Part shown: positions 1 to 36,898 of the stretch, in pieces
How positions within the stretch are numbered: the stretch's first letter is position 1
Layout of the letters: each line of letters starts with the position of its first letter
Made by a program: the position numbers and the translations under genes
Notes under the pieces: model-generated
The model's input: the letters and a program-made list of their open reading frames with translations, nothing else
Database searches by the model: none
What the model was told of the DNA's origin: nothing
Origin: a virus
Length of the DNA: 36,898 nucleotides
Reading direction: 5' to 3' (one strand)
Virus record (IMG/VR): IMGVR_UViG_3300032356_000006
Location: 1 to 36,898 of that record

Positions 1-127
1 GGTAGGGAGAGAGAGGTCGGGAGGGAGAGAGGGCAGAAGGCCTCTCTCCCAGGTGTCAGTCTTCGTCGGGGGTGTGGCGGATGAGGAGCGGGAGGATACG
101 GCCCTGGTCGTCTGGGGTCAGCGACAG
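1..127. repeat. 127-bp terminal direct repeat, left copy
   Basis: The first 127 bases are identical to the last 127 bases (36772-36898). The duplicated stretch includes a hairpin and the 3' part of the first leftward gene. An exact 127-base overlap is what a de Bruijn assembler leaves on a circular contig at k=127, so I read it as an assembly signature of a circular or circularly permuted genome of 36,771 bp. A true short terminal repeat is less likely. Confidence 0.93.
23..50 (-). terminator. Hairpin after the leftward left-arm operon
   Basis: A perfect 10-bp stem (GGGAGAGAGG at 23-32 with CCTCTCTCCC at 41-50) and an 8-nt loop lie a few bases past the stop codon of the last leftward gene. 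No T-run follows on the minus strand, so it may be a factor-assisted terminator or an mRNA-stabilising 3' structure. It is duplicated at 36794-36821 only because of the terminal repeat. Confidence 0.5.
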
Positions 128-292
128 CTCCACGTCCAGCTGGTCCATCATCCACCCGAGGGCCTGGAGGGAGGTGCGAGCTGCGTTCACCTGCCACTCC
201 CTCCGCATCCGCTCGTCTGGGTCGGGGACGTCGGTCCAGCCAGTCTCCTCCACCATCCGGAGGAGGTGCCAGAGGATGCCGAGCGGGTTCAT
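56..292 (-). CDS. Hypothetical protein, 78 aa
   Basis: I do not recognise this small acidic protein. It is the last gene of the leftward left-arm operon. The ATG at 292 overlaps the stop of the gene before it (ATGA) and has a GGAGG seven bases upstream, so the start is well supported. The sequence looks mainly helical (residues 1-16 and 33-60) and ends in an acidic tail. No cysteines, signal peptide or membrane segment are visible. A hairpin follows the stop codon. Its position with other small unknown genes fits an early accessory or host-interaction role, but that is inference from context only. Confidence 0.7.
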   Translation of the reverse strand: MNPLGILWHLLRMVEETGWTDVPDPDERMRREWQVNAARTSLQALGWMMDQLDVELSLTPDDQGRILPLLIRHTPDED

Positions 293-540
293 CGGTCCAC
301 CTCCTCCTCAGTCCCCAGGAGGTCCTCAGCACGCTCCACAGCCTGACCCAGACGTCCGAGGTCGCCCTCCCTCCACGCCTCCACGACCTCCGTCAGGACC
401 TCCTCCAGTCTGCGGGAGTGGTAGGCGACGGCCTCCCACTCGGCGTGGAGTGCTGCGTACTCCGACCGCCACTGTCCCACGTCCCGGTCGTACCGTTCGC
501 GCAGCGCCTTCAGCTCCTCACGCTCGTTCCAGTAGTTCAT
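289..540 (-). CDS. Hypothetical coiled-coil protein, 83 aa
   Basis: This 83-residue protein is very rich in Glu, Arg and Leu, and nearly the whole length looks like amphipathic helix able to form a coiled coil (roughly residues 3-70). It starts at the ATG at 540 with GGAGGCAGGACG directly before it and overlaps the stop of the zinc-finger gene by four bases. Its own stop overlaps the next start in the same way, so the three genes are probably translationally coupled. No catalytic motif is visible and no function can be assigned. Confidence 0.7.
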   Translation of the reverse strand: MNYWNEREELKALRERYDRDVGQWRSEYAALHAEWEAVAYHSRRLEEVLTEVVEAWREGDLGRLGQAVERAEDLLGTEEEVDR

Positions 541-881
541 CGTCCTGCCTCCTTCGTCTCAGCGGGTGTGGTGTCCATCGTCTCCGGGTCCACCTGACGT
601 ACTACGCCCCATCCGCTGCACGTCTCGCACGACAGCCATCCGCAGCCGTCGCAGTCGTCGCAGGCCACGTCGCCTCGACTGCCGCAGCGCCAGCAGGGCA
701 ACACGCCCTCCTCGCACTCGCCTCCGCAGAGGCAGGGCTCGTCTCCGGTCCACCACGGGCACGTGTCCGTCCCACTGCCTCCACAGCGAGGGCAGTCCTG
801 GCGTCCACTACCGCAGCAGCTGTCGCAGACGAGGGTTGCACGCCCTCCACACGCCTCACACGTCGTCCATACGGTCTCCAC
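537..881 (-). CDS. DnaJ-type CxxCxGxG zinc-finger protein, 114 aa
   Basis: The protein is almost entirely a cysteine-rich zinc-binding domain. CxxC pairs recur from residue 8 to about 90, several in the CxxCxGxG form typical of the central domain of DnaJ/Hsp40, where they hold structural zinc and help bind unfolded protein. There is no J-domain and no C-terminal substrate-binding domain, so it is a free-standing zinc-finger module. The start is a GTG at 881 with GGAGG nine bases upstream. Many phages carry small proteins with such repeats and their roles are mostly unknown. It could bind a host chaperone or nucleic acid. The C-terminus is EAGR, encoded by the ribosome-binding junction shared with its neighbours. 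Confidence 0.8.
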   Translation of the reverse strand: METVWTTCEACGGRATLVCDSCCGSGRQDCPRCGGSGTDTCPWWTGDEPCLCGGECEEGVLPCWRCGSRGDVACDDCDGCGWLSCETCSGWGVVRQVDPETMDTTPAETKEAGR

Positions 882-946
882 TGTCTGTCACCTCCAGGTC
901 TATTGATAAGGTAGGGTGGGAGGTGGTGTTCCTCCACACCCGCGTG

Positions 947-1408
947 TCATCGTTCGGTCTCCGTCTGCTCGGTCTCCTCCGTCTGCTCGGTCTCCATCGC
1001 CTCGGTCACGGTCACCTCCACGTCCGCCTCAGTGGGTGCATTCTGAGCCATCGTTGCCAGCGAGACCATATACGAGTGGCGGAAGCGGGTGGCGAACTCT
1101 AGACGGGCGTCATCTACGGCGTTCGTGAACGGGCAGGTGGACTTGTGCCGGTACCGACCACTGAGCAGGTCGTCCTCCAGCTCTCCGACCAGCTTCCAGA
1201 TGGCGTCCACCGGGTCGTTAGACTGGGCAATAGGCTGCAGGTGGTGGATGATGAGGGTGTGGAACGTGACGCGCTCCAACCACGGGCCTAACTTGCTCGG
1301 GTTGACTGGTGCCTCAGATAGCAGCTTGGCGAGCGTCTGCCAACTATGTACCAGCTGACTGCGTACCTCTTCTCTACAGGCTGCCTGAATCTGTTCTCTC
1401 GTCATCAT
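947..1408 (-). CDS. Hypothetical protein, family B paralogue (B'), 153 aa
   Basis: This unknown protein is a diverged copy of the product of 2520-2900. Both share a long helical N-terminus, then an LGxW segment, a DPxxAI motif (DPVDAI here, DPIEAI there), an ELE segment, GRY, and a C-terminal block with conserved alanines and a LxxA pattern. This copy adds a Glu/Thr-rich tail of about 20 residues built from TEQTEE-like repeats, possibly a flexible acidic tail. The start is the first of two adjacent ATGs at 1408, with GGAGGCAGAACG in front and an ATGA overlap with the gene before it. Upstream in-frame codons have no ribosome site. Function unknown. Confidence 0.75.
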   Translation of the reverse strand: MMTREQIQAACREEVRSQLVHSWQTLAKLLSEAPVNPSKLGPWLERVTFHTLIIHHLQPIAQSNDPVDAIWKLVGELEDDLLSGRYRHKSTCPFTNAVDDARLEFATRFRHSYMVSLATMAQNAPTEADVEVTVTEAMETEQTEETEQTETER

Positions 1409-1770
1409 CGTTCTGCCTCCTTGATAGTTTGTACTAGCCAGTGCAGGGCAAAGTATGTCTGTGTGATAGGGTCGCCTGGGAAGGCGGAGAGATAGCCTGA
1501 TAGCTTCCACCGCCACCCATCTGGCAATCGTAGGTTCTGACGGATGGCGATAAGTTCTACGACCTCCTCAGGCAGTGCTGGGCGTGGGTCTGTAAGGACC
1601 GCCTCGGTCCACTTGGTCAACGCGCGGTCGTAGGCCTCTGGCCACCTGCATTCTGATGCATACATCTCGTTATCGGTCGTCAGGCCGGAGAGGGCGGTTA
1701 GCAAGGCCCTCTCCACTCGCGTGAATTCCTGCTCTGCGATTCTACTCATCTGCTTCCTCGTCCACTTCAT
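1405..1770 (-). CDS. Hypothetical protein, family C paralogue (C'), 121 aa
   Basis: This protein is clearly related to the product of the gene directly before it (1767-2081). Both have an ERALL/ERALI helix, a W-x(6)-AV segment, a central region ending in WxxxLxxYL, and a near-identical LHWLVQ motif close to the C-terminus. Trp and Leu are unusually abundant, suggesting a compact helical protein or a protein-protein interface. The start at 1770 has GGAGGCAGAACG directly upstream and overlaps the preceding stop. The last four residues, EAER, are imposed by the overlapping ribosome site of the next gene. I cannot assign a function. Confidence 0.75.
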   Translation of the reverse strand: MKWTRKQMSRIAEQEFTRVERALLTALSGLTTDNEMYASECRWPEAYDRALTKWTEAVLTDPRPALPEEVVELIAIRQNLRLPDGWRWKLSGYLSAFPGDPITQTYFALHWLVQTIKEAER

Positions 1771-2081
1771 CGTTCTGCCTCCTCGTCTGGTAAGGTTAGG
1801 TGCTGTACCAACCAGTGTAGCGTGAATGATAGCACGTACTTCTCAGGGCATCCAGCAAGGTATAGCTGGAGTTCGTATTCCCAATCGTCTGTCCCGCTGA
1901 GTTTGTGGCGCCAGACGATGATGTACGCAATCTCCATCACATCTGGGTCACCTGGCTGCTGTTGTTCAACCGCACGCGCCCATTCTGTAATCACGTCCCA
2001 GTACTCGCGACTCCTTCCGTCCATTCTCTGCAGCGCCTTGATTAGCGCGCGCTCTATTCCTACTGCGGCTCCTATCGTCAT
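1767..2081 (-). CDS. Hypothetical protein, family C, 104 aa
   Basis: This is the first member of a tandem duplicated pair with 1405-1770. The shared features are an N-terminal IERALI helix, a W-x(3)-W-x-RAV segment, an EIAYI stretch, a W-x-YELQLYLA segment and the C-terminal LHWLVQ motif. The start at 2081 has GGAGGCAGAACG immediately upstream. The protein ends in EAER, like its neighbour, because the gene junction sequence is shared. It is acidic, with no membrane segment and no recognisable catalytic motif. Function unknown. The duplication suggests a dosage effect, a heterodimer or diversification against a host target. Confidence 0.75.
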   Translation of the reverse strand: MTIGAAVGIERALIKALQRMDGRSREYWDVITEWARAVEQQQPGDPDVMEIAYIIVWRHKLSGTDDWEYELQLYLAGCPEKYVLSFTLHWLVQHLTLPDEEAER

Positions 2082-2110
2082 CGTTCTGCCTCCTATCTCT
2101 GAGAGTGGTG

Positions 2111-2131
2111 GGGAGGGATGGCTTCCCTCCC
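2111..2131. other. Intercistronic hairpin 3
   Basis: GGGAGGGA (2111-2118) pairs perfectly with TCCCTCCC (2124-2131) around a 5-nt loop. It sits between the stop of the leftward gene at 2139 and the ribosome site of the next gene, the same position as two related hairpins at 2485-2510 and 2926-2948. No T-run follows, so it is more likely a processing, stability or translation element than a simple terminator. Confidence 0.55.
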
Positions 2132-2138
2132 GTTCTGC

Positions 2139-2456
2139 TTACAGCTGGCCCAGAAGCCTGGTAACGGTGTACCAGTAATGTTCCTGATGCCAATCGTCGC
2201 CAGCGTCAAACGCGTCTCCGAATTCCTCCTGAACCCATTTGTCAACTTCTGCCTTCAACCGGTCTGAAGGTATCCCGACTCTCTGGCAGACGTATTCAAT
2301 ATCCTGCCAATCCGGGTCCAGTTTTCTCAACTCGGCACTGATTTCGTGAACCAAGTCGTAGAAACTTTGCATCTCCAACTCGTACTCAACCGTGATTCGC
2401 CAATAGCTTCTCAGGTCGGTAACCATCGCAACCGTCTGCTCTGATACGGTTTTCAT
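2139..2456 (-). CDS. Hypothetical protein, family A paralogue (A'), 105 aa
   Basis: This protein resembles the first gene of the operon (2960-3241). Both begin with a helix leading into an EYEL motif, continue through a helical middle of similar length, and end with an acidic Asp/Glu-rich stretch followed by YWY or YWW and a hydrophobic tail. I chose the second ATG (2456) because GGAGG directly abuts the first (2462), while the second has normal spacing. It is strongly acidic and rich in aromatic residues. Hairpins flank the gene on both sides. Function unknown. An anti-host or anti-defence role is possible only by analogy with other early phage gene clusters. Confidence 0.72.
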   Translation of the reverse strand: MKTVSEQTVAMVTDLRSYWRITVEYELEMQSFYDLVHEISAELRKLDPDWQDIEYVCQRVGIPSDRLKAEVDKWVQEEFGDAFDAGDDWHQEHYWYTVTRLLGQL

Positions 2457-2484
2457 CGTCATCCTCCTATCGGTTTGGTTAGGC

Positions 2485-2510
2485 GGGGAAGGGAAGGGAT
2501 CCCCTTCCCC
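2485..2510. other. Intercistronic hairpin 2
   Basis: GGGGAAGGG (2485-2493) is complementary to CCCTTCCCC (2502-2510) with an 8-nt loop, giving a 9-bp GC-rich stem between two leftward genes. It belongs to a set of three hairpins with GGGA(A/G)GGG arms at equivalent places in this operon. No poly-T follows. Confidence 0.55.
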
Positions 2511-2519
2511 AACTGAACC

Positions 2520-2900
2520 TTACGGTTCTATTTCGTATCCCATTAGGCCACCCTTCCGGGATATTGCAAACACGGCATCAAACAACCTGCATTCTGCAGC
2601 TGCCGCTTCTCCTAACGGGCCCCCATATCGCCCGGTCTGGTAATCCTTACCAGCTTCCAGTTCTGCAATCTGCTTCCGGATGGCTTCGATTGGGTCTTCA
2701 GCTTCCAGCACCTCCTTATGGTACTGGATAATCTGCCGGTACTGAACTATTAGCTGAAACCACCGGCCCAACTGGTCCAAGCTTACGGGTTCCTCATCTC
2801 TCAGGTCTTCCAGTATACCCGCCAGCTCCATTCTGCATATCTCCAACTCTTCCTGCGTTTTCTGCAGGATTTTCTCCCGAATCTCGTTCTGGTTAGCCAT
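2520..2900 (-). CDS. Hypothetical protein, family B, 126 aa
   Basis: This unknown helical protein has a paralogue at 947-1408. Residues 5-35 are an amphipathic helix rich in Glu. Then come LGRW, a DPIEAI motif around residue 68, an IAELE segment, GRY, and a conserved ECRLFDA block near the C-terminus. The start at 2900 is supported by GGAGG six bases upstream. The reading frame continues further upstream but without a ribosome site and through a hairpin, so the longer version is unlikely. It is the second gene of the left-arm operon and may be translated efficiently from its own site. No function can be given. Confidence 0.75.
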   Translation of the reverse strand: MANQNEIREKILQKTQEELEICRMELAGILEDLRDEEPVSLDQLGRWFQLIVQYRQIIQYHKEVLEAEDPIEAIRKQIAELEAGKDYQTGRYGGPLGEAAAAECRLFDAVFAISRKGGLMGYEIEP

Positions 2901-2925
2901 AATACACCTCCATCTGGTTTTGGTA

Positions 2926-2948
2926 GGGAAGGGAAGGATTCCCTTCCC
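2926..2948. other. Intercistronic hairpin 1
   Basis: GGGAAGGG (2926-2933) and CCCTTCCC (2941-2948) form an 8-bp stem with a 7-nt loop between the first and second leftward genes. The arm sequence is nearly the same as in the hairpin at 2485-2510, so this is a repeated element of the operon. Confidence 0.55.
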
Positions 2949-2959
2949 AATTTGGTAGG

Positions 2960-3241
2960 TTATGCGATTATTATCGCTAAGCTTACAACCCACCAATAAT
3001 CCTCTTCATCACCGGAATCTGGGTCAACTTCTGACAACCTATCGTTCAGGTATTGGCGGAACCCGTTTACATCTCCACCAATTTCGGTAACCAGTTTCTC
3101 CAGTTCCGGCATACTTGGCTTCGCGTTTTTCAACGCATCCACCATTACTTCCCGCATCTGGTAGATAGCTTCGGAATCCAATTCGTATTCCGATACTATC
3201 CTTGCCAGGTTTCTGGCATCAACAGCAAGCTTATCCAGCAT
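2960..3241 (-). CDS. Hypothetical protein, family A, first gene of left-arm operon, 93 aa
   Basis: This small acidic protein is the first in the leftward operon. It has the family A pattern shared with 2139-2456: a helix into SEYEL, a helical middle part, and a DSGDEEDYWW-like acidic-aromatic segment before a hydrophobic C-terminus. The ATG at 3241 has GGAGG eight bases upstream. An in-frame TTG at 3247 sits too close to the same GGAGG. The long AT-rich repeat tract directly upstream (3257-3354) probably carries the promoter. Function unknown. Confidence 0.72.
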   Translation of the reverse strand: MLDKLAVDARNLARIVSEYELDSEAIYQMREVMVDALKNAKPSMPELEKLVTEIGGDVNGFRQYLNDRLSEVDPDSGDEEDYWWVVSLAIIIA

Positions 3242-3256
3242 ATCCAAAACCTCCTA

Positions 3257-3354
3257 TCCGATTTCGCAATCGCAATATTTGCAATCGCAATTTTTCTAAT
3301 TCCGATTTCGCAATTGCAATTTTTGCAATTACAATTCTATTGCTAATAATTATA
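3257..3354 (-). promoter_or_regulatory. AT-rich ATTGC-repeat control region of the left-arm operon
   Basis: This tract contains seven ATTGC pentamers (minus-strand reading), often as ATTGCG and ATTGCA pairs, and a 14-bp direct repeat TCCGATTTCGCAAT at 3257-3270 and 3301-3314. A TATAAT lies at 3354-3349 on the minus strand, but I cannot find the TTGATT box seen in the other promoters at the right distance. The region could therefore be an operator array, an activator-dependent promoter or a set of binding sites for a replication protein. It is far more AT-rich than the rest of the genome. Confidence 0.5.
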
Positions 3355-3455
3355 TATTCGCCAAAAACTGCCCCGGGTAGCAGAATGTTTGGAATGCGGG
3401 CGCATAATCGCAGTCAATACCCGGGACTCCCACACCCCCAACCAGTTCGGTTGGT

Positions 3456-3515
3456 GAATCCCCTGGAATCCCACCAAGATTCCCACGGAATCCCCGGGAA
3501 TCCCCTAGGGACCCC
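3456..3515 (+). repeat. Helically phased GAATCCC repeats upstream of late promoter
   Basis: Copies of GAATCCC or GATTCCC begin at 3456, 3466, 3478, 3488 and 3498, with a shorter GACCCC at 3510. The steps are 10-12 bp, about one helical turn, and the array runs directly into the -35 box. Equivalent arrays stand before the promoters at 7256 and 30801. Such phasing suggests an activator or repressor binding along one face, or intrinsic curvature. Confidence 0.65.
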
Positions 3516-3545
3516 TTGATTTCCCTAGGTGGTATCCAATATAAT
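3516..3545 (+). promoter_or_regulatory. Promoter for packaging/structural genes
   Basis: TTGATT (3516-3521), an 18-bp spacer and a perfect TATAAT (3540-3545). The same architecture with identical spacing occurs at 7256-7285, 30801-30830 and, on the minus strand, 30728-30699. Transcription should begin near 3552, right at the GGAGG of the first gene, giving a leader of about 12 nt. Confidence 0.75.
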
Positions 3546-3563
3546 ATCTTCGGAGGCTCGTAT

Positions 3564-4040
3564 ATGATGACGGTAGACGACCGGTTGGCACTCATATGCA
3601 CCCTCCTCTCCGAGGGAGTGGACCGTCGTACTGCGTGCAAGGCGGTCGGTTGGGACCTCCACGACCTCCGACGTCACCTCACACCCTATTGGGAATCTCG
3701 CATCCGGGAGTGTGAGGCCGTGTGGGCGATCCGTGCTGCCAAAGTCGTCACCAGACGCATCGCCGAGGACGACCCAGATGTGGCCCGGTGGTTCCTAGAG
3801 CGACGAGTACCGGAGGCGTGGGGTAAGCACAGTACGGTCGGTTCAGCGGTGGACCGCATAGACCACCCATCACACCAGTTGTCCCGAGAGTTGGTGGACG
3901 CATTACACCACTTCCTCCTCACCCGACAGATGTCCACCCCACCGGATGCGTTGCCAGCCGTACCAGTTGCCGATGTGGACACCCACGATGTGGACACCAG
4001 TCTCATAGATGTATCCGTGGAGGAGGTGGTAGACCGATGA
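3564..4040 (+). CDS. Probable small terminase subunit (DNA-recognition), 158 aa
   Basis: Position directly before the large terminase, overlapping its start by four bases, identifies this as the likely small terminase subunit, which binds the packaging site and loads DNA into the motor. Residues 5-55 hold a predicted helix-turn-helix (LICTLLSEGVDRRTACKAVG-type), as in TerS DNA-binding domains. The middle segment has a DDPDVARWFLERRVPEAWG stretch like those in small-terminase and phage HTH proteins. The C-terminal third is acidic and low in complexity. I start at the ATG at 3564, with GGAGG seven bases upstream. The second ATG at 3567 is an alternative. Confidence 0.68.
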   Translation: MMTVDDRLALICTLLSEGVDRRTACKAVGWDLHDLRRHLTPYWESRIRECEAVWAIRAAKVVTRRIAEDDPDVARWFLERRVPEAWGKHSTVGSAVDRIDHPSHQLSRELVDALHHFLLTRQMSTPPDALPAVPVADVDTHDVDTSLIDVSVEEVVDR

Positions 4041-5446
4041 CGGAACAGCGGACGACGGAGACACCGACGTATGTACCACTCACCGACAAGGTGCCGGTGG
4101 AGGTGTTGGAACGCATTCCCGCTGGGTGGGCGTACTTGCGGAGTGGTGGTGAGTGGATGCCTGTGCGGCATCTAGTGTACCTCAGTCAGGTCATATGGGA
4201 CGTACTGCACCGAGAGGACAAGGTGGGTGTCGTTGTGAGTATGCCACCACGGCACGGTAAGACGGAGTTCTGCACCCTGTGGATGCCGTTGTGGTATTTG
4301 GCGACCAATCCACGCGGTAGGGTGTGTGTGGCGACCTATAACGCGGACTACGCGAGGGAGTTGGGTGCGAGGGCGTTGGAGCGGTGGGAGTCGTTGGGGA
4401 TGAGTGTGGACCCACGCGCTCGGAGTGCGGAGATGTGGCGTACGGGTAGCGGTGGGTGGTTCTACGCCGTGGGTGTGGGTGGGGCGTTGACTGGGCGTGG
4501 GTTTGACCTGTTGGTAGTGGACGACCCCATCAAGAACGTGGAGGAGGCACTGTCTCCCACCTACCGGAGGAGGGTGTGGGATTGGTTTCAGTCGGTTGCG
4601 ATGACCCGCTTGGAGCCAGGTGGTAGGTGCCTAGTCGTTATGACGCGGTGGCACATAGAGGACCTGGTGGGGATGTTGCTGTCCGTGGATCCAGGTAGGT
4701 GGGTGGAGGTACGGTTGAGCGCGTTGGCTATGGACGGGGATGCGCTCGGTAGGTCGGTAGGGGAGGCGTTGTGGCCGGAGCGGTTCAGCCGGGAGTGGTT
4801 GGAGACCCGGAGACAGGTGATGGAGCCGCACTGGTGGTGGTCGTTGTATCAGCAGAGCCCCATCAGTTCTATGGAGAGTGGGGATGTGGTTGCGCTACCA
4901 CTGTCGCTGTGGCAGGAGGTGGGGATGGAGTGGTGGGATAGTGACGTGTGGAAGCAGATGATACTGTCCGTGGACCCTGGTGGAAGTGGTCGGGGGAGAG
5001 ATAGGTCGCATAGTGCGGTCCAGGTGTGGAGCGTTGGGGAGGTGGATGGTGCACCTCGGTGGTTGTTGCGGTCTGGGTGGAGTGGAGGTGTTGGGTTCGG
5101 GGAGTTGGTGGAGGTCGTTCAGGACGTCCTGCGGATGTGGGGTGTGTCCGAGGTGTTGGTGGAGTTTGAGGCGGATGGTAGGCCGTTGGTACACGAGCTA
5201 GAGAAACGGTTGAGCGAGCGAGTGATACGCCGGGTGAAGCCTAGGGGTAGCAAGGCAGCTAGGGTTGCTGCGGCACGTATGTACGTGACAGATGGTAGTC
5301 TGTGGTATACTCAGGCGTCCAGTGGGGTCAGCAAGGTCCAGATGGAGTTGGGGCAGTGGCCGAATGGTGTGCGTGATGACCACGTGGATGCGTTCACCCA
5401 GATGGTGTTGTGGTGTGGCAAGAAGCGGAGGTGGACGATATGGTGA
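4037..5446 (+). CDS. terL: Terminase large subunit (packaging ATPase/nuclease), 469 aa
   Basis: This is the motor that cuts concatemeric DNA and pumps it into the prohead. The N-terminal ATPase domain has a Walker A MPPRHGKT around residues 69-76 and a Walker B LLVVDDP ending near residue 163, with a T-R-W coupling segment (MTRWH) near 205. The C-terminal RNase H-like nuclease domain begins with LSVDPGG near residue 313 and ends with the DDHVDAF motif. Full family length. The gene overlaps the small subunit as ATGA and is followed by the portal gene, whose start it overlaps. Its type (headful or cohesive) cannot be told from sequence, but the circularly closing contig fits headful packaging. 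Confidence 0.95.
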   Translation: MTEQRTTETPTYVPLTDKVPVEVLERIPAGWAYLRSGGEWMPVRHLVYLSQVIWDVLHREDKVGVVVSMPPRHGKTEFCTLWMPLWYLATNPRGRVCVATYNADYARELGARALERWESLGMSVDPRARSAEMWRTGSGGWFYAVGVGGALTGRGFDLLVVDDPIKNVEEALSPTYRRRVWDWFQSVAMTRLEPGGRCLVVMTRWHIEDLVGMLLSVDPGRWVEVRLSALAMDGDALGRSVGEALWPERFSREWLETRRQVMEPHWWWSLYQQSPISSMESGDVVALPLSLWQEVGMEWWDSDVWKQMILSVDPGGSGRGRDRSHSAVQVWSVGEVDGAPRWLLRSGWSGGVGFGELVEVVQDVLRMWGVSEVLVEFEADGRPLVHELEKRLSERVIRRVKPRGSKAARVAAARMYVTDGSLWYTQASSGVSKVQMELGQWPNGVRDDHVDAFTQMVLWCGKKRRWTIW

Positions 5447-6576
5447 CCCTGGTACGTAGGTGGTTGAGTAGGTTGCTGCGCCGGGATGTCGCGACGCAGG
5501 TGTATCCACCACCCCAGCACAGTCGGTGGCAGGTCGTGTTCCCAAGGGGTGGTACCGATTGGACTCAGTGGGTTGGTGACCCGTGGACGTGTGGTGTCGT
5601 CGGGAGTGGGGTCTATTGGGTTGCTAGGTCTATGCTCGAGGCACCCATCCGGTACCAGGTTGGGGAAGAGTGGGAAGACCACCCGATACTGCAGCGTTTC
5701 GAGCGCCCGAACGAGCTATACGGGTGGGATTCGTTGGTGGTGGGTACGGCGTTGTCGTTGTTGGTGGACGGTAACGCGTACTGGTTGGACACTGGTACGG
5801 AGTGGTACTACTTGCCCCACGTCGGTTTGGAGGTACGGGTGAGTCAAGGACGGTTGGAGTACGCCATCCGTGTGGGGAATGGACAGACGATGACGCTGCC
5901 ACCGGAGATGGTGGTGCACTTCCGGTACGGGTTGAATCCACGTAACCCGTGGTTGGGGTACAGTCCGCTCCAAGGCGTCTTGAGAGAGATTGCCACAGAG
6001 AACGAGGCGGCAACCTACTCCGCGGTACTGCTAAAGAACTTCGGTGTCCCTACGATTGTGATTGTCCCCAGAGACGACCAGTATTCTATCACCCCAGATG
6101 AGGCAAGCCAGTTGGAGGAACGGGTACGTCAGCGGTTCTCTGGCGAACGTAGGGGGTCACCGCTGATTCCGGAGATTCCGGTGGACGTGAAGCAGGTGGG
6201 GTTCAGTCCGGAACAGTTGGTGTTGGACAAAGTACGGTCGGTTCCAGCGGCACGTATCTGTTCCGCACTCGGTTTGGACCCCATCGTGATTGGGTTGCCG
6301 AGCGAGAACAAGACGTTCTCCAACTACTCCGAGGCGAGGGAGAGCGCGTACGAGATGACGGTGGTGCCACTGCAACGACTGATTGTGGGGACGCTCAACC
6401 ACGTCTATCGTGAGGAGTTGGAACCTGGTCGGTTGGTGTTTGATTTGAGTAAGGTACGTGTGTTGCAGGGAGATGTGGACAGACGGTTGTCTGTGTTGTC
6501 CGATTTGGTGAAGAGTGGCGTGTTGACCGCCGAGGATGTGCGACCGATTGTGGTGAGGTTGTTGGGTGAGGAATGA
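5440..6576 (+). CDS. Portal protein, 378 aa
   Basis: An HK97-type (Phage_portal family) portal protein, the dodecameric ring at the capsid vertex through which DNA passes. Typical features are the N-terminal region leading into a VYWVARSMLEAP helix, the FERPNELYGWDSLV segment, a GNAYW motif, the MVVHFRYGLNPRNPWLGYSPL segment, and a helical clip/stem region with GLPSENKTFSNYSEARES, which is diagnostic for the family. I start at the ATG at 5440, eight bases after GGAGG and overlapping the terminase stop. The frame is open upstream to 5410 without a ribosome site. Length is normal for the family. Confidence 0.92.
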   Translation: MVTLVRRWLSRLLRRDVATQVYPPPQHSRWQVVFPRGGTDWTQWVGDPWTCGVVGSGVYWVARSMLEAPIRYQVGEEWEDHPILQRFERPNELYGWDSLVVGTALSLLVDGNAYWLDTGTEWYYLPHVGLEVRVSQGRLEYAIRVGNGQTMTLPPEMVVHFRYGLNPRNPWLGYSPLQGVLREIATENEAATYSAVLLKNFGVPTIVIVPRDDQYSITPDEASQLEERVRQRFSGERRGSPLIPEIPVDVKQVGFSPEQLVLDKVRSVPAARICSALGLDPIVIGLPSENKTFSNYSEARESAYEMTVVPLQRLIVGTLNHVYREELEPGRLVFDLSKVRVLQGDVDRRLSVLSDLVKSGVLTAEDVRPIVVRLLGEE

Positions 6577-6594
6577 CGGTTTGGAGGTGATGGT

Positions 6595-7182
6595 ATGACT
6601 ATCTATCTGGATGCTGGACACGGGTTCCGTATCATAAACGAGGACACCCACTACGACCCAGGTGCCGTCAATAAGGAACGTGGGTGGGAAGAGGCGAAAC
6701 TCGTGTGGACTGTCGTGACGACCTTGGGGACCGCGGCACGCAAGGCTGGGTATACCGTGAAGTTGGTGCGACCGAAGTTCGAGACGCCGATGTCCCTCGC
6801 ACAACGATGTTCGTGGTTGCGGAGCTTGGCGTCTGAGTCGCCTGGGTTGGTGGTGAGTGTCCACTTCAACTCCGCAATCGGTAAGGCGAACGGGTTTGAG
6901 GTGTGGTACCATCGGCTTGCGGATGAAGCGTTGGCGAAGGCGATTGTGACCGAGATGGGTAAGCTGGAGTATCCGACGCGTGGTGCAAGGCGTGACCAAG
7001 CGTACGGTCGGACGTTGGGTATCTTGCGTACTGGGCATCCGAGTGTTTTGGTGGAGTGTGAGTTCATACAGGCGGTAGCGTGGGTGGAGAAGTGGTTGGA
7101 CCGCGAGGAACGCGTCAAGTACTGCCAGGCGATTGTCCGGGGTATCGGTCAGGTGTTCCCAGTGAGGAAGAAGACGGGATGA
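6595..7182 (+). CDS. N-acetylmuramoyl-L-alanine amidase endolysin, 195 aa
   Basis: An Amidase_3 zinc amidase that cuts the bond between muramic acid and the stem peptide of peptidoglycan. Zinc and catalytic residues visible: His9 in DAGHG, Glu32/33 in the GWEE segment, His90 in VSVHFNS and Glu154 in VLVECEF. The protein is just the catalytic domain with no signal peptide, membrane anchor or cell-wall-binding domain, so it probably needs a holin for release. It has a GGAGG seven bases before the ATG at 6595. The location between portal and protease is unusual, since lysis genes normally follow the tail genes. A dedicated promoter starts just after it. Confidence 0.92.
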   Translation: MTIYLDAGHGFRIINEDTHYDPGAVNKERGWEEAKLVWTVVTTLGTAARKAGYTVKLVRPKFETPMSLAQRCSWLRSLASESPGLVVSVHFNSAIGKANGFEVWYHRLADEALAKAIVTEMGKLEYPTRGARRDQAYGRTLGILRTGHPSVLVECEFIQAVAWVEKWLDREERVKYCQAIVRGIGQVFPVRKKTG

Positions 7183-7196
7183 GGTTCATTCGGTGG

Positions 7197-7255
7197 GTTT
7201 CCGGTGAATTCCCGTGGATTTCCATATGTTTCCTGTGGATTTGCCGGGTGATCCC
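7197..7255 (+). repeat. Helically phased GATTTCC repeats upstream of head promoter
   Basis: Six variants of GATTTCC (GTTTCC, GAATTCCC, GATTTCC, GTTTCC, GATTTGCC, GATCCC) have their CC dinucleotides at 7201, 7211, 7222, 7232, 7244 and 7253, steps of 9-12 bp. The array ends at the -35 box of the next promoter, as in the two related arrays at 3456 and 30731. Confidence 0.65.
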
Positions 7256-7285
7256 TTGATTTTCACATAGGACGTTCATTATAAT
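7256..7285 (+). promoter_or_regulatory. Internal promoter for protease-capsid and tail genes
   Basis: TTGATT (7256-7261), 18-bp spacer, TATAAT (7280-7285). By the usual distance, the start of transcription is 7292, which is the first base of an in-frame GTG that begins the protease reading frame. No Shine-Dalgarno sequence fits upstream, so this may be a leaderless message. It could boost capsid expression over the packaging genes. Confidence 0.75.
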
Positions 7286-7291
7286 ATAATC

Positions 7292-7960
7292 GTGGAGACG
7301 ATGTCTGGGACTGTACAGTTGGTGTCGGGGTCTTCGCCGGAGTGGTTCACGTTGGCACACTCCGTAGACTCGGATGGTGTACGCGTTCGTGGGTATGCGT
7401 CCGTCTATGGCGTGTTGGATTGGTATTCCAGTATCCTGACGCCCGGTGCGATTGACCAGGAGGGTCTACAGTACCTACAGGAGCACGGTGTCCTGTTGTA
7501 CCAACACGACCCAGAGAAGCCGCTCGGTCGGATTGAGGTTGTCCGGTCGACCGATGTTGGTTTGTGGGTTGAGGGTAGTGTGGTAGGTACGACGTACTCC
7601 GTGGAGGTGGTACCACTCCTTCGGAAGGGGTTGGTTACCGGGTTGAGTGTGGGGTTCGTTCCGATTGAGACGGTCGAGTTGAACGATAGGACCCTCTCCG
7701 ACCTGGGAGTCCAGTTGTCCGAGCGGGACCGCAAACGGATTCGCCCGTGGAGTAGGATATTCACTCGGGTTCAGGTGTTGGAGGTGTCTCTTGTCACTAT
7801 ACCCGCCAACCCAAAGGCCTGGGTGAAGAACGGGTTGCACGTACACGTCCTGGATGTTTCGTCTCACCCGTCACCAGAATCGGAAGTGTGGCGGATGCGG
7901 TGGCAGTTAGCGCACAAAACTTTGTTGGAGGTGATGAAGCGTGTCTCAGACGCTCGATGA
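7292..7960 (+). CDS. Prohead maturation protease (HK97-type, peptidase S78), 222 aa
   Basis: This serine protease trims the scaffold-like part of the capsid protein during head maturation. Signatures are an N-terminal GYASVYGVLDWYSSILTPGA segment, the catalytic His in LLYQHDPEKPLGR (about residue 72), and the catalytic Ser in GLSVGF (about 119), followed by a VSLVTIPANP-like motif. The start is uncertain. GTG at 7292 coincides with the predicted first transcribed base (leaderless). ATG at 7301 has a GGAG only three bases away. The 3' end overlaps the capsid gene start, whose ribosome site lies within this gene. Confidence 0.9.
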   Translation: METMSGTVQLVSGSSPEWFTLAHSVDSDGVRVRGYASVYGVLDWYSSILTPGAIDQEGLQYLQEHGVLLYQHDPEKPLGRIEVVRSTDVGLWVEGSVVGTTYSVEVVPLLRKGLVTGLSVGFVPIETVELNDRTLSDLGVQLSERDRKRIRPWSRIFTRVQVLEVSLVTIPANPKAWVKNGLHVHVLDVSSHPSPESEVWRMRWQLAHKTLLEVMKRVSDAR

Positions 7961-9155
7961 GCTGGGGATGCTCCTGGACCGGATGGAGTCCGGAGAGGAC
8001 GTCCAGATGGCGGAGCTTGCCCGTGCGTATGAGGAGGCAGTTCGTGCAGTAGAGCGTGACCGACGAGCTGACCGGACTCGTGAGGCAACACTTCAGTTGC
8101 TGAGCCGAGTCGTTGGCAGTAGGTTCGTCGGTGAGAACGGTGAGTGGGACCCCACACCCGAGCAGTGGAAGGCGGTTGGGACGGAGGAGTACAAGCGAGC
8201 GTTCCACCGCTACCTGCGGAACGGGTTCTTGGGTCTGTCCGAGTTGGAACAGCGTACGATGAACGTTGGTGCGGATCCAGACGGTGGGTTCTTGGTACCG
8301 CCAGAGTTCGCTAGGGAGGTCCTTCAGCGGAAGCCGATGCCGACGTCTTACCTAGGAAGGGTTCGGCGGTTGACGATTGGTGCGAACGAGGTGGTGTTCC
8401 CAAGGGTTACCACTGGTGACGACATCTTCCCCAGTAGTGCACGTGTGCGGTGGCAGAGTGAGACACCAAACCCCGGTGAGGTTACGCTGTCGCTCGCTGG
8501 GTCGTTCGGTGCCATCCGGATACCTACACACACGATGTTGGTGTCCGTACCAGTTACCAACAACCTGATTGAGGATGCCGTAGTGGATGTCGTTGGTTGG
8601 GTCCAGGACCAGCTGGCTACTGCATACCAGTTGGAGTTGGAACGCGTGATTGCAGCTGGTCACGGTAGTGGTCAACCACGTGGTATCGCTAGCGGTGGAG
8701 TAGGTATCACCTCGTTCAGCTACACGGGTGGTGCGTTGAACGCAGACAACCTGATTGCCCACGCGTACAACTTGCCAGCACAGTACCACAACGAGCGTAC
8801 GGCTTGGTGGATGAACTTTGTCACCACCAGTAGGGTGGTACGACAGCTGAAAGATGCGGACGGTCGATACATAATCGGGGATGCAAACTTGGGGCTGCAG
8901 GGACCACTCTACGCACAGAGCCTGTTGGGATACGATGTCTCGTTCACTCGGTTCCTTCCCACCTCGCCCACCCACTTCATAGTGTTCGGAGACCCACACG
9001 GGTACCTGTTGGTGGAGCGAGTAGGTTTCTCCGTGCAGGTGCTACGCGAACTGTACGCCGAACAGAACCTACAGGTGGTGCTCTTCCGTGCTAGGGTTGG
9101 TGGGGATGTGATTGAGCCGTGGAAGTTCGTGATTGGTACTGCAACTACTCCATAG
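7941..9155 (+). CDS. Major capsid protein (HK97 fold), 404 aa
   Basis: The product matches HK97-family capsid proteins (Phage_capsid). It has a charged helical N-terminal delta domain of about 100 residues that probably acts as scaffold and is cleaved by the upstream protease, then the mature domain with DPDGGFLVPPEF, VVFPRVTTGDD, ESATP-like WQSETPNPG, an E-loop-like region, and ALxNADNLI with VMNFVT-like core strands. The start is a GTG at 7941 with GGAGG nine bases upstream inside the protease gene. I expect cleavage between about residues 90 and 110 but see no exact site. Confidence 0.93.
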   Translation: MSQTLDELGMLLDRMESGEDVQMAELARAYEEAVRAVERDRRADRTREATLQLLSRVVGSRFVGENGEWDPTPEQWKAVGTEEYKRAFHRYLRNGFLGLSELEQRTMNVGADPDGGFLVPPEFAREVLQRKPMPTSYLGRVRRLTIGANEVVFPRVTTGDDIFPSSARVRWQSETPNPGEVTLSLAGSFGAIRIPTHTMLVSVPVTNNLIEDAVVDVVGWVQDQLATAYQLELERVIAAGHGSGQPRGIASGGVGITSFSYTGGALNADNLIAHAYNLPAQYHNERTAWWMNFVTTSRVVRQLKDADGRYIIGDANLGLQGPLYAQSLLGYDVSFTRFLPTSPTHFIVFGDPHGYLLVERVGFSVQVLRELYAEQNLQVVLFRARVGGDVIEPWKFVIGTATTP

Positions 9156-9176
9156 TAATGAGGAGGTTGAAAGACG

Positions 9177-9668
9177 ATGACTACATCAATTGGAGGACGA
9201 CACAACTTTCGGCCGTTCCGGATAGACGGTACCAACCGTCAGGTGACCCAGAACGGGGATGGGACTCTCAACTCGGAGGCGTTGACGTTCTCTGGTGCGT
9301 CTGCAGAACAGCCGGTGCTCATTCTCTTCCACTTCGTGAATGGTGCGGCTGCAATTGGTACGACTTACCGACTACAACTCCAACGGCGTAACGATGCGAA
9401 CAACAACTGGGAGACCATTCTGGATACTGGCGCTCGCGAGTTGGAGGAGACCGGTGCTGGTTTGGTGTCTACGATGGTCGTCGAGTTCGTGCCTGGGTTG
9501 TTTGGTCCGGGCCCACTTGCGGGAGCCGCGAGACAGTACCGGACGGTGCTCACTCGTGGTGGTGGTACGACCGCGTCAATAACGGTGACTGGGATAATCA
9601 TCTCCGTGGAACGGGAGCAAGTTTGGAATACTCGTGGTGGTCGCTGGCTGTATACACCTAGTGGCTAG
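9177..9668 (+). CDS. Probable head decoration or structural protein, 163 aa
   Basis: I do not recognise a family. It follows the capsid gene by 21 bases with a strong GGAGG before the ATG at 9177. The protein is low in charge, rich in Gly, Thr and Val with alternating hydrophobic residues, and looks like an all-beta domain. A GTTYRLQLQRR...ETILDTG stretch resembles a beta-sandwich edge. Position and composition fit a capsid decoration protein or other virion surface protein. That is inference. Confidence 0.6.
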   Translation: MTTSIGGRHNFRPFRIDGTNRQVTQNGDGTLNSEALTFSGASAEQPVLILFHFVNGAAAIGTTYRLQLQRRNDANNNWETILDTGARELEETGAGLVSTMVVEFVPGLFGPGPLAGAARQYRTVLTRGGGTTASITVTGIIISVEREQVWNTRGGRWLYTPSG

Positions 9669-9680
9669 TGGAGGTGGACT

Positions 9681-9950
9681 ATGGGGCAAGTCAAACCGAA
9701 TGGTGGTAATGGCCGTCCGTCTCCACCTTGGTGGGAGGCCGTCAAGGGTACCGCGCACGGTAGTACGTTGGCGGTCGTGTTGTGGTTGGCTATGCAAGTC
9801 GGTCAATTGGACGCACAGTTGTCTTCGTTGACGGACAAGGTGTCTATGTTGACCGAGAACGTCCGCGAGCTACGTGAACGTGTCCGTGAACTAGAGAGAC
9901 CTAGAGGAGGTGGTAGTCGTGCCAAAGTCCAAACAGACGACCGAGACTGA
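9681..9950 (+). CDS. Membrane-anchored coiled-coil protein, candidate holin, 89 aa
   Basis: The protein has one clear membrane segment (about residues 26-43, STLAVVLWLAMQVG) followed by a heptad-patterned coiled coil (about 44-73, with LxxLTDKVxxLTENVRELRERV) and a short basic, glycine-rich tail. One membrane helix plus a coiled coil is seen in some holins and in Rz-like or virion-associated membrane proteins. Because the endolysin lacks an export signal, some holin must exist, and this and the four-helix protein at 25780-26202 are the best candidates. The ATG at 9681 has GGAGG six bases upstream. Confidence 0.55.
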   Translation: MGQVKPNGGNGRPSPPWWEAVKGTAHGSTLAVVLWLAMQVGQLDAQLSSLTDKVSMLTENVRELRERVRELERPRGGGSRAKVQTDDRD

Positions 9951-10233
9951 GGTGCACACTCAGTCGGAGAACGCGCTCAGTGGAGGTGAACCGACTATGT
10001 CAGAGAGCCTTGTCGGTATGCGGGTTATGGTACCACTAGTTGTTGTGCGACACGTACCCGTCTCACCAACCCATCACCGGGTGCGGGTGCTCGTTGGCGA
10101 TTCGCTGGCGGAGATTGAGTTGGACCTACCCGTGGAGGTCGTGAACGAGTGGGCTGCTAACGCGACACCAAGTGGGTTGGACGTGGGACCTGTGTTGTCT
10201 GGGATGTTCGGCATACCGATGCATACGGGGTGA
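9919..10233 (+). CDS. Hypothetical protein with two possible starts, 104 or 78 aa
   Basis: Function unknown. The frame has two in-frame starts, each with a good ribosome site: GTG at 9919 (GGAGG eight bases upstream, overlapping the gene before) and ATG at 9997 (GGAGG ten bases upstream). The region between them encodes a polar Thr/Glu/Ser-rich N-terminus, while the part after 9997 looks like a compact beta-rich domain (VMVPLVVVRHVP, HHRVRVLVGDS, AEIELDLP). Both forms may be made. The position between head and connector genes suggests a virion or head-assembly role. Confidence 0.58.
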   Translation: MPKSKQTTETEVHTQSENALSGGEPTMSESLVGMRVMVPLVVVRHVPVSPTHHRVRVLVGDSLAEIELDLPVEVVNEWAANATPSGLDVGPVLSGMFGIPMHTG

Positions 10234-10239
10234 TGAGAG

Positions 10240-10881
10240 ATGCTACCGACACCAACGGACCTGCGTCAATATCTGACCTCCAGGGGTGTCGGTGGTGCCG
10301 CGGATAGTTGGACCGACGTACAGCTTCTCCGGTTGAGGGATGCGCTACTCGGTTTGCTCACGGTACAGACTGGGTGGCAGCCACTCATCGCAACTAGTCC
10401 GGTTTCTTCCGTTGTGCACCTAGTTGAGACTACACCCGTTGTGATTCCAGTTCCAGGAGTCCGACCCAACGACAGCACCGCAACTGTTCGTAAGTTGTCT
10501 AGTCAGTTCGGCTCAACGGAGGGTGTGTGGTTGATGGGTGACACAGACCTGATTTGGTATCCACACGGTATACCCGCGTTTACGAGGGTCCGTGTTGTAG
10601 GTGGTTCACCCGGTTGGTATGCAGTCAACGCGGAGTTCGGTCTGTTTGACTTGACAACAATACCGGTGGAGCTCCGAGAGGCGCTGTTGGCGATGTGGGC
10701 TGTGTTGGTCGTTGCACAACCGTCGTGGGCGTTGTCGGTGGCTACTCCGTCCAGTCTGAAGGAGGACCTGTTGTCCATCTCGTTCGGCCGTGGACTGAGT
10801 GACCAGTTGAGTTGGGTGACGCACGCACACCGCGATTGGGACGAGCTGGTACGCAAGTACCGAATGTGGAGGTTGATGTAG
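10240..10881 (+). CDS. Probable head-tail connector (gp6-like), 213 aa
   Basis: The first connector gene after the capsid module in siphoviruses usually encodes the ring docking to the portal (HK97 gp6/SPP1 gp15 type). This protein has the matching layout: an N-terminal helical part (TDLRQYLTSRGV, a WTDVQLLRLRDALLGLL helix of the sort seen in connectors), a beta-rich middle that may be an insertion, and a C-terminal helix-rich part with LREALLAMWAV. I recognise position and general pattern rather than a precise signature. It overlaps the next gene by one base. Confidence 0.5.
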   Translation: MLPTPTDLRQYLTSRGVGGAADSWTDVQLLRLRDALLGLLTVQTGWQPLIATSPVSSVVHLVETTPVVIPVPGVRPNDSTATVRKLSSQFGSTEGVWLMGDTDLIWYPHGIPAFTRVRVVGGSPGWYAVNAEFGLFDLTTIPVELREALLAMWAVLVVAQPSWALSVATPSSLKEDLLSISFGRGLSDQLSWVTHAHRDWDELVRKYRMWRLM

Positions 10882-11228
10882 TGGTACCATTCAAACCGCA
10901 TAGGGTACAGGTGTCTGAACCGAGGGACTCCGCAGTGAACTCGGAGTACCGGCTCGACTACGGTAATCCGGTAGAGGTGCCGTGTCTGTTGGTGCCGATG
11001 ATGGGGACCGCTACGGTGGAGTTGGTGTCCCCGGGTGGTGTGTCCGTGCCGCTGAACACGTGGAAGATGTACGTCGACCCGCAGGACAAAGACAAGTTCA
11101 AGGTGGGTGCGTTAGTTCGTGGGCTTGGTCGAGTCTTTCGCGTTGTCGCCAAGCCCTCACCGGTAGAGGTTGGGTTGTTCCTTGACCACACCGCTATCTG
11201 GTTGGAGGAGGAGGAGCTACAACGGTGA
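10881..11228 (+). CDS. Probable head-closure/head-tail adaptor protein, 115 aa
   Basis: The start is a GTG at 10881 with GGAGG eight bases upstream, overlapping the last base of the previous stop. The protein is short and beta-rich, with paired segments VPCLLVPMMGTATVELVSPGG and KFKVGALVRGLGRVFRVVAK, resembling the small beta-barrel head-closure proteins (SPP1 gp16/HK97 gp7 class), which seal the portal after packaging. The order connector, closure, tail components supports this. Sequence similarity alone would not. Confidence 0.5.
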   Translation: MVPFKPHRVQVSEPRDSAVNSEYRLDYGNPVEVPCLLVPMMGTATVELVSPGGVSVPLNTWKMYVDPQDKDKFKVGALVRGLGRVFRVVAKPSPVEVGLFLDHTAIWLEEEELQR

Positions 11229-11641
11229 GTTGGGACTGGCGTCGTGTTTGGGACTGGTTGGTTGGTGCGGTCCGGAGTGCGTGGGACCCAGTGACCATTC
11301 TGTTCGGTGTGGTCGAGACGGAGTGGAGTCCAGACGACTTGCCACTCGTTGCGATAACCATTATGTCCACCCAGGCGACAGAACAGTCCGGGACACGTGC
11401 GCTGATGTGGCGGGATGAGGTCACTATTCAGGCTCTCTGGTCACTACCAACGACGGAGTCCACCCTAGACTTTCTGGGCGGTCAGGTGCGCTTACTGACC
11501 GAAGAGTTACGCGTGAGTGAGACTCTTGACAATCTTCGGTCTGAGGTTGTGAGTGTGATGCCGTTCTCTATCCGGACGGAGTCTCAGGTGGTTGGGTTGG
11601 TTGTGACTCTTCACGTCTACCGACCGGAGGTGTGGTCGTGA
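11225..11641 (+). CDS. Tail-completion/terminator-like protein, 138 aa
   Basis: The start is a GTG at 11225 overlapping the preceding stop, with a GGAGGAGGAGGAG tract eight bases upstream. The predicted fold mixes a tryptophan-rich N-terminal helix (WDWRRVWDWLVGAV) with beta strands (VAITIMS, EVTIQALW, VVGLVVTLHVY). Size, position before the gp10-like gene and strand pattern fit proteins that cap the tail tube (tail terminator) or complete the neck. I cannot separate these options. Confidence 0.42.
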   Translation: MSWDWRRVWDWLVGAVRSAWDPVTILFGVVETEWSPDDLPLVAITIMSTQATEQSGTRALMWRDEVTIQALWSLPTTESTLDFLGGQVRLLTEELRVSETLDNLRSEVVSVMPFSIRTESQVVGLVVTLHVYRPEVWS

Positions 11642-12570
11642 GTAGTCCTGGGCCTCGACTGGCGTGGGACGTACGGATTCGTGCGGCTGGTGGTATTGTG
11701 GGACAAGACCGGTTGCCGCCGGAAGTACGGTCGAAGGCGCTCGGTCAACTCGGTCGGTCCGTGATGGAGTTCGGGTTCCGAATGTTTCGGGACCGGTTCA
11801 CGCGTCAGGCTGGTCCGAGAGGTCCGTGGCCACAACGGAGTGGTATCTCTGGTGCGCTCGCTGTGGGGCTCACAGCCATCCGTGGGATACGACGGACGAA
11901 TGCTGCAAGGCGTAGTCAGCAGCTTCCGGAGCTCCCACTGGAGGTCACCGACTGGAGAGTACGACTGGTTCGTAGACGGAGCAGTCGACGGTATGGGTCG
12001 AGGATTGTTGTGAGTCACGCCACCGATAGCACGGTACGGTTGCGGTTGCGAGTACCACGTGTATCCGATAGGGGAAGTGTGTTGTCGCGGGTTGGTCCGC
12101 TACTCCGAGACCGTGGGAGGTTGATGGCGTCCTTGACTCAACCGTCACACTCAGAAGGTATTCGTGAGCTTGCTGTCTTGGGTGGTGGAAGTGTTTCGGT
12201 ACGGGTTGGAACGAAGGTACCGTACGCACCCATCCACGAGTTCGGTGCAACGATACCACTCACCAAGCGGCAGAGGGGACTGTTGAAGAAGGCGTACCAC
12301 CTGGCAACTGGGGACACGTCTTGGGGTCTGCGGCGTGGGAAGACGGCGTTGGTCGTACCGCCGAGACCGTTCCTGGAGTTGGGCCCATCGGATACGCAGG
12401 AGTTGCGACGGATTGTGGAGGACTGGGTACAGCGATGGATATCACGACAAGCGCTCCCAGGAGAGGTGGCGAATACGTTGGGTATACAGTTCAAGTTTGA
12501 TTTGGTAGACGCGTTCGGTCTACCACTGATGGAGACGAATAGGGTTGGTGGAGTACTAACCATTCGGTAG
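11638..12570 (+). CDS. HK97 gp10-like neck/tail morphogenesis protein, 310 aa
   Basis: The motif YAPIHEFGATI around residue 200, followed by a K-R-rich stretch and a VPPRPFLEL motif, is characteristic of the HK97-gp10 and phage virion morphogenesis (gpS/gp22-like) families that act at the head-tail joint. The N-terminal half is very rich in Arg (GRSVMEFGFRMFRDRF), which may contact DNA or the portal. At 310 aa it is longer than HK97 gp10, mainly through a basic N-terminal extension. The GTG at 11638 is chosen because GGAGG lies seven bases upstream. It overlaps the previous stop (GTGA). Confidence 0.65.
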   Translation: MSSPGPRLAWDVRIRAAGGIVGQDRLPPEVRSKALGQLGRSVMEFGFRMFRDRFTRQAGPRGPWPQRSGISGALAVGLTAIRGIRRTNAARRSQQLPELPLEVTDWRVRLVRRRSSRRYGSRIVVSHATDSTVRLRLRVPRVSDRGSVLSRVGPLLRDRGRLMASLTQPSHSEGIRELAVLGGGSVSVRVGTKVPYAPIHEFGATIPLTKRQRGLLKKAYHLATGDTSWGLRRGKTALVVPPRPFLELGPSDTQELRRIVEDWVQRWISRQALPGEVANTLGIQFKFDLVDAFGLPLMETNRVGGVLTIR

Positions 12571-12584
12571 TAGGAGGTGACAAT

Positions 12585-13049
12585 ATGTCGTTGACGAGAC
12601 CGCGTGAGATTGGTAGGAACTGTCGGGTGACACTTCGGTACCGGTCTGGTGGGAACTGGGTGTACCACCCAGATGGTACGAACCGTGGTGCGGTCGCAGA
12701 TGGTACCGACCGAGTAATCTCTGGTATCGCTCGGTCCATCCGGTTGACCGACTCGGGGCCACCGATTGATGCGACTGCGATTGGTGACGCCCGTCGGATT
12801 ATGGAACCTGGTACTGTTGGTACGACCCTAGTGATAGAGAAGCTCGTCATCAAGGACCTGTACTTCGTAGGACGGGATGGTACGACGGACTTCTTCCTCA
12901 CGGGGTCCAAGGTGAACGGTTCCATTCGGTTTACCGGTGGAGGCCAATCGTATGACTTCACTGGGGTTGTGTCCAGTATTGACGTGGAGATTGGTGTGAA
13001 CCAGGTCACCATCGAGCGGTGTACGATTGAGTGTGACACGTACGTCTAG
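12585..13049 (+). CDS. Probable major tail (tube) protein, 154 aa
   Basis: This gene lies directly before the frameshifted chaperone pair, where siphoviruses encode the tail tube subunit. The protein is beta-rich, with strands such as CRVTLRYRSG, DLYFVGRDGTTDFFLTG, GSIRFTGGGQSYDFTGVVSSIDVEIG, matching the tube fold of stacked beta-sandwich hexamers. The start at 12585 has GGAGG seven bases upstream. Length is typical. No Ig-like C-terminal domain is present. Confidence 0.68.
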   Translation: MSLTRPREIGRNCRVTLRYRSGGNWVYHPDGTNRGAVADGTDRVISGIARSIRLTDSGPPIDATAIGDARRIMEPGTVGTTLVIEKLVIKDLYFVGRDGTTDFFLTGSKVNGSIRFTGGGQSYDFTGVVSSIDVEIGVNQVTIERCTIECDTYV

Positions 13050-13060
13050 GAGGCTAATGT

Positions 13061-13453
13061 ATGAGTTGGACACGGTTTGGTGGGTCTACGAAAGACGCGG
13101 AACGGTTCTGGGTCGACTTGACTCCAGTTGTTGGGGAGGAGTACAAGTTGGCGTTCGTCCCACCGACTCTTGCGATTGTGTGGGATGCTTATCTGGATGC
13201 ACAGCAGTCGCAAGTGGAGGGTATCCCGTACAACCTGTTGGGTATACTCAACGTGTTGTCCCGGTGCGTTATAGATGCGGTACCACCGTTGGATGTTGCA
13301 CCGTCAGACCTGTTCCTGTCCCTGGCTACCTCGCCTGAGGGTACTCGGGTGTTGTCCCACATCTTTACGGAGTGGTCCACCCGAGTACCCGAACTTTTCC
13401 AATTCCAGCAGACGGTGGCTGAGGGAAAAGACGGTGGGAGTCCGGGGACCTAA
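13061..13453 (+). CDS. Tail assembly chaperone, short form (gpG-like), 130 aa
   Basis: The short product of the frameshifted pair that precedes the tape measure gene in nearly all siphoviruses. It is an alpha-helical protein with a WDAYLDAQQ segment and a helical C-terminal half. It assists polymerisation of the tail tube around the tape measure and is not in the virion. The start at 13061 has a GGAGG eight bases upstream. Near its end lies a G-GGA-AAA slippery site (13423-13429), and the zero frame stops at 13451-13453 shortly after it. Confidence 0.75.
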   Translation: MSWTRFGGSTKDAERFWVDLTPVVGEEYKLAFVPPTLAIVWDAYLDAQQSQVEGIPYNLLGILNVLSRCVIDAVPPLDVAPSDLFLSLATSPEGTRVLSHIFTEWSTRVPELFQFQQTVAEGKDGGSPGT

Positions 13454-13620
13454 CCATCGAGCAGGTGATGCTGTTCGTGTGCGTTCGGTACCTACACCGG
13501 TTGCCGAGTGAGTGCCCGGAGATGACTCTGAGGGAGTTCGTGAACCTTGCTGCGTACGCCGAGTGGGAGTTGGAGACGAAGGCGAAAGCACTCCCCTCGG
13601 TGGAGGACCTGGAGTACTGA
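13061..13620 (+). CDS. Tail assembly chaperone, frameshifted long form (gpGT-like), 186 aa
   Basis: A -1 ribosomal frameshift at 13423-13429 joins the first 123 codons to a second reading frame ending at 13618-13620. The -1 part (about 63 residues) continues with an LTIEQVMLFVCVRYLHRLP segment, CPEMTLREF and a helical AAYAEWELETKAKAL stretch. This is the helical T-like domain that binds the tape measure in lambda-type systems. The -1 frame has no good start of its own near the overlap, so the shift is needed for expression. The slippery heptamer GGGAAAA is close to the GGGAAAG of phage lambda. Feature coordinates give the span, and the product is not collinear across 13429. Confidence 0.8.
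13423..13429 (+). promoter_or_regulatory. Programmed -1 frameshift site GGGAAAA
   Basis: The heptamer G-GGA-AAA is in phase with the chaperone reading frame (codons GGA at 13424-13426 and AAA at 13427-13429), so tandem slippage keeps good pairing (GGG and AAA in the -1 frame). It lies eight codons before the zero-frame stop, as expected for a G/GT site. Confidence 0.8.
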
Positions 13621-13630
13621 GTGACCGACT

Positions 13631-15343
13631 ATGGCGTGGGAACGGTTTGGGTTTGAGTTCAACGCAACCGGAGCGGACCAAGTTGCGTCTGCCATCGGTC
13701 GGATACAGAACGCAATCCAAAGCCTAGGGCGTACGGTTGGTGGTCAGCAGACGGCTGGTGGGCTGTTCATACCTGGGCGTCCAGCTGGATGGGCACAACG
13801 ACCAGGCGGTCTGTTCGTACCGAATGCTCCACCAGGTTGGGCGCAAGGTCCCGGTGGTGTGACGAGACCGAACGTACCACACGGTTGGGTTCAGACGGAG
13901 AGCGGTCTGTTCGTGCCGCCCACACGAGCGAGACCAGCTCCACCACCACCGAGTGCACCGCCACCACCAACTAGACCAGCAGCCACACCACCGCCACCAT
14001 CTCCGCAAGAGGTCGCAGATACGACTAAGGACGTACTAGAGCGGTTCGGGTTCGGTCGGTTGCTCGCCAGCTATGCTGCCGTTGGTAGCACCATCGGTAT
14101 CGCTGGTGCCTTTGGTATGGGGTTGTGGAGACTGTCCGGTGGTCGGTTCGCCGCTCAGATTGAGATGGAGCGGGTGGCTCTGCAGTCGCTACTCGGTAGG
14201 GAGCGTGCGGAGGAGATGCTGCGCTGGGCCGTCGAGTTCGCACGCGTGACGCCAGTGGAGACGGCACAGGTCGTGCAGGCGATGCGACGATTGAGTGCGT
14301 ACGGTTTCGGTGTGGAGGAGCTCCCCAGTAGGGTTCAGGCGTTTGTGGATGCGGCTACCGCACTCGGTGCTGGTGCAGAGGGTATTGAACGGTTGGCGTA
14401 CGTGATGGGCCAGATACGGGCCACTCGACAGGGAGTGGAGATGGGTGAGGTCCGCCAGCTGGCCCAGTTGGGTCTCTCGATAGACCGACTAGTAAACGCC
14501 TCTATGGGTACGCAGTTCCAGACGCCACAGGAGGCGGTGGCGTACCTGAAACAGTTCACCGGTGCGGAAGCGGAGGCGATACTCTCTCGTGGTCTCCAAC
14601 GATTGTTTGGTGGTACCGCACAGACGTTGGGGTTGAGCACGACGATTGGGTTGTTGGAGACGGCGTTTGACTCACTGCGGATTGCTATGGAACCAGTTGG
14701 TGAGGTGGTGAACCGACTCGTTAGGGGATTCCTGAAGGGACTTGTTGTGATTGGCGAGTTCGTTGAGAGCCTGAACCGGATGACGCGTGGTGGACTCGGT
14801 TTCGGGTTGCTACTTGGCGCCCTAGTGGGTGGGTTCAGCCTGCTGATTGCCGCACTACGCACGTTGGTTGCCGCTGTACAATCCGTGGCAGCGAATATGT
14901 ATCGGGTGTCTATGCAGATTGGTGGTGGGGGTGTAGCTCCACCCGGTGCGTCCAGGTTCAACAGATTCCTGTTCGGTGCTGGTATGGCTGGTGGGTTTGC
15001 CCTCCCGTTCCTCCCACCCGAGGTACAAGAGGCGGTCGGTAGCATCGTTGGGTGGACGTTGATGGGTATCGGTCTCGGGTCTGCTGTGGCTCCAGGTAAG
15101 GGAACCGCGATAGGTGGTATTGTTGGACTGATTATCGGGTTGATTTCCGCGTTCACCTCGCTTGGTGGTCAACGCCAGACACTGGAAGAGATAGAGGTCA
15201 ATACGCGGCAATCGGCGGAGGCGCTTGGGGAGATTCGTGACCTCCTCGTGTTCGGTGGTGGTCCAAGAGCGCGTGCAATCCTAAGTCGGGTGGAGTTTGA
15301 GAACGCGGTTGCAACCATTCTGGGTCTAGCGGGTAGGATATGA
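13631..15343 (+). CDS. Tail tape measure protein, 570 aa
   Basis: It follows the chaperone pair and has the expected properties: long, helix-rich, Ala/Gly/Leu-rich, with hydrophobic segments at about residues 150-170, 385-410, 445-460 and 475-510 that may enter the host membrane during ejection. Residues 43-97 contain about 3.5 copies of a 16-residue repeat, and residues 98-130 are a proline-rich linker. The middle part (about 175-330) is a typical tape measure tail-region helix domain (TAxxVVQAMRRLSAYGF, ALGAGAEGIERLAYVMGQI). By the usual 0.15 nm per residue, the tail would be about 85 nm long, short for a siphovirus. The ATG at 13631 has only a weak ribosome site. Confidence 0.85.
   Translation: MAWERFGFEFNATGADQVASAIGRIQNAIQSLGRTVGGQQTAGGLFIPGRPAGWAQRPGGLFVPNAPPGWAQGPGGVTRPNVPHGWVQTESGLFVPPTRARPAPPPPSAPPPPTRPAATPPPPSPQEVADTTKDVLERFGFGRLLASYAAVGSTIGIAGAFGMGLWRLSGGRFAAQIEMERVALQSLLGRERAEEMLRWAVEFARVTPVETAQVVQAMRRLSAYGFGVEELPSRVQAFVDAATALGAGAEGIERLAYVMGQIRATRQGVEMGEVRQLAQLGLSIDRLVNASMGTQFQTPQEAVAYLKQFTGAEAEAILSRGLQRLFGGTAQTLGLSTTIGLLETAFDSLRIAMEPVGEVVNRLVRGFLKGLVVIGEFVESLNRMTRGGLGFGLLLGALVGGFSLLIAALRTLVAAVQSVAANMYRVSMQIGGGGVAPPGASRFNRFLFGAGMAGGFALPFLPPEVQEAVGSIVGWTLMGIGLGSAVAPGKGTAIGGIVGLIIGLISAFTSLGGQRQTLEEIEVNTRQSAEALGEIRDLLVFGGGPRARAILSRVEFENAVATILGLAGRI
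13757..13921 (+). repeat. 48-bp coding repeats in the tape measure gene
   Basis: The gene encodes three consecutive 16-residue units (GGLFIPGRPAGWAQRP, GGLFVPNAPPGWAQGP, GGVTRPNVPHGWVQTE) and a partial fourth (SGLFVPP). The pattern resembles SPOR-free Gly-Trp repeats found in linkers or secreted virion proteins. The DNA has drifted more than the protein. Confidence 0.75.
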
Positions 15344-17625
15344 GCAAGTTCGGTCAGAGGACAACGCTGCCACTACGGTACCGGGTATGGATAGATGTAC
15401 CTGTCTCCCTCAACAAGGAGCCGGGGTATGCGAAGGCGGTGGCGTGTTGGGACTTCCAAGAGCAACCGGTGGGGTTCTTCGGTCCCTACACGAACACGGA
15501 GCGGGACCCAGTCTCCAAGGCCGTAACTCTGGCGTCCACGATTGGAGACCCGTCCAGGTGGTTGGACCCAACCTATTGGATACCCGCAGACCTCTACGCA
15601 CTACCTCCTGGGTACCTGCGTGGTGTACGAACGCACTACGACCTACCTGTCGTAGGGCGGGTAGTGAACGAACCGTTGTCCCGACGGACGTTGACGGATA
15701 CGTTGCCACCACCAGCAGGTTTCGTGTGGGAGGTCCGGACGCCGTCTCTTGAGACGAACGAGGGTTTTGCAGTCTATTGGTTCACGAGTGCGGATGATGT
15801 CGGGGTTGGACGTGGTGAGATTGCGATTGGGTTTGGACTCTCGTACTGTTTCACCCTCAACCGGAAGGGGAAGTTCGTGTTCTTCCGGTTTGAGTCCGGA
15901 CAGTGGAGGGTCGTATGGGAGCAGAACCTACCTACGCCACCAGTATCTAGTTCCAGTTGGGTCATAGTAGTGCGGCCGTTGTCTGGGGTTGGTATCACGG
16001 TCTACCTACTCGGTATCGGTCCCAACCAACGGAGACAACACGAACACCTATCCACACAGACCGGTCCAGGTGCGGTGGTGTGGGTACCTGAGGAGGATAT
16101 GGGTGGGTGGTACAAGGTCACAGACCCTAGTCCAGTGCGGATAGGGTTCCGGGATGTGGACCCAGCACCTGTGGCGGATGTGGTTGGCGTCCACCGTATC
16201 CGGTATGCGTCCACATCTGGTCACTACACGGATGCACCGTGGGACCCCTACTACCAACCAACCGTTAGTCCGAGTGCACTCCCGTACTGGCGTGCGATGT
16301 ACCCAGGTCAGTCCGTTGGGGTGACCCTGTGGGACATTTACGGCGTGAACACGTACACGGTACCGGACCACCGGGTTGGTAGGACCCGAGTACATCTGAC
16401 GACACCAAGCACCCAGTGGACCCCTGTGGTGACGGGGTACCTGGTATCGTTCCCACAGGTCCCACATCCCAGGACGACGACACCGGTGCTACTTGCAGAT
16501 ATGACCTCGACCACGAGCAAAGACGTGCTGACCGAGCTGACGATGCGTATCAGCCGGTCTGGGGGTATTAGTGGTGAGTTTTCTGCAATCGTTCGTACAC
16601 CGGAGGTGTTGACACGGTTGGTACGTGGTGATGGGACGCTACGGGTGGAGCGGTCCGTGGATGGTACGACCTGGACGGAGGTTACCACTGGGTTCTATTT
16701 CAACGTGACGTTCGAGCCGGGTGAAGGTGCACAGTTCCATCGTGTGCGTGCGAGGTTCCGGGACCTCTGGCACCGGTTGGCGGAGCACTTCTTCCTATCT
16801 GAGACCGCATTTGACGGTAGGACGGTTGCAGAAGCGGTTGACTACATCCTCAGATACAGCGGGTTCTCCGGGTTGGCGGATGCCGCACCAGTTGCGACAA
16901 CCGTGACGTTCCCACCCAGACCAGATAACGTGCAGTGGCGGTATGGACCACGTGCTGGGTCTACCGCGGAGGACATTATTCAGTTGCTACTCCGGTTCCT
17001 CCACGCAGCTGACCCCCAGGGCAGAGAGTTCGCGTTGGACTACATTCCGGGAACTGGGTGGGTGTTACGGCAGCGGCAACCTGGAGACCTGTGGCGGTTC
17101 TCGCTCACTACGGACCCCACCAAACCGGAGTGGTGGTTTGCAATCAAGAGAATCGTCGTGCGTCCAGAACCGCCAGAGGGTACGCACTTCCTGGTTGCAT
17201 CTCTCACGGAGCCGCAGGAGGGGGTACCTGCGAAGGACACGTTCTGTGCTATCAACTCCCGTGCACTATTGGACCCCACCTATATTGGGTATCTGGGTAG
17301 GTACAAGATGGTGGTCTTCCTGACACCGGAGTTCCCAGAGGAGGAGGTTGCGGAACGGTTGGCTAGACGCATAGCTAATGTGGCGGGTGTACCACGACGG
17401 GTGGTGGACGCGCAGTTGGTCTGGACGTTCCAGACGAATATCCCTAGGGTGGACGATAGGGTGGTACTGTACTACCGACCACCGTTTGTGGACACGAATA
17501 GGTACTTTGACCAGACACAGTGGCCGGAGCTCTACGTCCGAGAGGTAGAGGTCACCGTACGACCGAATGAACGGTCGGTGAACGTGTTGCTAGATTCGCT
17601 GTGGCAGGAGGTGACACACGTATGA
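15340..17625 (+). CDS. Large tail protein (probable distal tail/hub), 761 aa
   Basis: This protein follows the tape measure gene, where the distal tail and hub (Dit/Tal, lambda gpL/gpJ-like) genes lie. The N-terminal 350 residues are beta-rich with jelly-roll-like strands (a lectin-like LamG pattern: GEIAIGFGLSYCFTLNRKGKFVFFRFESGQW) and may form a carbohydrate-binding part. The last third (from about residue 380) has the hub-like pattern with repeated TVAEAVDYILRYSG, ledge and strand segments, ending in a YVREVEVTVRPNERSVNVLL motif common at the end of gp27-like hubs. I see no peptidase or lysozyme motif. The start at 15340 overlaps the previous stop as ATGA. Confidence 0.6.
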   Translation: MSKFGQRTTLPLRYRVWIDVPVSLNKEPGYAKAVACWDFQEQPVGFFGPYTNTERDPVSKAVTLASTIGDPSRWLDPTYWIPADLYALPPGYLRGVRTHYDLPVVGRVVNEPLSRRTLTDTLPPPAGFVWEVRTPSLETNEGFAVYWFTSADDVGVGRGEIAIGFGLSYCFTLNRKGKFVFFRFESGQWRVVWEQNLPTPPVSSSSWVIVVRPLSGVGITVYLLGIGPNQRRQHEHLSTQTGPGAVVWVPEEDMGGWYKVTDPSPVRIGFRDVDPAPVADVVGVHRIRYASTSGHYTDAPWDPYYQPTVSPSALPYWRAMYPGQSVGVTLWDIYGVNTYTVPDHRVGRTRVHLTTPSTQWTPVVTGYLVSFPQVPHPRTTTPVLLADMTSTTSKDVLTELTMRISRSGGISGEFSAIVRTPEVLTRLVRGDGTLRVERSVDGTTWTEVTTGFYFNVTFEPGEGAQFHRVRARFRDLWHRLAEHFFLSETAFDGRTVAEAVDYILRYSGFSGLADAAPVATTVTFPPRPDNVQWRYGPRAGSTAEDIIQLLLRFLHAADPQGREFALDYIPGTGWVLRQRQPGDLWRFSLTTDPTKPEWWFAIKRIVVRPEPPEGTHFLVASLTEPQEGVPAKDTFCAINSRALLDPTYIGYLGRYKMVVFLTPEFPEEEVAERLARRIANVAGVPRRVVDAQLVWTFQTNIPRVDDRVVLYYRPPFVDTNRYFDQTQWPELYVREVEVTVRPNERSVNVLLDSLWQEVTHV

Positions 17626-17846
17626 GGAACATACGAGATGCACTGGAACGCGTGGTTGACCGCAGGTTGGGTGGACCGAATTGGCGGTCCACGATGTTCA
17701 CCGGTACCGATTGGTGGGTACAACTACCAGACCCCATTCGGGTACCTGTACGAGTGACGCATCCACGACCGAACGGGTATGTGGTGGATGTCGCACCATA
17801 CACCCCAGGTGGCGACCCAGACGAAGGTGTGAAAGGTCTGGAGTAA
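17622..17846 (+). CDS. Hypothetical small tail-region protein, 74 aa
   Basis: A small gene overlapping the hub gene as ATGA, with GGAGG ten bases upstream. The N-terminal 20 residues form a basic amphipathic helix (MRNIRDALERVVDRRLG) and the remainder is beta-like and rich in Pro, Val and Trp. No family recognised. Its position between two virion genes suggests a minor baseplate part or an assembly factor. Confidence 0.6.
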   Translation: MRNIRDALERVVDRRLGGPNWRSTMFTGTDWWVQLPDPIRVPVRVTHPRPNGYVVDVAPYTPGGDPDEGVKGLE

Positions 17847-17849
17847 GTT

Positions 17850-20800
17850 ATGTACGCCGGTCTCTATGCGGAGTACGATGCCATACGGGTGTGGGGACGG
17901 TATGAGGCGTCGCCACAGTACTACGACTGTCCCCCACTCGGTGGTGGTGTCGGTACGATTACGCGCGCGGTGTGGAGGACGTCAAGCCTACCCACCATCG
18001 CAGATATCGGTACACAGTTCGGTCTAGATGCGTGGATAGACGCGACGTACTTTGACCCAGACCCAATCAACACGACGTTCTTGTACTACATCACCGTTCG
18101 CCTGTTCGGGCAGCCGCTCTACACCCGGTCGTTCGCATCTGGACCACAACCACCGGTAGAGGATAGGGTACCGCGTCACTGGGAGTTTGAGTTCATCTTG
18201 GACAAACCGAGGTTCTACATCCGACCGTCACAGGTGTTCGTATGGGGATCCGGCTCGGTCCCCGTCTGGTCTATGGCGGTCCTCGCGGATGGGTGGACGT
18301 TGCGGGTACGGTCTAACGACCAAGGTGCGGACTTGGATGCGGACCTATCCTACGAGGGGATTGTGTTTCTGGAGAAGTATTGCCACAACCCAGCAACGAT
18401 GCCGTTCTTAGGTAACGGGATGGTCATACGAAGTACCACCAACACGGTAGAGAAGGAGGCGTGTGCGGGGTCGGTCTATGCGGAGTCCACCGCCTCTGGT
18501 GGGTACTCGTACAAGATGCCCACGGAGAACGTTTGGAAGTCGCTTCCCACGGTGTTGGAGTACAGGTTCCCAACGGGATACGCACTGTACCCAGACCTGA
18601 CGTCGACGGACACGAACAGTAACTCCATTACCTCTCGTGCACGTCGGGTGGTAGGTACACCCAATCAGTACTACCGTGCAGGTGCCGCACTCAACATCCT
18701 ACCCAACCGGCAACGACAATTCCGAAGGATATGGGACGACAACACGAGAATCCTGGTCCTACGCGGGACGTACCCAGCTACCTTCTTCAAGATACGAGAG
18801 GAGGTATACCCAGGTAATGTCACAATCACTCGGGAACCCAAGTACCCCAAACTACCGTTGATTCTGGAGTACCTGGAAGACGGCACGACACCGATTGAGG
18901 ACCCCCTCGGTTACGACCTATTGTGTCCGTATGAGGTTGACCTCTACCACTCACCCAGCATCGCGAACGCTCGGTGGTCGTCGTGTTGGTATGGGTACGA
19001 CGACCCATCGACCACCTGGACGAACGCGAGGGATGGTGTCAACGCATACGACGAGAACGCACCCATCTTCTCCCTCCTCTATCCCACTATACACGAGTGG
19101 TCGTGGGTGGATGACAGTCGGATGGGTGAAGTGTTCTCCCTCATCCACAACACGCACTCGTTCTGGAACTGGGTCGTCTACTTCCCACCGGATGAGGACG
19201 ACAACCACTGGAAGTGGGGAGTACCACTGCAGAAGGTCCTCAACGACCGATACTGGTACCCACTCCGGATGCAGTACGCACACCACTTATCCCTTCCAAC
19301 CCAAAGGCGGTTCCGAACACTCACCGACCTGAAGGCGGAGGTGGTGAACAACTCGGAGGTAGCAACCCGTACGGGGAACTGGTTCAACTTCAACGCCAAC
19401 TATTGGAACGGTGGTGGGTTCGTGACCGTTTACACACCGGATGAGGTGACACCGGGCTACCCAGGAATGCCAATCTCGTTCCCAGGGTTCCACAACTCGA
19501 GAGTGCTACCGACGGTCGTCTCGGACGGTGTCACCGCAACCGATAGGAACCGGTACGCTGTCGCAGGTGGTACCACAACCAATACTGGGACTGGGTACAC
19601 CATCAACCCGACGGCTACGACGGTAGTGGTGGAGTACTCGTTGGGTGCAACCTTCGGGGAACCACACTACTACGACTTGGTGGCGGACCAGGTTGAATAC
19701 GCTGTCTCCGGTTCCACCATACAGAACGTGAAGGTAGAGTTCATAAGCGTGAGTGGTGAGGAGGTGGAGGTCTATTCTGGTCCACTGAAGACGCAGACAC
19801 TAGACAAAACGATACGGGGTGAACCCTTCTGGGCGGGGACCGGTGTCTTGGACTACAACGCCTCCCTCGTACCCAACATCGTTCTGGGGAACGACATAGC
19901 ACCAGACTCACGGTCCGCTTCCGTCTTGGGCGCACCACAAACGGTGGGTCACTTCTCCCTACTATGTTCCCCAGGACCATCCAGAATCCGGTTCACGTTG
20001 ACTCTACAAAACACGTCCCAATCGGTCTCGTTCAACTTCCTCAAGTTCAAGTTCCGACCGACGAGACGGTACCACCAGGTTTCAGAGTGTGCGAACATAG
20101 ACTGCCTCGTTGACGACCGTGGGTACTTCCGGTGGGGACAGGTGACGTACTACGACCTGGTTATGGGGTTGTTGTTCACTCCACAAGTCAAAGGTCCGAC
20201 CTACCGGATGTCCGTCTTGGATGCGTGCGCACACCGGAGGCGAGTGTGGTTGGGTCAGGGGTTCACTGAGGAGGACCTCCGCAACGAACTCAAGGGTAGG
20301 TTCGACCCGTTGGAACCGTACCTGTGGTATTTGGAGATAGACTTTGGTCCACCCGAGCTAGTGGTAGACGACTCTATAGGTATTGAGGCATTCGCAGAAG
20401 ACACGTATTGTGTACCAATCTCCTCCTCGGACAAGTGGCAGATGCCGCCACAGGTCGTCCCACTACTCTATGGGAACTACTGGGCAGCGTTCCCACCCAA
20501 CCCCTGTCTACCACAATACAGCCTATGGTCAAACGACCTCACAGAAGAGATAGTGTACCTCTTCGCACCATACCGGCGGTTTGTGTGGAACTACAACCGC
20601 ACGGTGGACCTGTATGAGGTGGAGTACACAGACGACCAGAACGAGACAGAGCTCACGCGGCACCTACGGTCGTATGTACCCAACCCGCAGGCGTATACGA
20701 CGTACCCGAACGTGGTGGTACGGGAGTTCACAAGGGCGTACACTGGTGAGGAGGTCGTGCGGAGGTGGAACAATACGGTCATCCGAACGCCGAAGTGGTT

Positions 20801-21443
20801 GCTGGTGGATACCCAAGACGCTGGGTCACCAGTGGACCTGACGAGGGTGTCTCCGTTCCACGTCTACACCTACAACCGCGTGTTTGTGGTACCCGAGGAG
20901 ATAGAGGGCGCATGCCTTGGGTGGTACTACGACCTCGGGTGGACGATGGTCGGACGTGGGCCTACCGTCACCGGGTACATAGACGACACACCCGTTGTGA
21001 CCATTCCGATTGGTGGTGGTGTTCGGTCTATGTGGGCCATACCGGAGAGTGGGGTGTCGTATGTGTGGGCGCAAACCGGTCCCGGCCAACTCAAACTGGT
21101 ACGAGTGGTTGGACTAGGTACGCCGTTGGAGGTGTTGACCGTGGCAGCAAAGAACGCATCGGTTGCCGTTAGGGGATACGTCGGAGAGATACTGGTGGTG
21201 GTGTCTACGGATGCGGGTAGTGTGCAGGAGTGGTGGTCTCACGATGGTGGTACCACTTGGCAATCACAACCCGCTAGAGACACAAGTGGTGGCGCTCTAT
21301 CTGGTCAGGTGTTGGACCTGACGTTCGAACGTGGTAGGGAACGGTATATGCTCCTGCTACAGACACCGACCAACGTCCGTCTCTACCAGAGAAGACAGCC
21401 GTACACCACCACAAACGGTTGGGAACTCGTTCGTACGTGGTAA
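17850..21443 (+). CDS. Very large receptor-binding/adhesin-type tail protein, 1197 aa
   Basis: The largest gene and the last of the rightward late unit. The protein is overwhelmingly beta-rich with very many Tyr, Trp, Thr and Pro residues and little charge clustering, which is typical of tail fibres, tailspikes and receptor-binding proteins. Close to the C-terminus, about residues 1128-1138, it has an Asp-box-like SHDGGTTW motif (SxDxGxTW class), as in beta-propellers of sialidases and some phage adhesins, preceded by further STDAGS. There is no collagen-like or intramolecular chaperone domain visible. The start at 17850 has a GGAG about six bases upstream. I infer host recognition, and the ligand is unknown. 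Confidence 0.68.
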   Translation: MYAGLYAEYDAIRVWGRYEASPQYYDCPPLGGGVGTITRAVWRTSSLPTIADIGTQFGLDAWIDATYFDPDPINTTFLYYITVRLFGQPLYTRSFASGPQPPVEDRVPRHWEFEFILDKPRFYIRPSQVFVWGSGSVPVWSMAVLADGWTLRVRSNDQGADLDADLSYEGIVFLEKYCHNPATMPFLGNGMVIRSTTNTVEKEACAGSVYAESTASGGYSYKMPTENVWKSLPTVLEYRFPTGYALYPDLTSTDTNSNSITSRARRVVGTPNQYYRAGAALNILPNRQRQFRRIWDDNTRILVLRGTYPATFFKIREEVYPGNVTITREPKYPKLPLILEYLEDGTTPIEDPLGYDLLCPYEVDLYHSPSIANARWSSCWYGYDDPSTTWTNARDGVNAYDENAPIFSLLYPTIHEWSWVDDSRMGEVFSLIHNTHSFWNWVVYFPPDEDDNHWKWGVPLQKVLNDRYWYPLRMQYAHHLSLPTQRRFRTLTDLKAEVVNNSEVATRTGNWFNFNANYWNGGGFVTVYTPDEVTPGYPGMPISFPGFHNSRVLPTVVSDGVTATDRNRYAVAGGTTTNTGTGYTINPTATTVVVEYSLGATFGEPHYYDLVADQVEYAVSGSTIQNVKVEFISVSGEEVEVYSGPLKTQTLDKTIRGEPFWAGTGVLDYNASLVPNIVLGNDIAPDSRSASVLGAPQTVGHFSLLCSPGPSRIRFTLTLQNTSQSVSFNFLKFKFRPTRRYHQVSECANIDCLVDDRGYFRWGQVTYYDLVMGLLFTPQVKGPTYRMSVLDACAHRRRVWLGQGFTEEDLRNELKGRFDPLEPYLWYLEIDFGPPELVVDDSIGIEAFAEDTYCVPISSSDKWQMPPQVVPLLYGNYWAAFPPNPCLPQYSLWSNDLTEEIVYLFAPYRRFVWNYNRTVDLYEVEYTDDQNETELTRHLRSYVPNPQAYTTYPNVVVREFTRAYTGEEVVRRWNNTVIRTPKWLLVDTQDAGSPVDLTRVSPFHVYTYNRVFVVPEEIEGACLGWYYDLGWTMVGRGPTVTGYIDDTPVVTIPIGGGVRSMWAIPESGVSYVWAQTGPGQLKLVRVVGLGTPLEVLTVAAKNASVAVRGYVGEILVVVSTDAGSVQEWWSHDGGTTWQSQPARDTSGGALSGQVLDLTFERGRERYMLLLQTPTNVRLYQRRQPYTTTNGWELVRTW

Positions 21444-21451
21444 AACCCGTA

Positions 21452-21480
21452 AAACTTTCCGGGACGCCCCAGGTTTTCCC
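21452..21480. repeat. Dispersed palindromic element, 29-bp direct repeat copy 1
   Basis: A 29-bp sequence starting AAACTTTCCGGGACGCCCCA is repeated exactly at 21555-21583. Related cores GGACGCCCCA(C/G)GTTT occur at 35289, 35516, 36540 and, inverted, 36618. It lies directly after the stop of the adhesin gene. Confidence 0.8.
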
Positions 21481-21489
21481 CACGGTTTC

Positions 21490-21520
21490 GTAGAAACCAA
21501 TAGTTTTCTATTGCGAAAAC
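21490..21520 (+). other. Two small hairpins at the end of the late unit
   Basis: GGTTTC-GTA-GAAACC and CAATAG-TTTT-CTATTG follow each other closely between the two 29-bp repeats. They may end or stabilise the long rightward late transcript. No long T-run follows, so termination is only a guess. Confidence 0.45.
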
Positions 21521-21554
21521 GTATGTCTTCCACGTTTTGAATTCAAAACCAGCG

Positions 21555-21583
21555 AAACTTTCCGGGACGCCCCAGGTTTTCCC
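21555..21583. repeat. Dispersed palindromic element, 29-bp direct repeat copy 2
   Basis: An exact copy of 21452-21480, 103 bp downstream. The two copies flank the hairpins at 21490-21520, giving the same repeat-hairpin-repeat layout as the elements in 35180-36640. Confidence 0.8.
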
Positions 21584-21587
21584 GTAT

Positions 21588-21617
21588 GAAAAAAGTAGGG
21601 GTACCTTTCGGTACCCC
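21588..21617 (-). terminator. Intrinsic terminator of the leftward replication/modification operon
   Basis: On the minus strand GGGGTACC-GAAA-GGTACCCC (21617-21598) forms an 8-bp stem with a stable GAAA tetraloop and is followed by TACTTTTTTC. This is a textbook intrinsic terminator, about 40 bases after the last leftward gene. Confidence 0.85.
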
Positions 21618-21657
21618 CAAGTGCAGTCTCGCTTACGGAGGAGAGGGAAGATGAAGT

Positions 21658-22428
21658 CTAGAGCGGGTCAAGTTCTGGCAACTGGTCACCCATAGTCGTG
21701 AGTGGGTCAGGTAGACCAGACAGCTTGAATCCCCATTCGCGTGTGATGCAAGCTGGGCAGGTTCCACACGGTGGACGCTCACCACGATAACACGTGTGCG
21801 TGTACGGGTAGAGTATCTGGTAAGCCTGTAGGTCATCTGCCAACCAGTTTATGCGTGCTTTGTCCAGGTAGAGGAGTGGTGCGTGAATCTTGACTTCCCA
21901 CTCCATACCCTGACGCAGTGATTCTTCTAGCGGTGGGAACACATCTGGTCGACAGTCTGGGTACCCTACCCAGTCCGCAAAGTTGACTCCTATCACCAAG
22001 TGGTGGCTATCCACACTGTACGCGTACATCGCACCCAGAACCAGGAACAACAGATTCCGACCAGGTACGAAGGTGGTGGGGAGCACTCCACGACCACCTT
22101 GCCACGCGATGTCCAAGTTGCTTGCCCGAACGAGAGACGTCGTACGAGAGAGTAACCGGCTGACCTCAGAGATGTCTATTATCTCGTGTCCAGCCAGTTC
22201 CCCAATCCGAGCGATTGTCTTAGCTGCACGGAGCTCGAGGTCTAACGTCTGTCCGTACTTGAAGGTGACAGCATACACCTTCCGGAAGTACCTCTTCGCC
22301 CACATCACACACGTCGCAGTATCCTGTCCACCGGACAGTACCACAACCGCACTACCACGAGGAATCTCCGGCAGGACGACTCCTGGGTACTTATGCCATC
22401 GCACTTCCCAATCATCCAATCGTCTCAT
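21658..22428 (-). CDS. queC: QueC paralogue B (7-cyano-7-deazaguanine synthase), 256 aa
   Basis: QueC turns 7-carboxy-7-deazaguanine (CDG) into preQ0 with ATP and ammonia, through an amide (ADG) intermediate. This copy is the closer one to bacterial QueC: PP-loop LSGGQDT (residues 32-37), KYGQ, FVPGRN (120-125), GYPDCR (155-160), and a complete zinc site with Cys213, Cys221, Cys224 and Cys227 in TCYRGERPPCGTCPAC. The last PP-loop residue is Thr instead of Ser. The ATG at 22428 has GGAGG six bases upstream and overlaps the other QueC gene by 17 bases. It is the last gene before the intrinsic terminator. The two tandem copies should work in the same pathway. Confidence 0.9.
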   Translation of the reverse strand: MRRLDDWEVRWHKYPGVVLPEIPRGSAVVVLSGGQDTATCVMWAKRYFRKVYAVTFKYGQTLDLELRAAKTIARIGELAGHEIIDISEVSRLLSRTTSLVRASNLDIAWQGGRGVLPTTFVPGRNLLFLVLGAMYAYSVDSHHLVIGVNFADWVGYPDCRPDVFPPLEESLRQGMEWEVKIHAPLLYLDKARINWLADDLQAYQILYPYTHTCYRGERPPCGTCPACITREWGFKLSGLPDPLTTMGDQLPELDPL

Positions 22429-23122
22429 CACTAACCTCCTCCCATAGTGGGTCTCGTACGCCAGCACGTTCGAACGCGAGACGGCGACCTACACACGACT
22501 CACAATCGCACTTCGGATCGCGTATGCCAAGGTAGCAGGTGTGCGTGTACTTCGCGAGGTCCAACGCATCCACCGCAGCCAGGTAGTGAATGGCGCCAGC
22601 TTTCTCCACCAACACGAATGGTGCGAGCACGTGGACCTCCATATTACCGCCGAGAGAGATTCTGAAGGTGGACTCCAAGTGCGTGAGAAACGCTGGTCGA
22701 CAGTCTGGGAACGCAGAATGGTCATCTCGGTGACCACCAAACGCTACGGCCGCACCACCTACAGATAGAGAGTAGCTGTACCCAAGTCCGAGCGTCAGCA
22801 ACAATATGTTCCTGAACGGAACGAACGAGGTCGACCACGTCGTGTCCTCCCACTGCTCAACCTCGGACCGTATCCCAAGGTTGCGGTTGACGAGAGACGT
22901 GTACGGTAGAGCAATCGTCCGGTGGGGTATACCCAACTTCTCGCAGATGGTCTTGGCCGACTCAATCTCTACCGCGTGAGTCTGGCCGTAGTCTACAGTC
23001 AGGGCGTGTACCCGGTGGTTCGGGTACGTGTTCAACGTCCACACAAGCGCGGCAAGCGAATCCAGTCCACCAGACACCAATACTACTGGTGTGATGGACT
23101 CAGGTATGCGTACGCTATTCAT
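22412..23122 (-). CDS. queC: QueC paralogue A (QueC-family PP-loop enzyme), 236 aa
   Basis: A second QueC-family enzyme directly before the first. It keeps the PP-loop VSGGLDS (16-22), VDYGQTHAVEI, FPDCRP (138-142) and four cysteines (Cys196, 205, 207, 210), but differs from the sister copy in three places: VPFRN instead of VPGRN, GGHRDDHSAFPDCR instead of GVxxxDWVGYPDCR, and a zinc loop with spacing 9-2-3 instead of 8-3-3 because CDC replaces CGxC. It is therefore either a second preQ0 synthase or a diverged enzyme with another substrate or end point (for example stopping at the ADG amide, or acting on the base in DNA). It overlaps the Sak4-like gene by eight bases, with GGAGG six bases before the ATG. 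Confidence 0.85.
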   Translation of the reverse strand: MNSVRIPESITPVVLVSGGLDSLAALVWTLNTYPNHRVHALTVDYGQTHAVEIESAKTICEKLGIPHRTIALPYTSLVNRNLGIRSEVEQWEDTTWSTSFVPFRNILLLTLGLGYSYSLSVGGAAVAFGGHRDDHSAFPDCRPAFLTHLESTFRISLGGNMEVHVLAPFVLVEKAGAIHYLAAVDALDLAKYTHTCYLGIRDPKCDCESCVGRRLAFERAGVRDPLWEEVSDETIG

Positions 23123-23909
23123 TCTGCACCTCCGTACTAGATTGTGTTTGTGTCTCCACGGGGTTCACCGTGGAAGTCGTTCCATACCCAAGTAGCTCGT
23201 AGTACTCAGAAGCTACCTGATACAGTAGGGCTCCACCGTCCCACTCCTGCTCTGGTACCTCTATGTTAGATAGCCCCAATCGGGACTTCGCAACCGCTGA
23301 ACCGGAGGTACACGTGAGTACCACACGACCACCACTCGCTCGGATGAGTCGCCAGACCTCATCCATCAGAGCGGGTACCTCGTGTTGCAACCGACCAGTG
23401 AGAGCAGGTAGAATATTCGGTGGCAACTCCTCCACGCGGTATTGCTCCAGACACGTGACAATAGACACCGGGAACGTTTCACGAAAGTCTCGTATGAGCG
23501 CCCTTAGTGCATTCAGCGCATCCAGATAGTCCTGTAGCCCCGGTCGTTCATCCGACCGGAACCCAACCTCCCTCCGGTCGGAGAGTGCGTATTGCGTTGC
23601 CGCATACGACAACTCGGTCAGAGAGTCTATGACACCGACATAGTACTGTCCTCGGAACCTACCTCGTACGTACTGTATGACCTGGCGAACGGCACTGAAC
23701 TGCGGCAAGGTTATCACCTCCACACCTTCACCAGTCAACTCCGCAGGTGTTCGTACTCGTTTGGCACTGGGACAGACACGATGCACAGGCAACGTACCAC
23801 CCTCGACGTCTATCACGAGGGCGCTACCGAACTTACGACAGACCTGTCCGATGAAGTGTGTCTTACCTGACCCTGGCGGTCCATAGACCATCACGCTAAC
23901 AATCATCAT
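23115..23909 (-). CDS. Sak4-like RecA-fold ATPase, 264 aa
   Basis: An AAA/RecA-type ATPase with Walker A YGPPGSGKTHF (about residues 9-19) and a hydrophobic Walker B (YYVGVIDSLTELS, about residue 98). This pattern (phage AAA ATPase/Sak4 group) belongs to single-strand annealing or recombination mediators that work with the phage SSB. The protein ends in a Thr/Gln-rich tail. Two adjacent ATGs (23909, 23906) follow GGAGG at five and eight bases, and I take the first. It lies between the VRR-NUC nuclease and queC in a translationally coupled row, suggesting a role in recombination-dependent replication or repair. Confidence 0.75.
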   Translation of the reverse strand: MMIVSVMVYGPPGSGKTHFIGQVCRKFGSALVIDVEGGTLPVHRVCPSAKRVRTPAELTGEGVEVITLPQFSAVRQVIQYVRGRFRGQYYVGVIDSLTELSYAATQYALSDRREVGFRSDERPGLQDYLDALNALRALIRDFRETFPVSIVTCLEQYRVEELPPNILPALTGRLQHEVPALMDEVWRLIRASGGRVVLTCTSGSAVAKSRLGLSNIEVPEQEWDGGALLYQVASEYYELLGYGTTSTVNPVETQTQSSTEVQNE

Positions 23910-24252
23910 CTGTTCCTCCTTCGTCTGTCTTTTGACCGACCAAGCGGTCAAACTGTTCCAGTAGAGACTCCACGGTATCACCAACCACCACACCACTACG
24001 AACCTTGGTGACACCAGCTAGTGCGGACAGCCATCGTTCCTGGTCCGGTGACACCTTACCACCTCGGCGTTTCACCTCCACTAGTGCCAACGTATCACCA
24101 CACACCACCACCAGGTCGGGGAACCCACGCATCACCGGTGCACTCCACACGGCGTGGCGTTGTATGAGTGATGCGTACACCAAACACCCACGACCCTGAA
24201 GCTGGTCACACAGTCGCCACTGCAACTGGGTCTCCCGTAACTTCCTACTCAC
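23896..24252 (-). CDS. VRR-NUC domain nuclease, 118 aa
   Basis: A minimal VRR-NUC (PD-(D/E)XK superfamily) protein: an N-terminal ETQLQWRLCDQL helix, the catalytic GFPDLVVV (Asp46), VEVKRRGG (Glu59, Lys61) and SPDQ with Gln71. Stand-alone VRR-NUC proteins in phages are likely structure-specific or Holliday-junction-type nucleases, in the family of the FAN1 nuclease domain. I start at a GTG (24252) with GGAGG eight bases upstream, overlapping the helicase stop. The frame is open upstream to 24336, but residues before Val/Met do not fit the family. It sits beside a Sak4-like protein and probably takes part in the same recombination steps. Confidence 0.85.
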   Translation of the reverse strand: MSRKLRETQLQWRLCDQLQGRGCLVYASLIQRHAVWSAPVMRGFPDLVVVCGDTLALVEVKRRGGKVSPDQERWLSALAGVTKVRSGVVVGDTVESLLEQFDRLVGQKTDEGGTDDDC

Positions 24253-25783
24253 GACCAACACCTCCGACCCACACGAAGTCCGTACCGTACCGCTCCAACA
24301 GGAACTCCCGCATCGCCCACGAATACGACCGGCCATCCATCACGACCTGGACACGTGGTACGACCGTCTCCGCGTTCTCGTCCATACGACGGATGAGAAC
24401 GACACCATCCACCTCCGCTGGGAGAGTAGAGTGTCCACGAGACAACAGATACACATTACTTACCTCCGATGGTGTTTGAGTTACACCTTTGTGCGTGTGG
24501 TGTACAATCCACCACGTCGCATACGGTACGAGTGCGCGAAGACGGTCAACCGCATCCAGTGCCCTACGATGGGTGGACGCTTCGTTCTCGTCACCACTCA
24601 AGAACTTGGACCACGGGTCCAAGACGACCACATCCGGTCGTATTGTGGTCAACCACTTAGCGAAACCCTCTAGGGACGCCGGGTCGTCGAGAGAAAGTGG
24701 ACCCAACCAGAAGTGCCACCCACTAGACTGGTTCTGGTCAATCGCACGTAACCACGTGTGAAAACCACCCTCACGGAGAACGCAGGCGACCACATTCCAC
24801 TCCGCATATAGGCCAGGGACTCCCCATATCGGTTGCCTATTCATCCCCTGCGAGAGCGTTCGGAGGACGAGGGTGGTCTTGAAGGACTTTGGTGTACCCA
24901 GAAAAAGCCACCTCTCGCCCCGAAACATCACATCCGGTATCAAAGGTTGTCCTACTTGCATAGCCCTAATCCACTCCAACTCGGCATAGGTCGGCAGCGG
25001 TTTGTCGTACAGCAGTTGCCACAACTCCGACGGACCTGCATCCCACCGGTGTAGCAACTCCGCCCAATCTTTGAACAACCCGCCACCGGGAATCCATAGA
25101 ATGCGTGCGTGTGGGCACTGCTGCCGAATCTTCTCCGCCCACGACCGACTAGGTTCATCCGCCTGTGGCAATATGAGGACCTCGTTGGTGAGCACATACG
25201 ACCACTCCCGTTTCCACACCGTCCCAGGCGTCCCAACGACGCGAGTTCCATCTGGTAGCGGTTGCTGTACCAACGCAAGCGCGTCTGTTTCACCTTCACA
25301 GACAATCGTCCGGACGTCCTGCTCACTGGACCTCGCCACAAACGGTACCGCGTGCCCAAACATCCACCGTCCACGTTCTGACCGTACACGTACCGACTGC
25401 AACACGTTCCCTTTGAACGATGGGATGTAGACAGTTGTCCCATTCGAGCTGAGCCTTGCTCCAACGAGCGAGAACATCTCCGGTCGTATTCCTCTCTCCA
25501 CCTGGTACCATCGGAGGATTGACGCGTCAGGCCAACCAGCCGCTCGTGGAAGCTGAGACCACCTCCGTTCGACCTCCGAGATATACTCACTCTGGTCAGA
25601 TTCCTCCCGATGGGTTTGCTCCTCCACGACGGGATGCCACCCACAGACGAAGCAGTGGAGGACACCAAGCCGGGAATTGTACCCCGCACTTGGCGTCGCA
25701 TCCGAGTGGAGTGGACAATAACACTCCTGCCAATCACCCCACTGACGTCCGGTGAATACAATCTCCTCTGGGCTAACATTCAT
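24245..25783 (-). CDS. Bifunctional primase-helicase, 512 aa
   Basis: The N-terminus is a CHC2-type zinc finger (Cys23, His26, Cys44, Cys47 in CYCPLHSDATPS...HCFVCG), followed by a TOPRIM-type primase core with VCEGETDAL (Glu163) and LILPQADEPS near 205-211, where the first Asp of the usual DxD is Gln. The C-terminal part is a RepA-like hexameric helicase (AAA_25) with an altered Walker A GTPKSFKTT (296-304; Phe replaces the second Gly, a form seen in phage RepA-like ATPases), Walker B VVVLDPWSKF and HHTHK. It unwinds and primes the phage fork. The start at 25783 has GGAGG seven bases upstream. Confidence 0.88.
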   Translation of the reverse strand: MNVSPEEIVFTGRQWGDWQECYCPLHSDATPSAGYNSRLGVLHCFVCGWHPVVEEQTHREESDQSEYISEVERRWSQLPRAAGWPDASILRWYQVERGIRPEMFSLVGARLSSNGTTVYIPSFKGNVLQSVRVRSERGRWMFGHAVPFVARSSEQDVRTIVCEGETDALALVQQPLPDGTRVVGTPGTVWKREWSYVLTNEVLILPQADEPSRSWAEKIRQQCPHARILWIPGGGLFKDWAELLHRWDAGPSELWQLLYDKPLPTYAELEWIRAMQVGQPLIPDVMFRGERWLFLGTPKSFKTTLVLRTLSQGMNRQPIWGVPGLYAEWNVVACVLREGGFHTWLRAIDQNQSSGWHFWLGPLSLDDPASLEGFAKWLTTIRPDVVVLDPWSKFLSGDENEASTHRRALDAVDRLRALVPYATWWIVHHTHKGVTQTPSEVSNVYLLSRGHSTLPAEVDGVVLIRRMDENAETVVPRVQVVMDGRSYSWAMREFLLERYGTDFVWVGGVGRE

Positions 25784-26202
25784 TCACCTTCCTCCACGAA
25801 GGACAAGTCTATCGCGTAGTAGAGAGTACGAGCGGCTGCAAGCACCAACGCACTAGCGATGAGAATGCCCTGTATCGCCCTCTCTGGGTTAGGACCAGCT
25901 TGCAGAACCCACCAGACAGCACCACCAATCTGTAGTGTGAACAGGAGGGTGAACAGTACGAACACCCCACGAATGGAGTCCACGCGAAAGACACCCGTAC
26001 GTATCTCGTGTACGAGGAAGAACGCCCATACGCACAGCGCGAGACACAGAAAGCTCCCCAACAAACCACCGAAGACGAACTCCTGTGGGAGTGGGAACGA
26101 CAGTAGAACGGCTATCTTGAGTAGCGAGAATACCAACAACATCGTCGCACTAGCGTTCAGTGCGTCTCTAACTCCGCCAACGGTCATCCTAAAGAACCAC
26201 AT
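25780..26202 (-). CDS. Four-helix integral membrane protein, 140 aa
   Basis: Four clear membrane segments, at about residues 19-37, 42-64, 78-101 and 108-130, separated by short loops, with a small acidic C-terminal tail. No enzyme motif is visible. The start at 26202 is supported by GGAGG nine bases upstream and lies within the end of the preceding gene. Being in the replication operon, it could anchor replication to the membrane, act as a superinfection-exclusion protein, or be a holin-like protein. None of these is established here. Confidence 0.72.
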   Translation of the reverse strand: MWFFRMTVGGVRDALNASATMLLVFSLLKIAVLLSFPLPQEFVFGGLLGSFLCLALCVWAFFLVHEIRTGVFRVDSIRGVFVLFTLLFTLQIGGAVWWVLQAGPNPERAIQGILIASALVLAAARTLYYAIDLSFVEEGE

Positions 26203-26449
26203 CCGTCTTCACCTCCTTACGTTCGTCGTCTGCTACCATCAGACGAACGCGTATGTCTGAGATGGACCACGGTAGGTCCACACCACCTTCCTTCTTCCAT
26301 CGTCGGTATCGTTGTGGTGACAGCGTTCGCTTCTTCCGATACCGGTACTCCAACGAACTCACCGGTTCGCATTCCCTCAACGCCTCCGTTGTGAACAACT
26401 GAACCACCTCCTCGACTGTCCAATTCCACGGCACGGTCACCGTCCACAT
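26189..26449 (-). CDS. Hypothetical basic protein, 86 aa
   Basis: This small protein begins two bases after the dpdA-like stop, at the ATG at 26449. Upstream in-frame ATGs lie inside dpdA and lack a ribosome site. It has a helical N-terminal half (WTVEEVVQLFTTEALREC), a basic middle (YRYRKKRTLSPQRYRRWKK) and a beta-like C-terminus. The middle resembles a helix-turn-helix or other nucleic-acid-binding surface. There is no known family and no predicted function. Its place directly after the transglycosylase makes a helper role in base exchange possible, but only as a guess. Confidence 0.6.
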   Translation of the reverse strand: MWTVTVPWNWTVEEVVQLFTTEALRECEPVSSLEYRYRKKRTLSPQRYRRWKKEGGVDLPWSISDIRVRLMVADDERKEVKTDVVL

Positions 26450-26450
26450 C

Positions 26451-27215
26451 CTACTTGCGTTGTGCCACGCGAGATGGGGGCCTACCGCGCCTGGGACGAG
26501 CCTTACTCGCATCCTCCGCATAGCGTTGTGCGTCGTGTAGGTTCCGTAACACCAACTGCTGCTCCAACGGTGTCGCGGGTATCCACTCAAACAGGAACGG
26601 TGGCCGCTTCGGTTTCACCTCCGCAGTCACATACTCCGACCAGGTCATACCCCAGATGGCCGCAGTCACCGGTTTGGCTGTATCCACAGACTGAACACCA
26701 ACCAACACTTCTCCAGACCGTGGCATCCCAAGCTGGTGATACCTACCAACCTCAGGTAACACTTCCTGCCACTCACGTACAGTCGCATCCCTACCACCTA
26801 ACCCTGGGAGTGGTATACCGCCAACGATTGAAGCAAGTGTATCCTTGGGTAGCCGTTGGTACTCCTGCACCAACTCCATATGCAGTGGTAGGTAGAGTTC
26901 AATCCACGGTCGCTCCAGTAGGTACTCCAGGAGGTCCCACATCACGAACGGAACACCATCCCGAATACCGTCTGGTACCACCACACCGTTGGGGTTCAGT
27001 AACTCAACGGCACGCTTCCATCGGAGCACGGACCACGTCTTCCTCTCCCAGATGGGTGGGTCTAGTATGACGTGGGCATCTGGGAACGCACGTCTCCACG
27101 CAACCCACTGACCCAGGAGGTCGTCGGAGTCTGGGAGAATCACCATCCAGTGCCGCCACTTGTTCCCCAGACCCCACGCCAACCCAGGTCCACCGATAGC
27201 GTACACGTCTATCAC
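26451..27215 (-). CDS. dpdA: DpdA-like 7-deazaguanine DNA transglycosylase (TGT fold), 254 aa
   Basis: DpdA enzymes swap guanine in DNA for a 7-deazaguanine base, in the way that tRNA-guanine transglycosylase does in tRNA. The protein shows the superfamily pattern: VVVPDGIRDG (78-87, the first conserved Asp region), SIVGGIPLP (129-137, the strand-Gly-Ile-Pro), GRYHQLGMPRSGE (157-169, the H-x-LG motif) and VQSVDTAKPV (174-183) with Asp178 as the likely nucleophile. It is shorter than the bacterial genomic-island DpdA, similar to compact phage forms, and has a basic C-terminal tail. It starts with GTG at 27215, eight bases after GGAGG, overlapping the DUF5664-like gene. The full queuosine-type precursor pathway in the same genome strongly supports this reading. 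I saw no other candidate. Confidence 0.72.
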   Translation of the reverse strand: MIDVYAIGGPGLAWGLGNKWRHWMVILPDSDDLLGQWVAWRRAFPDAHVILDPPIWERKTWSVLRWKRAVELLNPNGVVVPDGIRDGVPFVMWDLLEYLLERPWIELYLPLHMELVQEYQRLPKDTLASIVGGIPLPGLGGRDATVREWQEVLPEVGRYHQLGMPRSGEVLVGVQSVDTAKPVTAAIWGMTWSEYVTAEVKPKRPPFLFEWIPATPLEQQLVLRNLHDAQRYAEDASKARPRRGRPPSRVAQRK

Positions 27216-27508
27216 TGCTCGTGCCTCCCGACGAAGACCACCACAGCCATCAACACCCGAACGACTGCGTGGTGCAGGTGTCGCACGTTGTCCTGGTCCT
27301 GTAGGAACTCCTGGATGTGCCTACTCGCGTGACTCAAGTGAGACTCCACCGATTCATACAACCACGCGTCACCCCAACCGTACTTGCGAGTCCCGTACAA
27401 TAGGACCCCTTTCACGATTGGGTACGTGTCCCTTAGAAGCATCCAAGTCCACCTATACAACCGAAACGCGTGCACGATGTGCCGCACGATCCACCGAACG
27501 AACCTCAT
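27212..27508 (-). CDS. DUF5664-like protein (dATP/dGTP diphosphohydrolase-type), 98 aa
   Basis: The section GTRKYGWGDAWLYESVESHLSHASRHIQEF...LHHAVVRVLMAV resembles the DUF5664 family, whose signature is KYG-x-x-W, a conserved RH in the middle and a C-terminal helix with HxxHA. These small all-alpha proteins are annotated in phages as dATP/dGTP diphosphohydrolase N-terminal domains. If the activity holds, it could lower competing normal purine dNTP pools. The N-terminal 25 residues are basic and hydrophobic. The start at 27508 has GGAGG six bases upstream. It overlaps dpdA, so the two are probably expressed together. Confidence 0.55.
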   Translation of the reverse strand: MRFVRWIVRHIVHAFRLYRWTWMLLRDTYPIVKGVLLYGTRKYGWGDAWLYESVESHLSHASRHIQEFLQDQDNVRHLHHAVVRVLMAVVVFVGRHEQ

Positions 27509-27804
27509 TCTGTTCCTCCTCCATCGTTTGGAATCTCGTACCCACCAGCTATCCGCCTAATGGGTACACCGTGTTTGCGTAACACGTAAGCCGCGTTGTA
27601 CGCGTCTGCAACCTCTGAATCTCGTACTACTCCATTCGCAAGGCGAACGAGTAGCTTCCGCAGCTTGGGTGACAGTACACTATCCGAAGGAGACGGGTAC
27701 CACCTAGCTGGCCTATTCCCACCAGCTACACACCAGAGCCTAGGGAACCAGTGTGGTGGTACCTTCCCCTCCACAACCCAAAACCAAACCTTCTCCAACT
27801 CCAT
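27505..27804 (-). CDS. Small winged-helix-like DNA-binding protein, 99 aa
   Basis: The C-terminal half (about residues 45-90) contains a helical stretch SPKLRKLLVRLANG, then DSEVADAYNAAYVLRKHGVPIRRIAGGYEIP, which is a typical recognition helix followed by a beta-wing ending in a GGYEI motif, as in many small winged-helix phage proteins. The N-terminal half is rich in Trp and Pro. The A of the ATG overlaps the polymerase stop (TGATG). A GTG one codon earlier (27807) is better spaced from GGAGG (seven against ten bases). It may regulate the operon or bind at the replication fork. Confidence 0.6.
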   Translation of the reverse strand: MELEKVWFWVVEGKVPPHWFPRLWCVAGGNRPARWYPSPSDSVLSPKLRKLLVRLANGVVRDSEVADAYNAAYVLRKHGVPIRRIAGGYEIPNDGGGTE

Positions 27805-30179
27805 CACTCGTCGGCCTCCTCATCCAAAGACATCAGGTCCCGAAGCCCGAAATCGACATCCGGTTCCGGCAACCAATCTTCCCCCTTCGGCTTCGGAGAA
27901 ACAACCCCACTCTTCTTCGGTTCGTCAGACAGATACTGAACACCCTCACCAGTACCCGCTACAGCGAACTCTACCAACGAATCCCATCGGTACCCCTGTT
28001 TCGCCTTCACGCGCAGTGGACAGACCCCAAACCCCTTCCCGACCATCTCCAGAAGGATACCTGGGACCACCTCTTCCCAAGCCTCCTCAGGTACCTCGTA
28101 GAGTACGCTATCGTGTACGAACACGAGTGGGTGGACCTGTGGGAACTTCTTCTTGACCCGAATGAGCGCCTTCAGAGTCACATCACTCGCCGTAGACTGT
28201 ACTGGGAAGTTGACGAACTTACCAGCGTGAGAGTTCCCGGGTTGGAACCTCCTCCGTCTACCAAACACGGTACGAATCTCACCACCCGCACGCACAACCT
28301 CAACCAATCGGTTCTCCCATTCCTTGAGCTTGGGGAACTTGGAGAAGAACCGCTGTACCAATTGCGCAGTCTCGTCATACGACCGGCCAATCTCTCGCGC
28401 AATACTATCAATAGACCGCCCGTAGAGAAACCCGAACACAATCATCTTGGCCTCTCTTCGGAGGTCTGGTGTCACGTTCTGGACACCCATAATCTGTTGT
28501 GTCGCGAGAGTATGTAGGTCCTCCCCACGTCGTATCCACTCCTGTAACATCGGTTCCTCATACAGCACGGCGGCAACCACCAACTCCAACTGACTGTAGT
28601 CGACCTCCAGAAACTGGTACCCATCCCTCGCACGAATCGCCTTCCGTAACACCAACTGGTCCTCATCTGCCGCTTCAACTGACGGTATGTTCTGAACGGT
28701 GGGTCTCTCTGTGGACACCCGACCAGTCACCGTCCCGTGTAGTTTGTAGACTGGGTGAAGTACACCATCCGCTCCCGCCCACTTCTCCCAATCGGACACA
28801 ACGTTCACCAACTGCTTCAACCGCCTAGCACGTACCACGAGCTCGAGCACCCGACGTTGCTCCCGACTGAGATTCTCCCGCTCCAGATACCTCTTCAACG
28901 CCTCCCGACCGGTTGGTGTCCCTGGGTCCAACTTGACTCCCCACTCCTTCAACATCTTCATCAGGGCCTGAGGAGAGAACGGGTTCACACTCAACGCGGG
29001 CAGTACCTCGTTCGTGAGCTCCTCATTCCACCTACTAACCTCGTCCCGAACGACACTCCAGTCCACCGTCAGACCACGGTAACTGGCCTGAGTCAGATAC
29101 CAATTCGCCTCCCGTAAGAAGTGGTACAACTGCCACGTATCCTCCTTGTCCATCCACTTGCACAACTCCTCATACAACCTATACGTCATCACGCAGTCTA
29201 TAGCGTTGTACCTCGCCAAGATGTCCGGTGGTACCAACGAGAACGACTTACGCCACTCTTTTTGAATAAGGTGCTTCCAACTCACGTCCCAGAAGTACCC
29301 ACACAACGCCTCCAACCCACCACCCATAGACTGGTCTGAATCTAAAGTGTACGCCATTAGCAGGGTGCAGTCCATCTCCGGACACGCTACCTTGTCACCC
29401 CACCAGAACCACCACCGCAACATCTCAAAGGACGCATTATGAGCAACAAACCGACGGCCACTACCTAGAAAGGCGTAGAACTCTGGGTCCTCAGTGAACT
29501 CCCTCGGTACGATGACCGTACGACTCCCATCAGAGAACCCACACAATATCATCTCTGCGGTAAGTGGTATATCTGCGGTCTCCACGTCAAACGCAACCAC
29601 CTCTCCCAACTGGTGGAGCTCACGTAGACTGGATGCATCGGTCACGACGACATAGTCCACCACGGGTGCACCAGTCTCATCCACTTGGAACGTCAGACGT
29701 TCCTCCGGTCGTTGTGTGGACCACTTCCGCACGTCCAACTCAAACACTTGGTGCCACCTATCCGACCGAATGATTGCACTGGGGTGGTACGTGGGCAGTA
29801 CCCAGAACCCCTGAAGTTGATACCACCTACCCCGTAGGTCCTGGACTGCACCACGCAACCCAAACGCGGTAGCCGCAGTATGTCCGAGCGCCAGAACGTA
29901 TCGGACACCCCGTTCCTGCAACTCGGACAGAAGTCTGGGAACGTTCGCCTTCACAACCTCCGCCGAAGGAGGAGTACCTGGTAGATACGGCTCCAGAACC
30001 ACGTTTGTAATATAGGTATCCTCCTCCGACCGATAGCGACGGAGAACGTCCCGGAGGTACCGTCCGGAGGGGCCCACAAACGGCATCCCTACCGAGGCCT
30101 CCTCCGGACCTGGTGCCTCTCCGACCACCGCGTACTCCGTCTGAGCTGGTCCAACTCCAAGCACGCGTTGGAACCTCAT
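27804..30179 (-). CDS. DNA polymerase I with N-terminal UDG-like domain, 791 aa
   Basis: The replicative polymerase. Residues 16-145 form a uracil-DNA-glycosylase-like domain (GEAPGPEE...GMPFVGPSGRYL and LPTYHPSA) that lacks the iron-sulphur cysteines of family-4 enzymes (TNVVLEP in place of a TNVVKCRP-type segment). A 3'-5' exonuclease domain follows, with FDVET (197-201), HNASFE (247-252, Glu instead of the usual Asp) and YNAIDC (324-329). The family A polymerase core has motif A DYSQLE (527-532), motif B RREAKMIVFGFLYG (574-587) with Phe at the position that selects against dideoxynucleotides, and motif C VHDS (689-692). The start is the ATG at 30179 just after the SSB stop. Fusions of this kind occur in other phages such as SPO1. 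Confidence 0.92.
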   Translation of the reverse strand: MRFQRVLGVGPAQTEYAVVGEAPGPEEASVGMPFVGPSGRYLRDVLRRYRSEEDTYITNVVLEPYLPGTPPSAEVVKANVPRLLSELQERGVRYVLALGHTAATAFGLRGAVQDLRGRWYQLQGFWVLPTYHPSAIIRSDRWHQVFELDVRKWSTQRPEERLTFQVDETGAPVVDYVVVTDASSLRELHQLGEVVAFDVETADIPLTAEMILCGFSDGSRTVIVPREFTEDPEFYAFLGSGRRFVAHNASFEMLRWWFWWGDKVACPEMDCTLLMAYTLDSDQSMGGGLEALCGYFWDVSWKHLIQKEWRKSFSLVPPDILARYNAIDCVMTYRLYEELCKWMDKEDTWQLYHFLREANWYLTQASYRGLTVDWSVVRDEVSRWNEELTNEVLPALSVNPFSPQALMKMLKEWGVKLDPGTPTGREALKRYLERENLSREQRRVLELVVRARRLKQLVNVVSDWEKWAGADGVLHPVYKLHGTVTGRVSTERPTVQNIPSVEAADEDQLVLRKAIRARDGYQFLEVDYSQLELVVAAVLYEEPMLQEWIRRGEDLHTLATQQIMGVQNVTPDLRREAKMIVFGFLYGRSIDSIAREIGRSYDETAQLVQRFFSKFPKLKEWENRLVEVVRAGGEIRTVFGRRRRFQPGNSHAGKFVNFPVQSTASDVTLKALIRVKKKFPQVHPLVFVHDSVLYEVPEEAWEEVVPGILLEMVGKGFGVCPLRVKAKQGYRWDSLVEFAVAGTGEGVQYLSDEPKKSGVVSPKPKGEDWLPEPDVDFGLRDLMSLDEEADE

Positions 30180-30183
30180 CGCA

Positions 30184-30657
30184 TTACCCACCTTCAGAGA
30201 ACACGTCAACGTCACCGCCAACGGTCACGGTTTGTACTTGACCCGGTGCACGAGGTGGCGGTGGAGCCTGACCAGCAGCTGGTGCTGGCACTGGTGCTCC
30301 ACTGACCGGCACAATCCGAACAATCTCTGGTCTCGTCTGGCCTTCCCACTCACGGTTCTCTATCGTGACCATCACTTCACGACCTAGAACGTGAGAGGTG
30401 TCAAAGTCCACAAGGCCACCTTGCACGTTGATACCAACTGCGTTCAGCAGCTGTGAAAGTCGCCATACACCCGCACCAGACAACGGCGTCCCGTGACGAA
30501 TGGGAACCTCACGCCCGTTGTACTGCACAGCGATACTCCACTCGAGGTACGGCCGGCCAGCTTGACTCACGCGCTGTTCTACCGACCGAATCACCGCACG
30601 ATACTCGCCTGGTGCCACCTGAGGTGACAGCTCCGAAAAGTCAGCTCGTACTATCAT
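30184..30657 (-). CDS. Single-stranded DNA-binding protein-like (DUF669-type), 157 aa
   Basis: First gene of the leftward replication operon. Residues 1-115 resemble the OB-fold DUF669 phage proteins: a PGEYRAVIRSVEQRVSQAGRPYLEW segment, a central AGVWRLSQLLNAVGI helix and MVTIENREWEG strands. After it comes a Pro/Ala-rich linker (118-140) and a short acidic tail, GGDVDVFSEGG. This order (OB core, flexible linker, acidic tip) is that of SSB proteins, in which the tail binds partners. It probably coats ssDNA at the fork together with the polymerase directly downstream. The start at 30657 has GGAGG six bases upstream. Confidence 0.7.
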   Translation of the reverse strand: MIVRADFSELSPQVAPGEYRAVIRSVEQRVSQAGRPYLEWSIAVQYNGREVPIRHGTPLSGAGVWRLSQLLNAVGINVQGGLVDFDTSHVLGREVMVTIENREWEGQTRPEIVRIVPVSGAPVPAPAAGQAPPPPRAPGQVQTVTVGGDVDVFSEGG

Positions 30658-30672
30658 ACTGGTCCTCCATCT

Positions 30673-30690
30673 GTATGCGTGTGTGCATAC
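30673..30690 (-). promoter_or_regulatory. Inverted repeat in the leftward operon leader
   Basis: GTATGC-GTGTGT-GCATAC lies between the predicted transcription start (about 30692) and the SSB ribosome site. It would form a hairpin at the very 5' end of the mRNA or act as an operator. The other three promoters lack it because their leaders are too short. Confidence 0.45.
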
Positions 30691-30698
30691 TGCTATAT

Positions 30699-30728
30699 AT
30701 TATAATGTATCACCCATAGAAAAATCAA
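30699..30728 (-). promoter_or_regulatory. Leftward promoter of the replication/modification operon
   Basis: Minus strand TTGATT (30728-30723), 18-bp spacer, TATAAT (30704-30699). It is back to back with the rightward promoter at 30801, with the shared phased repeats lying between them, so both operons could answer to one regulator. Confidence 0.75.
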
Positions 30729-30730
30729 GG

Positions 30731-30800
30731 GTTTTCCGTGAAATCCACCTGAAAATCCCAGAAATTCCCCTGAAATTCCACCGAAATTCCGGGCGACCCC
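30731..30800. repeat. Helically phased GAAATTCC repeats between divergent promoters
   Basis: Six near-copies of GAAATTCC/GAAATCC/GAAAATCCC, plus GTTTTCC at one end, put their CC steps at 30736, 30745, 30757, 30767, 30778, 30789 and 30797. The A/T tracts recur every 10-11 bp on average, which can bend DNA and offers sites on one helical face. The array is bounded by a -35 box on each side. Confidence 0.7.
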
Positions 30801-30830
30801 TTGATTCTACCCAGGAGAGTATATTATAAT
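30801..30830 (+). promoter_or_regulatory. Rightward promoter of the queD-folE operon
   Basis: TTGATT (30801-30806), 18-bp spacer, TATAAT (30825-30830), then ATATA. Predicted start of transcription is about 30837, only a few bases before the GGAGG (30841-30845) of queD. Confidence 0.75.
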
Positions 30831-30851
30831 ATATAGCGTAGGAGGAACCAA

Positions 30852-31235
30852 ATGACCTATCGGATATGCAAACGGTTCCACTTTGCAGCTGGTCACCAGC
30901 TGACGAGAGTACCACCTGGCCATAAGTGCGCCAGGCTCCACGGCCACAATTACGTCGTGGAGGTTGTCGCCGAGACGAAGACCCTCACCGAAGAGGGATG
31001 GGTCGTAGACTTCGCAGACCTACGGAAGCTAAAGGACTGGTGCGAGTCCAATTGGGACCATAGAATCCTGAACGACCTGTGGCCATTCTCCACCGGGGTG
31101 GAGACCACCGTGGAGAACATCGCAGCAGTCCTAGTCCGAGTAGGTAGAGACCTTGGCCTACCCATCACCAGAGTCCGAGTATGGGAATCTCCAGATTCGT
31201 ATGCCGAGGCCATATGGGAGGACCCAGATGAGTAA
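30852..31235 (+). CDS. queD: QueD, 6-carboxy-5,6,7,8-tetrahydropterin synthase, 127 aa
   Basis: QueD converts 7,8-dihydroneopterin triphosphate (from FolE) into 6-carboxytetrahydropterin, the second step to preQ0. The zinc triad is His15 (AAGHQL), His30 and His32 (LHGHNY), with the catalytic Cys26 in HKCARLHGHNY. The Asp/His of NWDHRILND and Glu of WESPDSYAEA follow. Length is normal for the QueD/PTPS family. The Cys-x3-His-x-His form fits QueD rather than eukaryotic PTPS. The ATG at 30852 has GGAGG six bases upstream. It is first in its operon and overlaps queE. Confidence 0.95.
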   Translation: MTYRICKRFHFAAGHQLTRVPPGHKCARLHGHNYVVEVVAETKTLTEEGWVVDFADLRKLKDWCESNWDHRILNDLWPFSTGVETTVENIAAVLVRVGRDLGLPITRVRVWESPDSYAEAIWEDPDE

Positions 31236-31974
31236 ACCGCTACCCATCATAGAAATCTTCGGTCCAACCTTGCAAGGAGAAGGTCCACTCATCGGATACC
31301 GAACGATGTTCGTGCGGTTCGGTGGGTGCAACTACCGATGCTCTTGGTGCGATACCCTCTATGCGGTCTTACCAGAGGAGGTCAAAGCGAATGCGACGTG
31401 GATGACCCCAGAGCAGATTGCGAAGACCATTCAAGCGTACCGAGAGTTCGTACCGTGGGTGACCTTCAGTGGTGGGAACCCCTGTATCCATAACCTCGCG
31501 GACCTCATCACACACCTTCACGGGGATTGGTGGCGTATCTGCATAGAGACGCAAGGTGACCCAACAAAGGCACCGAAGTGGTTCTGGTTGCTGGGTGAAC
31601 CGGATGTGGTAGTGTGGTCACCCAAACCACCGTCATCCCAAATGGTCTACGACCACGAATCTGCAGAGACGTGGGTCAAGTCCGTACCCAGCGACATCCC
31701 ACACCACCTGAAGGTTGTGGTGATGGACGAGATTGACCTGGAGTGGACGAAGTCCCTACTGTACTTCCTGAGAGACCACAAACTGGATGCCTACCTCTCG
31801 TCCAAAACGATTCAAGTGGGGACCGACCAAACACCAGAAGCAGTCCAATCCATCCTAGACCGCGGTAGGTGGTTGTGGGAGACCATCTGTGCCGACCACG
31901 ATGATATCTGGTCGGATGTTCGCGTGCTACCTCAGTGGCACGTCCTAACCTTTGGACCAAAGCGAGGTGTCTGA
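31228..31974 (+). CDS. queE: QueE, 7-carboxy-7-deazaguanine synthase, 248 aa
   Basis: A radical SAM enzyme that contracts the pterin ring to CDG, the core of all 7-deazaguanines. The family marks are IEIFGPTLQGEG (8-19), the cluster motif CNYRCSWCD, in which three cysteines hold the 4Fe-4S cluster, and SGGNP around residue 90. The usual radical-SAM GGEP has Asn instead of Glu here. The ATG at 31228 overlaps the end of queD, with GGAGG six bases upstream. A longer in-frame start at 31153 lies within queD and lacks a ribosome site. The stop overlaps the first methyltransferase-like gene. Confidence 0.95.
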   Translation: MSKPLPIIEIFGPTLQGEGPLIGYRTMFVRFGGCNYRCSWCDTLYAVLPEEVKANATWMTPEQIAKTIQAYREFVPWVTFSGGNPCIHNLADLITHLHGDWWRICIETQGDPTKAPKWFWLLGEPDVVVWSPKPPSSQMVYDHESAETWVKSVPSDIPHHLKVVVMDEIDLEWTKSLLYFLRDHKLDAYLSSKTIQVGTDQTPEAVQSILDRGRWLWETICADHDDIWSDVRVLPQWHVLTFGPKRGV

Positions 31975-33020
31975 TGATGATGACCAATCCAAAACCGAAG
32001 CGGGCGTACACCGCACCCTACTGGGGAACGCAACTCGTGGAGACCTATCCACGGAGACTGATGGACCTGATAGCAGAACAAGGAGCGTACGCCGACCTAA
32101 CAGCCGGTGGTGGTAGATACCCATACCACGTCCACACGGAGCTGGGAGTACCCGTAGTAATCAACGACCGCAACCCGTATGTGGTGTCGTACCACCGTTC
32201 GGTCTTCACGTTCCCTTGGCCTTCCAAACCGTGGTCAGAGTGGTTGGAGTTGGCGACAGAGATAACTGACCCGCTGAAGGTGCAACCGGTAGACGGTCTT
32301 ATCACACAAGACCACCAACTTCTACTACCCACAGAAACCAAACAGTACCTAGACGGTCTTACGACACGCGAAGGACCACTACCGACCTTCATCTTACGTG
32401 CAGCAGTAGCAGCTTCACTCCTTACCCACTGTAGCTATAGAGGGTATGGGTGGGCGAAGACGACAACAGAAAAAGCGCTCGTGTCAACCATTCCACCGAA
32501 CACCGTTCGGTCGTGGGTCATTCAGAGAATCCACATCCTATACCAATATGGTGCGCACACCAAACCACACCTCTGTCGTGTCCACAACACCGACTTGTTC
32601 ACCTGGGACCCAACCACGTGGCCACCTTTCCCAGAGAACACGGTCGTCTACACAGACCCAGCCTGGCCGTGGAACGAAGCGAACAGTTCAGCTGGCTCAA
32701 AGAACCCGTACGAGTTCCTCACGCACCTTGGTCACATCACACACCAACTACCACCATCACCAACGACAAGGTTCTGGACTCGCAAACAACCAGCAGAGGA
32801 GATTGTTGGAGACGTCCTCAAGTGGATGCACAACGCCAAATCGTTGGGCGCCAAGTTCTTCGTTGTCTCCACACAATCCACCAACTACCCTCCAGTGGAG
32901 ACCGTCTACAACCTCCTCCAAAAACACCACGAACTCCTGTGGAGGGACAAAACACCCGTACGGTCTACGTTCTCTAAAAGCACGCTCACAGACGAGTTCG
33001 GGTGTTTCAAACTTGAGTAG
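31974..33020 (+). CDS. D12-class (Dam-fold) methyltransferase-like protein 1, 348 aa
   Basis: The order of motifs matches the D12/alpha class of adenine-N6 DNA methyltransferases: a Dam-like N-terminal segment (APYWGTQLVETYPRRLMDLI, 14-33), the SAM-binding motif I DLTAGGGR (41-48), VINDRNP (62-68), a CSYRGYGWAKTT segment (153-164) and motif IV VVYTDPAWPW (224-233), where DPAW stands for the usual DPPY. It has a paralogue at 33241-34263. Being inside queD-queE-folE, it could methylate adenines as an extra protection layer or modify the deazaguanine base itself. The change in motif IV makes the target uncertain. Three ATGs in a row follow the queE stop; the first has GAGG six bases upstream. 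Confidence 0.65.
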   Translation: MMMTNPKPKRAYTAPYWGTQLVETYPRRLMDLIAEQGAYADLTAGGGRYPYHVHTELGVPVVINDRNPYVVSYHRSVFTFPWPSKPWSEWLELATEITDPLKVQPVDGLITQDHQLLLPTETKQYLDGLTTREGPLPTFILRAAVAASLLTHCSYRGYGWAKTTTEKALVSTIPPNTVRSWVIQRIHILYQYGAHTKPHLCRVHNTDLFTWDPTTWPPFPENTVVYTDPAWPWNEANSSAGSKNPYEFLTHLGHITHQLPPSPTTRFWTRKQPAEEIVGDVLKWMHNAKSLGAKFFVVSTQSTNYPPVETVYNLLQKHHELLWRDKTPVRSTFSKSTLTDEFGCFKLE

Positions 33021-33031
33021 GAGGACGAACG

Positions 33032-33247
33032 ATGTCATTCAGCAACCAATACCGATTGGTACCTGCGGCACCAGAGTGGGACCCAAGAGAACCACTCCAG
33101 AGTGTCCTACGAGAACGCTACGGCAAATCGTTCCAGCACCTGGTGATGACAGACCAGGTCAATAACCTGTGTGTTGCCATCGTCAACGACCAGTCAGTCA
33201 CCCACAGATACGAACGCCTATCTGGTGGGAAGGTGGTTCTATGGTGA
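33032..33247 (+). CDS. Hypothetical protein between the two methyltransferase-like genes, 71 aa
   Basis: A short gene with an excellent ribosome site (GGAGG seven bases before the ATG at 33032). Its stop overlaps the next gene's start (ATGGTGA), so the downstream methyltransferase-like protein is likely translated by coupling. The sequence starts polar (SFSNQYRLVPAAPEWDPREP), then has a beta-like middle (LCVAIVNDQSVTHRYERLSGGKVVLW). No motif recognised. It could be a small partner of one of its neighbours. Confidence 0.68.
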   Translation: MSFSNQYRLVPAAPEWDPREPLQSVLRERYGKSFQHLVMTDQVNNLCVAIVNDQSVTHRYERLSGGKVVLW

Positions 33248-34263
33248 CCAAAGTCCCAAACGCCCCAAGCGAAATGTGGTTCTACACCCTACCGTATTGG
33301 GGAGTTCAGTGGTGGGACAACCTACCGCAACCTATGCGGTCGTTGATTGAGTCGGCACCGTACTTTGTGGACCTAACCTGTGGCAGTGGTCGGGTTCCAG
33401 CTACCGTTGCGGTGAAGAAGGGCATCCCGTGCACCATCAACGACTGGAACCCACTCGTAACCAGTCACCACCGAATGGTGTTCTGCGACCCAACTCTACC
33501 GAAGGAGTACGAAGCCATCACCCACCGCTTGTACCCAGATAACGTCGTACCCGTCTACGGTCGCGTCTGTCAGGAGGACAAGTTGCCGTTACCGGATGAG
33601 ACGAAGGCGTACCTGGATGGTATCCTCTGTCAGGAGACGGATGTCGCAAGAGCCATCGTCGGTGCGTTCCTCACCAGCTGCAGCTTCAGAACCTATGGGT
33701 GGAGCACAACCACTGCGGATGGTGGTGTGAAGCTAAGGGATATCACGCCAACCCTTGCGTATACCTACCTTCTCAGGCGGTTGCATAGAGCGCAGAGGTC
33801 GGCTGGTAAGCCGAAGGCGAAAGTCACGGTGACCGAGACCGACCTCGCTCAACCCCACTGGACCATCCCCGTAGAACCTGGTGCGGTCGTGTGGGTAGAC
33901 CCAATCTGGCCCATTCCAGAGAAACCACCGGAGACCTACGAGTTCCTCTTCCACGTCGGATACCTCATCTCTGGCGTCAGGAGGGAACCACTGTGGTGGC
34001 CGTACGGAGCAGCCTACCCTACTCAGAAGCTCCTCCGGTGGATGTCGTATTGTGCCGAGTGTGGTGCGTCCACCTTCATCATCTCCACCCGGTCGGATGC
34101 GTGGCCGACACCGTACGACCTCTTCCAGGACCTCTCTCGACACGTACCACCCCTGTGGATTGTCGCTACCAAGGAACGCTCTCTTGGCGGTAAGACGTTC
34201 ACGGAGTGGTGGCTCGCCTTTGACCTAAACCCAAAACCTAACAAGGAGGTGACACACCTATGA
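33241..34263 (+). CDS. D12-class (Dam-fold) methyltransferase-like protein 2, 340 aa
   Basis: A paralogue of 31974-33020 with the same order: LPYWGVQWWDNLPQPMRSLI (17-36), motif I DLTCGSGR (44-51), TINDWNP (65-71), SCSFRTYGWSTTT (146-158), motif IV VVWVDPIWPI (216-225) with DPIW for DPPY, then STFIISTR and a C-terminal basic segment. The two copies are diverged in most other positions, so this is not a recent duplication. A heterodimer or two-step reaction is possible. I start at the ATG at 33241 overlapping the preceding stop. The open frame to 33169 has no ribosome site. Confidence 0.65.
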   Translation: MVTKVPNAPSEMWFYTLPYWGVQWWDNLPQPMRSLIESAPYFVDLTCGSGRVPATVAVKKGIPCTINDWNPLVTSHHRMVFCDPTLPKEYEAITHRLYPDNVVPVYGRVCQEDKLPLPDETKAYLDGILCQETDVARAIVGAFLTSCSFRTYGWSTTTADGGVKLRDITPTLAYTYLLRRLHRAQRSAGKPKAKVTVTETDLAQPHWTIPVEPGAVVWVDPIWPIPEKPPETYEFLFHVGYLISGVRREPLWWPYGAAYPTQKLLRWMSYCAECGASTFIISTRSDAWPTPYDLFQDLSRHVPPLWIVATKERSLGGKTFTEWWLAFDLNPKPNKEVTHL

Positions 34264-34499
34264 CCCCCATCAAACTCATCATCAAACCCAACCCGGAGAT
34301 AGGGCAGACGCACGAACAGGTCCGCGTCATCAACGGGCCCTATGAGCTGGTGGCGGAGCAACGAGATGGCCGCATCGTCTTCACCGTCCTACACACCGGT
34401 GGTCCATCCACGTTCGCATCCACCCACTTCACGTCCCCACACGACCTGTTGGTTGCGGTGACGATAGGGGCACCCATAGAGTGCACGCTCGTGGAGTAA
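34260..34499 (+). CDS. Hypothetical protein, 79 aa
   Basis: The ATG at 34260 overlaps the stop of methyltransferase-like gene 2, with GGAGG ten bases upstream. The protein looks like a small alpha/beta or all-beta domain (VRVINGPYELVAEQRDGRIVFTVLHTGG, then DLLVAVTIGAPIECTL). It has no cysteine cluster and no catalytic motif that I know. A stem-loop separates it from folE. Confidence 0.65.
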   Translation: MTPIKLIIKPNPEIGQTHEQVRVINGPYELVAEQRDGRIVFTVLHTGGPSTFASTHFTSPHDLLVAVTIGAPIECTLVE

Positions 34500-34506
34500 C
34501 ACACCC

Positions 34507-34542
34507 GGACCAGGCGGTGGAAGGCAAGGTGCCGCCTGGTCC
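34507..34542 (+). other. Stable hairpin before folE
   Basis: GGACCAGGCGG (34507-34517) pairs exactly with CCGCCTGGTCC (34532-34542) across a 14-nt loop. It stands in the only real gap within this operon. There is no T-run, so it may be an attenuator, RNA-processing site or translational control element for folE. Confidence 0.5.
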
Positions 34543-34559
34543 ACCCACAGGAGACGACG

Positions 34560-35180
34560 ATGAAGACACCATACGACCTTGACGGGTTACCCAAAGAGCT
34601 GGTCGCACTAGCGGACACCATCCGCACCTTCCTCGCCACGCTACCGGTGGACGACGAGGTCCGAGCCAACACACCAAACCGGTTCGTCAAGGCCCTCTAC
34701 GACTGCCTAGAGGGCTACCGCCAGGACGTCACGGACCACCTCAAGCTCTTCCCCGACGACGACGTAGACCACGGGAATGGGGAGGTGGTCATCGTCAACG
34801 TCCCGTTCTACTCGCTCTGCGAGCACCACCTCCTACCTTTCTTCGGGACGATGACGGTGGCGTACGTCCCATCCGACCACGTCCTGGGGCTCAGCAAACT
34901 GAACCGCATCGTGCACACCTTCGCCAGACGCCTGCAGCTCCAGGAACGCCTCACGGAGCAGGTCGTGACCACCCTCCTGTCGCCACCGGTGAACGCGAGG
35001 GGCGCACTAGCGGTGAGCCGAGCTCGCCATATGTGTGTGGAGATGCGTGGAGTTCGCCAGGTCACCACGACGACCGTCGTCCACTACGGTGGCTGCCTCC
35101 GACCCGACACGGAGTGGTGGAAGTCCGTGGCACCTTTGGTGGAGCGCGAGACCAAGTCCATCCCACCGTTGGACGTCTGA
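34560..35180 (+). CDS. folE: GTP cyclohydrolase I (FolE), 206 aa
   Basis: FolE opens GTP to give 7,8-dihydroneopterin triphosphate, the entry step of both folate and 7-deazaguanine synthesis. The zinc site is Cys87 and His90 in SLCEHHLLPF, and Cys159 in ARHMCVEMRGV. The core GLSKLNRIVHTFARRLQLQERLTEQ is fully conserved. Length is that of normal type IA enzymes. With no folate genes around, it serves the preQ0 route here. The start at 34560 is preceded by GGAG. It closes the rightward operon, and a long non-coding, structured region follows. Confidence 0.96.
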   Translation: MKTPYDLDGLPKELVALADTIRTFLATLPVDDEVRANTPNRFVKALYDCLEGYRQDVTDHLKLFPDDDVDHGNGEVVIVNVPFYSLCEHHLLPFFGTMTVAYVPSDHVLGLSKLNRIVHTFARRLQLQERLTEQVVTTLLSPPVNARGALAVSRARHMCVEMRGVRQVTTTTVVHYGGCLRPDTEWWKSVAPLVERETKSIPPLDV

Positions 35181-35282
35181 CCTTCCCGGACGCACACGGT
35201 CTCCCACCCACTTTCCGACTTTCCCATCGGTTTCCCCTTGGGAGACCGTGTGTCCACCCGGAATCCACGGGACGTCCGGACA
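35181..35282. repeat. Palindromic element E0 after folE
   Basis: ACACGGTCTCCC (35194-35205) pairs with GGGAGACCGTGT (35240-35251), 12 bp, with a 34-nt loop. The outer ends carry the family motifs CTTCCCGGACGC and GGGACGTCCGG. It follows the folE stop by a few bases and may stabilise or end the message. Confidence 0.6.
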
Positions 35283-35288
35283 GACGAC

Positions 35289-35402
35289 AACTTTCCCGGA
35301 CGCCCCACGTTTTCCGTACGGTTCTATGGACCCCAGTAGTCTATTGTTGCCTTCCGTAGAAACCCGTCTAGAATCCCGTGCGTCCGCGGTAAATCGCCAT
35401 AG
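35289..35402. repeat. Palindromic element E2
   Basis: The left end reads AACTTTCCCGGACGCCCCAC and the right end GTGCGTCCGCGGTAAATC (35378-35395), with CAGTAGTCTATTG in the centre. The right end recurs with two differences over 32 bases at 35596-35627. The left end recurs at 21452, 21555, 35514 and 36540. Confidence 0.7.
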
Positions 35403-35512
35403 GAATTCCCGTGCGACGAACGCATAGCCTCACGTCACAGTACGACGGCGTTTGTCGTGTCTACCGGACCTCCCACCCACAGCCACCTCCGACGCCAGAC
35501 CGAGGGCAGACG

Positions 35513-35627
35513 AAATTACCGCGGACGCCCCACGTTTCCCACCCACTTCCTACGCCCGCAGTAGTTTTGTACTGCCTGCCCAGGCAAACCTACGAGAATC
35601 CGGTGCGTCCGCGGTAAATCCCCATAG
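35513..35627. repeat. Palindromic element E3
   Basis: Perfect 13-bp inverted ends TTACCGCGGACGC (35516-35528) and GCGTCCGCGGTAA (35605-35617) enclose 76 bp with an inner hairpin GCAGTA-GTTTTG-TACTGC (35558-35575). The element looks like a small mobile-type or structural repeat related to E0, E2, E4 and the 21452-21583 region. No reading frame is credible. Confidence 0.75.
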
Positions 35628-35755
35628 ATTCAAGGCGACCTCCAAGGCGACAAACTCCCCTGCCACCCCACAGACCGTCAGGCCTCCTGTCCGACCCCCT
35701 GACCCGCAGACCGTCCGTCCGACCGTCGGTTGTTCAAACACCCCGCCCCTCTAAT

Positions 35756-35812
35756 AGACCTACAGACCTACAGACCTACAGACCCGATAGACCTAACAGA
35801 CCCGCAGACCGT
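35756..35812. repeat. AGACCTAC iterons, left block
   Basis: Three perfect tandem copies of AGACCTAC (35756-35779), then degenerate AGACCCGAT, AGACCTAAC, AGACCCGC. The same short words return at 35879-35940, 35963-35990 and 36055-36100. Iterated short words close to hairpins and an A-tract fit a replication origin. Confidence 0.65.
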
Positions 35813-35821
35813 CCGATCGGA

Positions 35822-35876
35822 GGGCATAGGCGGGATGTGATGGGGGTAAAGACCCCCTGACATCCCGTCTATGCCC
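35822..35876. other. Twin hairpin 1
   Basis: A 17-bp stem (35822-35838 with 35860-35876, one G-T pair), an asymmetric internal loop GAT/TG, then GGGGGT-AAAG-ACCCCC. The same architecture appears at 35999-36053 with several base pairs changed on both sides, which is covariation. Confidence 0.85.
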
Positions 35877-35998
35877 AGTAGACCTTCGGGTAGACGGACA
35901 GACGGGTAGACGGACGAACGGACAGACCTAGCAGATAGATTAGATAGATAGAAAAAAAAATTAGACAGACAGACCTACCGTCCGTCCGTCAGAGTAGA
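35877..35998. other. AT-rich core with iterons, candidate replication origin
   Basis: Between the twin hairpins lie iterons (GGGTAGACGGACAGAC-type), then TAGATTAGATAGATAG, nine As (35952-35960), TTAGACAGACAGACC and CCGTCCGTCCGTC. The A/T-rich centre is the only such place in the surrounding GC-rich region and could melt easily. Symmetric placement of hairpins and iterons around it suggests an origin, but no protein partner is known. Confidence 0.5.
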
Positions 35999-36053
35999 GG
36001 GGACAGTTAGGATGTGACGGGGGTATAGACCCCCTGACATCCTAACTGTCCCC
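35999..36053. other. Twin hairpin 2
   Basis: A perfect 17-bp stem (35999-36015 with 36037-36053), internal loop GAC/TG, then GGGGGT-ATAG-ACCCCC (36019-36034). Both twin hairpins are followed by AGTAGACC. The inner parts GATGTGA and TGACATC are the same in both, while the outer stem differs with compensatory changes. Confidence 0.85.
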
Positions 36054-36198
36054 AGTAGACCTACAGACCTACGGACCGACGGACCGTCGGACCTAGGAGG
36101 AGTAGTAGGACCGTCAGGCCTTCCACTCGCTCGTCCGACCTACAGGCCTTCCGACCTCCGACCGACCCACTCGCTCGCTCGCTCGGTCGCCTGACTGA

Positions 36199-36302
36199 GG
36201 GAGCTGGTGTGTCGGTAAGGGGCAAAGCCCCTCACTCGCCACACATGGGTGGGGTGGTCAGGGGTCGGTACCCCATCACCACCCCACCCCGTTGCAGCTC
36301 CC
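36199..36302. other. Three-way-junction structure
   Basis: GGGAGCTG (36199-36206) closes with CAGCTCCC (36295-36302). Inside are two arms. The first has GTGTG/CACAC and GGGGC-AAA-GCCCC (36207-36244). The second has a perfect 12-bp GGGTGGGGTGGT/ACCACCCCACCC stem, a CA/ATC internal loop and GGGGT-CGGT-ACCCC (36247-36289). The second arm repeats the long stem, 2-3 internal loop and G-rich tip of the twin hairpins. Confidence 0.75.
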
Positions 36303-36536
36303 TTCTCGCCCCAACCCGACCGTCCTGTCCGTCTGGACGTCCGGGAGGATGGTGTGGGAGAGACGGACGGGAGACCGACGGACGACGACGGCGGTGGAGG
36401 AGAGTGGAGGCGACGGACGACCGGCGACGGACGACGGACTCCCACCTCCACCTGTCACCAGTCCGGTGGGTTTCCCGCGTGTCATCAGCCCTTGGTGTTC
36501 CGCCTTGGAAGGCGTCGTGAATCTAGGCGTTTTTCA
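36303..36536. other. Non-coding stretch rich in GACGG/GACC words
   Basis: Reading frames here are low-complexity, rich in Arg, Gly and Pro, without ribosome sites or family resemblance. I see only simple-sequence repeats of GACGGACGACGG type and no gene. Confidence 0.55.
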
Positions 36537-36638
36537 CTCGGACGCCCCAGGTTTTCCGTGGGGAAGAGTGGAACGTAACAGAAGACTACTGGGACCGTGG
36601 GAACCCGACGGAGAAAGTGGGGCGTCCCGGAAAGTCCG
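36537..36638. repeat. Palindromic element E4
   Basis: The left end has CGGACGCCCCAGGTTTTCC (36539-36557) and the right end the inverted GGGGCGTCCCGGAAAGTCC (36620-36638). The centre, read on the minus strand, has CCCAGTAGTCTTCTGTTACG, close to the centre of E2 (CCCAGTAGTCTATTGTTGCC). E4 is thus an inverted, diverged copy of E2. Confidence 0.7.
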
Positions 36639-36771
36639 GACTCCCGTGGGAATCCGACGGGATCCTGGAGACCAGGTCGGGAGACCGTTGGCGACCACGG
36701 CATTCCGACGATTGCCCAGGCCGTCCGTGGGTGGAGCGGAGAGGGGAGCGGTGGAGGAGGGTAGGGAGAGC
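36639..36771. other. Non-coding purine-rich junction before the circle closes
   Basis: A purine-biased tract with GGGAGAGCGGTAGGGAGAGAG-like repeats leads into the terminal repeat and the hairpin at 36794-36821. I see no gene. Together with 35181-36638, this makes a 1.6-kb non-coding block between folE and the end of the left-arm operon. Confidence 0.5.
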
Positions 36772-36898
36772 GGTAGGGAGAGAGAGGTCGGGAGGGAGAG
36801 AGGGCAGAAGGCCTCTCTCCCAGGTGTCAGTCTTCGTCGGGGGTGTGGCGGATGAGGAGCGGGAGGATACGGCCCTGGTCGTCTGGGGTCAGCGACAG
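36772..36898. repeat. 127-bp terminal direct repeat, right copy
   Basis: Identical to positions 1-127. It contains the same hairpin and the last 70 or so bases of the gene annotated at 56-292. Count it once when the circle is closed. Confidence 0.93.

Follow-up and report, generated by a model that had tools for sequence, protein, structure and literature searches.

A putative D12/Dam-derived methyltransferase-like family accompanying 7-deazaguanine genes in two distant phage lineages

In T4Dam, a member of the D12/Dam class, two parts of motif IV, the Asp and the carbonyl of the first Pro, contact the target amino group and the Tyr stacks, while Lys 11 of motif X positions the catalytic Asp and contacts adenine N1; Lys-to-Ala mutants at motif X are inactive in RlmJ and M.EcoRV (PMC3814359). 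Both sites were invariant in our D12 comparison set (n = 15; E. coli Dam and 14 phage proteins), DPPY in motif IV being found in 15/15 and the motif-X Lys (K14 in Dam, K11 in T4Dam) likewise in 15/15. Pantoea phage MED16 carries an N6-adenine methyltransferase gene and has dADG-modified DNA (PMC8306585), M.EcoGII adds m6A to dG+ DNA in vitro (PMC5567051), and further-modified deazaguanines in phage DNA, including methylated preQ1, are credited to Cui et al. 2023 in PMC12783734.

Here we describe two genes, P1 and P2, from a window that comprises an entire virus record (IMGVR_UViG_3300032356_000006; 36,898 bases). They stand in a one-strand run, queD-queE-P1-(71 aa)-P2-(79 aa)-folE, in a phage that carries other 7-deazaguanine genes as well:

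21658-22467, minus strand: queC copy 1 (PF06508, E 1.4e-55)
22412-23122, minus strand: queC copy 2 (PF06508, E 6.1e-43)
26451-27215, minus strand: dpdA-like gene, divergent TGT-type DNA transglycosylase candidate, 254 aa (hhalign)
30852-31235, plus strand: queD, 6-carboxytetrahydropterin synthase (PF01242, E 5.7e-30)
31180-31974, plus strand: queE, 7-carboxy-7-deazaguanine synthase (TIGR03365, above cut-off)
31974-33020, plus strand: P1, putative D12/Dam-derived methyltransferase-like protein, 348 aa (intact ORF, motifs, profile alignment)
33032-33247, plus strand: 71-aa gene between P1 and P2, no family
33241-34263, plus strand: P2, P1 paralogue, 340 aa (intact ORF, motifs, profile alignment)
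34260-34499, plus strand: 79-aa gene after P2, no family
34560-35180, plus strand: folE, GTP cyclohydrolase I (PF01227, E 6e-46)

Starts and stops overlap along the run (TGATG at the queE stop and P1 start, 7 bases between the 71-aa gene and the start of P2, an ATGA-type overlap between the end of P2 and the 79-aa gene), and the genes from queD to folE appear to be translationally coupled. Compared with contig IMGVR_UViG_3300032056_000004, the operon and the queC genes showed clear purifying selection, except for the shortest genes. The original prediction had placed two ORFs of 348 and 340 aa with shared motifs between queE and folE; both ORFs and all of the motifs were found, and Pfam and NCBIfam confirmed QueD, QueE and FolE as the neighbours. 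It had overlooked the two queC genes, the dpdA-like gene and the replacement of the motif-X Lys by Gln. The right end of the genome (35180-36898, about 1.7 kb) holds no convincing gene and is crowded with repeats, which are degenerate 8-base ones (AGACCTAC-like), direct ones of 100 bases, and inverted ones.

The genes for preQ0 synthesis (folE, queD, queE and queC) are all present in the window, queC twice. The two queC copies are arranged in tandem, overlap and are 36% identical, and one of them may have taken on another step of deazaguanine conversion. The cysteine spacing of copy 2 is shifted (CYLGIRDPKCDCESC). No TGT or DpdA match was obtained in the window by Pfam or plain BLAST; the protein encoded at 26451-27215 aligned by hhalign with a profile of four proteins, namely the DpdA annotated in Flavobacterium phage immuto plus its relatives in Youna2, BSP7 and StAshley. 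The score was 33.0 (E 3.8e-4) over 187 columns, whereas 200 column shuffles reached at most 23.4, and the protein shares with this DpdA set the motifs LD..I.E, PD, HxLG and S(V/I)DT..P(V/L). We take it as the candidate transglycosylase of the phage, which would thus possess a full preQ0-to-DNA gene set, and under the scheme put forward by Hutinet et al. (PMC6884629) preQ0 genes together with a dpdA-like gene predict dPreQ0 in its DNA. The immuto DpdA relatives are annotated as hypothetical proteins (Youna2 L163:9249-10019; BSP7 L165:4201-4989; StAshley L164:6975-7775) and adjoin queuosine genes and DNA polymerase.

P1 and P2 are true paralogues, 34% identical over 337 aa (E 3e-48). The motifs of P1 are PYWGTQ (X-like), DLTAGGGR (I), NDRN (II), CSYRGYGW and TDPAWPW (IV), those of P2 PYWGVQ, DLTCGSGR, NDWN, CSFRTYGW and VDPIWPI. 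Against a single close relative (contig IMGVR_UViG_3300032056_000004) dN/dS was 0.17 for P1 and 0.12 for P2; both genes are held by purifying selection. Sequence searches of Pfam, NCBIfam and PDB matched neither protein, PHROGs gave nothing significant, and tblastn against phages and plasmids returned no match.

Homologues of P1 and P2 are very rare. Single-protein and alignment searches and two pattern scans yielded a near-identical phage as the sole match; the patterns (YGW with DPxWP, and motifs I and II at fixed spacing) hit only this phage or unrelated proteins. Scanning with a third pattern (YWG ... DLTxGxGR) and then searching by profile led to a distant virus of 177,637 bases (IMGVR_UViG_3300005537_000002, hereafter G012) with three family copies, the same protein being found also on IMGVR_UViG_3300027857_000021; the family profile recovered a further member (L271) on a 5.3-kb fragment:

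G012, 55961-56941: copy A (E 1e-47)
G012, 66941-68089: copy B (matched at 67049-68068, E 2e-33)
G012, 76143-77207: copy C (matched at 76200-76913, E 5e-13)
L271, 2303-3265, plus strand: family member on the 5.3-kb fragment (E 6e-17)

In G012, copies A to C flank QueD, QueE, FolE, DpdA and a Gat-QueC fusion in one stretch; its DpdA matched the DpdA set with E 8.8e-22, and the gene set with Gat-QueC predicts dG+ in the DNA of this virus. The link with 7-deazaguanine genes that had been proposed for the window, with a search of other phages as its test, thus recurs in a distant virus. The pattern that found G012 held no deazaguanine information, and a chance meeting with a deazaguanine cluster is unlikely, because a QueE match occurs in only 199 of 50,697 phage records (about 0.4%). 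A family-A DNA polymerase with an N-terminal uracil-DNA-glycosylase-type domain (Pfam UDG and DNA_pol_A) is encoded at 27804-30221 (minus strand) of the window, and the fusion is also present in G012 (L263:983-4033, plus strand). The window phage and G012 share QueE (36% identity), the UDG-PolA fusion (27%) and other genes besides, which suggests that the association may be inherited, as an old module long kept and not twice invented. Counterparts of the 71-aa and 79-aa genes were absent from the part of G012 that was searched, and for this reason the proposal of a four-gene block acting as a unit lost its support.

L271 adjoins genes that, by reading, look like terminase and portal genes, and its very incomplete genome, a 5.3-kb fragment, shows no deazaguanine genes. 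No cellular homologue appeared in two genome-contig scans and one small sample, and no D12-like gene of the family was present in the regions read of the QueE-bearing phages Youna2, BSP7, Dp-1 and StAshley. Weak phage matches at E 4-7, faecal ones included, were left out of the homologue count; a Burkholderia phage match of this kind was rejected after the family profile scored it at noise level. There was no sign that the family is common in phages lacking 7-deazaguanine genes, but it is too rare for a strong test of this point. Taken together, P1, P2 and their relatives appear to form a real D12-derived family, absent from the libraries searched, which in two distant lineages occurs together with the phage genes for 7-deazaguanine.

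The D12 ancestry was first proposed from a resemblance to Dam, and it gained support from profile comparison. With members added, the family profile aligned with the 15 D12 enzymes by hhalign with E about 1e-8 (score 66-67; 225-227 columns), against shuffle controls of at most 24.8, and the alignment was collinear in the alpha-class order X-I-II-TRD-IV-C-terminus. With four family rows, hhalign scored the N-terminal motifs at 38.9 and, separately, the C-terminal part at 28.7, at matching Dam ends; 300 shuffles reached at most 24.9 and a reversed alignment 14.9, so that each block lay above all shuffles. The global alignment is likewise collinear and pairs PYWG-Q of the family with WAGGK of the D12 enzymes, DLTAGGG with EPFVGAG, NDRN with ADIN, and CSYR.YGW with GLCRYN; VVYTDPAW of motif IV falls unforced on VVYCDPPY. 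With single sequences the score against the family profile did not by itself tell D12 enzymes from others: the non-D12 enzyme Dcm scored 30.5, in the motif I region, and single D12 proteins 15-29. Therefore, what carries the D12 assignment is the deep profile together with collinearity over the full length. Pfam D12 (PF02086) did not match P1, P2, the whole window or the G012 copies. AlphaFold models of P1 and P2 from the four-row alignments had pLDDT values of only 40 and 44, and because of this the fold call rests on sequence profiles; fold matches to NNMT, Alba and GNAT were dropped, the models behind them being too poor. These comparisons support the descent of P1 and P2 from the D12/Dam class.

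The active site was compared across six distinct members (P1, P2, G012 copies A, B and C, and L271). Motif IV reads DPAW in P1, DPIW in P2, DPAW in A, NPLW in B, DPVY in C and DPAW in L271, and is always followed by Pro (6/6). The second Pro of DPPY is lost in all six, with A, I, L or V in its place; the altered motif IV on which the original prediction was built is therefore seen in every member. At the motif-X Lys position P1, P2, A and B have Gln, C has neither residue, and L271 keeps Lys. P1, P2 and copy A retain GxG, the acid of motif II, D-P and the motif IV aromatic, and most members have the same kind of residue at the base-contacting positions (D, first P, aromatic). P1, P2 and A retain the amino-group contacts. 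Taken by itself, the altered motif IV is a weaker sign of a new target than had been held, and the Lys change is a stronger one. The replacement of Lys by Gln is the best structural hint of a changed base pocket: by analogy with the contacts in T4Dam, the Gln could serve as hydrogen-bond acceptor for the N1-H of a guanine-type base. Motif I is decayed to DVAVNSG in copy B, where the motif IV Asp has become Asn, and to ITLSAGNGG in copy C. The contrast with the intact copy A suggests active and inactive partners, and because of the decayed motif I some copies may be non-catalytic. L271, which keeps the Lys (HGAK) and nevertheless has DPAW, looks intermediate, standing between the D12 enzymes and proteins of the P1/P2 type.

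Based on these features, we think it probable that P1 and P2 are SAM-dependent amino-methyltransferases, derived from alpha-class D12 (Dam) enzymes, which act on the phage's own DNA; catalysis and DNA as the substrate are inferred. FolE, QueD, QueE and QueC of the phage would make preQ0, the DpdA-type transglycosylase would swap guanines in DNA for preQ0, and P1 and P2, supplied by the same operon, would then flip a base out of the preQ0-bearing DNA and methylate an exocyclic amino group, which would add a second layer of protection, the order of insertion before methylation being presumed. As to the target, adenine N6 is our first guess, a tentative one that stops a little short of probable, because D12 enzymes act there and MED16 and M.EcoGII offer precedents. 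Guanine or 7-deazaguanine comes second and is unlikely, and the rest of the weight falls on other targets or on no methylation at all.

Among the alternatives, it is possible, if somewhat doubtful, that P1 and P2 are ordinary anti-restriction adenine methyltransferases, functionally unrelated to deazaguanine and neighbours of its genes since both protect DNA. D12 enzymes are common in phages (E. coli Dam has a match in 1,199 of 50,697 phage records), MED16 combines both modifications (PMC8306585), and L271 lies beside terminase with deazaguanine genes not visible; however, residues invariant in ordinary D12 enzymes are lost family-wide, the operon is tightly coupled, and the family recurs inside the cluster of the distant virus G012. 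A second alternative, which we regard as unlikely, is that the deazaguanine itself is the target: guanine or 7-deazaguanine in the DNA would be methylated on its exocyclic N2, or on some other group, yielding an undescribed base. The family sits within deazaguanine clusters in both lineages whose context is visible, and guanine-N2 methyltransferases such as RsmD likewise use motifs of the DPPY/NPPF type; to our knowledge, however, all characterised D12 enzymes make N6-methyladenine, and L271, with DPAW and a retained Lys, comes from a terminase region whose fragment shows no deazaguanine genes. The proposed pairing of Gln with the N1-H of a guanine-type base (inferred from T4Dam; PMC3814359) would fit this alternative, whereas a shared target at position 7 is unlikely because preQ0, expected in the window phage, and dG+, expected in G012, differ there, and the 7-substituent was set aside as a common target. 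In its fullest form, in which a hitherto undescribed D12-derived family has switched its target from adenine to bases of the guanine type and acts on 7-deazaguanine (e.g., methylating N2) after the DpdA step to give a doubly modified base, the idea is rather unlikely. That the pair or one member is a former methyltransferase, now a DNA-binding or structural subunit partnering DpdA or its own paralogue as METTL14 does METTL3, is improbable: the loss of the catalytic Lys in 5/6 members, the decay in copies B and C and the occurrence of copies in twos or threes wherever the genome is long enough would suit it, but the motifs intact in P1, P2 and copy A, and the constraint under which P1 and P2 evolve, argue for activity.

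Methylation of the phage's own DNA by P1 and P2 thus remains our preferred reading. Phage DNA contains more kinds of base than have been named, and new writer enzymes reveal how restriction is escaped and may become tools. Here two of the most conserved active-site features of D12 enzymes have been lost, yet selection maintains the genes, which lie within deazaguanine clusters in two viruses that differ greatly. The family is a specific, testable lead: it may point to a further step of DNA modification, or to a methyltransferase that can do without the usual lysine, and it provides a comparison for base recognition by the D12 pocket.

Set beside the D12/Dam enzymes (PF02086; E. coli Dam, T4Dam, M.DpnII), the family shares the alpha-class motif order, the GxG SAM loop, the ND.N motif II, a helical aromatic/Arg-motif region before an Asp-Pro-x-aromatic motif IV, and a matching C-terminal part; it differs in falling outside the Pfam model, in having lost the second Pro in all members and the Lys in 5/6, and in its longer proteins. 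Motif IV of the MT-A70 family is DPPW in METTL3 and EPPL in METTL14; its Trp is a stacking residue, as may be the case in P1 and P2, and its paired paralogues offer an analogy, although MT-A70 enzymes belong to a different class with a different sequence. MED16 resembles the window phage in uniting an adenine-type methyltransferase gene with deazaguanine in one phage, but its ORF32 is set apart from P1 and P2 by description, as a member of another methyltransferase superfamily (cl05442). The window, and G012 in a version with Gat-QueC, also hold the complete gene set of phage 7-deazaguanine modification (FolE, QueD, QueE, QueC or Gat-QueC, and DpdA) as in 9g, CAjan and Rosebush; unlike systems of the 9g, CAjan and Rosebush type, however, the window phage has two queC genes, interleaved D12-like genes and a short, divergent DpdA.
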